A stretch of DNA of 51,838 nucleotides from Actinomycetes bacterium (lineage in GTDB: Bacteria > Actinomycetota > Acidimicrobiia > Acidimicrobiales > Ilumatobacteraceae): the NCBI GenBank assembly GCA_025358125.1, contig JANYKS010000061.1:1-51838 (forward strand), read 5' to 3'. The first letter of the stretch is position 1. Every line of letters begins with the position of its first letter. Position numbers and translations under genes: made by a program. The notes beneath the pieces are model-generated. The model had not been told where the DNA came from. It was given only the letters and a program-made list of their open reading frames with translations, and made no database searches. Below are positions 1 to 51,838 of the stretch, piece after piece.

Positions 1-2
1 GC

Positions 3-605
3 TGCATCAACGCGCTCGAAGAGATCGACGGTGGGGCCATCCACCTCGACGGCGATCGGGTGAGCGGGCGGGGCATCGACGTCGACGCGTTGCGCCAAGA
101 AGTCGGCATCGTCTTCCAGAGTTTCAATCTGTTCCCGCACATGAACGTGATCGACAACGTCACGCTCGCTCCACGCAAGGTGCTGGGGCTCGACGCGGAC
201 CAAGCCCACGACCGCGCGATGACACTGCTGAACCGAATCGGCCTTGCGGCCAAGGCCGAGGACTTTCCCGATCGGCTCTCCGGCGGTCAGCAGCAACGGG
301 TTGCGATCGTGCGCGCCCTGGCGATGCAACCGAAGCTGATGCTGCTCGACGAGATCACCTCGGCGCTCGACCCCGAGCTCGTCGCCGAGGTGCTCAACAT
401 CGTGCGCGATCTCGCTGCCGAGGGCATGACGATGATGCTTGCGACCCACGAGATGAACTTCGCGCGCGAAGTCGCTTCGAAGGTCTGCTTCTTGCACGAA
501 GGCGTGATCCTGGAGGAGGGCCCGCCGGACCAGATCTTCGGCAACCCTCGCGAAGAACGCACGCAAGCCTTCCTGAAGCGGATCGTCGAAGCCGGCCGGC
601 TCTGA
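3..605 (+). CDS. Polar amino-acid ABC transporter ATP-binding protein, 5'-truncated by window edge
   Basis: Nucleotide-binding subunit of a GlnQ/HisP-type amino-acid importer; it hydrolyses ATP at the cytoplasmic face of the membrane. The visible frame opens with CINALEEIDGG, the segment that normally follows the Walker A motif, so the P-loop lies just outside the window. Q-loop (VFQSFNLFPH), ABC signature (LSGGQQQR), Walker B (LMLLDEITSALD) and H-loop (ATHEM) are all present. The Walker B glutamate is followed by ITSALD, where most members have PTSALD. The C-terminus is complete. A GTG at 60 is an internal codon and not the start. Cognate permease and binding-protein genes would be upstream, so the substrate cannot be judged. 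Confidence 0.9.
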   Translation, partial: CINALEEIDGGAIHLDGDRVSGRGIDVDALRQEVGIVFQSFNLFPHMNVIDNVTLAPRKVLGLDADQAHDRAMTLLNRIGLAAKAEDFPDRLSGGQQQRVAIVRALAMQPKLMLLDEITSALDPELVAEVLNIVRDLAAEGMTMMLATHEMNFAREVASKVCFLHEGVILEEGPPDQIFGNPREERTQAFLKRIVEAGRL

Positions 606-637
606 GCCCGGCCGGGAAGCATTGCGCAGACCCGCCA

Positions 638-666
638 TTGACAATGAGACGGATTCGTCTTAGTGT
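638..666 (+). promoter_or_regulatory. TetR promoter with operator palindrome between -35 and -10
   Basis: TTGACA at 638-643 and TAGTGT at 661-666 are 17 nt apart. The spacer holds AGACG-GATT-CGTCT (647-660), a perfect inverted repeat inside a longer imperfect one (645-662). The palindrome between the hexamers suggests autorepression by the downstream TetR protein (inference). Confidence 0.6.
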
Positions 667-674
667 CTCAGACT

Positions 675-1259
675 GTGACTCCGGCTGAAACCCGAATCCT
701 CGACGCCACCAAGCTGTGTTGCGAGCGGTGGGGCATCGCCAAGGTCGGTATCGACGACATCGCGGCCGAGGCCGGCGTGTCCCGGGCGACGCTGTACCGC
801 ATGTTCCCAGGCGGCAAGGACGTCGTGTTCGACGCCTTGCGCGTCCGTGAGATGGAGGAGTTCTTCACCGAGTTGAAGCTCGGTGTCATCGGCGCGACCG
901 ATCTCGAGGACATCGTCGTGCGCACGGTCGTTGTCGCAACGCAAGAACTGCGTGCGGACGAGCACCTCGCGATCATGCTGATGTCGGAGCCGGGCGACAC
1001 GCTTGCGCACCTGACCGTTCAGGGCCTGCCGCGCATCATCCGGATGGCTTCGCTGTTCCTCGCCCCGCTGATCGATCAGTACCTCGGCCGCGATCAGAGC
1101 GCCCGCCTCGTCGACATCCTCGCCCGGCTCGTCATCTCGTACTTCCTGGCGCCGTCCGAGCACGTCGATCTCGGCGATGCGGAATCGGCTCGGCTGTTCA
1201 TCCAGACCCACATCCTTCCCGCCTTCCAAACCTCAGTAGACACAGGAGCCTCCTCATGA
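675..1259 (+). CDS. TetR/AcrR family transcriptional regulator
   Basis: One-component repressor of about 194 residues. The N-terminal helix-turn-helix is clear (about residues 20-50: GIDDIAAEAGVSRATLYRMFPGGKD), followed by a diverged all-helical ligand domain. The frame is open from a GTG at 663, but that codon overlaps the predicted -10 hexamer. The GTG at 675 sits 8 nt after the hexamer, as expected for a leaderless mRNA, and gives a normal TetR start (TPAETRILDAT). The stop overlaps the ATG of the diiron gene (ATGA), so the two are translationally coupled. Likely controls itself, the diiron gene and probably the methyltransferase. The ligand is unknown. Confidence 0.88.
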   Translation: MTPAETRILDATKLCCERWGIAKVGIDDIAAEAGVSRATLYRMFPGGKDVVFDALRVREMEEFFTELKLGVIGATDLEDIVVRTVVVATQELRADEHLAIMLMSEPGDTLAHLTVQGLPRIIRMASLFLAPLIDQYLGRDQSARLVDILARLVISYFLAPSEHVDLGDAESARLFIQTHILPAFQTSVDTGASS

Positions 1260-2401
1260 CCATCGTGCACAACGACAACGAAACCATCCTCGGCCGCAAC
1301 GAGATCAACGACATCGACGCGATCCTCGCGATCCCCAACACCGACCCCAACGAGGTCGAGCACATCGTCAAGAACAACGCCGACTCGATCTTCACGTGGG
1401 ACTACAGCCTCAGCCGCCCAGCGCTTCGCAAGCTGTACGAGAAGGCCAAGGTCGGCCAGTGGAACGCCACCACCGACCTGCCGTGGACGACCGATGTCGA
1501 TATCGAACGCACCCTCGCCGCCGACCAGGCGATCCTCGGTACCGGATTCGACGCCAGCCTCTATGCCGACACGCCGGTCGCCAAGTGGGGTGAGAAGGAA
1601 TGGCTCAATTTCGGGATCGAAGGCCGCAACTGGCAACTCAGCCAGTTCCTGCACGGCGAGCAGGGCGCGCTGATCTGCACCGCCAAGATCGTCGAGACCG
1701 TGCCGTGGTACGACGCCAAGCTGTATGCGAGTACCCAGGTCGTCGACGAAGCCCGTCACGTCGAGGTGTTCGCCCGGTACTTGAACGAAAAGCTCGGCGG
1801 CAGTTATCAGGTCAACGCCCATCTGCGGATGCTGCTCGACGACATCATCAACGACAGCCGGTGGGACATGACCTACCTCGGCATGCAGGTGATGGTCGAG
1901 GGGCTCGCCCTCGCGGCGTTCGGCTTCCTGCACCAGACCACCACCGAACCGCTGCTCAAGCAGCTCCTGCGTTATGTGATGAGCGACGAAGCCCGCCACG
2001 TGGCGTTCGGCGTGTTGAGCCTGAAAGAGGTCTACGACGGCATGACCGATGCCGAGATGAAGGATCGGCAGGAGTTCGCGTTCGAAGCCGCCGTGCGAAT
2101 GCGTGACCGTTTCATGCAGCAGGAGGTGTGGGAACGCCAGGGTGTCAACATGAAAGACATCATGCCGGTCGTTCTCAACGACCCGACCCGTGGCATGTTC
2201 CAGACGATGCTGTTCAGCAAGATCGTTCCGAACTGCAAAAAGCTCGGCCTGCTCGATCGCAACGACAAGTGGCTCCGCCGTCGGTTCGAGGAGATGAACG
2301 TCATCCAGTTCGAGGATTGGGTCGACACCGGCGAGGAGTACAACGCCTTCGCGCTCGATGCGGACCAAGCCGAGCATGCAGTGCCCGTCGCCGGCGAATG
2401 A
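1256..2401 (+). CDS. Ferritin-like diiron carboxylate protein (R2/AurF-like)
   Basis: 381-residue predicted non-haem diiron enzyme. Two helix-pair half-sites are visible: Glu135 (HGEQGAL) with Glu165/His168 (DEARH), and Glu215 (MVEGLAL) with Glu245/His248 (DEARH). This is the full E, ExxH, E, ExxH ligand set of the ribonucleotide-reductase-R2/AurF type superfamily. Members activate O2 for hydroxylation, N-oxygenation or desaturation; the substrate here cannot be read from sequence. No signal peptide or membrane segment is seen, so it is probably cytoplasmic. It is coupled to the TetR gene by a 4-nt overlap and followed after 21 nt by a methyltransferase, suggesting an inducible modification or detoxification operon. 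Confidence 0.82.
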   Translation: MTIVHNDNETILGRNEINDIDAILAIPNTDPNEVEHIVKNNADSIFTWDYSLSRPALRKLYEKAKVGQWNATTDLPWTTDVDIERTLAADQAILGTGFDASLYADTPVAKWGEKEWLNFGIEGRNWQLSQFLHGEQGALICTAKIVETVPWYDAKLYASTQVVDEARHVEVFARYLNEKLGGSYQVNAHLRMLLDDIINDSRWDMTYLGMQVMVEGLALAAFGFLHQTTTEPLLKQLLRYVMSDEARHVAFGVLSLKEVYDGMTDAEMKDRQEFAFEAAVRMRDRFMQQEVWERQGVNMKDIMPVVLNDPTRGMFQTMLFSKIVPNCKKLGLLDRNDKWLRRRFEEMNVIQFEDWVDTGEEYNAFALDADQAEHAVPVAGE

Positions 2402-2422
2402 CCTCGCCGGGTGGCTGGAGGT

Positions 2423-3211
2423 ATGTCCGACGCCTGGGATCCAGCGACATACCGCAAGTTTGCCGGCGAGCGGCGCCAGCCGTTCCATGACCTGCTCGCC
2501 CTGCTCGACGCCCCCGTGGAGTCCGCGGTCGACCTTGGCTGCGGCCCCGGTGAACTGACGCGTCTTGCCGCCGATCTGCTGGGCACGCGGGCGATGGTGG
2601 GCATCGACAACTCCGAGTCGATGTTGGTCGACAGCGGCGAACACGTCCGCGACGGAGTCAGCTTCGAATTCGGCGACATCGGCACATGGACGGCCGCCGC
2701 GGCGTTCGATCTCGTGCTCGCGAATGCGTCGCTGCAGTGGGTGCCCGACCATCCAACGGTGCTGCGGCGCTGGACAGCAGCGATCAAGCCGGGTGGCCAG
2801 CTCGCGGTGCAGGTTCCCGCCAATGCGAACATGGCATCGCACACGGTGGCCGGCGAGATCGCCCATCGCGAGCCGTTCCTGTCGGCGTTCGGTGCCGATG
2901 GTCCGCCTGGCGATCCTGTCGAAGACAACGTGTTGGAGCCCGAACAATACGCGGCGTTGCTGTACGAGCTCGGTTTCACGGACCAGCACGTCCGGCTGCA
3001 GGTCTATCCGCACGTGCTGGCAAGCAGCCGCAGCGTCGTCGATTGGGTCCGGGGCACCACGCTGACGCGCTTCCAACGCCGGCTCGACGCCGACATGTTC
3101 GCTGCGTTCGTGAACGCCTACGAGAACCGACTGATCGAGGTGATCGGCGAGCACGTGCCGTACTTCTTCCCGTTCCGGCGAATCCTGATGTGGGGGAGAC
3201 GGGGCGACTGA
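2423..3211 (+). CDS. tam: Class I SAM methyltransferase, trans-aconitate 2-methyltransferase-like
   Basis: 262-residue SAM-dependent methyltransferase. Motif I is AVDLGCGPGELT (about residues 35-46), motif II acid region VGIDNSESML, and motif IV LVLANASLQWVPDH. The opening WDPATYRKFAGERRQPFHDLL and the internal NASLQWVPDHPTVL are characteristic of Tam, which methylates trans-aconitate to relieve inhibition of aconitase. The ATG at 2423 is chosen because it begins the family's usual N-terminus; a GTG at 2411 would add four residues. GGAGG lies only 1 nt before this ATG, an unusually short spacing, so coupling to the upstream diiron gene is likely. The exact substrate is uncertain, because many paralogues with this fold are unassigned. 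Confidence 0.75.
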   Translation: MSDAWDPATYRKFAGERRQPFHDLLALLDAPVESAVDLGCGPGELTRLAADLLGTRAMVGIDNSESMLVDSGEHVRDGVSFEFGDIGTWTAAAAFDLVLANASLQWVPDHPTVLRRWTAAIKPGGQLAVQVPANANMASHTVAGEIAHREPFLSAFGADGPPGDPVEDNVLEPEQYAALLYELGFTDQHVRLQVYPHVLASSRSVVDWVRGTTLTRFQRRLDADMFAAFVNAYENRLIEVIGEHVPYFFPFRRILMWGRRGD

Positions 3212-3318
3212 GCCGACTACGATGGGGAGCGCGCGAGCTACCAAGATGTGTGGATGGAACTGCGTCGAGATCCGATTCCCACCCAGGGGATCGATCGTGT
3301 GAAGAAAGGAACGTTCTG

Positions 3319-4233
3319 ATGGCCCGCTTCGGCCGTGTACTCACTGCGATGGTGACGCCGTTCAACGACGACGGGTCGCTGAACCTCGATGTCGCCCAGC
3401 AACTCGCCAGGTATCTGCAGGACCACGGCAACGACGGGCTCGTCGTCGCCGGCACCACCGGCGAGGCGCCGGTGCTCACCGACGACGAGCGGCTGTCGCT
3501 GTTTGCTGCGGTCATCGAGGCGGTCACCATTCCTGTCATCGCCGGGAGCGGAACCAACGACACGGCACACTCTGTGCATCTGACCAAGGAGGCGGCCGCG
3601 CTCGGCGCCGCCGGCGTGCTCGGCCTGTGCCCCTATTACAACCGCCCCTCGCAGGCCGGCATCGAGGCTCATCTGCGGGCGATGGCCGGTGCCAGCGATC
3701 TGGCGATGATGGTGTACGACATCCCGGCCCGCACCGGCCGCAAGATCCTCACGTCCACGCTGCTGCGGTTGTTCCGCGAGGTGCCCAACATCGTCGCCCT
3801 GAAAGATGCGGCCGCGAATCCGGGCGAAACAGCGGCCCTGATCGCCGGCGCGCCCGACGGTGTCGAGGTCTACAGCGGCGATGACTCGATGACGCTGCCC
3901 TTGATGGCGACCGGCATCGTCGGCACCGTCGGCGTGGCGACGCACTGGACCGGTGACGACCATCAGCAGATGTTCGATCTGTGGGACAAGGGCGATACGG
4001 CCGGCGCCCGCCTCGTGAACAGCCGGATGCTCGAGAGCTTTGCGTTCGAGACCGGCGATGACGCGCCGAACCCACTCCCTTCGAAGGCGATGATGCGTCA
4101 TCTCGGCATTCAGGTCGGTCAGGCCCGGCTCCCGATGGGGGATGCCCCGGCGTTTGTCGACCAGCGAGCCCCCGAAGTGTGGGCCAACCTGCAACGATGG
4201 AGAGATGATTTTCCCCTTCGCCCAAGCCGTTAA
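3319..4233 (+). CDS. dapA: 4-hydroxy-tetrahydrodipicolinate synthase
   Basis: Condenses pyruvate with aspartate semialdehyde, the first committed step to diaminopimelate and lysine; cytoplasmic TIM barrel. 304 residues, typical length. Key residues visible: Thr46-Thr47 (GTTGE), Tyr107 (CPYYNRP), Tyr133 (VYDIPARTG) and Schiff-base Lys162 (VALKDAA). The usual N in Y-N-x-P is Asp here. The start is set by ATG with GAAAGGA 8 nt upstream; the frame is open much further upstream, but that part overlaps the methyltransferase. A TACGAT hexamer at 3217 could be the -10 of a promoter giving a leader of roughly 90 nt. The dapA-rnj order is conserved in Actinomycetota. Confidence 0.95.
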   Translation: MARFGRVLTAMVTPFNDDGSLNLDVAQQLARYLQDHGNDGLVVAGTTGEAPVLTDDERLSLFAAVIEAVTIPVIAGSGTNDTAHSVHLTKEAAALGAAGVLGLCPYYNRPSQAGIEAHLRAMAGASDLAMMVYDIPARTGRKILTSTLLRLFREVPNIVALKDAAANPGETAALIAGAPDGVEVYSGDDSMTLPLMATGIVGTVGVATHWTGDDHQQMFDLWDKGDTAGARLVNSRMLESFAFETGDDAPNPLPSKAMMRHLGIQVGQARLPMGDAPAFVDQRAPEVWANLQRWRDDFPLRPSR

Positions 4234-4236
4234 GTC

Positions 4237-5898
4237 GTGACCGCTCCCGTCAAGATCATCTTTCTCGGCGGTCTCGGCGAGATCGGCCGCAACTGCATGG
4301 CGATCGATCAGGACAATCAGGTCCTGCTGATCGACTGTGGTCTGATGTTCCCCGATGCCGACATGCACGGCATCGACCTCGTGCTGCCGGACTTCACGTG
4401 GCTGCGCGAGAACAAGGATCGCGTCGTCGGCTGCGTAGCCACCCATGGCCACGAGGACCACGTCGGCGGGTTGCAGTACCTGCTCCGTGAGCTGAGTTTT
4501 CCGATCTTCGGCTCGGCGGTCACGCTTGGCCTCGCCCGCAACCGGATCGAGGAGGCCGGCCTGCTCGGGCGGACCGAGCTCGTCGTCGTCAAGGACGGCG
4601 AGCGGCGGATGATCGGCCCGTTCGATGTCGAGTTCATCCCGGTGACGCACAGCGTTCCCCACGCCCATGCCATCGTCGTGCACACCCCGCAGGGCGTCGT
4701 CGTGCACTCCGGCGACTTCAAGCTCGATCTCACCCCCGTCGATGGCCGGCGAACGGATCTCGCCCGGCTCGGCTCGATCGCGTCGAACGAAGGCATCCGG
4801 CTGCTCCTCGCCGACAGCACGAACTCGGAGGAAAAGGGCCACTCGCCGAGCGAGAAATCGGTCGGGGTGGCGCTTCGCAACATCTTCTCCGAGCACGCCG
4901 GGCGGAGGATCATCACCGCCAGCTTCGCCAGCCATCTCCATCGGATCCAGCAGATCGCAGACGCTGCGATCGCCAATGGCCGCGTTGTCGCAACACTCGG
5001 TCTGAGTATCAAGAAGAACGTTCGCCTCGGGCGCGAACTCGGCATCTTGTCGATCCCCGATGCGTCGCTGATCGACATCGACGAAGCGGACAAGTACCCG
5101 CCTGGAAAGGTCTGCATCGTCTCGACCGGTTCGCAGGGTGAGCCGATGTCAGCGCTCGGTCTGTTGGCACGCGGCGAGAACCGGTGGGTCAAGGTCGGCG
5201 ACAACGACACCGTCATCTTGTCAAGCCACGCGATCCCCGGCAACGAGAGCAACGTCAATCGGGTCATCGACGGTTTGCTCCGGGCCGGCGTTGACGTGGT
5301 CCACAGCGGCATCGCCGACGTGCACGCAACGGGCCACGCCCAGGCTGACGAGCTGAAGACGTACCTCTCGATCCTCCAGCCGGAGTGGTACGTGCCGATT
5401 CACGGCGAGTACCGCCACCTTGTCGCCAACTCCAAGCTCGGGGTGGTCATGGGTGTGCGGCCGCAGAACGTGTTGGTCTGCGAGGACGGGGACGTGTTGT
5501 CGATCGGCGACGACACCATCGAAATCAGCGCACGGGTGCCGGCCGGCTATCTGTACGTCGACGGCATCGTCGGCGATGTCGGCCAGGGTGTACTGCGCGA
5601 CCGCAAGGTGCTCGCAGAGGAGGGCGTCGTGGTCGTGGTGGTGACCGTCGACATCGTGTCCGGCAAGGTGCTGACCGGACCGGAGATCATCACCCGCGGC
5701 TGGGTCTACGCGCCCGAAGCCGAGGACCTGCTCGACGAGGCCTGCGACCGCGTCGCCGCAGCCGTCGAGGCCGCGCTCGCCAAAGGCGAACGCAACGTCG
5801 ACGCGTTGGAGCGCGACGTCCGCAAGGCCGCCGGAAAGTTCGTCAGCGAACGAACCAAGCGGAGGCCGATGATCGTGCCGGTGGTGATGGAGGCGTAA
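4237..5898 (+). CDS. rnj: Ribonuclease J
   Basis: 553-residue MBL/beta-CASP nuclease with 5'-exonuclease and endonuclease activity in mRNA decay and rRNA maturation. The zinc motif is His70-x-His72-x-Asp74-His75 (ATHGHEDHVGG). Later motifs include HSVPHAHA, VVHSGDFKLD, the beta-CASP segment ITASFASHLHRIQQ and PIHGEYRHL, with the C-terminal domain present. It starts at GTG only 3 nt after the dapA stop, so it is cotranscribed with dapA. Length and motifs are normal for actinobacterial RNase J. Confidence 0.96.
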   Translation: MTAPVKIIFLGGLGEIGRNCMAIDQDNQVLLIDCGLMFPDADMHGIDLVLPDFTWLRENKDRVVGCVATHGHEDHVGGLQYLLRELSFPIFGSAVTLGLARNRIEEAGLLGRTELVVVKDGERRMIGPFDVEFIPVTHSVPHAHAIVVHTPQGVVVHSGDFKLDLTPVDGRRTDLARLGSIASNEGIRLLLADSTNSEEKGHSPSEKSVGVALRNIFSEHAGRRIITASFASHLHRIQQIADAAIANGRVVATLGLSIKKNVRLGRELGILSIPDASLIDIDEADKYPPGKVCIVSTGSQGEPMSALGLLARGENRWVKVGDNDTVILSSHAIPGNESNVNRVIDGLLRAGVDVVHSGIADVHATGHAQADELKTYLSILQPEWYVPIHGEYRHLVANSKLGVVMGVRPQNVLVCEDGDVLSIGDDTIEISARVPAGYLYVDGIVGDVGQGVLRDRKVLAEEGVVVVVVTVDIVSGKVLTGPEIITRGWVYAPEAEDLLDEACDRVAAAVEAALAKGERNVDALERDVRKAAGKFVSERTKRRPMIVPVVMEA

Positions 5899-5900
5899 TC

Positions 5901-6518
5901 GTGGCGCGCTCGGCAAACGACGTGATCCGCCGTGGCCCGCTCGCCGGGCCCGCCCGGCCCGCCCGGCCCGCCCGGTTCGCGACGATGGCGGTGGCGATGG
6001 CGATGGCGATGATGGCGGCCTGCTCGGACTCGACGGCGTCATCGGCAGCGACGACCGTTGCGCCGGTTCCGATCGGACATCCGCCGTTGCTGGTCGATCA
6101 GATCGGCGTAGCGGTCTCGGCCCTCGAGGCTGAGCTCGGTGGCCCGCAACAGTATTTCGAGGTCAATGCGACGCCGACCCTCGTCAATGTGTTCGTCGCG
6201 ACGTCCAACGCAACGCAGGCGGTGGCCTATGTCTTTGCTGCCGGGAAATTGGCGGCGCCGTCACCCGCGCTGGCAGCGAGCGGCCCCACGTTCGCACAGC
6301 GTGACATCGACTTCGATCCGACCCGCGTGTTGGCGGGTGTCGTCAGACAGCTTCCTGACTCCAGCCCACTGTTGTTCTCGGTGGTCGGGCGTCCGGTTGG
6401 CGGCGTCGAGAACAGCGTCACCGTCGGCTCGTCGCAGGGTGCCGAGTTCAAAGTCTACCTGCGCGCCGACGGTGCAATCCTGGGTACCGATCAGCTTCTC
6501 GGAGCGGGTCAGTCATAA
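5901..6518 (+). CDS. Predicted lipoprotein of unknown function
   Basis: 205-residue secreted lipoprotein. The N-terminus is Arg-rich, followed by a hydrophobic Ala/Met stretch and the lipobox MAAC, so lipidation at Cys is expected. The mature part has a Thr/Ser-rich linker and then a compact domain (PLLVDQIGVAVSALEAELGG ... FKVYLRADGAILGTDQLLG) that I do not recognise. The start at GTG 5901 lies 2 nt after the rnj stop; ATG 5985 is an alternative that would remove the Pro/Arg repeat. It sits between rnj and ftsK in an otherwise conserved block, so a cell-envelope role is possible but unproven. The signal-peptide region is built from short tandem DNA repeats. Confidence 0.7.
   Translation: MARSANDVIRRGPLAGPARPARPARFATMAVAMAMAMMAACSDSTASSAATTVAPVPIGHPPLLVDQIGVAVSALEAELGGPQQYFEVNATPTLVNVFVATSNATQAVAYVFAAGKLAAPSPALAASGPTFAQRDIDFDPTRVLAGVVRQLPDSSPLLFSVVGRPVGGVENSVTVGSSQGAEFKVYLRADGAILGTDQLLGAGQS
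5947..5973 (+). repeat. Three perfect 9-bp tandem repeats in a signal-peptide region
   Basis: GGCCCGCCC occurs three times head to tail, coding Pro-Ala-Arg repeats. A few bases later (about 5985-6015) GCGATG/GTG hexamers code the Ala-Met signal-peptide core. Confidence 0.85.
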
Positions 6519-6549
6519 GGGATGGCGCCGGGATCGCGCGCCCCCTTGC

Positions 6550-6555
6550 TACGTT
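6550..6555 (+). promoter_or_regulatory. -10 hexamer of leaderless ftsK transcript
   Basis: TACGTT ends 9 nt before the ftsK ATG and no Shine-Dalgarno sequence is present. This matches the TAnnnT pattern seen before many starts in this window. Confidence 0.45.
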
Positions 6556-6564
6556 TGATCACCT

Positions 6565-8982
6565 ATGGCAACGTGGGGTAGCAAGCCCCGAAAGGCAGCT
6601 CCGACCCGAACGACGGGCACGTCGCGCGTCGGCGCGCCCAAGAATCAGTCGTCGCGCGTTCTGGCGACCAAGTCGACCGACTCCACCGTGCCGATGCGGC
6701 GGGGTGGTCAGGCCCGCGCCGATCTACGCTCCGCCGTCGATGGTCGCGAGCACGAATTCATCGGCATCGCATTCATCGCCGGTGGCGTGCTCGTCGGCCT
6801 TGCGACCTATTTCAAGCTGGCCGGCATCCTTGGTCGGGCCGTCGACGGGCTGCTCGGCTGGCTCACCGGTCTCGGCCGGTTCGTCGTGCCCGTCACATTG
6901 GTCGCCGTCGGTCTGGCCCTCGTGCGCCAGAGCCGTAGCGGCCATCGCGTCCGTCTCATCGCCGGCTGGGGCGCGATCGGGTTCGCCGGTCTCGGCCTGC
7001 TGCACATCATTCGCGAGCCGCATACCGGTATCACCCTGCACACCGCAACGCTCAAGCGCGCTGGTGGATGGTTCGGCGCCATCATCGGCGTCCCGACGAG
7101 GTCCCTCATCGGCACCATCGGTGGGGTCGTGGTGCTCGTTGCGATCGGGTTGGCGGGCGTACTGCTGATCTCCAATCAAAGCGTGCGTTCGCTGTACATC
7201 AGGGTCCACCGGTCGATCACGGTGCTCACCATGCCCGTCGGCCGCGCCGCACGGCGCGCCGTCGGCGACATGTCGACGCTGTCGCGCGACCGTCACCCAG
7301 AACTGGGAGCCGGCTCGAGCCTTGCCCTGCAGATCTACGACGCCGACGCCGAGGAAGTGGATCCTCCGACAGCCAAGCAGCGTTTCAAGAAGGCCCTGCC
7401 GCCCGCGTCGTCGGATGCTGCGCTGGCCCTGCCGGGCGAGCAGGGCGAACTCGAGCTCGGTCCCGGCGCGAAGAAAGGTCAGTGGACCCTTCCGCCGGCG
7501 TCGTTGCTCACTCGCTCCGGTGTGCAGACCGTCAACAAGGCCGAAGTCGAGGCACGGGGCCGCACGCTCGTCGAGTCACTCAATTCACACGGCGTCGAGA
7601 CCAAGCTCGTCGGGATGACAGTCGGCCCGACGGTCACCCGCTACGAACTCGAGCTCGGCAGTGGTGTCAAGGTTGCGCGGGTCACGAGCCTCAACCGCGA
7701 CATCGCCTATGCGATGGCAGCCATCGATGTCCGCATCCTCGCCCCGATCCCCGGACGTTCGGCCATCGGTGTCGAGGTGCCGAACCACACTCGTCAGCTC
7801 GTGTCGCTCGGCGACATCATGGGCTCCAGCGAGGCCAAGGCCGCCTCGCATCCGCTCGATGTCGCGATCGGCAAGGACATCGCCGGCCGATCGGTGTTCC
7901 TCAATCTCGCGACGACGCCTCATCTGCTCATCGCCGGGGCGACGGGCGCCGGTAAGTCGAGTGGTATCAACTGCATCATCTCGTCGATGTTGATGCGGGC
8001 GACGCCCGATCAGGTGCGGCTGATCCTGATCGACCCGAAGCAGGTCGAGATGGGCCAGTACAACCGCCTGCCGCATCTGCTCACCCAGCCGGTCACGAAC
8101 CCGAAGAAGGCCGCGAACGCGTTGGGCTGGGCGTGCAAGGAGATGGACCGCCGCTACGACGTGCTGTTCGAGGTCGGCTTCCGCGACATCACCGGATACA
8201 ACGCAGCGTTCGATCGCGGTGAGCTGCAGCGAGAGCCAGGGGCGGCATCGGAGAAAGAACCGGAACGGATGCCCTACATCGTCGTGGTCGTCGACGAGCT
8301 CAACGACTTGATGATGGTGGCAGCCCGCGATGTCGAAGAGTGCATCACCCGCATCGCCCAAAAGGCGCGCGCCGTCGGCATCCACTTGATCATCGCGACG
8401 CAACGCCCGAGCGTGAACGTGATCACCGGCGTGATCAAGGCCAACGTGCCGGCCCGGATGGCGTTCGCCGTCAGCAGCCTCACCGACAGCCGGGTTATCC
8501 TCGATCAGCCGGGTGCTGAAAAGCTTGTCGGCAAGGGCGACATGCTGCTCCTGCCCGGCAACTCCAACGTCGCCCAACGCATCCAGGGGTCCTTCGTCAG
8601 CGAGGAGGAGGTCCGCAAGATCGTCGGCCACTGGCGGCGTCAGGCCCCGGAGGTGACCTATGTGTCCGGCGTCGAGGGCGACGACAACGGCGGTGGGAAT
8701 GGCGGACTGTTCACCAACAGCAGTGGGGGCGGCTCGAGCTTTGGCTCCAATGGCGACGAGGACGACGACGACCTTCGGCGCCAGGCGATGGAGCTCGTTG
8801 TTCGCAGCCAGCTCGGCTCTACGTCGATGCTCCAACGCAAGCTCAAGATCGGTTTCGCGAGGGCCGGGCGAATCATGGATCTGCTCGAGCAGGGCGGTGT
8901 CGTCGGGCCGAGTGAGGGGTCCAAGGCGAGAGCAGTACTGATGACGGTCGAGGAATACGAGCTGCTGAGCGGCAACGGCTGA
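6565..8982 (+). CDS. ftsK: DNA translocase FtsK/SpoIIIE
   Basis: 805-residue septal DNA pump that moves chromosome ends through the closing septum and promotes XerCD-dif recombination. Order: basic N-terminal tail (residues 1-55), about four transmembrane segments (roughly 65-205), short acidic/Ala linker, then the RecA-like motor with Walker A GATGAGKS near residue 458 and Walker B IVVVVDELNDL. The C-terminal winged-helix gamma domain (about 740-805: VVRSQLGSTSMLQRKLKIG ... GSKARAVLM) reads KOPS. The linker is short compared with E. coli FtsK, as is usual for actinobacteria. An Asn/Gly/Ser-rich spacer precedes gamma. Confidence 0.96.
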   Translation: MATWGSKPRKAAPTRTTGTSRVGAPKNQSSRVLATKSTDSTVPMRRGGQARADLRSAVDGREHEFIGIAFIAGGVLVGLATYFKLAGILGRAVDGLLGWLTGLGRFVVPVTLVAVGLALVRQSRSGHRVRLIAGWGAIGFAGLGLLHIIREPHTGITLHTATLKRAGGWFGAIIGVPTRSLIGTIGGVVVLVAIGLAGVLLISNQSVRSLYIRVHRSITVLTMPVGRAARRAVGDMSTLSRDRHPELGAGSSLALQIYDADAEEVDPPTAKQRFKKALPPASSDAALALPGEQGELELGPGAKKGQWTLPPASLLTRSGVQTVNKAEVEARGRTLVESLNSHGVETKLVGMTVGPTVTRYELELGSGVKVARVTSLNRDIAYAMAAIDVRILAPIPGRSAIGVEVPNHTRQLVSLGDIMGSSEAKAASHPLDVAIGKDIAGRSVFLNLATTPHLLIAGATGAGKSSGINCIISSMLMRATPDQVRLILIDPKQVEMGQYNRLPHLLTQPVTNPKKAANALGWACKEMDRRYDVLFEVGFRDITGYNAAFDRGELQREPGAASEKEPERMPYIVVVVDELNDLMMVAARDVEECITRIAQKARAVGIHLIIATQRPSVNVITGVIKANVPARMAFAVSSLTDSRVILDQPGAEKLVGKGDMLLLPGNSNVAQRIQGSFVSEEEVRKIVGHWRRQAPEVTYVSGVEGDDNGGGNGGLFTNSSGGGSSFGSNGDEDDDDLRRQAMELVVRSQLGSTSMLQRKLKIGFARAGRIMDLLEQGGVVGPSEGSKARAVLMTVEEYELLSGNG

Positions 8983-9052
8983 GCGGCAACGGCTGACTGG
9001 TCACGACCCGGTAGCCCAACCGCGGTCTCCGCCTCCATCGGCTCTGAGTCGG

Positions 9053-9058
9053 TAGGCT
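9053..9058 (+). promoter_or_regulatory. -10 hexamer of leaderless rimO transcript
   Basis: TAGGCT lies 8 nt before the GTG at 9067 and 2 nt before the GTG at 9061. The spacing favours 9067 as the real start. Confidence 0.45.
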
Positions 9059-9066
9059 CAGTGGCC

Positions 9067-10353
9067 GTGGCAAAACGGTTCTACATCGAAACGCTTGGCT
9101 GTCCAAAGAACCAGGTCGACTCCGACAAGCTGGTGGGCACCCTCGTGGCCGACGGGATGGTTGCCACCGACGATCCGGGCATTGCCGACCTCGTCGTGGT
9201 CAACACCTGCGCGTTCATCGGCGAGGCCCGCCAGGAGTCGATCGACACCATCCTCGCGTTGGACGAACGGCGCCGCGACGGCGCTCGCCTCGTTGTCACC
9301 GGATGCATGGCCGAGCGGTACGGTGACGAACTCGCGACAGCGTTGCCAGAGGTCGACCAGGTGGCGGGGTTCGGTGTCTCCGTCAACGTGCTCGAGCAGT
9401 CGTCGCGCAAATTGATCCCCGTCGGCTCAGCCCCGGTGCCGACATTCGACCTGCTCAACCTTCCCCGGCCGAAATCGACCGCGCCGTGGGCGTATGTGAA
9501 GATTGCGGAGGGCTGCGACCGGTCGTGCGGGTTCTGTGCGATCCCATCGTTTCGCGGTCCGCAGCGCAGTCGCGACATCGGTTCGATCCTCGCCGAGGTG
9601 GAGCAACTACAGGTCCGCGAGATCGTGCTCGTCGCGCAGGACCTCGCCAGCTACGGCAAGGACCGCCCCGACGAGCTCGGCGCAGGTTCCATCGTCGGGC
9701 TGGTGAAGGCCGTCGCCGCACAAACCGATTGGGTCCGGCTGCTCTACCTCTACCCCAGTGACCTCAGCGACGCGCTCATCGACGCCATCTGCGACACGGG
9801 TGTTGCCTACTTCGATCTGTCGCTGCAGCATGTCAGCAAGCCGTTGCTGCGACGCATGCGCCGCTGGGGCGACGGCGACCGCTTCCTGCGCCGGATCAAC
9901 GACATCCGTTCGCGAGAGCCGACCGCTGCATTCCGCAGCAACTTCATCGTCGGCTACCCGGGTGAGACAGAGGCTGATCACGATCAGCTGCTCGACTTCA
10001 TCGAGTCGGCCCAGCTCGATTGGTGCGGTTTCTTCGCATACAGCCCGGAGGAGGGCACCTACGCCCTCGGCCTCGACGGCGCCGTCGACGGCGATCTCAT
10101 GAACGAGCGCCTGGCCGAACTTCGCGAACTGCAGGACGCGATTACGGCGAAGCGTCGCGACGACCTCATCGGCGAGACCCTGCGAGTGCTGGTCGACGAA
10201 CGCGGTGTCGCTCGGAGCCAGCGTGAGGCTCCCGAGATCGATGGTGTCATCCACGTCGCAGACGGCCTCGCCGCCGGCGAGTTCCACGACGTGTCGATCG
10301 TGAACGCACTCGGCCCTGACCTCGTTGCAGCTGGCGCGGCAGAGGTTCACTAG
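9067..10353 (+). CDS. rimO: Ribosomal protein S12 methylthiotransferase RimO
   Basis: Radical-SAM enzyme that adds a methylthio group to an aspartate of ribosomal protein S12. The N-terminal UPF0004 domain starts with ETLGCPKNQVDSDKL; the CPKN-D variant separates RimO from MiaB. The radical-SAM cluster motif is EGCDRSCGFCAIPSFRG, with CxxxCxxC at about residues 150-157. A C-terminal TRAM-like region closes the 428-residue protein. Two GTG codons (9061, 9067) could start it; 9067 fits the upstream TAGGCT hexamer. The stop shares one base with the pgsA start (TAGTG), giving a coupled rimO-pgsA-cinA operon. Confidence 0.93.
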   Translation: MAKRFYIETLGCPKNQVDSDKLVGTLVADGMVATDDPGIADLVVVNTCAFIGEARQESIDTILALDERRRDGARLVVTGCMAERYGDELATALPEVDQVAGFGVSVNVLEQSSRKLIPVGSAPVPTFDLLNLPRPKSTAPWAYVKIAEGCDRSCGFCAIPSFRGPQRSRDIGSILAEVEQLQVREIVLVAQDLASYGKDRPDELGAGSIVGLVKAVAAQTDWVRLLYLYPSDLSDALIDAICDTGVAYFDLSLQHVSKPLLRRMRRWGDGDRFLRRINDIRSREPTAAFRSNFIVGYPGETEADHDQLLDFIESAQLDWCGFFAYSPEEGTYALGLDGAVDGDLMNERLAELRELQDAITAKRRDDLIGETLRVLVDERGVARSQREAPEIDGVIHVADGLAAGEFHDVSIVNALGPDLVAAGAAEVH

Positions 10354-10922
10354 TGTCCGTCGATCCCACAGCGATTGCCACGTGGGCGAATCTCGTGACC
10401 GTCGCTCGAATGTTCATCTCGCCGGTCATGTTCATCCTCATCCCCGAGGACCGGGCGGGAAGCTGGATCGCGCTGGGCGCCTGGTTCCTGCTGTGCGTCA
10501 GCGATGGCATCGACGGGTATCTCGCTCGCCGTCATGGCAGCACCAACTTCGGCGCGTTCGTGGATCCGCTCGCCGACAAATTTCTGGTCCTGCTCGCGAT
10601 GATCACCCTGATCGACCGGAACGTCTTTTGGTGGCTACCGGTGATCATCATCTTCGCCCGCGAGTTCACGATGAGCCTGTACCGGGTGTTCGTCGGGACG
10701 AGGGGTGTCAGCGTCCCCGCGAGCAAGATCGCGAAGTGGAAGACCATCGCTCAACAGTTGTCGGTGGCGTTGGCCATCGCTCCGCTGACGGCCCTGCGCG
10801 CGACGTGGAGCTGGAAGAGTCTGCTGTGGGTGTCGGTCGTGCTCGCACTGATCAGCTTCGGCCAGTACATGTGGCGCGCCCATCGCAACAACGCGATGTC
10901 GCGGATGGCCCATGCGAGTTGA
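10353..10922 (+). CDS. pgsA: CDP-diacylglycerol--glycerol-3-phosphate 3-phosphatidyltransferase
   Basis: Integral membrane enzyme making phosphatidylglycerol phosphate from CDP-DAG and glycerol-3-phosphate. The CDP-alcohol phosphatidyltransferase signature DG-x2-DG-x2-AR-x8-G-x3-D-x3-D is visible as DGIDGYLARRHGSTNFG followed by AFVDPLADK. Several hydrophobic helices follow; 189 residues is normal. It starts at GTG overlapping the rimO stop and ends inside the first codons of cinA (11-nt overlap), so the three genes are one transcription unit. The rimO/pgsA/cinA grouping is common in Gram-positive bacteria. Confidence 0.93.
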   Translation: MSVDPTAIATWANLVTVARMFISPVMFILIPEDRAGSWIALGAWFLLCVSDGIDGYLARRHGSTNFGAFVDPLADKFLVLLAMITLIDRNVFWWLPVIIIFAREFTMSLYRVFVGTRGVSVPASKIAKWKTIAQQLSVALAIAPLTALRATWSWKSLLWVSVVLALISFGQYMWRAHRNNAMSRMAHAS

Positions 10923-12165
10923 CGTCGTCGCCGTCGGCACCGAGCTGCTGCTCGGCCAGATCGTCGACACGAACTCGTCGTGGATCGGCGAGCAGCTCGC
11001 CGCGCACGGCTTCGATTCTCTGCTCCAGATCAAGGTCGGTGACAACCTCGGCCGGGTCGAGTCGGCGTTGCGGCGCTCGCTCGCCGACGCCGACGCGGTC
11101 ATCGTTTGTGGTGGACTCGGACCGACGCACGACGACCTGACCCGCGAAGCCATCGCGGCGGTCATGGGGGTACAGCTCGAGATCCACGACGACGTGGCGG
11201 ACCGGATCAGGGAGATGTTCACGGCTCGTGGTCGTTACATGGCCGAGAACAATCTTCGTCAGGCAATGGTTCCCGTTGGCGCGACGGTGATCGCCCAGAC
11301 CCGCGGCACCGCGCCCGGCCTGATCTGTCCGGTGCGCATCGACGGCGTGGACAAAGTGCTGTACGCGGTGCCCGGCGTTCCCCACGAGATGAAGGAGATG
11401 CTCGAGCGGGCGATCTTGGCGGATCTCCATCGGCGCAGCGGAGAAGTGGCCGTCATCGCCAGCCGCACGCTGCGGACGTGGGGTGAAAGCGAGAGCGGCC
11501 TCAACGAGCGGCTCGACCCGATCATCGCCGAACTGGAGACGCTCGGCAATCCGACGCTGGCGTTCCTCGCGAGCGGGTGGGAGGGGCTCAAGGTTCGCCT
11601 CACCGCTAAAGCCGCGACGGCCCAAGCCGCAGCGCTCGTACTCGACGAGTGGTCGGCGCGGGTGCACGCCGTCGTCGGCCAGCACGTCTTCGGCTTCGAC
11701 GACGACACGATGGAATCCGTCGTGCTGCAGATGTTGCGCGAGCGCGGGCTCACACTCGCCTTGGCCGAGTCGGTCACCGGCGGCTTGGTGGCCGCTCGCC
11801 TCACGGGCATTGCGGGGGCGAGCGACGTGCTGCGCGGCAGCATCGTGTCGTATGCGAGCGAAGTCAAGTTCGATCTGCTCGATGTCACGCGGGGTCCTGT
11901 CGTCAGTGAATCGGCCGCGACCGAGATGGCGCTCGGCGCCCGCCGGGTTCTCGGAGGCACCTTGGGTATGGCTCTCACGGGTGTGGCCGGCCCGACCGAG
12001 CAGGACGGCGCGCCGGTCGGCACGCTCTGCATCGCAGTGGTGATCGGCGACGAGGTGCACACGACCACCGCCCGGCTTCCCGGCCAGCGCGAGCAGATGC
12101 GCCAGATGAGCGTGATCACGGCGCTCGACTACTTGAGACGCATCCTGCCCACCGCGAACGTGTAG
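10912..12165 (+). CDS. cinA: CinA family nicotinamide-nucleotide amidohydrolase
   Basis: 417-residue CinA with both usual domains. The N-terminal MoaB/MoeA-like COG1058 domain shows AVGTELLLGQIVDTNSSW and GGLGPTHDDLTREA. The C-terminal amidase domain shows LALAESVTGGLVAARLTGIAG and GVAGPTEQDGAPVG. The enzyme deamidates nicotinamide mononucleotide for NAD recycling. The ATG lies within the end of pgsA. Gene order and length are ordinary. No recA follows; instead the block ends at a tRNA gene. Confidence 0.94.
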   Translation: MRVDVVAVGTELLLGQIVDTNSSWIGEQLAAHGFDSLLQIKVGDNLGRVESALRRSLADADAVIVCGGLGPTHDDLTREAIAAVMGVQLEIHDDVADRIREMFTARGRYMAENNLRQAMVPVGATVIAQTRGTAPGLICPVRIDGVDKVLYAVPGVPHEMKEMLERAILADLHRRSGEVAVIASRTLRTWGESESGLNERLDPIIAELETLGNPTLAFLASGWEGLKVRLTAKAATAQAAALVLDEWSARVHAVVGQHVFGFDDDTMESVVLQMLRERGLTLALAESVTGGLVAARLTGIAGASDVLRGSIVSYASEVKFDLLDVTRGPVVSESAATEMALGARRVLGGTLGMALTGVAGPTEQDGAPVGTLCIAVVIGDEVHTTTARLPGQREQMRQMSVITALDYLRRILPTANV

Positions 12166-12224
12166 CCCGTCTCCGAACGCAGCGCCGATTCGGTGGAGGA
12201 ACTGCCAGACTTGGCGGCACATAC

Positions 12225-12301
12225 GCCTCTGTAGCTCAGCTGGATAGAGCATCGGACTTCTAATCCGACGGTCGCAGGTTCGAATCCTGCCGGGGGCGCC
12301 A
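12225..12301 (+). tRNA. tRNA-Arg (anticodon TCT)
   Basis: 77-nt cloverleaf. The acceptor arm GCCTCTG pairs with CGGGGGC using two G-U pairs. The D arm contains GCTC-AGCTGGATA-GAGC, the anticodon stem TCGGA/TCCGA encloses CTTCTAA (anticodon TCT), and the T arm is GCAGG-TTCGAAT-CCTGC. Discriminator G and an encoded CCA end the gene. An IS terminal repeat begins on the next base, and parts of the 3' half recur at 13659 and 19603, so this gene is the anchor of an accessory island. Confidence 0.96.
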
Positions 12302-12357
12302 TGTGATCTCTCAGGAGATAGGAAACGGTCCGAATCCTCAACGGGGTTCGGGCTGGT

Positions 12358-13556
12358 TCATTTTTTGGGGTGGGTTGGGCCTTTGGGGGCGCGGGTGGGT
12401 TGGTAGTCGATGTTGGGGTTGAGGGTGAGTTTGCGGAGGAGTTCGCCGGTGGCGGCGTCGATGATGCGGATGTCGAGGTCGTGGGCGAGGAGGATGATGC
12501 GGCTACGGGCGTGGGTTCGTCCGATGCCGATGTGGTGGAGTCGTCCGTTGTGGCGCAGGGTGACGACGCCGGAGTCGTCGATGCGGTCGTGGCGGACGCG
12601 GTGGTGGGGGTTGGTGGTGGTGGTGGTCGGTGTGGCTTTGGGGCGGGTGGTGTAGGCGACGTTGGGGGTGGCTCGGTGTGGCTCGGTGTGGGAGTGAGCG
12701 GTGTGGGCGGCGATGGTAGTATTCGTCGACGAACCGGTCCAGGAGTGCTTGTAGTCCGGCGATGGTGGAGGGTTGCGCGGGTTGGGCGCGGAGCCATTTC
12801 TTCATTGTTTGTTGGAAGCGTTCGACTTTTCCGCAGGTGGTGGGGTGGTTGGGTCGGGAGTTCTTCTGGGTGATGTGGAGGCGGACGAGTTCGGCTTCGA
12901 AGGCGTTGCGGCCGCCGTGTCCGCCGGCGAAGCGGGTGGTGTAGACCATGCCGCTGTCGGTCAGTGTGGAAGCGGGAATGCCGTGCTCAGCGGTGGTGGC
13001 GCGGAACGTGTCGCGCACGATGCGGCCGGTGACGCGTAGGTGGGCGGTGACAGAGAGTGCGGTGCGGGAGTGGTCGTCGAGCCAGGTCAGGATCTCGACG
13101 TCGACGGCTGTGGCGAGGGGGTAGTGGGTGAAGTCGGACTGCCAGGTCTCGTTCGGTTGTTCGGCTTGGAAGCGGATGTAGGACGACTTCGGTCGCTTGA
13201 CTGGTTCGGGGGTGACGAGCTGGTGGCGGGTCAGGGTGCGTGCGATCGTGGACACGGAGACAGTGATGTGGTGATGGTGTTGGAGGTGCCAGGCAATCGT
13301 GTCCGGGCCGGCGTCGAGGCCTTGCGCAGTGAGTTTGAGGCGCGTGTCGGTGATCAGTTCGATCGTCGCCGTTGGGGTCGCGTTCGGTGATGTGTGGTCG
13401 GCGTGAGCGCGGTTGGAAGGCTTCCTCGCCGTCTGTTCGGTATCGGGCGACGAGCTCGCTGACCCAGCCTTTGGACACGTTGTAGGCACGAGCGACCTCG
13501 GCTTGGGAACGACCCTCGACAATGACAGCAGTGATCACCAGACGCGCTTTGGACAT
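12358..13556 (-). pseudogene. IS481-family transposase, two frameshifts
   Basis: An N-terminal helix-turn-helix (SQAEVARAYNVSKGWVSELV) leads to a DDE integrase core. Visible core elements are WQSDFTHY, WLDDHSRTALS, TLTDSGMVYTT and CGKVERFQQTMKKWL, then HRRPHRSLPHRATP and a C-terminus ending in RKLTLNPNIDYQPT. Reading it requires a frame change near 13392, where CCACACATCACCG looks like a CA-dinucleotide deletion. A second change at 12671-12690 comes from a perfect 10-bp duplication. Joining the three frames gives a nearly full-length transposase of about 395 residues. The catalytic acids are retained, so inactivation looks recent. Confidence 0.85.
12671..12690 (+). repeat. 10-bp tandem duplication that breaks the transposase frame
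   Basis: GCTCGGTGTG occurs twice head to tail. Removing one copy restores the frame HRATPNVAYTTRPKATP in the transposase. Confidence 0.85.
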
Positions 13557-13658
13557 CCGCCACCGTCATCGCGGCGACCCTCGAGTGTCCGCGATGTCTC
13601 GCGACATCGAGTTTCCTATGTCCTGACAGATGTGTTTCCGATGTCCTGGCGCAGCACA

Positions 13659-13673
13659 CTGCCGGGGGCGCCA
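13659..13673 (+). repeat. 15-nt copy of the tRNA-Arg 3' end
   Basis: CTGCCGGGGGCGCCA is identical to the last 15 nt of the tRNA (12287-12301 region, including CCA). It again abuts the right end of an IS copy. Confidence 0.85.
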
Positions 13674-13841
13674 TTGTGATCTCTCAGGAGATAGGAAACG
13701 GTCCGAACCCTCAACGGGGTTCGGGCTGGTTCATTTTTTGGGGTGGGTTTGGCCTTTGGGGGCGCCGGTGGGTTGGTAGTCGATGTTGGGGTTGAGGGTG
13801 AGTTTGCGGACGCCGGTGGCGGCGTCGATGATGCGGATGTC
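13674..13841 (-). mobile_element. Second, partial copy of the IS481-type element (right end only)
   Basis: Near-identical to 12302-12480 but with a few substitutions, one extra T before the terminal repeat and a 6-nt in-frame deletion in the transposase tail. It codes the transposase C-terminus IRIIDAATGVRKLTLNPNID on the minus strand. The copy stops abruptly at 13841, where a LysM-gene remnant begins, so the IS was either truncated or replaced the start of that gene. Confidence 0.8.
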
Positions 13842-13973
13842 ACGCTGCTCGGTATCGCCGCCGCCCATGGCATCACGGTATACCAAATCGTCGCCGCCAA
13901 CGAATGGACAAACGGCATCCACCACATCATTCATCAGGACGACACAATCCTCATTCCGGCTCTGCCCCGATGA
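13842..13973 (+). pseudogene. LysM-domain gene remnant (3' end)
   Basis: The open frame reads LLGIAAAHGITVYQIVAANE, then a short tail with IHHIIHQDDTILIPALPR and a stop. This is the shape of a single C-terminal LysM peptidoglycan-binding module (tlwgIAaahGvtv..Iv.aN....i...ipGdti.iP). Everything upstream has been replaced by the IS fragment. A 44-residue piece alone is unlikely to be functional. Confidence 0.6.
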
Positions 13974-13984
13974 GCATCTCATCT

Positions 13985-14246
13985 ACACGTGGCCCTCGAC
14001 CTGGCAGGGTCCCGCTGATGTTGGGTGGGCACTCGCCGCGCACGATGGCGCTCGCGGCGCGGCATGGGCGACACATGGAGTGCGTTCGCGACGACGAGCA
14101 GCTTGCCGGAGGCGTTCCGGTCGATGACCGTGCAGCTGGACCTGGTCTGTGAGGGCATCGGCCGCGATCCGGCATCGATCGGGCGGTCCGCGGAGTTGTC
14201 ACAGCTCACCGTGTTGCACGTCGACAAGGATTTCGAGCCGAACTGA
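13985..14246 (+). pseudogene. Luciferase-like (F420/FMN) monooxygenase remnant
   Basis: The first frame reads RVPLMLGGHSPRTMALAARHG, the conserved barrel strand of LLM-class flavin/F420 monooxygenases. A 1-nt insertion near 14067 then moves the sequence into the next frame, DTWSAFATTSSLPEAFRSMT, continuing with LVCEGIGRDPASIGRS. The start and the C-terminal segment are missing. Clearly a broken fragment; the original substrate is unknown. Confidence 0.65.
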
Positions 14247-14607
14247 CCGGACAACCCGTCGAACGGCTGAGCCTCGGCTGACACGAACTACACAGCCCCA
14301 CGCTGCTGCGTCGCCAGGTTCGGCTGTCAAGTCGGACTCTGGCATGTCCGATCACGTTCGCTCTGCTGCCAGAGTGGACACAGAACATGCAGCGCAAACC
14401 ACACGTTCGCGCACCCATCCGAGTAAGCGCCGAGTAGGCGCGTCGGGGCGTCCCAGAGCTGCGGTCGCGGACGGTTTCCGCTGAGCGAGATCGCGCGGGT
14501 AGGGAGTCGACGAAGCCGGCCGAGACGCGCCCGTCTTCCACAGCAGGTGATCCCCAGCGCCACGCGGCCGCGCACATGCTGTCGAGGCCAGATCTCTCGT
14601 CGCCGAT
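14247..14607. other. Intergenic, no supportable gene
   Basis: I find no frame with recognisable protein similarity and no RNA structure here. It lies between two broken genes and the minus-strand hydrolase gene and may be eroded coding DNA. Confidence 0.5.
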
Positions 14608-15651
14608 CTAGGAGGCGTTGAGCAAGTAGCGGGTGCCGACGACGCTCGGAGCGCAGCCGGTCGGACTGAATGCGTTCACGAGTGCGGCGGCGGCTCGCCA
14701 GCCGGTGCAGTGCCCTGGTGCAACGATGCGAGGGACGACGAGTTCTTTGAGGTCGCGCACGGTCGGAGCGATGCGGTCCTCGACGGCTGCGCCCGCCAGG
14801 TGGTAGCCGCCGAGCAGGACGTCGACCGGTTGATCCGGAAGAAGCCGCCGTGCCTCGAGGCCTACGTTGACCACACCGGCGTGCGAACACGCGGTGAGCA
14901 CCGTTGTTCCCCGGCCCCGAACGTTGGCAGCGAGGAAGCGCTCGTCGTGGATACCGGGATCGAGCGTTACCTGATCGCCGCGCCAGCTGTGGTGTCCTGG
15001 CAGGCCGGTCTCGTAGCTGGTCAGGCGCGGGATGTCGCCGCTGGAGAGAAAGAGATCGTCAACTTCGTGCAACTCGGCTTGGGCGGCGACTCGACCGCCG
15101 GCAGCCTCGATCGCGTCAATGGTTGGCTCCGGCGGCAGCATCGCGAAGATGTTGAACGGTGTGAGGATCCCGCGCTGGTCAGGCCGGTCAGGGTGGACGT
15201 CGACAACGAGCGGCGCACGACCGGCACTCCGGCGCGCCGCTGCGATCGCGGCGACCACGGTGGTGATGCCACCGGAGTGGTCCCAGTGCCAGTGCGACAA
15301 GAACAGCACATCGATGCCGGACAGGTCGATCGTCAGCCGCTCGGCGTTTGCCAGCCAGACATCACCGTAGGGGCCGACGTCGAACAGCACCGTTGCCGTG
15401 CGGTCCGCCCGTCTGGCCGTGGCGAGCGCGGAGAAGCCATGACATGCCACGCAGAGATGGTCGAAGCCGACGACGCAGTCGTGCCCGGCGTGCTGGCCGC
15501 TCGGCGGGATGCCCCCGAGTAGATACGCCATCTCGGGCCGCTGCGGAATGCCAGGGTCGATGCTCGACAGTGTGTCGGTCGCGTTGTCGACGACGATTGT
15601 GATGATGAGCTCGTCGAGCTCGGGTGCACCGGCGCTCAGCTGAGGTGTCAT
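14608..15651 (-). CDS. MBL-fold metallo-hydrolase (COG1237-like)
   Basis: 347-residue metallo-beta-lactamase-fold protein. Metal motif LSHWHWDHSGG (HxHxDH) near residue 120; later conserved blocks are TACSHAGVVNVG, LLGGYHLAG and VAPGHCTGWRAA. The CSHAG / GG-HL / PGHCTG trio is that of the subgroup annotated as dihydropterin (RFAP synthase)-like or 'MBL fold metallo-hydrolase'. There is no signal peptide. The true substrate is not known for most members. It is the only clearly intact metabolic gene in the tRNA-bounded island, sitting among pseudogenes, so it may be the most recent or the selected cargo. Confidence 0.85.
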   Translation of the reverse strand: MTPQLSAGAPELDELIITIVVDNATDTLSSIDPGIPQRPEMAYLLGGIPPSGQHAGHDCVVGFDHLCVACHGFSALATARRADRTATVLFDVGPYGDVWLANAERLTIDLSGIDVLFLSHWHWDHSGGITTVVAAIAAARRSAGRAPLVVDVHPDRPDQRGILTPFNIFAMLPPEPTIDAIEAAGGRVAAQAELHEVDDLFLSSGDIPRLTSYETGLPGHHSWRGDQVTLDPGIHDERFLAANVRGRGTTVLTACSHAGVVNVGLEARRLLPDQPVDVLLGGYHLAGAAVEDRIAPTVRDLKELVVPRIVAPGHCTGWRAAAALVNAFSPTGCAPSVVGTRYLLNAS

Positions 15652-15823
15652 CGACCCATCGTCGCAGAGCCGGCGGCGACGGGCAAGGCCTCGATATCGG
15701 AATCGATGTACTCGCCAGGCTCGGCGAGGGCGGCGGCGGCGGCGCTTCGTGAAGCCCGAGTCGCTGCTGGAAGCGATGCCGCCGTGCTTGGGCCCACCAG
15801 TTGCGCTCGCCGAAAGGCTTCAT
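15648..15823 (-). pseudogene. Possible MMPL-type transporter C-terminal remnant
   Basis: The minus strand reads MKPFGERNWWAQARRHRFQQ, resembling the last transmembrane boundary of MMPL/RND lipid exporters (usually LLG-NWWLPRWLDR). A frame change follows, with EPGEYIDSDIEALPVAAGS. It is short and disrupted, so the assignment rests on one motif. Confidence 0.35.
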
Positions 15824-16213
15824 GGTGGCGCGGCCGGGCGACCGGTGAGGACACCGTGGCTCAGGTGCCGGGTTCCCGTCAGGGGTGACAGAGTGGGCCG
15901 ATCGTGGCTGCTACACCGATTGAGACCTCTTCATCCGGGTCTGGCAGCTCGTTGCTGTAACTGTCGAAGCATGTCGAACGCCCGAGCTATCGAGCGCTTA
16001 TAACTCCAGCACAGAATGCCACAGGCAGAATCGACCACGACCGCGCCAAAGCGCGCTTATGCCTCTGGCGCGTTGCGTAGCCGGCGTTTGGGGACTGAGC
16101 GGTCGCGAGCCTCTGGGACGCGCTTTCGGGGGTGTCGGCCAACAGGGAGGCGGCTTTGGGGGGTGACGTGTGCCAAGCGTGAAGCGGCGCGCTGTTTGCG
16201 AACGAGCGAGCTC
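15824..16213. other. Intergenic, no supportable gene
   Basis: No recognisable coding or RNA signal. It separates two degraded genes inside the island and is probably remnant DNA. Confidence 0.45.
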
Positions 16214-17013
16214 TCACGCGAACGTTATTGGAATCAGTCCGTTCTCGCGGGCTTCGCGTTCGAGGTCGTCGCGAAAGTCCGGATGCGCGAGTGAGATCAT
16301 CGCCGTAGCCCGCTCCAGGATTGATTTCCCCTTGAGGTTGATCTTGCCGAACTCGGTCACCACGTACATCATGTCGCTGCGCGGAGCGGTGGCGATGTTC
16401 CCCGGCGTCAGGCTCAGCACAACCCGGCTCTTGCGCACACCCGCTCGTTCGTATGTCGACGACATGCAGATGAACGACTTGCCACCCTTCGACGCGTAGG
16501 CCCCGCGGACGAACTGCAATTGCCCGCCGGTCCCACTGATGTGGCGGTGACCGCTGGACTCGCTCGCTGCCTGGCCCTGGGAGATCCATTTGGGTCGTGT
16601 TGTTGATGTCAGCCGATCGTTTTACATGATGTTGTGCGGCAGGTTCGTTGACTCGACCGGTTGGCACGAGATGTCCGGGTTATCGTCGATCGCCTCATAC
16701 AGTGCCCGCGAACCAGGCCGAAGCTGCACACGATCTTGCCTGGATACAGCGTCTTGGCCGAGCCGGTCACGATGCCGGCTTTGTAAAGGTCGATGATCCC
16801 GTCGGTGAGCATCTCGGTATGAACGCCGAGGTTGCGCACGCCGCTTTCCATCAACAACGAGCACACCGCATTCGGCATCGCTCCGATACCGATCTGCAGA
16901 CAAGCGCCGTCTTCGACTTCAGCTGCAATCAGCCGCGCAACGGCACGGTCAGCATCCGTTGGTGCAGGATTAGGCAACTCGGGGACCGCCCCCCTCTCGA
17001 CTCGTGCCCTCAC
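16214..17013 (-). pseudogene. Acetyl-CoA hydrolase/CoA-transferase family pseudogene
   Basis: Three reading frames together spell the middle and C-terminal parts of a 4-hydroxybutyrate/butyrate-type CoA-transferase. The first piece reads ELPNPAPTDADRAVARLIAA and continues to LGVHTEMLTDGIIDLYKAG and TLYPGKIVCSFG. After a shift comes ALYEAIDDNPDISCQPVEST. A further shift gives WISQGQAASESSGHRHISG, then GAYASKGGKSFICM and MYVVTEFGKINLKGKSILER, ending in AHPDFRDDLEREA. The family N-terminal half (about 190 residues) is absent. The enzyme would move CoA between acyl-CoA and acetate; this copy cannot work. Confidence 0.8.
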
Positions 17014-17147
17014 CCGGCTGCCGGTCGGCTGTCACCAAACGTAACGTGTGTTCGCGCAGCTTCAGATCTCCACGGTGGCCCTGGTGTCACCCGCGGCTAG
17101 GGAGCTCATCGTCTGTCGTAATGAGGACCCGCTCCAAGGAGGTTGTG

Positions 17148-17216
17148 ATGGGTGGACGTACGGCTGTCTTGCTCGGGAACCGCCGTTGCCGGCGTCTGGT
17201 GGGTGTAGCGATATGA
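17148..17216 (+). CDS. Short ORF with strong ribosome-binding site, function unknown
   Basis: The ATG is preceded by AAGGAGG at normal spacing and codes 22 residues beginning MGGRTAVLLGNRRC. Its stop overlaps the ATG of the ferredoxin-like gene (ATGA). It may be a coupling leader or the 5' remnant of a lost gene. Confidence 0.22.
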   Translation: MGGRTAVLLGNRRCRRLVGVAI

Positions 17217-17437
17217 GGGTGTGGATCGATCAAGGCTTGTGCACCGGGGACGGCAACAATCCCGGGCGCGCCGCCGGTTCTGTCTGCGGACTGCCACGAA
17301 ACGAGCGCCATGTCATCGATGCTGCGGAGGACTGCCCCGTGGAGTGCATCGTCGTCGAGAACGACTGCGAGCCGTACGACGAGGACACCGACATCGCCGC
17401 CGCAGACATTGTCGATAGTGAGTCGGGGATTCGTTGA
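17213..17437 (+). CDS. Ferredoxin-like protein, probably damaged
   Basis: 74 residues. The start MRVWIDQGLCTGDG and the later AAEDCPVECIVVEND match small 3Fe-4S/4Fe-4S ferredoxins that feed electrons to P450s and Rieske oxygenases. The normal second and third cysteines (CTGDGxCxxxxPxVF) are missing. Instead the middle reads NNPGRAAGSVCGLPRNERHV, as if the segment was deleted and out of frame. Only Cys10, Cys27 and the CPVEC pair remain, so cluster binding is doubtful. It ends in a TGATG overlap with the next gene. Confidence 0.5.
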   Translation: MRVWIDQGLCTGDGNNPGRAAGSVCGLPRNERHVIDAAEDCPVECIVVENDCEPYDEDTDIAAADIVDSESGIR

Positions 17438-19166
17438 TGTCGCGATCGGACGGTTCGGCCGTCAGTGATCGGATTTGGGTGGCGGACATGGAGCCGAGCG
17501 AGCGGTATCCGCTCTACACGCGTGGCAACACCGGCGAGGTGTTCCCTCACGTGCTGTCGGCGCTCGGCGGCACACTGATGGGCGACGACGTCGGACGGGC
17601 GCAGATGGAGGTGTTCCGCGAGATCGGGTTCGTGACCCCACGCGATATCGACGGCATCAGGTTGGGGACGGGCGTGTTCGGCGGCTACCTCTACGGCAAC
17701 GGCTCGCTCGCCCGGATCATGGGCGTGCGCACACCCGGCATGAACGCAACGACCAGCGACGAGCAGGTGTTCGGCAAGGTCGAGGGACTGCCTCCTTATC
17801 GACCGGCGAAGGGCGACCGCAACCTGCTCGCGACCGCTCGCGTGACCATCTTCTTGATGAAGATCCTCCGCGATCCTGATCTGGCGCCGCTCGACCGGGC
17901 GCGGGCCGACGCGCAGGCGTGGGTGGTCTCGATGCCCGACCCCGCCACGGCAGCCGACGACGAACTGCTCGCCTTCGTGGCCGACTATCCCCAGCGCCTC
18001 GCTGCGAGCATGAAGCGGCTGCTGTACTTCAGCATGATCGCGGCCGGGCCTCGCGCCGTGCTCGACAAGGTGATCGACCGGCCCGGTCTGAAGGCGGGCC
18101 TCGCCAACCGGCTGGTGAGCGGCATCGATGACGTCGACTCGGCCCGGATCGCCCAGGAGCAGTGGGCACTGGGCGCGTCGTTGCCGGCGACGCCTCGCTG
18201 ATGGCCATGTTCGATGCCGGTCTCGACGGGATGAGCGACCGCATCACCGGGACGGCGCTCGACGAGCCGCTCCAGCGGTTCCTCGCCAGGTTCGGCCATC
18301 GCGGCAACGACGAGTACGAGCTCGCCGCACCGGCATGGGTGATGGATCCCCGCCCGGTTCTCGCGGCGATCGACCGGCTTCGCCACGTCCCCGACGAACG
18401 GGCGCCCAACCTCGCCATGACTCGGCTAGCCGCCGATCGTGCCGCCGCCGAGGCCGAGACAACCAGAGACCTGCGGTGGCCGCGGCGCGCCCTGGTACTT
18501 CGGGCCGCAGCCGTCTCACGTGCCGGATCGGTCGGCCGCGAACGCGCCAAGGACATCCTGGTGCTGGAGAACCTGGGCGTCCGACGTGCACTCCACGAAC
18601 TGGTCCGGCGGGCCGCCGAGCGCGGCGGGCCCACCGATCCCCGACTCGCCTTCTGCGTCACCATCGACGAACTCCAGCGCTTTGTGGCCGACCCTGCCTC
18701 GTTCGCCGACGTAATCGCCGAGCGAGCCGCACTGGAGCGCTACCTGAACGACCGCGAACCACCGATCTGGTTCGAGGGCCACATCCCCGACCCGCAGACC
18801 TGGCCGGTGCGGCGCCCGCCTGACACGACCCGCGCAGCCCCGCCGTCGGGAACTCAGTTGAGCGGCATCGCCGTCAGCGGCGGAGTCGCGGCCGGACCGG
18901 CCAGGGTGATCGCCGATCCAGGCGACCCACGAGGTTTGGAGCCCGGCGAGATCCTCGTCTGCGCGATCACTGACCCCAGCTGGACACCGCTCTTCCTCGT
19001 GGCCGCGGCTGTCGTCTGCGACACCGGCGCCATGCAGAGCCACGCCTCCATCGTTGCCCGCGAGCTCGGGATCCCCGGCGTGATGAGCGTCCTCAACATC
19101 GCCGCCCTCGCCGATGGCACCTGGCTCGAAATCGACGGAAACACCGGCACGATCCATATCCGCTGA
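17437..19166 (+). pseudogene. PEP-utilising (PEP synthase-like) protein, split by one frameshift
   Basis: Two overlapping frames make one protein of about 575 residues. The first half begins MSRSDGSAVSDRIWVADMEP and ends in IAQEQWALGASLP. The second half resumes as GRVVAGDASLMAMFDAG and ends with the PEP-utiliser swivelling domain (TGAMQSHASIVARELGIPGV, catalytic His). One missing base in GGCGCG near 18171-18176 restores the frame. A GTG at 18162 could start a separate second gene by coupling, but sequence continuity across the break favours a frameshift (or sequencing error). There is no ATP-grasp domain, so it is not full PEP synthase. The family function is poorly defined. Confidence 0.75.
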
Positions 19167-19384
19167 CGTCTCCCACGACTACTGCCGTCGCGGACGCGCC
19201 CTCGCTCGACGAACGGCACTCATCTACGTCGTCACGTCGCGAGCGCCGCGCGATTGGTCGCGGCGACGTAAATTTCGGGTCCTCTCACTGCCCCTACTCA
19301 GAGGTCAGCCGCGCCCGGGTCGGCTCTCCTCACCGAGCGCGCTCTGTCCTGTGTCCTGTGGCGCCGGTCCAGTGGTGTTGGTGC

Positions 19385-19602
19385 TGGGCCGGTCCCGTCA
19401 ACGGCGCGGGACGAAAGAAGGCGGTCGTTGCCGATCCGGGTCTGGCCGACGCGATTGAAGCGTTGGCCGAACCTGATGCGAAGGGCGATCCGGAATCGCC
19501 GATGCGGTGGACGTTGAAGTCGACCCGCCAGATTGCGGAGGCGTTGAGTGTGCCTGGTCATCGGGCTAGCAGCCGGACGGTGGCTCATGTGATGGTGGAC
19601 GA
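19385..19602 (+). pseudogene. ISAzo13-family transposase N-terminal fragment
   Basis: The frame reads GRKKAVVADPGLADAIEALA, then EPDAKGDPESPMRWTLKSTR and QIAEALSVPGHRASSRTVAH, the conserved start of ISAzo13-type transposases. It is cut off by the tRNA-like repeat at 19603. No terminal repeats or catalytic core remain. Confidence 0.7.
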
Positions 19603-19673
19603 ACGGTCGCAGGTTCGAATCCTGACGCAGCACACTGACGCAGCACACTGCCGCAGCGCACTGCCGGGGGCGC
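19603..19673 (+). repeat. Displaced tRNA-Arg 3' segment (att-like), with 13-bp tandem repeats inside
   Basis: 19603-19624 is identical to 12268-12289 (variable loop plus T arm to CCTG). Then ACGCAGCACACTG occurs twice (19625-19650), with a third degenerate unit (19651-19663), followed by CCGGGGGCGC, the tRNA acceptor strand. So a tRNA 3' end is split by a three-unit 13-bp array. It is the likely far boundary of the island. Confidence 0.75.
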
Positions 19674-19762
19674 GTTCTGCTCGCGTCGCGTAACTTTGCG
19701 GCGCGCGGATCTACCCTTATTCCGCGCCGGATCCGAAATACGCGAAGCGAGCAGAACGCGCC
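19669..19762. repeat. 94-nt imperfect palindrome
   Basis: Perfect 16-bp arms GGCGCGTTCTGCTCGC / GCGAGCAGAACGCGCC enclose 62 nt. Inside are nested pairs CGCGTA/TACGCG and GGCGCG/CGCGCC. It starts within the acceptor end of the displaced tRNA segment and lies downstream of the amine oxidase gene. It could act as a bidirectional terminator, REP-like element or recombination site; there is no T-tract. Confidence 0.65.
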
Positions 19763-19843
19763 GAACGCCGCCATCGCATCCGCAAACGCAAGCGCCAGAT
19801 CAGGCGCATCGGCTCGCACCATTGCTGAGACGACGCCTTTTGA

Positions 19844-21073
19844 CTAGTGGGCCGACGCAAGCTCGGTGGCCACGCGCAGTCCCGACCGAGTCGCACCTTC
19901 CAGTCCGCCCGGGCCCACCCGATCGTCGGTGTGTTCGCCGGCGAAGAACACACGGCCGCCGAGCGGTCGCTGCACGTGAGGCAACACGCGAGTGCGTTGA
20001 TCGCCGAGTGGGGCGCGCACGACCACGCGCGTCAGTTCGTCGCGGGTCCAGCTGTGGCTCAGCTGGCCGGTGCGTGTCACCGCCGTCCCGGTGAGCGCGG
20101 TCACCGAAGCATCGAACGCGGCAAACACCGATTCGTCGATCACCGCCGGCTCGGCGTCGCCGCCCAGCAGCGATGACACGGACACCGCATCGCCGGACTG
20201 GTGAGCGGACTGCTCCACGATCCACGGCGGTGTGCCGTCGGTGAAGCAACCGTGGCCAACCGCCGCAGACACGGCGTCACGCTCGGCGTACTGCACGATG
20301 ACCTTCGCAGCGGTGCCGTAGGTCAGCTCCGACAGGGCGATGACCTTCTCCGCGGGCAGGGCTGGCCAGAAGCCGATGCCGATGGTAAGCGGCCCGGGTA
20401 CGGCAACGACGACGGCGTCGGCCTGCAAGACGTTGTGGTCGGTCTCGACGCGAACGCCCGGCCCGCTCCAGTCGATCAATCGAACACGTTGACCGAGGCG
20501 GATGTCGAGGCGCTCCGCCAGCCGTTTGGCGAGCAGGTCATTCCCGCCGACGATGCGGTACGAATCGCTGCCATGGCTGAGCTGCCGGGCAAACTCGGCG
20601 GCATCGGCATGACGGAGTGATGTGACGGGCGTGTATTGCGCGAAGCTGACGAGGAAGGACCGGACATCGCGGGGAGCGTGAACGCGGCTGGACCACGCCT
20701 CCAAGTTCTCGAACGGCTCGGGCGGCGAGTCCGTGTACGCCGTCGTGAGCCATCCGGTGATCGCTCGCCGCTCGGGTTCGTTGAGCCGTCGCGACCCGAA
20801 CAACATCGGCGGCGCGGAGGGATCGAAATACCCGCAGGCGACAGCGTCGAGCTCGAGCTCGCGGGTCAGCCCGAGCACGTGTTCGTGACCGGCGTACATC
20901 GTCTCGGCACCCAACTCGCCGAATTGGTCGGCGGCGAGTTGGCCGTGCACAGTCCACAGGCGGCCACCGACGCGGTCGCGTGCTTCCAGCACGACGACGT
21001 CGTCGCCACTGTCGCGACGGCGACTTGCAGCAACAAGACCGGAAAGGCCGGCACCCACGACCACCACTCTCAT
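19844..21073 (-). CDS. FAD-dependent amine oxidase (monoamine oxidase family)
   Basis: 409-residue flavoenzyme. The Rossmann motif VVVVGAGLSGLVAASR starts at residue 2, followed by VLEARDRVGGRLWTV (family GG-R motif). The C-terminal FAD clamp is FFAGEHTDDRVGPGGLEGA. Family members oxidise primary or secondary amines to imines with H2O2. The start is placed at the ATG directly before the Rossmann motif; a longer reading upstream adds 19 unconvincing residues. The gene faces away from the island and seems intact. The substrate cannot be inferred. Confidence 0.85.
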   Translation of the reverse strand: MRVVVVGAGLSGLVAASRRRDSGDDVVVLEARDRVGGRLWTVHGQLAADQFGELGAETMYAGHEHVLGLTRELELDAVACGYFDPSAPPMLFGSRRLNEPERRAITGWLTTAYTDSPPEPFENLEAWSSRVHAPRDVRSFLVSFAQYTPVTSLRHADAAEFARQLSHGSDSYRIVGGNDLLAKRLAERLDIRLGQRVRLIDWSGPGVRVETDHNVLQADAVVVAVPGPLTIGIGFWPALPAEKVIALSELTYGTAAKVIVQYAERDAVSAAVGHGCFTDGTPPWIVEQSAHQSGDAVSVSSLLGGDAEPAVIDESVFAAFDASVTALTGTAVTRTGQLSHSWTRDELTRVVVRAPLGDQRTRVLPHVQRPLGGRVFFAGEHTDDRVGPGGLEGATRSGLRVATELASAH

Positions 21074-21296
21074 CGGGATCTCACCGTTCGCCGCCGTGGT
21101 GCATCGTGCTGCGATCTGCGTCGGGGACACGCCCAGAATGTTCCTGCGGAACAGCGCCGATCGTCAGCAGCCCAGGTCGGCACACAACGAAGGCGCTTGT
21201 GCCGGGGATCCTGTCTCTGTTCGGCCGCTGGCTCGGAGTTGTGGGCCGGGGCTGCTGACGACGGCTGAGGTAGCGGCGAGGGCTTGGCGGCGTTGG

Positions 21297-22094
21297 TCAC
21301 CGGCGGCGAGGCGCCATGCGCCAACCGGCGGCGAAGGAACCGGCCGCGAGTGCGACTGTGCCAGCAGCCGCTGTGGTGCGGCGAACCACGGTCTTGGTCT
21401 TGCGGGCGAAGATGACGATGGGCCAGCCGCGCGCGATCGCGATCGCGTTGAGTCGTTTGTCAGGGTTGACCGCGACAGGATGGCCGACTGCTTCGAGCAT
21501 CGGCAAGTCGCTGACGGAGTCGGAATAGGCGTAGCACTGGCCAAGGTCGAATGATTCCCGGCGGGCGACCTCGCGTATCGCGTCGACCTTGCCAGCGCCG
21601 TAGCAGAACGGGCCGGCGAGCTTGCCGGTGTACAGACCGTCGACGACTTCGGAAATCGTGCCGATGCCGTCGGTCATCCCCAACGCTTTGGCGAGTGGTT
21701 CAACGAGTTCTTTCGGGGAGGCCGACACAATGTACGTGGCGCGACCGCTGCGCCGATGAATCTCCAGGAGCTTCTTGGATTCAGGTCGGACGCGTCCAAG
21801 TAACCGCGGTACGATCGCCTCGTTGAGTCCGATCAGATTTTCCTGATCGACACCTGTCACCGCTCCGAGGATTCGTTGGCGGACGCCATCGGCCACGTTG
21901 CCGCCGCGGTCACCGCGCAGCTTGAACGCAATGGCACCAACCGCGTCCCGAACAAATTGGCGAGTCGGCAGCATCTTGGCCCGCCACGCGGACACACCAA
22001 ACACGAAAGCAGAAGAACCGCTGATCAGAGTGCGGTCGAGATCAAAGAACGCCGCAGCAGGCCCGCTGTGCTCGAGTTGGCTCGACTCACTCAT
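21297..22094 (-). CDS. HAD-IB family phosphatase (SerB-like) with C-terminal hydrophobic tail
   Basis: 265-residue haloacid-dehalogenase phosphatase. Motif I is FFDLDRTL (nucleophile Asp18, acid Asp20), motif II YIVSASP, motif III Lys in GKVDAI, and motif IV YSDSVSDLPML. This arrangement matches subclass IB, related to phosphoserine phosphatase and to the HAD domains of actinobacterial lysophosphatidic-acid enzymes. The last 40 residues include a basic stretch and a hydrophobic helix (AAAGTVALAAGSFAAGW), so it may be membrane-attached. A TAGCGT hexamer 9 nt before the ATG suggests a leaderless start. Confidence 0.85.
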   Translation of the reverse strand: MSESSQLEHSGPAAAFFDLDRTLISGSSAFVFGVSAWRAKMLPTRQFVRDAVGAIAFKLRGDRGGNVADGVRQRILGAVTGVDQENLIGLNEAIVPRLLGRVRPESKKLLEIHRRSGRATYIVSASPKELVEPLAKALGMTDGIGTISEVVDGLYTGKLAGPFCYGAGKVDAIREVARRESFDLGQCYAYSDSVSDLPMLEAVGHPVAVNPDKRLNAIAIARGWPIVIFARKTKTVVRRTTAAAGTVALAAGSFAAGWRMAPRRR

Positions 22095-22103
22095 CTCGAA
22101 CCG

Positions 22104-22109
22104 ACGCTA
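22104..22109 (-). promoter_or_regulatory. -10 hexamer of leaderless HAD gene
   Basis: TAGCGT on the minus strand ends 9 nt before the ATG at 22094; no Shine-Dalgarno sequence is visible. Confidence 0.4.
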
Positions 22110-22312
22110 TCTCGGTCAAGTTATGAACCGCCCCGGGTGTGGTGCCCGTAGCGTGCAAATACTATTTTTGACGATGACTGAACGGTGGAGCAGCTCGGCA
22201 GTGATGCCGTCGGGGCGCGCTTGAAGGCAGTCCAGGGGGGCCGCAACGGGGTCTCCCACATCGAAGGTCGCCAATGGCGTGTCCGCAAGAGTCTCAGCCT
22301 ATGCTCGCGGCG

Positions 22313-22891
22313 ATGACCGCGCCACGGACGCCCGATCCTTACTGTCGGCTGCCGATTCCGCGCCTTTCCAGCGTTCCCGAGCTCGATCCTGAGCTGCAGG
22401 CCCGGGTCGATCGGGGGGCGGATCCTGTCGAGCACGGTTTGTTCGGCTGGGCGCCGGAGCACTTCAAGCGGTGGCTCGCCTTCGAGACGCCGTTGCGGTT
22501 CAAGGGCAAGGTCGAGTTACGCACCAAGGAGATCGCCCGCCTCCGGATCGCCCGCCTCAACGAGTGCCACTATTGAAGCAACGGACGTTTTCTGTCCCGG
22601 TCGGGAGAGCAATACGTCGAGGAGGAACTGGCCGATGCGGTGATGGACGGCGAGATCGACGATCCGCGGTTGACGCGACGCGAGCGGGCAGCGCTCGCGT
22701 TCGCTGACCGCTTCTGGAACGACCACAATGCCATCGACGATGAACTCTTCGCCGAGATCATGCACGAGTTCAGCCCTGAAGAGTTCATCGAGCTGGCCAT
22801 GTCGGTCGCCCAGTACATCGCCATGGGCAAGGTCATCGCCATGCTGGGCATCCCCAATCCGCTCTTCCGAGACCACGTTCACGACAACTGA
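22313..22891 (+). CDS. Carboxymuconolactone decarboxylase/AhpD-like protein with in-frame TGA (candidate selenoprotein)
   Basis: One frame runs 192 residues if the TGA at 22574-22576 is read through. Upstream reads TKEIARLRIARLNECHY and downstream SNGRFLSRSGEQYVEEELAD, continuing to LTRRERAALAFADRFWND. This is the CMD/AhpD fold, in which a CxxC pair acts as peroxidase or disulfide catalyst. The TGA falls exactly at the second cysteine (Cys85-His-Tyr-TGA88). The 105 sense codons after TGA are open, well conserved and without any other lesion. A GGUC-capped hairpin follows the TGA, and a terminator-like hairpin follows the second stop. Candidate starts are ATG 22274, 22301 and 22313. The alternative is a recent Cys-to-stop mutation; no Sec machinery is visible in the window. 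Confidence 0.6.
22591..22610 (+). promoter_or_regulatory. Candidate bacterial SECIS-like hairpin after in-frame TGA
   Basis: TCCC (22595-22598) pairs with GGGA (22603-22606), closing a GGTC loop at 22599-22602. CT (22592-22593) and AG (22607-22608) can extend the stem past a G bulge. The loop begins 22 nt after the TGA and with GG, both within what is described for bacterial SECIS elements. The stem is short. A second small hairpin, GGAC/GTCC, lies at 22583-22597 and competes with it. Confidence 0.4.
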
Positions 22892-22915
22892 AACGCCGCG
22901 GCCCGCCGCGGCGTT
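22892..22915 (+). terminator. Perfect hairpin after the CMD-like gene
   Basis: AACGCCGCGG-CCCG-CCGCGGCGTT begins on the base after the distal stop codon. It is a 10-bp perfect stem with a 4-nt loop but no long T-tract. Its place argues that the true gene end is 22891, not the internal TGA. Confidence 0.55.
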
Positions 22916-22919
22916 ATGC

Positions 22920-23536
22920 AGATGCTTGTGCGGGTAGCGTGCGTTCTTGATCACGTGCCACGCCGAAGCCTTCGAATAGAGGGGCGCCGAGCACGGACGG
23001 GACACCATGGTGAGCGGCGGTTCGTCCGCCGCATTGACGACCGAGAATTCGGTTTCCGACCACCTTTTGCCATCGACAACCGCGCAGGCGAGCAGCCCGC
23101 GACCGTGGGCAAAATTGGCCAGGTTCTTGATACGTGACGCCTTGTCACGAACCGTGCCACCGTCCTCGCCGATCTTGGCCTCGATGATGACCGTCGGTGC
23201 ATCCTCGGGCAGCACGAAGTCTGGGCCGGGTGACAGTCCGAACTTGGCGGCGGCGGCAGATGCGCCGGACGCCCCCGACGGTGTCCGGTAGTACGGGATG
23301 TGTGCGTCGTCGAACAGTTTCGAGATTGGAATCTCGAGCAGGTTGTCGCCCTTCACCTCGCTGTATGCGTCTTGCACCTGACGCCATACGCCTCCGACGT
23401 ATCGCTGGTAGAGGAGCGCAGAGTACGGCACGCCGGCAGCGTCAGCGACAACGGTGACCCATCCGTTGGTCGTATCCCGCTTGTCGAGTTCGTCGCCGTG
23501 GGACGCGGTAGGACGAAACCCGGCGACTCCTGGCAC
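22920..23536 (-). pseudogene. PD-(D/E)xK-type restriction endonuclease-like protein, probably incomplete
   Basis: The minus-strand frame reads YQRYVGGVWRQVQDAYSEVK and ISKLFDDAHIPYYRTP, then LSPGPDFVLPEDAPTVIIEA followed directly by Lys. Asp in PDF and Glu-x-Lys in IIEAKIG form a plausible PD-(D/E)xK nuclease core. Then LANFAHGRGLLACAVVDGKRW resembles restriction-enzyme cores. The frame runs on antisense to the CMD-like gene without a stop until 22517; that tail is not believable. No methyltransferase is nearby. The start (GTG 23536) is weak, so both ends may be lost. Confidence 0.45.
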
Positions 23537-23614
23537 AGCGACCGTGTCGAGAGTCGTTCGACGTGGTGTGATGTGCTGACACTGCGGGTGCTCGGTCGAA
23601 TCCTTGGCACAACG

Positions 23615-24961
23615 TCATGTTCGTTTGACGTATCGGCGTGTCGGGTCGTTGGGACCGGAACCGACTTCGTAGACGAGGCCGAGTTCAACGAGGCGTGTCA
23701 TGCGGGTTCGGGTGGTACGACGGGATCGGCCCAGCGCAACGGTGAGCTCGGCAGTGGACATGCCAGCCGTGCTGGCACGACCCAGTACGTCGAGCAGGGT
23801 TTGTTCGTCTGGGTTGAGTGCGGGTTGGTTGGCGGTCGTGGTGGGAAACGTCACTCGGAATCTGCCGCCGAGTTCTTCGAAGATCGGGGCTGGCAGGCCT
23901 GCGCTGCGAACCTCGTCGAGAATGCGGGCGATGCCGCTGCCCCATTGTTCGATGTAGCCGAGTTCTTTGAAGGTTCGGGCGATGACCCGGTTGCGAATGC
24001 GGGAGATGCCCGACGAGAGGTCTTCCACAGCGAGGCCGTTGGGGAGCAGGCCAGGGTTCTCGATTTCGAGTCGGTCATCGAAGAGGGCTACTCGGATCGG
24101 ACCCCCGTGTTGGCTGTAGTCGGCGTGTACTGCAGCGTTGACGAGCGCTTCGCGGACGGCAACGAGTGGGACGGGACGCTGGACTTCATTGGTGAGGCCG
24201 GTCACGAGGATTCGTCGGGCAAAGTGGCCGTCGATGAAGTCCATCGCATCGCGGACCATGCCGGGCAGCGACGGGCCGGACGTGTCTGTGGTGTCGATGA
24301 TGCGTGTTCGGTTGGTGCCGTCGAAACGGGCGCAGACGATCGTGGCGTCCGGGAACGCCTTGCGGTTGTTGCCGAACAGGACGAGGCCGCCGACCGTAGG
24401 CACGTCATGAGCCTGGTATCTCGTGGTGAGTCCAAGGTTTGCCAGATCGGTGCGACGGACGTGTCGTCTGGTCGAGAACTCGGCAGTGATGACGTCGTAG
24501 GCGAGCGAATCAATCGACTCGGACGGGTAGGGCGATTCGTCGAATGATTCGTGCCGTGCGGAGCGTTGCATCTCAGCGATGAGTTGGGGGTCGGCGCGGC
24601 GATTGGAAGAACCCAGCCGGACGTAGACGGTTCCGTCCGAGCTGAGCTGATGCGGTCGGGAGGGGCTGAGGTGGACGTTGACGACGATGACGTTCGTTGA
24701 TCGCCATCGCACGATGTCGATGTCGGGGATCAGGCTTGGCGAGATGGAGTCGTTGACCAGATTGACGAGCCTGGACTCTGTAAGAAGAGGGTCGGCGAGT
24801 CCGGGTATTGAGCGGTCGTCATCGACACCGATGACCAAGGTTCCTCCGGCGGTGTTGGCAAACGCGGCGAGTGTCCTCAGCAACGGTTTGGGTGACGAGA
24901 GGTCTCGTTTGAACTCGAGCCGTTTACCTTCAGGTTGCGCGAGCATGTTCTCCAACTGCAT
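23615..24961 (-). CDS. AlbA_2 (Schlafen-like) / HATPase_c_4 putative transcriptional regulator
   Basis: 448-residue protein with three parts. The N-terminal AlbA_2 domain (EGKRLEFKRDLSSPKPLLRT, AFANTAGGTLVIGVDDD) is the type named for Schlafen proteins. A central GHKL-ATPase-like segment (VREALVNAAVHADYS, FDDRLEIENPG, NRVIARTFKELGYIEQWGSG) follows, then a C-terminal winged helix (TAGMSTAELTVALGRSRRTT). Proteins of this design are annotated as DNA-binding regulators and are frequent near defence genes. The ATG at 24961 is chosen over an in-frame TTG 21 nt upstream because a promoter with TAGATT and repeated operator-like sites lies directly before it. Confidence 0.8.
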   Translation of the reverse strand: MQLENMLAQPEGKRLEFKRDLSSPKPLLRTLAAFANTAGGTLVIGVDDDRSIPGLADPLLTESRLVNLVNDSISPSLIPDIDIVRWRSTNVIVVNVHLSPSRPHQLSSDGTVYVRLGSSNRRADPQLIAEMQRSARHESFDESPYPSESIDSLAYDVITAEFSTRRHVRRTDLANLGLTTRYQAHDVPTVGGLVLFGNNRKAFPDATIVCARFDGTNRTRIIDTTDTSGPSLPGMVRDAMDFIDGHFARRILVTGLTNEVQRPVPLVAVREALVNAAVHADYSQHGGPIRVALFDDRLEIENPGLLPNGLAVEDLSSGISRIRNRVIARTFKELGYIEQWGSGIARILDEVRSAGLPAPIFEELGGRFRVTFPTTTANQPALNPDEQTLLDVLGRASTAGMSTAELTVALGRSRRTTRTRMTRLVELGLVYEVGSGPNDPTRRYVKRT

Positions 24962-24962
24962 G

Positions 24963-25007
24963 CTCTGCAATCTACTCTGCAAACTCTAACTGTCACAGCT
25001 TGCAGAG
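24963..25007 (-). promoter_or_regulatory. Promoter with three TTGCAGAG operator-like repeats
   Basis: On the minus strand, GTGACA (24991-24996) and TAGATT (24969-24974) are 16 nt apart, and the hexamer ends 7 nt before the ATG. CTCTGCAA occurs on the plus strand at 24963 and 24975 and inverted (TTGCAGAG) at 25000. The sites overlap and flank the -10, suggesting autoregulation by the winged-helix protein (inference). Confidence 0.5.
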
Positions 25008-25009
25008 TC

Positions 25010-25135
25010 CGCGCCACGAGCACGGCCCTCGCCGTTCGGTATCCGTGGAGATGATCCTCGAACCCTTGGCTTCGGGCATGTCGAACGCCGAGGTTCTGGC
25101 TGCTCGACCAGAATCCTTAGGTCGAGATGTCCTCC
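25010..25135 (+). pseudogene. DUF433-like antitoxin remnant
   Basis: The frame reads SVSVEMILEPLASGMSNAEV, similar to the small DUF433 winged-helix antitoxin fold (V-x-x-I-L-E-x-L-A-x-G-x-S-x-E-E-I). It lacks the usual N-terminal G-x-P-x-I-x-G-T-R strand and no toxin gene follows. Weak, based on one segment. Confidence 0.3.
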
Positions 25136-25220
25136 ACCGCGGTCATCGTTCACGGCGCCGTGATGTGTCGACAGGCCGTGTGCTACACATGTGCCGAATC
25201 ATCTCAGACAGGGGTACAGC

Positions 25221-26036
25221 ATGTCGCTCGACGGCAAGGTCGCATTCATCACCGGCGTCGCCCGCGGTCAGGGCCGCGCCCACGCCGTCCGGCTCGCCCG
25301 CGACGGGGCGAAGGTCGTCGGTGTCGACATCTGCGAGGACATCGCATCGATGGACTACCCCAACGCATCCGAGGCCGATCTCGCGGAGACCGTCAAGCTG
25401 GTCGAATCTGAAGGCGGCGCGATGATCGGGACCAAGGCCGACGTCCGCGACTTCGCAGCCGTGAAGACGGCTGTCGATCAGGGCGTGGAGCGCTACGGTC
25501 GGCTCGACATCGTCATCGCCAACGCCGGGATCGTGCGACTCGGCGACGAGCCAGAGGACTTCCTGACGGTTTGGAGGGACATCATCGACACCAACCTCAC
25601 GGGAGTGTTCCACACTGTGAAGGCCTCGACCCAGCACCTCATCGACGGCGGCGAGGGAGGGTCGATCGTGATCACCAGCTCGTCGGCGGGCCTCAAGGGC
25701 ACCGGCACCTCCAAGACGGGCGGAAGCGCATACACCGCTGCCAAGCGAGGCCTCGTTGGATACATGCAGGTGCTCGCGAACGAGCTCGCGAAGCACATGA
25801 TCCGGGTCAACACGATTCACCCGACAGGCGTCGCCACCGGCATGGTGATGAACGAAGCGATGCAGAAGTTGTTCGCGTCGGGTGATCCGGCCCTGGCGTC
25901 GATGCAGAACGCCCTGCCGATCGAGATCCTGCAGCCCGAAGACATTGCGAACGCAGTCGCATGGCTGGTTTCGGACGAAGCAAAGTTCATCACAGGCGTC
26001 GCACTGCCGCTCGACGCAGGCTTCACCATTCGCTGA
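25221..26036 (+). CDS. SDR family oxidoreductase, mycofactocin-coupled type
   Basis: 271-residue short-chain dehydrogenase. The cofactor motif reads FITGVARGQGRAHAVRLARD; the G-ARGQGR-HA variant is typical of SDRs that retain NAD and pass electrons to mycofactocin. Catalytic Ser near 154 (ITSSSAGLKG), Tyr171 and Lys175 (YTAAK), and NAG at 101-103. The C-terminal LPLDAGFTIR is also typical. The start has AGGGG upstream at slightly long spacing. No mycofactocin biosynthesis genes lie in the window. The substrate is likely an alcohol or terpenoid/steroid-like compound; this is inference only. Confidence 0.88.
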   Translation: MSLDGKVAFITGVARGQGRAHAVRLARDGAKVVGVDICEDIASMDYPNASEADLAETVKLVESEGGAMIGTKADVRDFAAVKTAVDQGVERYGRLDIVIANAGIVRLGDEPEDFLTVWRDIIDTNLTGVFHTVKASTQHLIDGGEGGSIVITSSSAGLKGTGTSKTGGSAYTAAKRGLVGYMQVLANELAKHMIRVNTIHPTGVATGMVMNEAMQKLFASGDPALASMQNALPIEILQPEDIANAVAWLVSDEAKFITGVALPLDAGFTIR

Positions 26037-26176
26037 GCCCGTTGGCGGCAGGGCCGAGGGAGACGGCACCTCCCGGCGGGGTGAGCTGCATCCCCCAGCC
26101 GAGGTGCCACACCATATTCGCCGACCTCACCGACAGAGGACAGCTCAAGTATTGGGTCGGTCGACACGTGGAGGCG

Positions 26177-26791
26177 TCATCCGCGTGTACCGAGCGCTGC
26201 GAGGCAGAACGCGGTGGTGGTCGCTTGATCGTGGACGTCGGGGTTGCGATACGGGACCGCCAACCCGGCTGCGTGCAGGACAGCGGCAGCGACGAGGTGG
26301 GCGACCGAGATGGGGTCACCGATTGTGAACTCTCCGGTTTCGGCTCCAGCGCGGATCGCAGCACAGAGCGGCTCGATCAGCATCTGGTGAGCCTCGACGG
26401 CGACGACTTCTGCGCCGTCGGTCCGGCTGCCGGTGATCGATCCCAGCACCGCCACGCGCTCGGCGCGACGAGCGTTGCGCACCAGGCCGAAGATTTCGTC
26501 GATCCACAACGTCACGGCTTCGACCGGTGACGTGACGTCGGCAAGGCGTTTGTTCAGCCGTCCGGCGGCCCACTCGGCGTCGCGGCGGTACATCGCGCAC
26601 AGCAAGGCGTCCTTGGACTCGAAATGTCGGTAGAAGGACCGCGTCGAAACGCCGGCCGCGGCCAGGATGTCCGCAACGGTGAAGTCCTGGCTGCGGTCGC
26701 GCAGCGCGGTGTAGGCCGCATCGAAGATCAATCGGCGTTCGGCGTCGTCGTCGAACTGGCGGGGCCGACCAACGGGCCTCTTGGCGGTCAC
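26177..26791 (-). CDS. TetR/AcrR family transcriptional regulator
   Basis: 204-residue repressor. It begins TAKRPVGRPRQFDDDAE, a common basic lead-in, then the helix-turn-helix FTVADILAAAGVSTRSFYRH. The ligand domain is diverged. The start is GTG 26791, which overlaps the stop of an amidohydrolase fragment (GTGA), showing that the two were once an operon. Convergent with the SDR gene, 140 nt apart. Probably controlled a catabolic operon that has since lost its upstream part. Confidence 0.85.
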   Translation of the reverse strand: MTAKRPVGRPRQFDDDAERRLIFDAAYTALRDRSQDFTVADILAAAGVSTRSFYRHFESKDALLCAMYRRDAEWAAGRLNKRLADVTSPVEAVTLWIDEIFGLVRNARRAERVAVLGSITGSRTDGAEVVAVEAHQMLIEPLCAAIRAGAETGEFTIGDPISVAHLVAAAVLHAAGLAVPYRNPDVHDQATTTAFCLAALGTRG

Positions 26792-27036
26792 GCAGCGAGC
26801 GCCGCTGGCTGGCCGACCTCCGGGAACAGGTCGAGGAAGGCGCCGCGCGTGATGCGGTACGTGGTGTCCTCGTCGACCCCGTCGAACAGGCCGTGAAGAG
26901 TCTCCTGGGTGTGGCCGTAGGTGCCCTCCATGTGGGGGTAGTCGCTGCCGAACATGACGTTGCGGTAACCCATTGCCGTGACGGCGGCGACCGCGGATTC
27001 GTCGTAGTAGTCCGCGCCGATCAATTTGACAATGAG
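26788..27036 (-). pseudogene. Amidohydrolase family 2 C-terminal fragment
   Basis: The frame ends with YRNVMFGSDYPHMEGTYGHT and then FDGVDEDTTYRITRGAFLDL. The GSDYPH-EGT block carries the metal-site Asp of ACMSD/amidohydrolase-2 proteins. The N-terminal barrel with the HxH site is absent; the sequence before about 27036 is unrelated. A stop-start overlap with the TetR gene remains. Confidence 0.7.
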
Positions 27037-27238
27037 ATTTGCAAATCGTCTGAACGGACGCTCGAAGACACCGCCGATGCACTTTCCCAGCGCTTTCATC
27101 GCCCGCGGGTTGTGGTTCCTGCTCCGTTGACGACGACATCGCCGAGCCGTTCGGCGACGGATCGAGCATCCCGGTGCGAACCTGACGCAATTCAGCATCG
27201 GCCTGCGCTACAGCGAGGCGCGCGTTGATCCGTCGGGA

Positions 27239-29749
27239 GTGGGCTACGAGACGTACACGTTGCGGATGACTTCGTCGATGGTGGTTACATCGGATGCGAC
27301 GAGGGCCATCGCTTCAGTGCCCATTGTGCGCATGCCTTGGGCGACCGCAAGGGCACGCATTTCTTGCGGTGCGGCCTCTGAAACCATCAGGCGGCGGATC
27401 TCGTCGGCGCCGGCAAACGCCTGCGCCGACGGCGGCAAGAACCCGGCCTCGATTGGCGCGAGCACCAATCCGGATGCCGTTACCACCTATCCGCAGACCG
27501 TGTCGATCGACGCGCCCTTGACGTTCAAGACCGGCCATTATGTCTTCTGCGCCGGATTGAACATTGGCGCAGGCGGGCGCGTGGCCGGCACCGATGTCCT
27601 GCTCTACATCGCCGGCGGGTCCGTGGCGGTCGACGCCAACGCTACAATCGACCTGACGGCATTCGCCGAGGGGCCCGACGCCAACCTACTGATCTGGGTC
27701 GCAACTCCTCAGACGGTCACACTCGCAGGTGGGGCGCGGATCAGCAGCTACCGAGGAATCATTTACGCGCCGAGTTCCACACTGCGCCTCGCGAGCGCGC
27801 TGGCCACCAACATCGGCGGGTTCAGCGTCCAGAAAATGATCATCAGTGGTCAGGGCGCACTTCGCATCGGTCTGCTGGTGCCGATATTGGCCATCAGCCC
27901 GCCGTCGATCCCGATAGCACAGGTGGGTGTGGCATACGCGGCAACGCTGATCTCGTCTGGCGCAACGTCGCCGGCGAGGTGGACCGCAAGGGGTCTGCCC
28001 CCCGGCCTCAGCATCGATTCGTCGACAGGGATGATCTCCGGGACTCCAACCACGTTCGGCTCGTTTGGAATCGTCGTGACCATGTTCGATGCCACCGCGG
28101 CGGCGGCCACAATCGACTACACCATCTCGGTCGCTGCGAAGTTGGCGATCAGCGGCCCGATCTCACTTCCGACGGGGCAGACGGGAATTGCCTATCCCCC
28201 TACGACTGTGATGTCCACCGGTGGCGTCGCCCCGACGAAGTGGTCAGCAACGGGCATGCCCGCTGGGATGACGATCGACGCCGTGACCGGTGCGATGACC
28301 GGCACGCCGACATCGTATGGGTCGTTCAACACCGTCGTGTATGTCACCGACGCGATGTCGGCCACCGCACTGATGGATTACACCATCTCGGTCGCTCCTC
28401 CTCTGGTTGTCGCAGGGCCAGCAGCGCTACCGGCTGGGCGGGCGGGAGCGGCGTACTCGACGACGACCATGATTTCGTCGGGTGGCACGTCGCCATCTTC
28501 ATGGTCAGCTACCGGTCTGCCGTCTGGACTGTCGATCACGCCATCGACCGGCGTGTTCTCGGGCACCCCGACCACGTCTGGCTCGTTCAATGTGACCGCC
28601 ATTGTCACCGACTCGATCGGAGCGGTCGCTTCGAGCGGCTATGTACTCACGGTGTCGCCTCCGGCGGTCACGTTGACCGTGTCGGGGCCAGGCAGCCTGT
28701 CAACGGGTCAGGTGAGTTCGCAGTACCCGAACACCACCGTCGGCGCGACGGGCGGGGTGCAACCATATGCCTGGTCAGGCACCGGACTACCCGCAGGTCT
28801 CGCGATCGATTCGTCGACCGGAGTAATCAGCGGGACGCCGACTGTGGCCGGTACCTTCGATGTCACGGTCAGAGTTTCCGACGCGTCGGCGACGGCCGCG
28901 CAGATGGCGTACCCGATGACGATCAACCCGGTCGTCGTGGTGCCGCCCGGGTGTCCGGCCACCCCGCTTGGTTGGCGCGGAGAGTACTTCGCGAATGCGA
29001 CGCTGACGGGTTCCTCGACGCTGTGCCGCGACGATGCAAACGTCAACTTCGACTGGGGTTACGGATCCCCAGCGCCTGGCTTGCCGGCGGACGATTTCTC
29101 GGTGCGCTGGACCAGAACCCAAGACTTCGCCGCCGGCAACTACACTTTCACAGTCGGCTCTGACGACGGGGCCCGGTTGTACATCGATGGTGTGCTCATA
29201 CTCGACCGTTGGGTCGATCAGGCCTACCCGACGCCGCAGCCAACAGTCGGACGTTCGCTCACGAACGGCAGCCATGCCGTCGTGATGGAGTACTACGAAC
29301 GCGGCGGTGCGGCGCGCGCGACGCTGACGTGGTTTACGGGCGCTGCGCCGCTGCCACCATCGTGCACGGTCGCTGCTGCCGGATGGCTCGGCGAGTACTA
29401 CGGCAACGTCTCGTTGTCCGGCTCGCCGACGCTGTGCCGCGACGATGCAAACGTCAACTTCGACTGGGGCTACGGAGCGCCCGCAAGTGGCCTGCCGTCA
29501 GACAACTTCTCGGTGCGCTGGACCAAGACGCTGAGCTTCAAGGCCGGCAAGTACAAGTTCTGGCTCGGCACCGATGACGGCGGGCGACTGTATATCGATG
29601 GCGTCCTCGTGCTCGACCGATGGGTCGATCAAGGCTATCCATCACCGTTGCCGAGCACGGTGCGAACGTTGCCCGCCGGCAACCACACCATCGTCGTGGA
29701 GTATTACGAGCGAGGTGGAATCGCTCGGGCTTCGCTGGTATTGCAATGA
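27239..29749 (+). CDS. Large Ig-like/PA14 surface protein, 5' end replaced
   Basis: 836 codons are open, but roughly the first 65 are antisense to a PilB fragment and show no signal peptide, so the natural N-terminus is probably gone. Real sequence starts about residue 78 (AVTTYPQTVSIDAPLTFKTG) with a beta-rich domain to about 205. Four putative-Ig (He_PIG) modules of about 85 residues follow, each with a W-x-A/G-x-GLP-x-GL-x-I-x-x-x-TG-x-x-x-GTPT motif. Two PA14 modules end the protein (LGWRGEYFANATL and AGWLGEYYGNVSL), each with DD and RLYIDGVLILDRWVDQ. PA14 usually binds glycans. Without a signal peptide export is doubtful; it may be a pseudogene. Confidence 0.7.
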   Translation: MGYETYTLRMTSSMVVTSDATRAIASVPIVRMPWATARARISCGAASETIRRRISSAPANACADGGKNPASIGASTNPDAVTTYPQTVSIDAPLTFKTGHYVFCAGLNIGAGGRVAGTDVLLYIAGGSVAVDANATIDLTAFAEGPDANLLIWVATPQTVTLAGGARISSYRGIIYAPSSTLRLASALATNIGGFSVQKMIISGQGALRIGLLVPILAISPPSIPIAQVGVAYAATLISSGATSPARWTARGLPPGLSIDSSTGMISGTPTTFGSFGIVVTMFDATAAAATIDYTISVAAKLAISGPISLPTGQTGIAYPPTTVMSTGGVAPTKWSATGMPAGMTIDAVTGAMTGTPTSYGSFNTVVYVTDAMSATALMDYTISVAPPLVVAGPAALPAGRAGAAYSTTTMISSGGTSPSSWSATGLPSGLSITPSTGVFSGTPTTSGSFNVTAIVTDSIGAVASSGYVLTVSPPAVTLTVSGPGSLSTGQVSSQYPNTTVGATGGVQPYAWSGTGLPAGLAIDSSTGVISGTPTVAGTFDVTVRVSDASATAAQMAYPMTINPVVVVPPGCPATPLGWRGEYFANATLTGSSTLCRDDANVNFDWGYGSPAPGLPADDFSVRWTRTQDFAAGNYTFTVGSDDGARLYIDGVLILDRWVDQAYPTPQPTVGRSLTNGSHAVVMEYYERGGAARATLTWFTGAAPLPPSCTVAAAGWLGEYYGNVSLSGSPTLCRDDANVNFDWGYGAPASGLPSDNFSVRWTKTLSFKAGKYKFWLGTDDGGRLYIDGVLVLDRWVDQGYPSPLPSTVRTLPAGNHTIVVEYYERGGIARASLVLQ
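27244..27430 (-). pseudogene. PilB/GspE-type secretion ATPase C-terminal fragment
   Basis: The minus strand reads ADEIRRLMVSEAAPQEMRAL, AVAQGMRTMGTEAMALVASD and VTTIDEVIRNVYVS before the stop. This is the invariant tail of type IV pilus / type II secretion assembly ATPases (GMRTL...G.TT.EEV.RV). Only about 60 residues remain. The fragment lies antisense under the apparent start of the PA14 protein gene, marking a junction near 27430-27465. Confidence 0.75.
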
Positions 29750-29798
29750 ATCGGCGGCCCCCGGCACACCGACGATGTGTCGTAGACTTCACGTATCG

Positions 29799-30133
29799 CT
29801 ACACCGATCTCGGTCTGGCTCTCATATGGTCGCGGATGATGGCGTCGAGTTCGCGGAACCGTCCAGGCGGGAACGTTTCCACGGCGTCCGCGACGGGGGT
29901 GATCTCGCGGGTGCCCGACGTCGGCATGATGTGGAGCTTGGTCAGCCGGCGCGGTTCCACATCCAGTCGGTCGATCAAATTCTCCTCGAACTGGTGGAAC
30001 GTGCCGCCCGATACATCCAAACGGCGTAGAGGTCGAGGGCGCGGCCGGCAAGATCAGCCATCGGCGCAGCAATCGGCGACTTCGTGACGGCAAGCGTGTC
30101 GTCGAGGTCGAAGGCGAGGACACGGCGACGCAT
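29799..30133 (-). pseudogene. HAD-IIB / phosphomannomutase-like fragment
   Basis: Starts MRRRVLAFDLDDTLAVTKSP, the nucleophile motif and lead of eukaryotic-type PMM/HAD-IIB proteins. After a frameshift near 30010 it continues VSGGTFHQFEENLIDRLDVE and LTKLHIMPTSGT, the next conserved block. The cap domain and the C-terminal motifs are missing or scrambled. Broken gene. Confidence 0.7.
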
Positions 30134-30203
30134 CAACCCGGCGTGAAGAGCCGTCGGCTACTCCTCGCCCGGCCGACGCGTCCGCGACGTCGCGCGATCG
30201 TCG

Positions 30204-30209
30204 TACGAT
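30204..30209 (+). promoter_or_regulatory. -10 hexamer of leaderless DUF998 gene
   Basis: TACGAT overlaps the first ATG (30208) and ends 7 nt before the second ATG (30217), favouring the second as the start. Confidence 0.4.
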
Positions 30210-30216
30210 GGAGCAG

Positions 30217-30843
30217 ATGCGCGCTTCGAGCACCAGGCCATCGCTCAGCCCGTCGGCGGTGCGTATTGCTGCAGTCGGCGGGGTGATCGGCCCGGCTGCG
30301 TTCATCGGCGCGTGGATGGTTGGCTCAGCGGTCACAGCGCGTGAGTACTCGCCGATCGACGACGCGATCAGCCGGCTCGCCGCAGTCGGCGCCGATAGCC
30401 GTCCGCTGATGACCGCCGGTTTCATCGGTTTCGGAGTCTGCCTGCCGGTATACGCCTCGGCGTTGCGCCGCGTTGTGGGCGGCGCAGCGTGGATGACGGC
30501 TGCCGCAACGGGCATCGCGACCCTGGCCGTGTCAGCGACCCCTCTCGATCGCTCTTCCACTGTCGACACCTGGCATGGCGTCTTTGCCGGCCTCGGCTAC
30601 GTCACCCTCGCTGCGACCCCACTGCTGGCGGTGCGGGCGCTGCTGCAGCAAGGGCATCGTGGCTTGGCCGGACTCGGCGTCGTTGCCGGCGCGATTTCAG
30701 GGATCTCGTTGGTCCTCACGACCAGCAGTCTGCCGACCGGGTTGTTCCAACGCCTCGGCCTTACGGCGGCAGACATCTGGATCGCCACGTCCGCACTGGC
30801 CATTGCCGGTGGGAAACTCCGACCGACGCCGACCGAGACCTAG
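30217..30843 (+). CDS. DUF998 family integral membrane protein
   Basis: 208 residues with six predicted membrane helices (for example VRIAAVGGVIGPAAFIGAWM and AGLGVVAGAISGISLVLTTS). The conserved DUF998 pattern YSPIDDAISRLAAVGADSRP after helix 1 and the SATPLDRSSTVDTWHG loop are visible. The molecular function of the family is unknown. The start is moved to the second ATG because the first overlaps a -10 hexamer. No operon partner; fabH follows after 48 nt with its own promoter signal. Confidence 0.82.
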   Translation: MRASSTRPSLSPSAVRIAAVGGVIGPAAFIGAWMVGSAVTAREYSPIDDAISRLAAVGADSRPLMTAGFIGFGVCLPVYASALRRVVGGAAWMTAAATGIATLAVSATPLDRSSTVDTWHGVFAGLGYVTLAATPLLAVRALLQQGHRGLAGLGVVAGAISGISLVLTTSSLPTGLFQRLGLTAADIWIATSALAIAGGKLRPTPTET

Positions 30844-30850
30844 CCTGCCC

Positions 30851-30856
30851 TAGCCT
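30851..30856 (+). promoter_or_regulatory. -10 hexamer before a short leader ORF and fabH
   Basis: TAGCCT ends 6 nt before GTG 30863, which opens a nine-codon ORF ending at the fabH start. Confidence 0.4.
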
Positions 30857-30862
30857 GACGCT

Positions 30863-30892
30863 GTGACAGCACTTGCCGAAGACGACGCCTGA
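30863..30892 (+). CDS. Nine-residue leader peptide coupled to fabH
   Basis: GTG opens VTALAEDDA followed by TGA, whose last base is the A of the fabH ATG (TGATG). It sits where a leaderless transcript from TAGCCT would begin, and fabH itself has no good Shine-Dalgarno sequence. Probable role is to deliver ribosomes to fabH by termination-reinitiation. Short, so confidence is modest. Confidence 0.35.
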
Positions 30893-31875
30893 TGTCGGCG
30901 GAGATGACCCGATCCGTCGTCCTGGGTTGCGGTGGCTATGTACCGGCTCGAATCGTCTGCAACGACGAACTCGGCTCGCTCATCGACACATCCGACGAAT
31001 GGATCGTCCAGCGCACCGGCATTCGACAACGCCATATCGCCGCCGACGGCGAGCTGACGTCAGATTTGGGAACGCTGGCGGCGCAAGCGGCGTTGGAGCA
31101 TGCCGGCATCGGCGCCGACGAAATCGATCTGCTGATCGTCGCCACCTCCACACCCGACGAGACCTTTCCCGCGACGGCGGCCACGGTGCAGGCGAAACTC
31201 GGCATGACGGCTGGTGCTGCATTCGATGTCCAAGCAGTCTGCTCCGGATTCGTCTACGCGCTGTCGATCGCCGACAGCATGCTCAAAAACGGCATGGGCT
31301 CTACAGCCCTGGTGATCGGAGCGGAAACATTCTCGCGTCTGCTGGACTGGACGGACCGCACGTCGTGCGTGCTGTTCGGCGACGGCGCAGGGGCCATCGT
31401 GTTGAGAGCGGAGCCTGGAACCGGTTCGGCTGCGGATCGCGGCGTTCTCGCGAGCACCTTGCATTCCGACGGTCGTCTGCATGATCTGCTCTATGTGGAC
31501 GGTGGGCCGTCGTCTACGGGCACGACAGGGCATCTGCGGATGCACGGCAAAGAGGTCTACCGCCACGCTGTGACCAAACTCAGCGATGTGGTGGCAGAGG
31601 TTCTTCAAGCTGGTGGGTTGTCGGCGACCGACATCGACTGGGTGGTCCCCCATCAGGCAAACGCGCGGATCATCGAAAGTGTTGCTCACAAACTTGCGCT
31701 GAGCCCGGATCGGGTGGTCATCACCGTCGATCGGCACGCCAACACGTCAGCCGCCTCGATCCCGCTTGCGTTGTCGGTGGCGGTCGCCGACGGACGGATC
31801 CAACGTGGTGATCTGCTGCTGTTCGAGGCGCTCGGTGGCGGGATGACCTGGGGGGCGAATCTACTCCGCTGGTAA
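30892..31875 (+). CDS. fabH: 3-oxoacyl-[acyl-carrier-protein] synthase III
   Basis: 327-residue thiolase-fold condensing enzyme that starts fatty-acid (or polyketide-like) chains by joining acyl-CoA and malonyl-ACP. The catalytic triad is complete: Cys117 ([10 protein letters not shown]), His254 (VPHQANARI) and Asn284 ([10 protein letters not shown]). The C-terminal [13 protein letters not shown] is the family ending. No other FAS genes adjoin, so it may feed a specialised starter. Starts at ATG overlapping a leader ORF stop; ATG 30904 is an alternative. Confidence 0.94.
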
Positions 31876-31934
31876 CAGCCGGACCGACGTGACGACGCGT
31901 GTCCCCACGTTGAAGGCTGTGACCGACGGTTCGG

Positions 31935-31940
31935 TAGGCT
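31935..31940 (+). promoter_or_regulatory. -10 hexamer of leaderless aminotransferase gene
   Basis: TAGGCT ends 6 nt before the ATG at 31947, the same hexamer seen before rimO. Confidence 0.4.
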
Positions 31941-31946
31941 TGGTGG

Positions 31947-32873
31947 ATGACGACCACGCACGACGCGACCGAAGTCCAGATGGCACCGTGGACGAACGGG
32001 GCTGCGTACTCCGACGGCGGGTTCTGCTCGATTGAGCAGGCCAAGATTTCCGTGCTCGACATGGGCCTCACCCGATCGGACTGCACCTACGACGTCGTGC
32101 ACGTGTGGAACGGCCGGTTCTTTCGGCTCGACGCCCACATCGACCGTTTCCTGGAGAGCATGGCCCGGCTGCGTCTCGATGCCGGTCACGACCGGGCCGG
32201 CCTCGAGGACATCCTGCACGAGGTGGTCCGTCGCTCGGGTCTGCGCGATTCGTACGTGTCGATGACATGCACCCGCGGACGGCCGGCGCCGGGAAGCCGT
32301 GACCTGCGTACCTGCCGCAACAACTTCTACTGCTTCGCGGTGCCGTTCATCTGGATCACCACACCCGAGCAGCAACGAACCGGAGTGCACATGTGGATCA
32401 GCGACATCCCACGCATCCCACCCGAGAGCGTCGACCCGGTGGTGAAGAACTATCACTGGCTCGATTTCGACATGGCGTTGTTCGACGCCTACGACCACGA
32501 CGCCCAGCTCGTAGTGCTCGGCGATCTGAGCGGCGCTGTCACCGAAGGAGCCGGCTACAACATCTTCGCCCATGTCGACGGGCGCTGGCTCACCCCAGCG
32601 ACGGGAGCCTTGAGGGGCGTCACCCGCCAGACCGTCATCGACCTCGTGACGGCAGCGGGTGGCATCGTGGAGCAAGGTCGGCTGAGTGCGGACGATCTCC
32701 GGCGGGCGAACGAAGTTCTCGTCACGTCGACCGCAGGTGGGGTGATGCCGGTGACGACACTTCACGGCCAGCCGGTGGGCGACGGGATGCCGGGCCCACG
32801 CACCCGCGAGTTGCACGATCTGTACTGGTCGAGCCACGAGGACCCCGCGTGGTCGACGCCCGTTCGTGCGTGA
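31947..32873 (+). CDS. Class IV PLP aminotransferase (branched-chain/D-amino acid type)
   Basis: 308-residue fold-type IV aminotransferase. The PLP Lys is Lys167 (VVKNYHWLDFDMAL) and the cofactor-binding Glu is Glu200 (VTEGAGYNIF), with later TSTAGGVMPVTTL. Fold-type IV covers IlvE, D-amino-acid transaminase, aminodeoxychorismate lyase and (R)-amine transaminases. The N-terminal region (YSDGGFCSIEQAKISVLDMG, TYDVVHVWNGRFFRLDAH) is closest to IlvE-like or amine-transaminase members. The exact substrate is not certain. Single gene, leaderless start. Confidence 0.88.
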   Translation: MTTTHDATEVQMAPWTNGAAYSDGGFCSIEQAKISVLDMGLTRSDCTYDVVHVWNGRFFRLDAHIDRFLESMARLRLDAGHDRAGLEDILHEVVRRSGLRDSYVSMTCTRGRPAPGSRDLRTCRNNFYCFAVPFIWITTPEQQRTGVHMWISDIPRIPPESVDPVVKNYHWLDFDMALFDAYDHDAQLVVLGDLSGAVTEGAGYNIFAHVDGRWLTPATGALRGVTRQTVIDLVTAAGGIVEQGRLSADDLRRANEVLVTSTAGGVMPVTTLHGQPVGDGMPGPRTRELHDLYWSSHEDPAWSTPVRA

Positions 32874-32917
32874 CCGGTCGCGAACGTGATCGTCAGCGAC
32901 TCAACGTGACTCTGCGA

Positions 32918-32943
32918 CAAGTGTAGCATATCTGCTACACTTG
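32918..32943 (+). promoter_or_regulatory. VapBC operator palindrome
   Basis: CAAGTGTAGCA-TATC-TGCTACACTTG is an 11-bp perfect inverted repeat ending 5 nt before the antitoxin ATG. It is the expected binding site for the antitoxin/toxin complex. Confidence 0.7.
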
Positions 32944-32948
32944 CCCGG

Positions 32949-33203
32949 ATGACTGCTGTCGCATCTCGAGAACTGCGAAACAACACTCGAGCGTTGCTCG
33001 ATCGAGTTGACGCCGGCGAGGTCATAACCATTGCCGTGGATGGCCGCGAGGTCGCCGAGCTTCGCCCTCTCGGGCGTCAACGTCGTTGGATGACACGAAC
33101 CGAGTTCATCCGACGGGTAGTTCCCCACCAAGCGGATCCGGCCCTGCGTACCGAGCTTCGTGAGATTTCGCCGGACACCACGGCCGACCTTCCCCCGCTG
33201 TGA
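32949..33203 (+). CDS. vapB: Type II antitoxin, Phd/YefM (VapB-like)
   Basis: 84-residue antitoxin. The N-terminal Phd/YefM DNA-binding fold reads AVASRELRNNTRALLDRVDA, then VITIAVDGREVAELRP. The C-terminal acidic/proline tail would wrap the toxin. A perfect palindromic operator lies just upstream. The stop overlaps the toxin start (GTGA). Likely controls its own operon. Confidence 0.9.
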   Translation: MTAVASRELRNNTRALLDRVDAGEVITIAVDGREVAELRPLGRQRRWMTRTEFIRRVVPHQADPALRTELREISPDTTADLPPL

Positions 33204-33586
33204 GTGGCGGACTCGCCGACACCAGCATCTTCATCGCGAGCGAGACGGGACGGCCGCTGCGGATCGATGCACTCCCCGACGAACTTGCTGTCTCGATCAT
33301 CACCGTCGGCGAACTGAGAGCCGGCGTTCTTGCGGCCGCCGATGTCGACACACGCCACCGCCGCCTGAACACATTGATACGAGTACTCGAGCTGCAACCC
33401 ATTCCCGTCGACGAGGCCGTCGCACAGGCGTGGGCTCGGCTGCGAATCATGTTGCGCGACCACTCGATGCGGATGGCGGTGAACGACTCCTGGATAGCGG
33501 CAACCGCGCTTGCGCTGGGGGTTCCGGTAGTCACTCAAGATTCCGATTACGTCGAGCTTCCCGGACTCGATGTCATTCGGATCTGA
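33200..33586 (+). CDS. vapC: Type II toxin, VapC-family PIN ribonuclease
   Basis: 128-residue PIN-domain nuclease. The acidic active site is complete: Asp7 (LADTSIF), Glu38 (TVGELRAG), Asp96 (VNDSWIAATA) and Asp114/Asp116 (TQDSDY). VapC toxins cut specific tRNAs or rRNA; the target here is unknown. Starts at GTG overlapping the antitoxin stop by 4 nt. Complete and presumably active. Confidence 0.92.
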   Translation: MSGGLADTSIFIASETGRPLRIDALPDELAVSIITVGELRAGVLAAADVDTRHRRLNTLIRVLELQPIPVDEAVAQAWARLRIMLRDHSMRMAVNDSWIAATALALGVPVVTQDSDYVELPGLDVIRI

Positions 33587-33689
33587 GGGGTGCGCGGCGA
33601 CCGGATGGCGCACGACTGAGGATTCCCGGCGACTTGTTTCCGGCGTGCGTACACGCCAATCTGGAGAGCGCGGGATAGAGGAGATCTTG

Positions 33690-34352
33690 ATGAACATCGA
33701 GCACGCGAATCACCGCGGCCGGACGCGCTCGAGCACCACCCTCGCTGCGGTCGTTGCCGCAACTGTGTCGGTGGCACTGCTCGCGAGCTGCACCAGCGCT
33801 CGCTCCGGAACAGCGACCGCTGTGTCCTCCGGCGTCGGCGCGTCGGCGGGCGCCAGCACACTTCCGGGTGAGGCGACGACTGCGACCGCAACTTCCGCGA
33901 CCACCGCTGCGCAGACGACCACCAACCCGCCGATCACCGCCGCCACCACGACCATCGCGCCGCCGACCGCCACGACCATCCCGGCGCCGACGACCACGAC
34001 CGTCCCGCTCGTCACCGAGGGCGCCGTGGTCCTCGTCGCAAACGCGAGCAACGTGCCCGGTGGCGCCGGCAAGTTGGCGTCCGCTCTGGCAGCTGTCGGG
34101 TTCCACATGGCGCCTTCCACCAACGCCGGTGGCAACGAGGAGCGCCTCGATGTGACGAAGATCTATTTCCTACCTGGCGGTGAGGCGGTTGCGCAGTCGC
34201 TCGCGATGGTCATGGGCAGCGTTGCCGTGACTCGGATGCCGGTTCCTGCCCCGATCACCGGCGCCAACGTCAACCTGGCCGACGCAACAGTTTTGATCAT
34301 GCTCGGCACGGACCTGGCCGGGAAGAAGATTCCCGGTCTGCAAGGACGGTAG
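33690..34352 (+). CDS. LytR_C-domain lipoprotein
   Basis: 220 residues. The signal peptide has a hydrophobic core and lipobox LLASC (Cys about residue 34), followed by a 70-residue Thr/Pro/Ala linker suited to span the cell wall. The C-terminal domain (VVLVANASNVPGGAGKLASA, KIYFLPGGEAVAQSLAMVMG, ADATVLIMLGTDLAG) matches LytR_C (the LytR/CpsA/Psr C-terminal domain), here without the phosphotransferase domain. Good Shine-Dalgarno AGAGGAG before ATG. A paralogue with a TM anchor lies 400 bp downstream. Confidence 0.8.
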   Translation: MNIEHANHRGRTRSSTTLAAVVAATVSVALLASCTSARSGTATAVSSGVGASAGASTLPGEATTATATSATTAAQTTTNPPITAATTTIAPPTATTIPAPTTTTVPLVTEGAVVLVANASNVPGGAGKLASALAAVGFHMAPSTNAGGNEERLDVTKIYFLPGGEAVAQSLAMVMGSVAVTRMPVPAPITGANVNLADATVLIMLGTDLAGKKIPGLQGR

Positions 34353-34459
34353 CGAGGATCTGGAGGAGGAATCGGAGTCGATGAATCACCCATGCGGGGT
34401 GGGCGTGAGCACGGCGATCGGGGGAGGTACTTGTAACGCGGTGCACGGCCGGGCAGGCT

Positions 34460-34750
34460 GTGCGGGTGCACGAGCAGAATGAGTTGACCGAACGTGAACG
34501 CGCGCTCCTCGAATTCGAGGGACGTTGGTGGACGCTCGACGAGGCCAAGGAGACGTTGATCCGTGCGACTTTCGCATGCAGTCTCGACGACTACTATCAA
34601 GAACTCAACCGGCTGCTCGAGGTACCCGCGGCGTTCACACACGATCCTCTGGTGGTTCGCCGCCTGATTCGTCTGCGTGACAGGCGCCGCCGTGCCCGTC
34701 TCGAGGGTTCGGCGCAAGTCGACGACGCACACGGAGGAACAAACGCATGA
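34460..34750 (+). CDS. DUF3263 domain protein
   Basis: 96 residues. The DUF3263 core ERERALLEFEGRWWTLDEAK continues FACSLDDYYQELNRLLEVPA. This small actinobacterial domain looks like a diverged helix-turn-helix. In mycobacteria a DUF3263 gene (Rv0430) precedes the LytR_C gene Rv0431/virR, as it does here. GTG 34460 or GTG 34466 could start it. The stop overlaps the next ATG (ATGA), so it is coupled to the VirR-like gene. Confidence 0.82.
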   Translation: MRVHEQNELTERERALLEFEGRWWTLDEAKETLIRATFACSLDDYYQELNRLLEVPAAFTHDPLVVRRLIRLRDRRRRARLEGSAQVDDAHGGTNA

Positions 34751-35391
34751 GCAACGACCAGCCGTCACGTCGGCCGCCGGGCAAAGCCAGCGGTAATGGG
34801 GCGCCGATGGGTTCAACGATCAGCATCATCATCGCCGTCGTCGCGGTCGTGATCGGGTTCCTCATCCTGCGCAACATCAACAGCAACGACAAGCCGTCGT
34901 CGTCACCACGCGCAACGGGCACGACGACCACGGTCCCCGCCGTCGGCAACACTTCCACCACGACCTCCGCCGCGCCCGCCGCGCCCACGACCGCCCCGCT
35001 CGTGTTCGCACCCGGCAAGGTCATCGTCGCCAACGCCTCCGGTGTCGGCGGCGCAGCCGGTCAGATGACCAAGGCGCTCACGACGCTCGGCTTCACCACC
35101 GGCTCGCCGACCGATGCGACGGTCAAACTGGCGACGACGACGGTGTACTACCTGGCGGGCAGCGAGCAAGTGGCCCGCTCGATCGCCCAAACGTTCAACG
35201 ATCCCGCCGTCGTGGCGGCAGCGATGCCGACACCCGCGCCGGTCTCGGGCGCCAAACTCGCCAACGCGACCGTGGTGCTGATGCTCGGCAAGGACTACGG
35301 CGGCAAAGCGTTGCCGGCCCTGGCTCCGGCGACCAAGACCACGACCTTGCCGGCGGCAAACCTCAATCCCACCTCGACCAGCGGGGCTTGA
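34747..35391 (+). CDS. VirR-like LytR_C membrane protein
   Basis: 214 residues: short cytoplasmic Arg/Gly tail, one transmembrane helix (STISIIIAVVAVVIGFLIL), Thr/Ala/Pro linker, then LytR_C (KVIVANASGVGGAAGQMTKA, TVYYLAGSEQVARSIAQTFN, NATVVLMLGKDYGG). Architecture and coupling to DUF3263 match mycobacterial VirR (Rv0431), which influences envelope integrity and vesicle release. Orthology is inferred from synteny and layout. A low-complexity Thr/Pro tail ends the protein. Confidence 0.82.
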   Translation: MSNDQPSRRPPGKASGNGAPMGSTISIIIAVVAVVIGFLILRNINSNDKPSSSPRATGTTTTVPAVGNTSTTTSAAPAAPTTAPLVFAPGKVIVANASGVGGAAGQMTKALTTLGFTTGSPTDATVKLATTTVYYLAGSEQVARSIAQTFNDPAVVAAAMPTPAPVSGAKLANATVVLMLGKDYGGKALPALAPATKTTTLPAANLNPTSTSGA

Positions 35392-35399
35392 ACCGACAG

Positions 35400-36392
35400 C
35401 TACCTGGCGTGCTTGCGCAGCAGTTGCAGAGCGGCCTGCTCGATGCACATCTTGGTTTCATCCATCGCTCGCTCGCGACCAAATGCCCCGATGAGCGCGA
35501 CGTGCTCGATCCGTTCGGCCACCGACGGTTCGGTATCTCCGACGATTGCCGCCACGGGCTTGGATGCCCTTCTCGCCATCGCCTGAACGCCACCGACCAC
35601 CTTGCCGCGAAAGCTCTGCTCGTCGAGGAAGCCTTCACCGGTGATGACGAAGTCCGCAGCATGGACCTTGTCGTAGAGGTCGAGTTCGTCGGCGACGAGA
35701 TCGAAGCCGGGCATCAGCTTGCCGCCGAGCGCGACAAGGGCCCCGGCCAGGCCGCCCGCCGCGCCGCTGCCGGCAATGCCGCGCACGTCGATGCCGTAGT
35801 CCTGGAGGTACATCTGGGCCAACCGTTCGAGTCGGCCGATCAGCATGCTGACGTGGGCGGGTGACGCTCCCTTTTGCGGGCCGAACACCGACGCCGCATC
35901 GATGAAGGTGGTGGTCACGTCGCAAGCAACGAGCAGCTCGACGCCGCGCAACCGCTGCGGGGCGTGGATCGCCCGCAGCGCGCCGAGGCCGCCGTCGGTC
36001 GTCGCCGAGCCTCCGAGGCAGACGATGATCTTCTTGACGCCAGCGTCGAGCGCCATGTCGATCAGTTCGCCGGTGCCGGTCGTGGTGGCAGCCAGCGCGT
36101 CGTTGCCGGCAGCGCCACCTGCGAGCAGCAGGCCCGACGCGGTCGCCATCTCGATCACGGCACTGCCGCGGCTCAACCGCCACGCAGCCTCGACCGGTTC
36201 GCCGAGCGGGCCCGTGACAGTGGAAACCCTGTTCGCACCGCCGAGCACGTCGAGGGTGCCCTCGCCGCCATCGGCGACGCCGAGCTCCACACAGTCGTGA
36301 CCGAGTTGCCAACATGCATGCCCGATCGCGCGCGCGACCTCCGCCGCGCTGGCCGTCCCCCGAAATTTGTCGACAGCCGCCAAGACGCGCAT
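35400..36392 (-). CDS. Glycerate kinase
   Basis: 330-residue GckA/GlxK-type glycerate 2-kinase (ATP plus D-glycerate to phosphoglycerate). Signature features: AAVDKFRGTASAAEVARAIG start, LGVADGGEGTLDVL, VCLGGSATTDGGLGALRAI, ACDVTTTFIDAASVFGPQKG and the C-terminal VITGEGFLDEQSFRGKV. Convergent with the VirR-like gene, 8 nt apart. TAGTCT 6 nt before ATG indicates a leaderless transcript divergent from the CysO-like gene. Confidence 0.93.
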   Translation of the reverse strand: MRVLAAVDKFRGTASAAEVARAIGHACWQLGHDCVELGVADGGEGTLDVLGGANRVSTVTGPLGEPVEAAWRLSRGSAVIEMATASGLLLAGGAAGNDALAATTTGTGELIDMALDAGVKKIIVCLGGSATTDGGLGALRAIHAPQRLRGVELLVACDVTTTFIDAASVFGPQKGASPAHVSMLIGRLERLAQMYLQDYGIDVRGIAGSGAAGGLAGALVALGGKLMPGFDLVADELDLYDKVHAADFVITGEGFLDEQSFRGKVVGGVQAMARRASKPVAAIVGDTEPSVAERIEHVALIGAFGRERAMDETKMCIEQAALQLLRKHAR

Positions 36393-36398
36393 CCTCGG

Positions 36399-36456
36399 AG
36401 ACTATCGGTGGCGCCGTTTGCTACACCGTGTGGAAATACGACCAAGTCGGTAGTGT
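36399..36456. promoter_or_regulatory. Divergent leaderless promoters (glycerate kinase and CysO-like gene)
   Basis: On the minus strand TAGTCT (36399-36404) ends 6 nt before the kinase ATG. On the plus strand TAGTGT (36451-36456) ends 7 nt before the CysO-like ATG. Both -10 hexamers lie within 60 nt of each other. Confidence 0.45.
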
Positions 36457-36463
36457 TTCGGGC

Positions 36464-36739
36464 ATGGCAGTCACCGTTCGTATCCCCACAACCATGCGCC
36501 CACTGGCCGGCGGCAGCTCGTCCGTGAAGGTAGACGGCTCCACGCTGGCCGAGGTGCTGACGAACCTGAACACCGGGTTCCCCGGCTTCGACGACCGCCT
36601 TTTCGACGAGACGGGCGCACTGCGCAAGTTCGTCAACGTGTTCGTCGCCGACGACGATGTGCGCTACCTCGACGGCCTCGGGACCGTCGTGCCCGACGGT
36701 GAGACGGTGTCGATCATCCCCGCAGTCGCCGGCGGCTGA
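36464..36739 (+). CDS. cysO: MoaD/ThiS-family sulfur carrier, CysO-like
   Basis: 91-residue ubiquitin-fold sulfur carrier ending in GG. The pattern VTVRIPTTMRPLAGGSSSVK ... FVNVFVADDDVRYLDGLGTV ... VSIIPAVAGG follows mycobacterial CysO closely (RIPT-LRP-GG, RFVN-YVNDEDVR, TILPAVAGG). CysO thiocarboxylate donates sulfur to CysM for cysteine synthesis and is recycled by the Mec+ peptidase. CysM and Mec+ are not in this window. Leaderless start. The last 76 nt overlap antisense with the end of the flavoprotein gene. Confidence 0.88.
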   Translation: MAVTVRIPTTMRPLAGGSSSVKVDGSTLAEVLTNLNTGFPGFDDRLFDETGALRKFVNVFVADDDVRYLDGLGTVVPDGETVSIIPAVAGG

Positions 36740-38184
36740 TCGAGCAGCGCGAGGAACTCGCGTCGGTGCTTCGGGCCCAGCGCCGCCTCGGGCGCACGGT
36801 TGCCGCGGTCCTGCCACACCGCCAAGATGCGGCTGCTGATGTCAACGTCGGTGGCCATCGCATCCGGCGCCGACAGCAGGTTGAAACTGCGCAGGAACGC
36901 GCGCATGACCACCGCGTCGCTGCGGATCGCCGGCACGAGGCCGTCCCTGAACACCCCTCGCATGAACGTTCGCGGATCGGTGGCGTCGGCGTCGGGATCC
37001 CTGCCGGCCAGCAGCGCGGCCGCGACACGGCGCGCCTCGCCATCTTGCTCGACGGACGCGCGGTACCACGGGTAGATCTCGGCCCGCAGCGCGTGGTCGT
37101 AGGCGAGCGCCAGCGCACGCAGATCGTTGGGGTGACTGTTGACCGCGTCGGCGATGAGATCGGCGCCCCAGAACGCTGTGCTGCATCCGCGCCCGTAGAG
37201 CGGGTTCGTGCAGAGCACGGCATCACCGACCGGCAGCAACCCGAGCGCGACCGGCCCGCCATCGACCACGTACTCGCGCCAGCAGTTGAGCAGGCCGGCC
37301 ATCACGCACACGGCTTCGGTGATCGGCTCGGCGCGGCCGTCGAGCCACGGCGCCGTTGCGACGAGTTCGCGCGCGGCGGTGTCGAACACGTCGGGATCGG
37401 CGAACATCTTGCGCAGCACGCCGTCCTCGGTCGGGCACGCGAGCGTGACGCTGAACGTGCGGTTGTCACCGACGAAGACGCCGTACTTCGCGTAGCCGAG
37501 GTCGCCACCGATTGCCCCGCCGCGTGGCGGGTACTCGTGCCCGAAACGAAGCTTGTAGAACCGACTGAAGTACACGATGCCGGTGTCCTCGACCTCTTCC
37601 GGAATGGATGCCGCACCAACTGCCGCAAGCCAATCCGGCACGACACTGCGCCGACCGGCAGCGGCGATGACGAGATCGCTCGCCAGCTCGGAGCCGTTGC
37701 TCAACCGCACGCCGGTCACCAGCGGCGCGCTGCCCGAGCCGGTGGCGGCGAGTACGCCCTCGACACCGAGCCCGGTGAGGAAATGAACTCTGCCCTCGGC
37801 GAGCGCGGCCCGGCGCACGACCCACTCGAACGTCGTCCGCCGGCACGCCAGCATGACGATCTCGTCGTCGCCAGGCTCACGTTCGTAGTTCGTCATCTCC
37901 GTCGGGATGTTGTCGCCGAACCGCATCTCGGTCGCGCCCTCACCGAGCAAATCCGCGTAGATGTCGGGATAGTGGTTCGCCAAGAGGTTGCGCAGTCGTC
38001 CGAGGAACGCATGGCTGTGGCGGACCTGAGGCGCACCGCGGCGGTCCCAGCCGAACGCCTCGTCAGCCGACGTCGGCATCGGCGTGGGATCGCGCTCGAC
38101 GACGATGACCTCGTGGCCACGCCTGGCAAGCGCCAGCGCCGTTGCCAGACCGGCCACACCGCCGCCCACCACCGTCACGTCCAT
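36664..38184 (-). CDS. FAD-dependent monooxygenase/oxidoreductase
   Basis: 506 residues with an N-terminal Rossmann FAD site (VTVVGGGVAGLATALALARR, then IVVERD) and a C-terminal FAD motif (LLPVGDAVLCTNPLYGRGCS). The spacing suits the PHBH/tryptophan-halogenase-like and geranylgeranyl-reductase-like superfamily. The substrate is unknown; no partner reductase lies nearby. TAAGGT 8 nt before ATG suggests a leaderless start. The C-terminal 25 residues run antisense into the CysO-like gene, so the tail is either a real overlap or an extension caused by a lost stop. Confidence 0.8.
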   Translation of the reverse strand: MDVTVVGGGVAGLATALALARRGHEVIVVERDPTPMPTSADEAFGWDRRGAPQVRHSHAFLGRLRNLLANHYPDIYADLLGEGATEMRFGDNIPTEMTNYEREPGDDEIVMLACRRTTFEWVVRRAALAEGRVHFLTGLGVEGVLAATGSGSAPLVTGVRLSNGSELASDLVIAAAGRRSVVPDWLAAVGAASIPEEVEDTGIVYFSRFYKLRFGHEYPPRGGAIGGDLGYAKYGVFVGDNRTFSVTLACPTEDGVLRKMFADPDVFDTAARELVATAPWLDGRAEPITEAVCVMAGLLNCWREYVVDGGPVALGLLPVGDAVLCTNPLYGRGCSTAFWGADLIADAVNSHPNDLRALALAYDHALRAEIYPWYRASVEQDGEARRVAAALLAGRDPDADATDPRTFMRGVFRDGLVPAIRSDAVVMRAFLRSFNLLSAPDAMATDVDISSRILAVWQDRGNRAPEAALGPKHRREFLALLDQPPATAGMIDTVSPSGTTVPRPSR

Positions 38185-38192
38185 GGCCAGCG

Positions 38193-38198
38193 ACCTTA
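38193..38198 (-). promoter_or_regulatory. -10 hexamer of leaderless flavoprotein gene
   Basis: TAAGGT on the minus strand ends 8 nt before the ATG at 38184. Confidence 0.4.
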
Positions 38199-38350
38199 GA
38201 CGTCAGGATCGAGTCGACGCTGGCTGAAGACACTGCCGTAGGACAGCCAATGCCCGTCGCCACCGAGTGTCGGATCGACGACCAGGCCGGGCGGATGATT
38301 TCGGTCTTTATCCGGGCCGCTGGCCGCACAGAAACGCGTCTGCGGTTGTG

Positions 38351-40054
<1,704 letters not shown>

Positions 40055-40078
40055 GTTCGCTCGGTTGCCAAGTGTGCA

Positions 40079-40110
40079 CGAAGGCCCCGGGCTGTGACCC
40101 GGGGCCTTCG
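40079..40110 (+). terminator. Rho-independent terminator of groEL
   Basis: CGAAGGCCCCGGG-CTGTGA-CCCGGGGCCTTCG is a perfect 13-bp stem, followed by CCGTTTTCT. Confidence 0.92.
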
Positions 40111-40141
40111 CCGTTTTCTGACGAGTGTCCGCGTTGAATCG

Positions 40142-40192
40142 GCGAAGTACAGCTGTAGTGCACGGTGACCGTGCGGTAGAGCTGTACTTCGC
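40142..40192. repeat. Nested palindrome between convergent genes
   Basis: GCGAAGTACAGCT and AGCTGTACTTCGC form perfect 13-bp arms. Inside lies a second perfect hairpin, GCACGG-TGA-CCGTGC. It lies 54 nt after the ABC binding-protein stop on the other strand and may terminate that operon, but there is no T-tract. Confidence 0.7.
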
Positions 40193-40246
40193 GTGCGACG
40201 GCACCCGCGTGACCGTCGTCAGCGGCCTCGACCCGACGTCGATGGG

Positions 40247-41809
40247 TCAGGGGTTCTGGAGGAGGTAGTTGGAGATCAGGTCGTCCGCCTGTCTGGCGGC
40301 AGCGCTCAGCGCGGTCTGCGGGTCGCCGCCGGTGAGCACCGTCGCGACGGCGGCGGCGGTCACCTTGCGGACCTGTAGGAGCGGCCCGATGACAGGACCT
40401 TTCGAGGTCGGCCCATCCTTGGAACCGAGCAGCTGGTCGTAGGCCACCTTGAACCGGGGATCGCTCACGTACAAGCTCTTGATCGGGTCGAGGCTCAGCG
40501 CGTCCTGGCGGACTGGGATGTAACCGGTCGCGGCCGCCCAGTCGGATTGGGCCTGGGCGCTCTCGAGAAACTTGATGTAGTCCCACGCGGCCGCTGCCTT
40601 GGCATCGCCCTTGCCGGCAACGACGTACAGCGACGCGCCACCGACGAGCGCACCAGGCCCGCCGCCGGGGCCGGGCATGAAACCGACCCCGACCTGATCC
40701 TCGGTGATGCCGGGAATGATCCCGCCGCGCACGAACGCCAGGATCGGGCCGAGCGACGCCGACGTCGCGATCGTCATCGCAGCCGGTTCTGTGGCGTCGG
40801 CCAACTTCAGCAATGTGTCGGTGCCGCTGGCATTGTCGCCGACGTACACCGCACCGCCGTCGGTGACGAGTGACTTGAGGAACGTCAGCAACTGCACGCC
40901 GGCCGGGCCGTCGTACAGCACCCGTGTGGCAGGCGCGGCCCGCCCGTTCTGGTTGTCGGCATAGAACTCGCCGCCCTTGGCGAGCCATTGTTCGACATAC
41001 CATCCGCCACCGCCATCGAAGTCGCTGTCGAGCGAGATGCTGTACTTCGACGCGCCTGACGAGACGATCTGCTTGCCCACTGCGAGCAACTGCTCCAAAG
41101 TCCCCGGTGGCGAGTTGGGATCGAGACCTGCTGCAGCGAACCGGGCCTTCAGGAAGAACAGCACCGGCACGCTCATGTTGAACGGCATCGACCACTGCAC
41201 ACCCTGGGTGGCATAGGCGCCGAGCGCCTGTGGCAGGAACGGCGACAGGTCGTATTTCGAGGATTCGGCGCACGCCTGGGCCGGCACGATGCTCTTCGTG
41301 TCGATCATCTGCTGGACCATGTACTCCGGCATCTGCACCATGTCGGGGCGGGTGGCGGAGTTGCTCTGGAGGTACTTGTCGATGGTCTGGTCGTAGCCAC
41401 CCTGGAACTCGAGGTTGACGTGGACCTTGGTCTGCGAGCTGTTGTACTGGCCGGTCAGCGTCTGCAATTCGACACCGAGTTCGTTTGCGAGCCCGTGCCA
41501 GAACGTAATCTGCACCGGAGCGGAAGCAGAATTCAACGCCGCCGTGTTGCACCTCGGCAAGGTGTCGAGCAGCGCCGGCAGCGTGGTCGGCGGCGCGGTT
41601 GGGGGAATCGTCGGCACGGTCTGCCCAGGAGGCAGCGTCTCGCCGGGCAGGGTCGATACGGGGACCGTGGCAGCCGTTGTCGGCGCCGGTTTGCGCTCGA
41701 TGCCGGCGTTGGTCAGGCTCTTCCCGGAGCGGCATGACGCCGCGAGCATCCCGCCCGTAACGAGCATCGCGAGGACCACGCGGCGGCGCCCGCAACGATG
41801 TGTTCTCAT
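40247..41809 (-). CDS. Carbohydrate ABC transporter substrate-binding lipoprotein
   Basis: 520 residues. Signal peptide with lipobox MLAASC (Cys about 26), Thr/Pro linker, then a family-1 solute-binding domain (ITFWHGLANELGVELQTLTG ... GWYVEQWLAKGGEFYADN ... GVGFMPGPGGG ... GGASLYVVAGKGDAKAAAAW). The FWHG opening is close to UgpB (glycerol-3-phosphate) and related sugar binders. It ends the operon; its start overlaps the permease stop (ATGA). The ligand is not determined. Confidence 0.88.
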   Translation of the reverse strand: MRTHRCGRRRVVLAMLVTGGMLAASCRSGKSLTNAGIERKPAPTTAATVPVSTLPGETLPPGQTVPTIPPTAPPTTLPALLDTLPRCNTAALNSASAPVQITFWHGLANELGVELQTLTGQYNSSQTKVHVNLEFQGGYDQTIDKYLQSNSATRPDMVQMPEYMVQQMIDTKSIVPAQACAESSKYDLSPFLPQALGAYATQGVQWSMPFNMSVPVLFFLKARFAAAGLDPNSPPGTLEQLLAVGKQIVSSGASKYSISLDSDFDGGGGWYVEQWLAKGGEFYADNQNGRAAPATRVLYDGPAGVQLLTFLKSLVTDGGAVYVGDNASGTDTLLKLADATEPAAMTIATSASLGPILAFVRGGIIPGITEDQVGVGFMPGPGGGPGALVGGASLYVVAGKGDAKAAAAWDYIKFLESAQAQSDWAAATGYIPVRQDALSLDPIKSLYVSDPRFKVAYDQLLGSKDGPTSKGPVIGPLLQVRKVTAAAVATVLTGGDPQTALSAAARQADDLISNYLLQNP

Positions 41810-42633
41810 CCTTTCACCGCGCCCGCCGTGAGGCCGCGGATGAGCTGGCGTTGAAAGGCGATGAGCATGACGAAGATCGGCAGGGCAACGATGACGGTGC
41901 CCGCGATGACGAGGTTCGGCCTGTCGAGACTCGCCAGTTTCAACGCCTTGAGCCCGGTCTGGACCGTGTTGTAGTCGGACTTCGTCGTCACCAGCACCGG
42001 CCACAGATACGAGTTCCACGAAGTGAGGAAACTGAACAGCGCAAACGCGCCGATGGTCGGGCGCGACAGCGGGACCGCGACCTCGCCGAGGAAACCGAAA
42101 TGACCGAGACCATCCATCGACGCGGCCTCGCGCATCTCCTTGGGGATCGTGAGGAAGACCTGTCTGATCATGAAGATGCCGAACGCCGTTGCCAGGAAGG
42201 GCACGGTCAGAGCCCTGTAGCTGTTGAGCCAGTTGAGCTGTTGCATGATGTGGCGGTTGACGGTGAGCGTTGCCTCCAGCGGCACCAGCAGAGTCGCCAG
42301 GAAGATTGCGAAGACGATGGCCTTGCCGGGAAACGTCAAGAAAACGAAGGCATACGCAGCCAACACCGATGTCGCCACTTGCGCGACCGTGATCACGACG
42401 GACACCACGACCGAGTTCCACAACGCCCGCCCGAGGTTGCCCTCGCGCCACGCCTGGCGCAACGTGTCGAGCGTGACGTTCGTCGGCAGCAGCCGGTCGA
42501 TGAGCACCTTGTTGCCCGGCTTGAACGCACCGACCAGCATCACGTAGATGGGGAAGAACACGATGACCGCGGCGACCATGAGCAGCGTGTAGCGCCCGAT
42601 CCGGCGCGCTCCGGTGACCTGATCAATTGCCAT
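41806..42633 (-). CDS. Carbohydrate ABC permease (UgpE/MalG type)
   Basis: 275 residues with six helices; the EAA loop EMREAASMDGLGHFGFLGEV ... PLSRP sits between helices 4 and 5, where it meets the ATPase. Contains the family start TLLMVAAVIVFFPIYVMLVGAF. The second permease of the operon, overlapping the first by 11 nt and the binding-protein gene by 4 nt. Function: half of the membrane channel. Confidence 0.92.
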   Translation of the reverse strand: MAIDQVTGARRIGRYTLLMVAAVIVFFPIYVMLVGAFKPGNKVLIDRLLPTNVTLDTLRQAWREGNLGRALWNSVVVSVVITVAQVATSVLAAYAFVFLTFPGKAIVFAIFLATLLVPLEATLTVNRHIMQQLNWLNSYRALTVPFLATAFGIFMIRQVFLTIPKEMREAASMDGLGHFGFLGEVAVPLSRPTIGAFALFSFLTSWNSYLWPVLVTTKSDYNTVQTGLKALKLASLDRPNLVIAGTVIVALPIFVMLIAFQRQLIRGLTAGAVKG

Positions 42634-43507
42634 AGTGGACTCGCTTCTCGAGACCTCGGAATTGCACCAACGCGAGGATCAGGAGGACGAAGAACAACAA
42701 CACCGAGACCGTCGCCCTCAATCCACCATCATTGGAGGTTGCCAGGCCCTGACCGTAGGCAAGGTAGGTCAGGGTCGTGGTCTCACCCTTTGGCCCGCCC
42801 GCTGTGAGCAGATCGATCTCGCCGAACGACTGGAAAGCCCTGGTGACCAGCACGACGCTCGCGAACAGCAGGGTCGGCGAGATCATCGGCAGCGTCACGT
42901 TGGTGAACCGGGACCAGCCGTTCGCTCCATCGACGTAGGCGCTTTCGTAGAGATCTTTCGGCACGCTCTGCAGCCCGGCCGTCACGACGATGAACGTGAA
43001 ACCGAGATTGGCCCAGATCGAACTCGCCGACACCGCCCACAGCGCAAGTCCTTGCTTTTGCAACAGGCCCGGGGTCTTGGCAGATCCGCCGAGCCAGTCG
43101 GCGAGGATCCCGACACTCGGGTTGAGCAAGAAGAACCACATCACCGACGCAACGGCAACGCTTGTGGCGACTGTGCTCGAAAAGATGGTGCGGAAGATGC
43201 CGATTCCCTTGATGTGCTTGTCGGCGAGCACGGCGAGGGAGATGCCGAGCACGAGACCGATCGGCACGGTGATCAACGCGTACTTCAGGGTGACGATCAG
43301 CGAATCCTGGAATTCGTTGCTGCGGAAGGCGTCGATGTACTGATGCCACGACGTCGTACGGCACTTGCTCAGGCTTGCATCGCAGCGCTGATGGCCGTAC
43401 CACACCGCTTTGACGAGCGGATAGATGACGAACAGCGACAAGACGGCCGCCGATGGGCCGAGCATCAGCCCGGCGAGACCGAAGTCGCGCCAACGACGCT
43501 TCTTCAT
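42623..43507 (-). CDS. Carbohydrate ABC permease (UgpA/MalF type)
   Basis: 294 residues, six transmembrane segments, EAA loop LYESAYVDGANGWSRFTNVT followed by LPMISPT. The N-terminus KKRRWRDFGLAGLMLGPSAA is typical of UgpA-like permeases. A Cys-containing periplasmic loop (RCDASLSKCRTTSW) is present. It pairs with the downstream permease. Overlaps the ATPase stop by 4 nt, so all four genes form one coupled operon. Confidence 0.92.
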   Translation of the reverse strand: MKKRRWRDFGLAGLMLGPSAAVLSLFVIYPLVKAVWYGHQRCDASLSKCRTTSWHQYIDAFRSNEFQDSLIVTLKYALITVPIGLVLGISLAVLADKHIKGIGIFRTIFSSTVATSVAVASVMWFFLLNPSVGILADWLGGSAKTPGLLQKQGLALWAVSASSIWANLGFTFIVVTAGLQSVPKDLYESAYVDGANGWSRFTNVTLPMISPTLLFASVVLVTRAFQSFGEIDLLTAGGPKGETTTLTYLAYGQGLATSNDGGLRATVSVLLFFVLLILALVQFRGLEKRVHYGN

Positions 43508-44505
43508 GCATCGATCCTCTGCTCGGTGGTCGCGTCGAAGCGATGCCGACCGGCCTCGGGGGCATCGAGCCCGACCACGTCACCGATCCTCGGGGCAATG
43601 GTGTGAGCAGCCACCCGAACGACGAAGCGCTTGGCGCCGACATCGCCCGTGACCAGCACTTCGTGACCGAGCTGTTCGACGAGGGTCACCTTCATCGAGA
43701 GCGGGCCGGAGGCAGCGATCTCCAACTGCTCGGGCCGGACGCCGACGAGATGGTTGCCGGACTCGAGCGAACCCGCCGGCAGGATGTTCATTGGTGGCAT
43801 GCCGACGAACTGAGCGACGAACACCGACGCCGGCTTGTCGTACACCTCCTGCGGGCTGCCGATCTGTTCGAGGTGACCGCGCGACATGACGGCGATCCGG
43901 GTGCCCATCGTCATCGCCTCGACCTGATCGTGGGTGACGTAGATGAACGTCGATTCCAGCCGCTGATGCAGCGCGATCAGTTCGGCGCGAGTTTCGCCGC
44001 GCAGCTTGGCATCGAGGTTGCTGAGCGGCTCGTCCATGCAGAACACGGCCGGCTTGCGCACGATCGCGCGGGCCAAGGCGACGCGTTGGCGCTGACCACC
44101 GCTGAGCGCGGCGGGCTTGCGCTGCATGTACTCGCCGAGGCCGAGGGAATCGGCAGCGGCCAGCGCAGCGACGCCCCGTTCGGTCTTGGCGACCTTACGC
44201 ACCTTGAGCGGGAACTCGATGTTGGCCTGCACCGTCTTGTGGGGATACAGCGCATAGCTCTGGAACACCATCGCCACATCACGCTGCTTGGGGAGCACGT
44301 CGTTGACCATCTTGTCGCCGATCCAGACCTCACCCTCTGTCGGATCCTCGAGGCCGGCGATGATCCGCAACAACGTGCTCTTCCCGCAACCGGATGGGCC
44401 GAGGAGGATCATGAACTCGCGATCGGCAATATCGAGGTTGATGTCCTCGACGGCCGTGACGCCGTCGAACTGCTTGGTGATGTTCACGAGTCGAACCTGC
44501 GCCAC
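43504..44505 (-). CDS. Carbohydrate ABC transporter ATPase (UgpC/MsmX type)
   Basis: 333 residues. Walker A GPSGCGKST, Q-loop VFQSYALYPH, signature LSGGQRQR, Walker B FCMDEPLSNLDA, H-loop VTHDQ, then a C-terminal TOBE/MalK-type regulatory domain (VGVRPEQLEI). The frame is open 19 codons further upstream, but GTG 44505 begins the natural AQVRLVNITKQF and stands 6 nt after TACTCT, a leaderless arrangement. First gene of the operon. Having its own ATPase means the importer does not need a shared MsmK. Confidence 0.93.
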   Translation of the reverse strand: MAQVRLVNITKQFDGVTAVEDINLDIADREFMILLGPSGCGKSTLLRIIAGLEDPTEGEVWIGDKMVNDVLPKQRDVAMVFQSYALYPHKTVQANIEFPLKVRKVAKTERGVAALAAADSLGLGEYMQRKPAALSGGQRQRVALARAIVRKPAVFCMDEPLSNLDAKLRGETRAELIALHQRLESTFIYVTHDQVEAMTMGTRIAVMSRGHLEQIGSPQEVYDKPASVFVAQFVGMPPMNILPAGSLESGNHLVGVRPEQLEIAASGPLSMKVTLVEQLGHEVLVTGDVGAKRFVVRVAAHTIAPRIGDVVGLDAPEAGRHRFDATTEQRIDA

Positions 44506-44511
44506 GAACGG

Positions 44512-44575
44512 AGAGTACGCCATCAACGTCATAGCCGGGGCGATCTGTTCGCACCCGCTCACGCTCGGCTAGGTT
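44512..44575. promoter_or_regulatory. Divergent leaderless promoters (ABC operon and DksA-like gene)
   Basis: TACTCT on the minus strand (44512-44517) ends 6 nt before the ATPase GTG. TAGGTT on the plus strand (44570-44575) ends 7 nt before ATG 44583. Confidence 0.42.
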
Positions 44576-44582
44576 GGGGTCC

Positions 44583-44816
44583 ATGGAGCCCGGCGACATC
44601 ACAGCACCGGACGACCTCGACCTCGACCTCGACCTCGACCTCGACCGCGACCGCGACCTCGACCTCGATGCGATCGAGACGGACCTTGCCGACGTCGAGG
44701 TGGCGCTCTCCCGGCTCGAGCTCGGCACCTACTGGACATGCGAGGTCACCGGTCAAGAACTCGACGACGATCTGCTCGAGGTCCGGCCAACGGCCCGCCG
44801 TCTCGCTGGACACTGA
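44583..44816 (+). CDS. Small acidic protein, DksA/TraR-like C-terminus without zinc cysteines
   Basis: 77 residues. The N-terminal third is an Asp-Leu/Asp-Arg repeat. The rest (LADVEVALSRLELGTYWTCE, ending VTGQELDDDLLEVRPTARRL) resembles the coiled-coil end and zinc-finger lead of DksA/TraR proteins (G-TYG-CE-CG--I---RL-A-P-A--C). Only one of the four zinc cysteines is present, so zinc binding is unlikely. Leaderless ATG. It ends directly before the ABC1 kinase start. The role is unknown; RNA-polymerase binding is a guess from the resemblance. Confidence 0.6.
   Translation: MEPGDITAPDDLDLDLDLDLDRDRDLDLDAIETDLADVEVALSRLELGTYWTCEVTGQELDDDLLEVRPTARRLAGH
44613..44666 (+). repeat. Hexanucleotide repeat (GACCTC)5(GACCGC)2(GACCTC)2
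   Basis: Nine uninterrupted 6-bp units coding Asp-Leu or Asp-Arg. Unit number could vary without breaking the frame. Confidence 0.92.
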
Positions 44817-46223
44817 TTGCGGCGGTTGATCCCTGCTCGTTGGCGCCCCGATGCTCGACGCATGGCGGCGCTGCGCACCCAGATCCGACGTTCGGCGCGC
44901 ATCGCAATACTGTCGACCCGCAACGGCTTGCGCTACGCGAGCGTGAAGGTCAGACGCCGTTTCGCGAACGACGCCAACCGCGACAAGATCGATCAGCGCT
45001 TCGCGATCAAGGCCGCCGACGACTTCGCCCGTGAGCTCGGCAACATGAAGGGCGTGATGATGAAGGCCGGGCAAATGGTGAGCTTCATCATGGAGGCCCT
45101 GCCGGACGACGCCCAGAGATCGCTGTCGTCACTCTATGCTGATGCGCCACCGATGGATCCGGCGCTCGCCCGAAGGGTGATCATCGATGAACTCGGCACG
45201 GCGCCGGAGAAGGTGTTCCTCGACTGGTCACCGGACCCGATCGCCGCGGCTTCGGTCGGTCAGGTGCACCGGGTCGTGCTGCGCGACGGCCGCGATGCCG
45301 CTGTCAAGATCCAGTACCCCGGTGTCGGCGACGCGATCGGAGCCGACCTCAACAACGCCCAGGCGATGTACTCGATGCTGAGCATGTTCGCCCTCAGAGG
45401 CCTCGACACCAAGGGCCTCGTCAACGAACTGCGCGACCGAATGGGCGACGAACTCGACTACCGCATCGAGGCGCGCAACCAGACCGAGTTCGCCGAGTAC
45501 TTCCGAGGTCATCCGTTCATCGCCGTGCCGGGGGTTGAAGCGAGGTACTCGACCCAGCGGGTCATCACTACCGAGTGGGCGGACGGCCTGTCATGGCACG
45601 CCTTCGTGGAACAGGCCGACGATGCCGCACGCCAGCGGGCGGGCGAATCCATCTGGCGCTTCGCCCAACACTCGGTCTATTTCCACGGTGCATTCAACGG
45701 TGATCCACATCCCGGCAACTACAAGTTCCAACGAGACGGTTCGGTCACGTTCCTCGACTTCGGGTTGGTCAAACGTTGGTCGCCCGGCGAATGGCAGACT
45801 CTCTTGCCGACGCTCGATGCCGTGATCGTTCGACGCGATCCGGACGCGCTCGTCTGCGCGATGGAGGCAGTCGGGTTCTTGGTCGCGAACCACGGCCTCG
45901 GCCCGCAACAGGTATTCGACTACGTCAGCTCGCCGTACGTGCCGTACCTCGCCGACACGTTCACGTTCTCTCGCCAGTTCATGAAGGACACGATGAGCAA
46001 GATGATGGATCTCAAGGGGCCGCACGCGCCGGTCATCGCGAAGCTCAACATCCCGGCCAGCTTCGTGATCCTCGACCGTGTGGTCTGGGGCGTTTCGGCA
46101 CTGCTCGGCAAGCTCGAGGTGACCCTGCCGTGGCGCGGGATGTTGCTCGAATACCAGTGCGGATCAGCGCCGGTCACGCCACTCGGTGAGGCCGACAGGG
46201 CTTGGCGAAACGGCAGCGGGTAG
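44817..46223 (+). CDS. ABC1/UbiB-family atypical kinase
   Basis: 468 residues if read from TTG directly after the previous stop; ATG 44862 (MAALRTQIRRS) is a plausible alternative. The KxGQ signature is MMKAGQMVSF, the Ala-rich loop AAASVGQVHRV, the ATP Lys AVKIQYPG, then DELDYRIEARNQTEF, NGDPHPGNYKF and metal-site DFGLVKR. In other bacteria UbiB/COQ8 proteins support isoprenoid-quinone or other lipid metabolism; actinobacterial members are mostly uncharacterised. Followed by two ferritin-like genes in the same direction. Confidence 0.87.
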   Translation: MRRLIPARWRPDARRMAALRTQIRRSARIAILSTRNGLRYASVKVRRRFANDANRDKIDQRFAIKAADDFARELGNMKGVMMKAGQMVSFIMEALPDDAQRSLSSLYADAPPMDPALARRVIIDELGTAPEKVFLDWSPDPIAAASVGQVHRVVLRDGRDAAVKIQYPGVGDAIGADLNNAQAMYSMLSMFALRGLDTKGLVNELRDRMGDELDYRIEARNQTEFAEYFRGHPFIAVPGVEARYSTQRVITTEWADGLSWHAFVEQADDAARQRAGESIWRFAQHSVYFHGAFNGDPHPGNYKFQRDGSVTFLDFGLVKRWSPGEWQTLLPTLDAVIVRRDPDALVCAMEAVGFLVANHGLGPQQVFDYVSSPYVPYLADTFTFSRQFMKDTMSKMMDLKGPHAPVIAKLNIPASFVILDRVVWGVSALLGKLEVTLPWRGMLLEYQCGSAPVTPLGEADRAWRNGSG

Positions 46224-46258
46224 CCTGCTCCGAGTTCGACATCGCTGGGAGATTTCAG

Positions 46259-46891
46259 GTGGCCGATCCGTACAAAGCACGAGCGCCGTTCGCGCCATGG
46301 GATCGGCGTACGCTGCCGGGCCTGTTCGACGTCGAAGAGTCCGCTCGCCGAGTCGGCAACTTCAAGTGGGCGGAGATGAAGCTGTTCGAGGCGCTCGGCG
46401 GCTGGGTGGCAACGGTGCCCGAACTCGACGTCAAGATGCGCCTCGGCACCCACTGCTACAAGCATGCGTGGCACGCCGAGCTGTGGCACAAGCGCCTCCC
46501 AGAGCTGCGCGAAATGAACCCTGATCGTCTCACCGTCGCGGCTAACGACGCGATGACCCGTTTCGTGGAGGCGATGACCGAACCGGAGGCCGCTGACCAG
46601 ACGATCGAGAAGCTCGTCGGCGTCTACCGCGTGTTCATCCCACGCTTCATCGCGGCCTACACCTATCACCTCAACGGCACGAGTGAGATCACCGACGCAC
46701 CGACCATCCGTACACTCAAGCTGATCCTGCAGGACGAGTTCGAAGACTGGCGCGATGGCGAGATGATGATCCAGAGCCTGATCGAAACTCCGGAGGAGGT
46801 CGCTCGGGCTGCCGCACATCAACAGAAACTCGAAACGATCATGATCGAGGCCGGCGGCCTCGCCGGCCCTGGCACACTCGGTTCCCAGTAG
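46259..46891 (+). CDS. Ferritin-like protein (short form)
   Basis: 210 residues, all-helical by pattern. Possible metal ligands are Glu39/Glu44 (WAEMKLFEALGGW) and the His cluster THCYKHAWHAELWHKRLPEL (His65, His69, His72, Glu74), with later YTYHLNG and QDEFEDWRDGE. It resembles ferritin-like/DUF455-type proteins, but the ExxH pairs are not canonical, so metal binding needs proof. Start GTG 46259 has GGGAGA upstream. Forty nt separate it from a clear diiron homologue; the two probably act together. Confidence 0.65.
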   Translation: MADPYKARAPFAPWDRRTLPGLFDVEESARRVGNFKWAEMKLFEALGGWVATVPELDVKMRLGTHCYKHAWHAELWHKRLPELREMNPDRLTVAANDAMTRFVEAMTEPEAADQTIEKLVGVYRVFIPRFIAAYTYHLNGTSEITDAPTIRTLKLILQDEFEDWRDGEMMIQSLIETPEEVARAAAHQQKLETIMIEAGGLAGPGTLGSQ

Positions 46892-46931
46892 GCCAACCGG
46901 GCCTCAACACCACACGAGAGGAGACGATCTC

Positions 46932-47795
46932 ATGCGCAAGTTCTTCCCCGTCGAGGAATTGGCCCGCGACGAACGGTTCAACAAGATCACGATGAAGGAC
47001 CGCCAGAACGACCCGCGGTCGGTCTTCGCGGCCGACGGCGAGGGCGATTCGAAGCGGGCAAACTTTCGCCTCACACCGGCCCGGCGCGACGCGAGCGACG
47101 GCGCCCGTGGTCTGATGCACGGCATCTTCGTCGGCGAGATCCAGGCGCTCGAGGGCGCCGGGCGCACCTGTTGGGATTTCGAGACCGAGACCGAGGCTCC
47201 GTTCGCGCTGAAACTGGACATGGCCCGTCAGTGCTGGGACGAAGCCCGCCATGTCGAGATCAGCGTCAAGCTGAGCGACTGGATGGGCACCGAGATCGGC
47301 CAATACGCAGAGAACACCGTGCTGTTCGAGGCTGCCTGCAGCACCGATCCGGTAATGCGTCTCGCCGGTGTGAACCGCGCCCTCGAAGGCCTTGCGATCG
47401 ATGTGTTCACGACGATGAAGGAGTTCGGCGACCTCGCCGGCGATCCGTATCTCGAGTTCTGCGAGGACTGGATGCTGGCCGATGAGGTGACCCACGTGAA
47501 GATGGGCTCGGACTGGCTGCGCAAGATGACCGAGAAGGATCCCGAGCGTCGCAACAAGGCGCTCGAGTTCCAGAGCGTCGTCGACAAGCTGTTCAGCTAC
47601 GGCGGCACCCGCAGCGACAGTTCGGAGTCCCCGATCGGTCTCGCCCGTCGCTTCCGCGAGCTCGCCGGGTTCACCGACGAAGAGGTCGAGAGCATCGCCG
47701 ATGTCAGTCTGCAGGCCCTCAACGAACGCAAGCTGGCCGTCGCGAAGATGCTCGGCGCCGCCGACTCGCTCACTGCCGCGGCGGCCGGCGAATAG
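46932..47795 (+). CDS. Ferritin-like diiron protein
   Basis: 287 residues with a complete diiron pattern: Glu69 (FVGEIQALE), Glu104/His107 (DEARH), Glu152 (ALEGLAID) and Glu185/His188 (ADEVTH). This resembles the 381-residue protein at the window start but is shorter at both ends. AGGAG lies before ATG. The order ABC1 kinase - short ferritin-like - diiron - hypothetical suggests an oxygenase set. The substrate is unknown. Confidence 0.78.
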   Translation: MRKFFPVEELARDERFNKITMKDRQNDPRSVFAADGEGDSKRANFRLTPARRDASDGARGLMHGIFVGEIQALEGAGRTCWDFETETEAPFALKLDMARQCWDEARHVEISVKLSDWMGTEIGQYAENTVLFEAACSTDPVMRLAGVNRALEGLAIDVFTTMKEFGDLAGDPYLEFCEDWMLADEVTHVKMGSDWLRKMTEKDPERRNKALEFQSVVDKLFSYGGTRSDSSESPIGLARRFRELAGFTDEEVESIADVSLQALNERKLAVAKMLGAADSLTAAAAGE

Positions 47796-47808
47796 GCGCG
47801 TCCGGCAC

Positions 47809-48363
47809 ATGACGATCACAGTCATTCCCGAAACGTTCTCGTACGTGTCATTCGACGCGGACCTGATCCGCCGGGTCACGGGCGATCTCGCCACCTCACT
47901 CGGACTCGAAGGTCATCCGATCACGGTCGAGGTCGACGAGACGACACCGCTCGCGCGCACCAGGATCGACATCACCGACGGCATCAAGATCAGGGCCGAC
48001 AGCGGCGCGTTCGAAGACACCCGCAAGCCGCGCCAACAGAGCGAAACTGCGACGGCCACGTCGCTCGGGCGGGTACTGCTGCGGGCGCGGGACCGGCTCA
48101 GCGGCGGGTTCGGCGAGGCGCCGCCCGACAACGAACTGTCGCTCGCCCAAATCGCGGCCTGGGAGACGTACAGCATCGGCCGCCTCGAACGGCTCGGCAT
48201 ACCCGTCAACCGCCAGCGCTGGCTGTACAACTTCCGCAACCGTCACGGCTTCACCGACGCCGGCGACGGTGCGTTCGATCAGCTGTGGCGAAGCGAGGGC
48301 CTCACCTGGGGCGAACTCTGCGCGATCAGCGCCGCCGCGGCCATGGCCGTCACACCCACGTAG
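47809..48363 (+). CDS. Conserved protein of unknown function
   Basis: 184 residues, beginning MTITVIPETFSYVSFDADLI. I do not recognise the family. It has a beta-rich first half (GHPITVEVDETTPLARTRID) and a helical second half (ELSLAQIAAWETYSIGRLER, ending WGELCAISAAAAMAVTPT). No signal peptide or membrane helix. It starts 13 nt after the diiron gene stop, so it is likely cotranscribed and may serve the diiron proteins. Confidence 0.7.
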   Translation: MTITVIPETFSYVSFDADLIRRVTGDLATSLGLEGHPITVEVDETTPLARTRIDITDGIKIRADSGAFEDTRKPRQQSETATATSLGRVLLRARDRLSGGFGEAPPDNELSLAQIAAWETYSIGRLERLGIPVNRQRWLYNFRNRHGFTDAGDGAFDQLWRSEGLTWGELCAISAAAAMAVTPT

Positions 48364-48404
48364 CCGCGTCACTCATCGTTCGCGTCATCTGCGAGAATCG
48401 GGGA

Positions 48405-49388
48405 ATGACGGACACCGCGGAGCCAGAGGTCCGTCAGCGCACGATCCACGTCAACGACGTCGACCTGCACGTGCTGGAAGCGGGCGACCCGGCCAACCCG
48501 GCGATCGTGCTCAGCCACGGCTTTCCCGAGGGCGCCTATTCGTGGCGTCATCAGCTGGCGGTGCTCGCGGCTGCCGGCTATCACGTGATTGCACCCGATC
48601 AGCGCGGCTACGGCTGGTCGTGCGCACCGACCGCGGTGGAGGCGTACGGCATCCAACATCTCACCGGCGACCTCAACGCGCTGCTCGACGAGGCCGGTCA
48701 CGACGACGCCATCTTCGTCGGCCACGACTGGGGCGCGCTGATCGTATGGGACAACGCCCGCCTCCACCCCGAGCGTGTACGCGCCGTTGTCGGTGTCAGC
48801 GTGCCGGCCGTGCAGTGGCCGGCGCCGCCGACCGAGCTGTTCAAGATGGTCTACGAGGACAACTTCTTCTACATGCTCTACTTCCAGCCGGTCGGTCCGG
48901 CAGAGACCGAACTCGACGCCGATCCCTACGACGCGATCATCAAGATCTTCTGGAGCGGCAGTGCTGCGGGCTTTGCGATGCCCACCGAGACCCGCAAGAT
49001 GCAGGGGACGGGCTTTCTCACCAACGTTGCCACCCCTCCGGCGCTGCCGTGGCCGTGGCTGACCGCGGCCGACGTGGGACACTACGGCGATCAGTTCAGC
49101 CACAGCGGCTTCTTCGGCCCGCTCAGCTACTACCGTAACCTCGACGCCAACTACGAGTTGGTCAAACACATCGGCCTCGAGCAGCTGACGATGCCGACGT
49201 TCTTCATCGCCGGCGTCCAGGATCCGGTGCTGGTGATGGATCCGTCCGGCCCCCAGCGGATGCAGTCCTCACTGCCTGACTTCCGCGGTCACGTCATGAT
49301 CGACAACTGCGGCCACTGGACCCAGCAGGAAAAGCCCGAGCAGTTCAACCAAGCCCTGCTCGGCTTCCTGCACGAACTCGACGACTGA
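48405..49388 (+). CDS. Alpha/beta hydrolase, epoxide hydrolase-like
   Basis: 327 residues. Oxyanion motif HGFPE (39-43), nucleophile Asp108 in GHDWG, and catalytic His304 in NCGHWTQQEKP. HGFPE plus GHDWG is the soluble epoxide hydrolase pattern (Asp nucleophile). Cap-domain segment FFYMLYFQPVGPAE is typical. It would open epoxides such as those made by an oxygenase, which is suggestive beside the diiron genes but not proof. Confidence 0.88.
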   Translation: MTDTAEPEVRQRTIHVNDVDLHVLEAGDPANPAIVLSHGFPEGAYSWRHQLAVLAAAGYHVIAPDQRGYGWSCAPTAVEAYGIQHLTGDLNALLDEAGHDDAIFVGHDWGALIVWDNARLHPERVRAVVGVSVPAVQWPAPPTELFKMVYEDNFFYMLYFQPVGPAETELDADPYDAIIKIFWSGSAAGFAMPTETRKMQGTGFLTNVATPPALPWPWLTAADVGHYGDQFSHSGFFGPLSYYRNLDANYELVKHIGLEQLTMPTFFIAGVQDPVLVMDPSGPQRMQSSLPDFRGHVMIDNCGHWTQQEKPEQFNQALLGFLHELDD

Positions 49389-49415
49389 CGGCGAGACCGG
49401 CGACGAGAGGCTCGT

Positions 49416-50243
49416 TCAGCGGCGGTTGAGCTTGGCGAGCAGGCGGAGGATCTCGAGGTAGAGCCAGACGATGGTGACCATCAGGCCAACCGCCGCAACC
49501 CATTCCATCTGCTTGGGCAGGCCGGCCTTGGAGCCCTTCTCGATGAAGTCGAAGTCGAGCGCCAAGTTGAACGCGGCGAGGCCCGCGACCAAGAAACTGA
49601 ACCCGATGCTCAAGGCACTGTTGTCGTTCGAGCTGAGGAATGGCACGTGCACGCCGAACAGGCTGATCAACAGCGAAATTCCGTAGAAGATCATGATGCC
49701 GAGCGTCGCGCCGACGACGATGTGACGGAACCGGTCGGTGACCTTGATGATGTTCGTGCGGTACAACAACAGCATCACGGCGAAGACCGCGATCGTTGCG
49801 CCGACGGCTTGGACGACGATGCCGTTGTAGTACGAGTTGTATGCGTGCGAGATCGCACCGACGAACACGCCTTGTGCGATTGCGTAGATCGGGCCGAGGA
49901 TCTTGGCGTACTGCGGCTTGAAGCGCATCGCGATGACGCACCCGAAGCCGACGAGGATTCCGGCGATCGTCCATGTCGGGAATTTTGTGACACCGAGCGA
50001 GCTGGTCTTGACGAGCGCCCACCCGACAGCCGAGGCCGCAAGCAGCAACACGAACAACACGCCGGTTGCACTCACGGTTCCCTGCACGGTCATCGTGCCC
50101 GAGTGCCACGCACTGATCGGGCCGTCATCGACTCCGCTACCCGGGATCGGCGTGCTGCGCGGCCGAGGCGCCGCCCACCCTGACGCTGCTCCAGCGGCGG
50201 CGGCCTCGTTGAGGGCCTTGTCGTTGAGAATTGGATTCGCCAT
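49416..50243 (-). CDS. Bax inhibitor-1/YccA family membrane protein
   Basis: 275 residues. A 55-residue soluble N-terminus precedes seven transmembrane helices (first TVSATGVLFVLLLAASAVGW). The family block GPIYAIAQGVFVGAISHAYN, the acidic LALDFDFIEKGSKAGLPKQMEW and final WLYLEILRLLAKL are standard for the actinobacterial Bax1-I group. Members are thought to leak calcium or protons. AAGGAGA lies before ATG. Confidence 0.92.
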   Translation of the reverse strand: MANPILNDKALNEAAAAGAASGWAAPRPRSTPIPGSGVDDGPISAWHSGTMTVQGTVSATGVLFVLLLAASAVGWALVKTSSLGVTKFPTWTIAGILVGFGCVIAMRFKPQYAKILGPIYAIAQGVFVGAISHAYNSYYNGIVVQAVGATIAVFAVMLLLYRTNIIKVTDRFRHIVVGATLGIMIFYGISLLISLFGVHVPFLSSNDNSALSIGFSFLVAGLAAFNLALDFDFIEKGSKAGLPKQMEWVAAVGLMVTIVWLYLEILRLLAKLNRR

Positions 50244-50373
50244 CTGCGAACTCTCCTTGGAGCGGAACTACAAAGTCCGCTGCTGGAAGTGACGCTACCG
50301 AATCGGGCCATCAACCGTGCGTCGCGCGCTCAGCCCAGACGTAAGAGTTCCGCAACAGAACCGTGCGACAGAA

Positions 50374-50688
50374 CTATGCAAGATCGTGGGCGCTCGGACC
50401 GTCCCACAGATCGATATCGGGAGCGACGGTCAGCACCCCGGCGCACGCGGTAGCCATCTCGACCATCACGGCGCTGTCGAAATGGGCGCGCTGGGCCTGC
50501 GCCGAATCCCACTTCTGGATCAGCAGATAGCGCCCCGGCTGCGTCACCGAGGCGCACAGATCGATGTTGCGGCACCCGGGCTGCATCCGCGCCATTACGA
50601 CGTACTTGCTCAAGATCGCCAGAAGTGGGCCGGCATCGGCGGCGTCGAACCGCATCGTCACAATCGCGATTTCGATGTCCTCAGCCAC
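50374..50688 (-). CDS. Antibiotic biosynthesis monooxygenase (ABM) domain protein
   Basis: 104 residues. ABM dimeric alpha/beta-barrel pattern: IVTMRFDAADAGPLLAILSK, QPGCRNIDLCASVTQPGRYL, LIQKWDSAQAQRAHFDS. GTG start with GGAGGAAACC directly before it. These small proteins oxidise quinones or heme-like compounds without cofactor, but many have unknown function. Single gene, divergent from the sigma factor gene. Confidence 0.8.
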   Translation of the reverse strand: MAEDIEIAIVTMRFDAADAGPLLAILSKYVVMARMQPGCRNIDLCASVTQPGRYLLIQKWDSAQAQRAHFDSAVMVEMATACAGVLTVAPDIDLWDGPSAHDLA

Positions 50689-50880
50689 GGTTTCCTCCGA
50701 TGCCTCGCCGCGAGCACTATCCAGATATGAGATGACCATGCATCTCAAACAGCGATGACCGCCCGAAAAACGGTCGACCTGTGTGAGCGGGTTGACCTCG
50801 TAGGTATCGTTAGCACATCGCCCCGTCCACCATGCGGATCTCCGCTTGGAGGGCGCCTACTCAAACCTCGAGGAGCAGCC

Positions 50881-51819
50881 GTGGCCAAGGATCGCGTTGA
50901 TCGCGATGAAGAGGATCTGGTTCGCCTGTACCTGTCCGATATCGGGCAATACTCGCTCCTCACCAAGGATGATGAGGTCCGGCTGGCGAAACTGATCGAA
51001 TCCGGTAAGGCGGCAATCGTCGATCTGGATTCGGCCGGCAAGGAAGTGACAGCTGCGAAGAAGCGTGAGTTTCGGCGGGCCGCCAAGGAAGGCGAAGAAG
51101 CAGAGCGTGCGTTCGTCCAGTCGAACCTTCGACTCGTGGTGTCGATCGCCAAGAAATACCAGGCGTCGGGCCTGCCACTGCTCGACCTCATCCAAGAAGG
51201 CAACCTCGGGCTGATGCACGCGGTCGAGAAGTTCGACTGGCGCAAGGGCTTCAAGTTCTCGACCTATGCCACATGGTGGATCCGTCAAGCCATCACCCGC
51301 GGCATCGCCAACACCGGGCGCACCATCCGGCTCCCCGTTCACGCGGGCGACACGCTGGCCCGGCTGCAAAAAGCCCGCAGCCGACTCGAGCTGAAGTATG
51401 GCCGTCCGGCCACGCTGGCCGAGCTGTCCCGCGAGGTCGAAATGCCCGAGGACAAGGTCACCGAGGCATTGCGTTTCGCGGCCGAGCCGCTGTCGCTCAG
51501 CGAGCCGCTGCGCGAAGACGGCGATGCCGAGCTCGGCGACGTGGTCGAGGACCGTTCGGCGGAATCGCCGTTCGAAGTCGCCGCCACCGCGCTGTTGCCC
51601 GAGGAGATCTCCCGCCTGTTGGCGCCCCTCGACGAACGCGAACGCGAGATCCTCAAACTCCGTTTCGGTCTCGACCGCGGCGAGCCGCGCACGCTGGAAG
51701 AGGTTGGCGAACACTTCAACCTGACCCGCGAGCGGATCCGCCAGATCGAGGCTCGGGCGATGAGCAAGCTGCGCCACCCCTCCAGCGATACGGGTGCCCG
51801 CGACCTCCTCGCCGTCTGA
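50881..51819 (+). CDS. Primary-like sigma-70 factor (group 1/2)
   Basis: 312 residues. Region 1.2 (DLVRLYLSDIGQYSLLTKDD), region 2 (NLRLVVSIAKKYQASGLPLL ... YATWWIRQAITRGIAN), region 3 and region 4 (LKLRFGLDRGEPRTLEEVGE ... RERIRQIEARAMSKLRHP) are complete. Region 1.1 is missing, so group 2 (SigB-like) is more likely than the main RpoD/HrdB, unless the main factor is short here. GAGGAG lies 6 nt before GTG. A 121-nt leader with TTGACC at 50792 is present, but I cannot fit a convincing -10. Confidence 0.93.
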   Translation: MAKDRVDRDEEDLVRLYLSDIGQYSLLTKDDEVRLAKLIESGKAAIVDLDSAGKEVTAAKKREFRRAAKEGEEAERAFVQSNLRLVVSIAKKYQASGLPLLDLIQEGNLGLMHAVEKFDWRKGFKFSTYATWWIRQAITRGIANTGRTIRLPVHAGDTLARLQKARSRLELKYGRPATLAELSREVEMPEDKVTEALRFAAEPLSLSEPLREDGDAELGDVVEDRSAESPFEVAATALLPEEISRLLAPLDEREREILKLRFGLDRGEPRTLEEVGEHFNLTRERIRQIEARAMSKLRHPSSDTGARDLLAV

Positions 51820-51838
51820 TCGAAGGCGGATGCATGGC

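What the first reader, a model, noticed from the sequence alone, without database searches (positions are those of the whole stretch)
22313..22891. Candidate selenoprotein: AhpD/CMD-like gene with TGA at the redox cysteine
Seen: one frame codes a complete carboxymuconolactone-decarboxylase-like protein whose only fault is TGA at the second cysteine of C-H-Y-C. All 105 codons downstream are intact. A GGUC-loop hairpin starts 19 nt after the TGA (loop at +22), and a perfect hairpin follows the distal stop. Known: bacterial Sec insertion uses UGA plus a hairpin 16-37 nt downstream with G early in the loop, and Sec replaces catalytic Cys in thiol-redox families; AhpD-like selenoproteins have, from memory, been reported in marine metagenomes. 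Inference: this is CxxU. A recent nonsense mutation is the main alternative.
Basis: partly seen in the sequence, partly recalled or inferred. Interest (0 to 1): 0.9.

Follow-up and report, generated by a model that had tools for sequence, protein, structure and literature searches.

The report
Selenocysteine AhpD-like enzyme hidden by TGA
This gene has an in-frame TGA "stop" where its relatives have an active-site cysteine, its genome carries the selenocysteine machinery, and dozens of related public proteins end at exactly that spot, so it is very likely read through into a selenium-containing redox enzyme.

Summary
Window 22313-22891 encodes a 192-residue CMD/AhpD-like protein with TGA at codon 88, the second redox position of C-H-Y-x. 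Its genome (inferred Acidimicrobiales, Ilumatobacteraceae) carries selA beside selB, selD and a tRNA-Sec(UCA). The nearest homologue with DNA held, from another family of the order (47% identical), has TGA at the same codon. A search with the protein up to the TGA found 65 database proteins; 54 end exactly at C-x-x (48 at CHY or CHF), as expected if gene callers stopped at this codon. Two of the 54 are not independent of the query, and DNA was seen for one gene only. Among wider relatives, 78 of 82 TGA-flagged genes examined have the TGA at CxxU. A recent nonsense mutation is therefore very unlikely. The downstream hairpin (GGUC loop at +23) fits a bacterial SECIS and recurs at the same place in the homologue, but on its own it is not beyond chance, and 9 of 17 Cys homologues fold better. 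CMD/AhpD-like CxxU selenoproteins have been in print since 2005: this is a new member of a known kind. What may be new is a CHY-U subfamily hidden as truncated "hypothetical proteins".

The parts
22313..22891 (+). Predicted selenoprotein gene, CMD/AhpD-like, 192 residues with residue 88 as predicted Sec (start codon by comparison with homologues)
   Evidence: Frame and Pfam CMD across the TGA; homologue L064/L021 with the same TGA; P0123 of 87 residues aligns over the whole N-terminal part
22565..22576 (+). Redox motif C-H-Y-TGA (CxxU)
   Evidence: aligned with CHY-TGA in L064 and CMFC/CPFC in L065-L068
22574..22576 (+). In-frame TGA, predicted Sec codon (residue 88)
22592..22609 (+). Candidate SECIS hairpin, loop GGUC at 22599-22602 (+23)
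   Evidence: same register with loop GGUCU in L064/L021; weak against shuffles
22892..22915 (+). Perfect 10-bp hairpin after the distal stop, without a run of T; possible terminator
   Evidence: -18.7 kcal/mol, z -3.03

Best explanation
The gene at 22313-22891 is very likely a selenoprotein gene: it carries an in-frame TGA at the second cysteine position of the AhpD-like CxxC motif, and this TGA is predicted to be read as selenocysteine by the SelB and tRNA-Sec(UCA) that the same genome encodes. Inferred steps: SelB with Sec-tRNA would recognise the GGUC-loop hairpin at +16 to +33, insert Sec at residue 88 and let translation run on to the stop at 22889. The helical AhpD-like protein would then use Cys85 and Sec88 as a redox pair (selenylsulfide when oxidised) to reduce a peroxide or a disulfide; which residue attacks first, and the substrate, are unknown.
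For: Machinery in the genome: selA, selB beside it with GTPase, beta-barrel and C-terminal winged helix, selD, tRNA-Sec with UCA anticodon. Same TGA at the aligned codon in L021/L064, 47% identical, another family. 54 of 65 database proteins found with the N-terminal piece end exactly at C-x-x, 48 at CHY/CHF. 78 of 82 examined TGA-flagged CMD relatives have TGA at CxxU. Same-genus and other homologues have Cys there (CMFC, CPFC). Conservation continues after the TGA (44% identity over 100 codons against 50% over 84 before it, third-position excess). AhpD fold predicted. Hairpin in the same register in L064.
Against: The hairpin alone is not beyond chance, scores no Rfam SECIS family, is weaker than in 71 of the 78 TGA genes and weaker than the best chance hairpin of 9 of 17 Cys homologues. 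Only two CHY-TGA genes were seen as DNA (window and L064/L021); the rest are protein ends. G182, source of L021, gave no SelB hit at E<=1e-40 (78% complete), though it has tRNA-Sec(UCA). No protein-level data.
Confidence: 0.93

Rival explanations
1. A recent nonsense mutation or sequencing error has hit an ordinary CxxC gene, leaving an 87-residue dead or partial protein.
For: Same-genus homologues L022 and L023 carry Cys at this codon; the hairpin by itself is not significant.
Against: Same TGA in a homologue of another family with an intact frame; 54 of 65 database proteins end at the same codon; the frame stays open and conserved for 104 codons.
Confidence: 0.03
2. The TGA is read, but not as selenocysteine: another tRNA (for example Trp or Cys) reads through it.
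For: Leaky read-through of UGA is known in general (recalled). Sequence data alone cannot separate the readings.
Against: TGA sits at the catalytic redox position in 78 of 82 examined TGA-flagged relatives, with Cys as the alternative; a full Sec system is in the genome; 10 of 10 relatives checked have tRNA-Sec.
Confidence: 0.02
3. The TGA is a working stop and the 87-residue N-terminal product is the functional protein, the downstream frame being a separate or regulatory piece.
For: Many database entries are annotated as such short proteins.
Against: The Pfam CMD domain and the fold run across the TGA; full-length Cys homologues exist; conservation is similar on both sides.
Confidence: 0.02

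Closest known systems
CMD domain-containing selenoprotein (PF02627, CxxU; Sargasso Sea, PMC1088965) and AhpD-like 2 (pfam02627, CxxU; GOS, PMC2398784); passages seen
   Same: Same Pfam family, Sec at the second position of CxxU, redox family with Cys homologues
   Different: Sequences of those families were not in hand, so whether the CHY-U genes are among them was not tested; those surveys are metagenomic, this one lies in an Ilumatobacteraceae-like genome with its Sec machinery
NCBIfam seleno-AhpD models NF053654 (YciW-related (seleno)protein) and NF041238 (alkylhydroperoxidase-related (seleno)protein)
   Same: Best NCBIfam matches of the window protein; CxxU redox proteins of the AhpD superfamily
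   Different: Scores 38.7 against a cut-off of 310 and 27.9 against 175: not a member of either as modelled
Cys homologues of the same subfamily group (L065-L068, L022-L024, P0003 and others)
   Same: 33-45% identity in most of the top listed hits, similar length and architecture
   Different: CMFC, CPFC, CHMC or CHLC instead of CHY-U; L022, L023, L070, L071 and L024 have no hairpin with the loop at +23 as their best
Solved AhpD-like structures (7xw1, 2ijc, 2o4d PA0269; 2oyo; 6k40)
   Same: Best fold and sequence matches
   Different: 16-27% identity in the Foldseek rows named; their active-site residues were not inspected here

Membership tests
Bacterial selenoprotein gene | In-frame TGA at a position that is Cys in homologues | tested here: met
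Bacterial selenoprotein gene | SelA, SelB, SelD and tRNA-Sec(UCA) in the genome | tested here: met
Bacterial selenoprotein gene | SECIS hairpin just downstream with a G early in a small loop | tested here: inconclusive
   Form met (GGUC at +23) and same register in L064; not beyond chance alone, no Rfam SECIS hit
Bacterial selenoprotein gene | Independent conservation of the TGA | tested here: met
   L064/L021 by DNA; 54 of 65 protein ends
Bacterial selenoprotein gene | Selenium present in the protein | not testable with these tools
   Needs 75Se labelling or mass spectrometry
CMD/AhpD-like family (PF02627) | Pfam model over its cut-off | tested here: met
   31.9 bits against 23
CMD/AhpD-like family (PF02627) | All-helical AhpD fold with the CxxC/CxxU motif | tested here: met
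   Model and Foldseek; motif
CMD/AhpD-like family (PF02627) | Peroxide or disulfide reduction | not testable with these tools
   Inferred from family only
NCBIfam NF053654 / NF041238 seleno-AhpD equivalogs | Score over the curated cut-off | tested here: not met
   38.7 of 310 and 27.9 of 175 bits

The most novel reading that the evidence does not exclude
The window gene belongs to a distinct CHY-U selenoprotein subfamily, present in Acidimicrobiales and, by one database label, beyond Actinomycetota. It has its own SECIS register (GGUC loop at +23, where 72 of 76 other CMD selenoprotein genes examined have their best loop at +18 to +21) and is almost wholly hidden in public databases as short proteins of 60 to 120 residues cut at the Sec codon.
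Probability: 0.75. Interest if true: 0.5.

Novelty: new member of a known kind. Interest (0 to 1): 0.45.

Why it matters
If true, a selenium-enzyme subfamily is being lost in gene calling: dozens of entries stop at the Sec codon, miss the C-terminal half, and the NCBI seleno-AhpD models do not reach the window's copy. Acidimicrobiales, largely known from MAGs, appears rich in CMD-type selenoproteins with natural Sec/Cys swaps, including same-family Cys orthologues (L028, L031) that lack the hairpin. That makes it a useful place to ask when Sec is kept and when it is lost. The mechanism itself is known.

Tried and rejected
Rejected: recent nonsense mutation or sequencing error (same codon in independent assemblies). 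Rejected: UAG recoding in G003, suggested by a '1 TAG' flag; it is the terminal stop. Rejected: the TGAs of L022, L071, L123 and L134 as Sec; they are the terminal stop or lie at an edge of the match. Led nowhere: Rfam (one irrelevant hit, E 6.7); first genome-contig scan with the single protein (no relative); viral contigs pattern (0 matches); plasmids (3 records, 33-38% identity); phylum sample (1 of 396 genomes at E<=1e-35, the window's own); family (4 of 221: window, two CMFC, one CPFC); relatives of G182 (3 of 397, no new CHY-TGA gene, largely the same sample). These genome searches score a limited number of first-look candidates per genome, so misses are possible. The hairpin-energy comparison (median -12.0 kcal/mol for 78 TGA genes, -8.4 for 17 Cys homologues, p 7.7e-4) is told with caution: rows are related, the Cys set was picked by me, and 9 of 17 Cys genes fold better than the window.

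Full report
Observation. Window 22313-22891 (+) is a coding frame interrupted only by TGA at 22574-22576, with 104 sense codons and a TGA stop after it. Read through, it is a 192-residue protein with a Pfam CMD domain spanning the TGA. The motif is C85-H-Y-(TGA). A perfect 10-bp hairpin follows the last stop at 22892-22915.

Machinery. The same genome (G000, 4.06 Mb, 118 contigs, 93% complete) has selA directly beside selB on contig C45, selD on C103, and one match over the tRNA-Sec cut-off, on C33, which ARAGORN calls tRNA-SeC with anticodon UCA. The SelB frame carries the GTPase, a beta-barrel and the C-terminal winged helix PF09107; that this part of SelB binds SECIS is recalled. Ten relatives chosen for a check all have a tRNA-Sec over cut-off (10 of 10). 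SelB is over its cut-off in 135 of 199 relatives. G182 and G114, two genomes with TGA-type genes, gave no SelB hit at E<=1e-40 there (78% and 90% complete); both have tRNA-Sec.

Who carries it. Five named records were found by a genome-contig scan: L064 (Acidimicrobiales MAG; contig length equal to that of G182's), L065 (Acidimicrobiales MAG, as G004's, same genus as the window), L066 (Actinomycetes MAG, as G003's), L067 (actinobacterium) and L068 (Ilumatobacteraceae MAG, as G093's, same family as the window). The window's genome is thus inferred, not shown, to be an uncultured Ilumatobacteraceae member of Acidimicrobiales.

Same codon in relatives. Of 199 relatives, 113 have a match to the read-through protein. 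The best outside the genome, L021 (G182, another family of the order, 47% identical), reads CHY-TGA at the aligned codon and is otherwise open. I examined 82 matches flagged with TGA or holding one, from the lists (a selection, not all of them): in 78 of 82 the TGA is the fourth position of C-x-x-TGA; in the other four it is the terminal stop or lies at an edge. L022 and L023 of the window's genus have CMFC. In a tree of 106 rows (77 Sec, 29 Cys, the Cys rows picked by me; one duplicate row dropped) the labels need 8 changes and well-supported branches force at least 4. The window and L021 fall in a 16-row group whose other 14 rows are Cys; how they branch inside it is open.

Ends in public databases. 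A search of 5.8 billion proteins with N-terminal pieces ending at CHY gave 65 proteins at E<=1e-5. Of these, 54 end exactly at C-x-x (43 CHY, 5 CHF, 6 others), 10 are full-length CxxC proteins and one (P0169) is neither. Two of the 54 are not independent: P0110 was a row of the query, and P0122 lies on a contig of L064's length, so it is taken to be that gene. The tool's length window favours short proteins, so the share is no frequency; the exact end point is the evidence. The stop codon itself was seen as DNA only for L064. Whole-length identity to the window's N-terminal part reaches 86% (P0123). Where a name is given it is often 'hypothetical protein'; P0161 is labelled Burkholderiales. 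No protein among the 176 held, from all three searches, reads CHYC or CHFC except P0001, the window itself with TGA written as C. In the full-length search (131 hits, 120 listed) nearly all close relatives have Cys there (109 of 121 proteins by a simple motif, P0001 among them; nine with Glu, three without the motif).

Constraint after the TGA. Window against L021: 42 of 84 aligned residues identical before and 44 of 100 after the TGA; third positions hold 45 of 111 and 59 of 136 of the base differences; G+C by codon position is similar on both sides. One antisense frame is also free of stops there, as is common in G+C-rich DNA.

The hairpin. It has the expected form, and in L064/L021 the loop is GGUCU at the same +23 on a different stem. 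Among the 78 TGA genes the best loop starts at +18 in 28, +20 in 9, +21 in 35, +25 in 3, +16 in 1, and +23 in these two only. Two same-family Cys orthologues (L028, L031: CVVC) have almost no hairpin (-3.3, -1.8 kcal/mol) where close Sec relatives have -12.6 to -14.2. But for the window alone chance is not excluded: z -0.89, 97 of 500 codon resamplings as good, 18 of 500 with a GG loop; 9 of 17 Cys homologues hold a better-folding chance hairpin, and 71 of 78 TGA genes a stronger one. It is support, not proof.

Structure and function. An AlphaFold2 model from 6 sequences (mean pLDDT 77.6, pTM 0.74) matches AhpD-like proteins best (7xw1, 2gmy, 2ijc, 2oyo, 6k40), and sequence search agrees (2o4d PA0269, E 1.1e-12). 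That the CxxU pair reduces a peroxide or disulfide is inferred from the family.

What is known. The Sargasso Sea study lists an AhpD-like family (27 sequences) and a CMD domain family (4), both CXXU (PMC1088965, passages seen). The GOS study lists AhpD-like 2, pfam02627, CxxU, 70 sequences, and finds it more abundant in non-marine samples (PMC2398784, passages). Reviews of 2022 and 2026 list a CMD-like CxxU selenoprotein (PMC9312934; PMC13188914; passages). Searches of the open-licence library for selenoprotein or selenocysteine with Acidimicrobi- or Ilumatobacter listed 2, 1 and 3 papers, none of which treats selenoproteins of this order by title or the shown start of abstract; I opened none, and most subscription papers are not held. 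NCBI's seleno-AhpD models score the window protein far below cut-off.

Verdict.

Noticed in passing
L098 (G000:C24:28475-28864): A second CMD-like gene of the same genome with TGA at CxxU (CHT-TGA), in a different branch of the tree; its hairpin is weak.
   Followed up: partly
L028 and L031 (G049, G032): CVVC orthologues of CVV-TGA genes in the same family, almost without the hairpin: natural Sec/Cys swaps with loss or absence of SECIS.
   Followed up: partly
G182:C130:2324-2659: A second TGA-flagged CMD match on the contig that carries L021's gene; not fetched.
   Followed up: no
P0161: Database protein ending at CHY, labelled Burkholderiales: the subfamily may reach beyond Actinomycetota, or the bin is wrong.
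   Followed up: no
P0172-P0176: Five database proteins ending at C-T-L, C-D-L or C-A-V at the same codon: perhaps a further CxxU group.
   Followed up: no
window 22517-23536 (-): A 339-residue antisense frame overlaps the 3' part of the gene; no Pfam match. A real gene there probably starts at 23536 and ends earlier, or is a chance frame.
   Followed up: partly
window 23615-24982 (-): Schlafen/AlbA_2 domain with a RecG-like C-terminal ATPase-type domain.
   Followed up: no
window 27239-29749 (+): Long protein with repeated putative Ig domains and PA14 domains.
   Followed up: no
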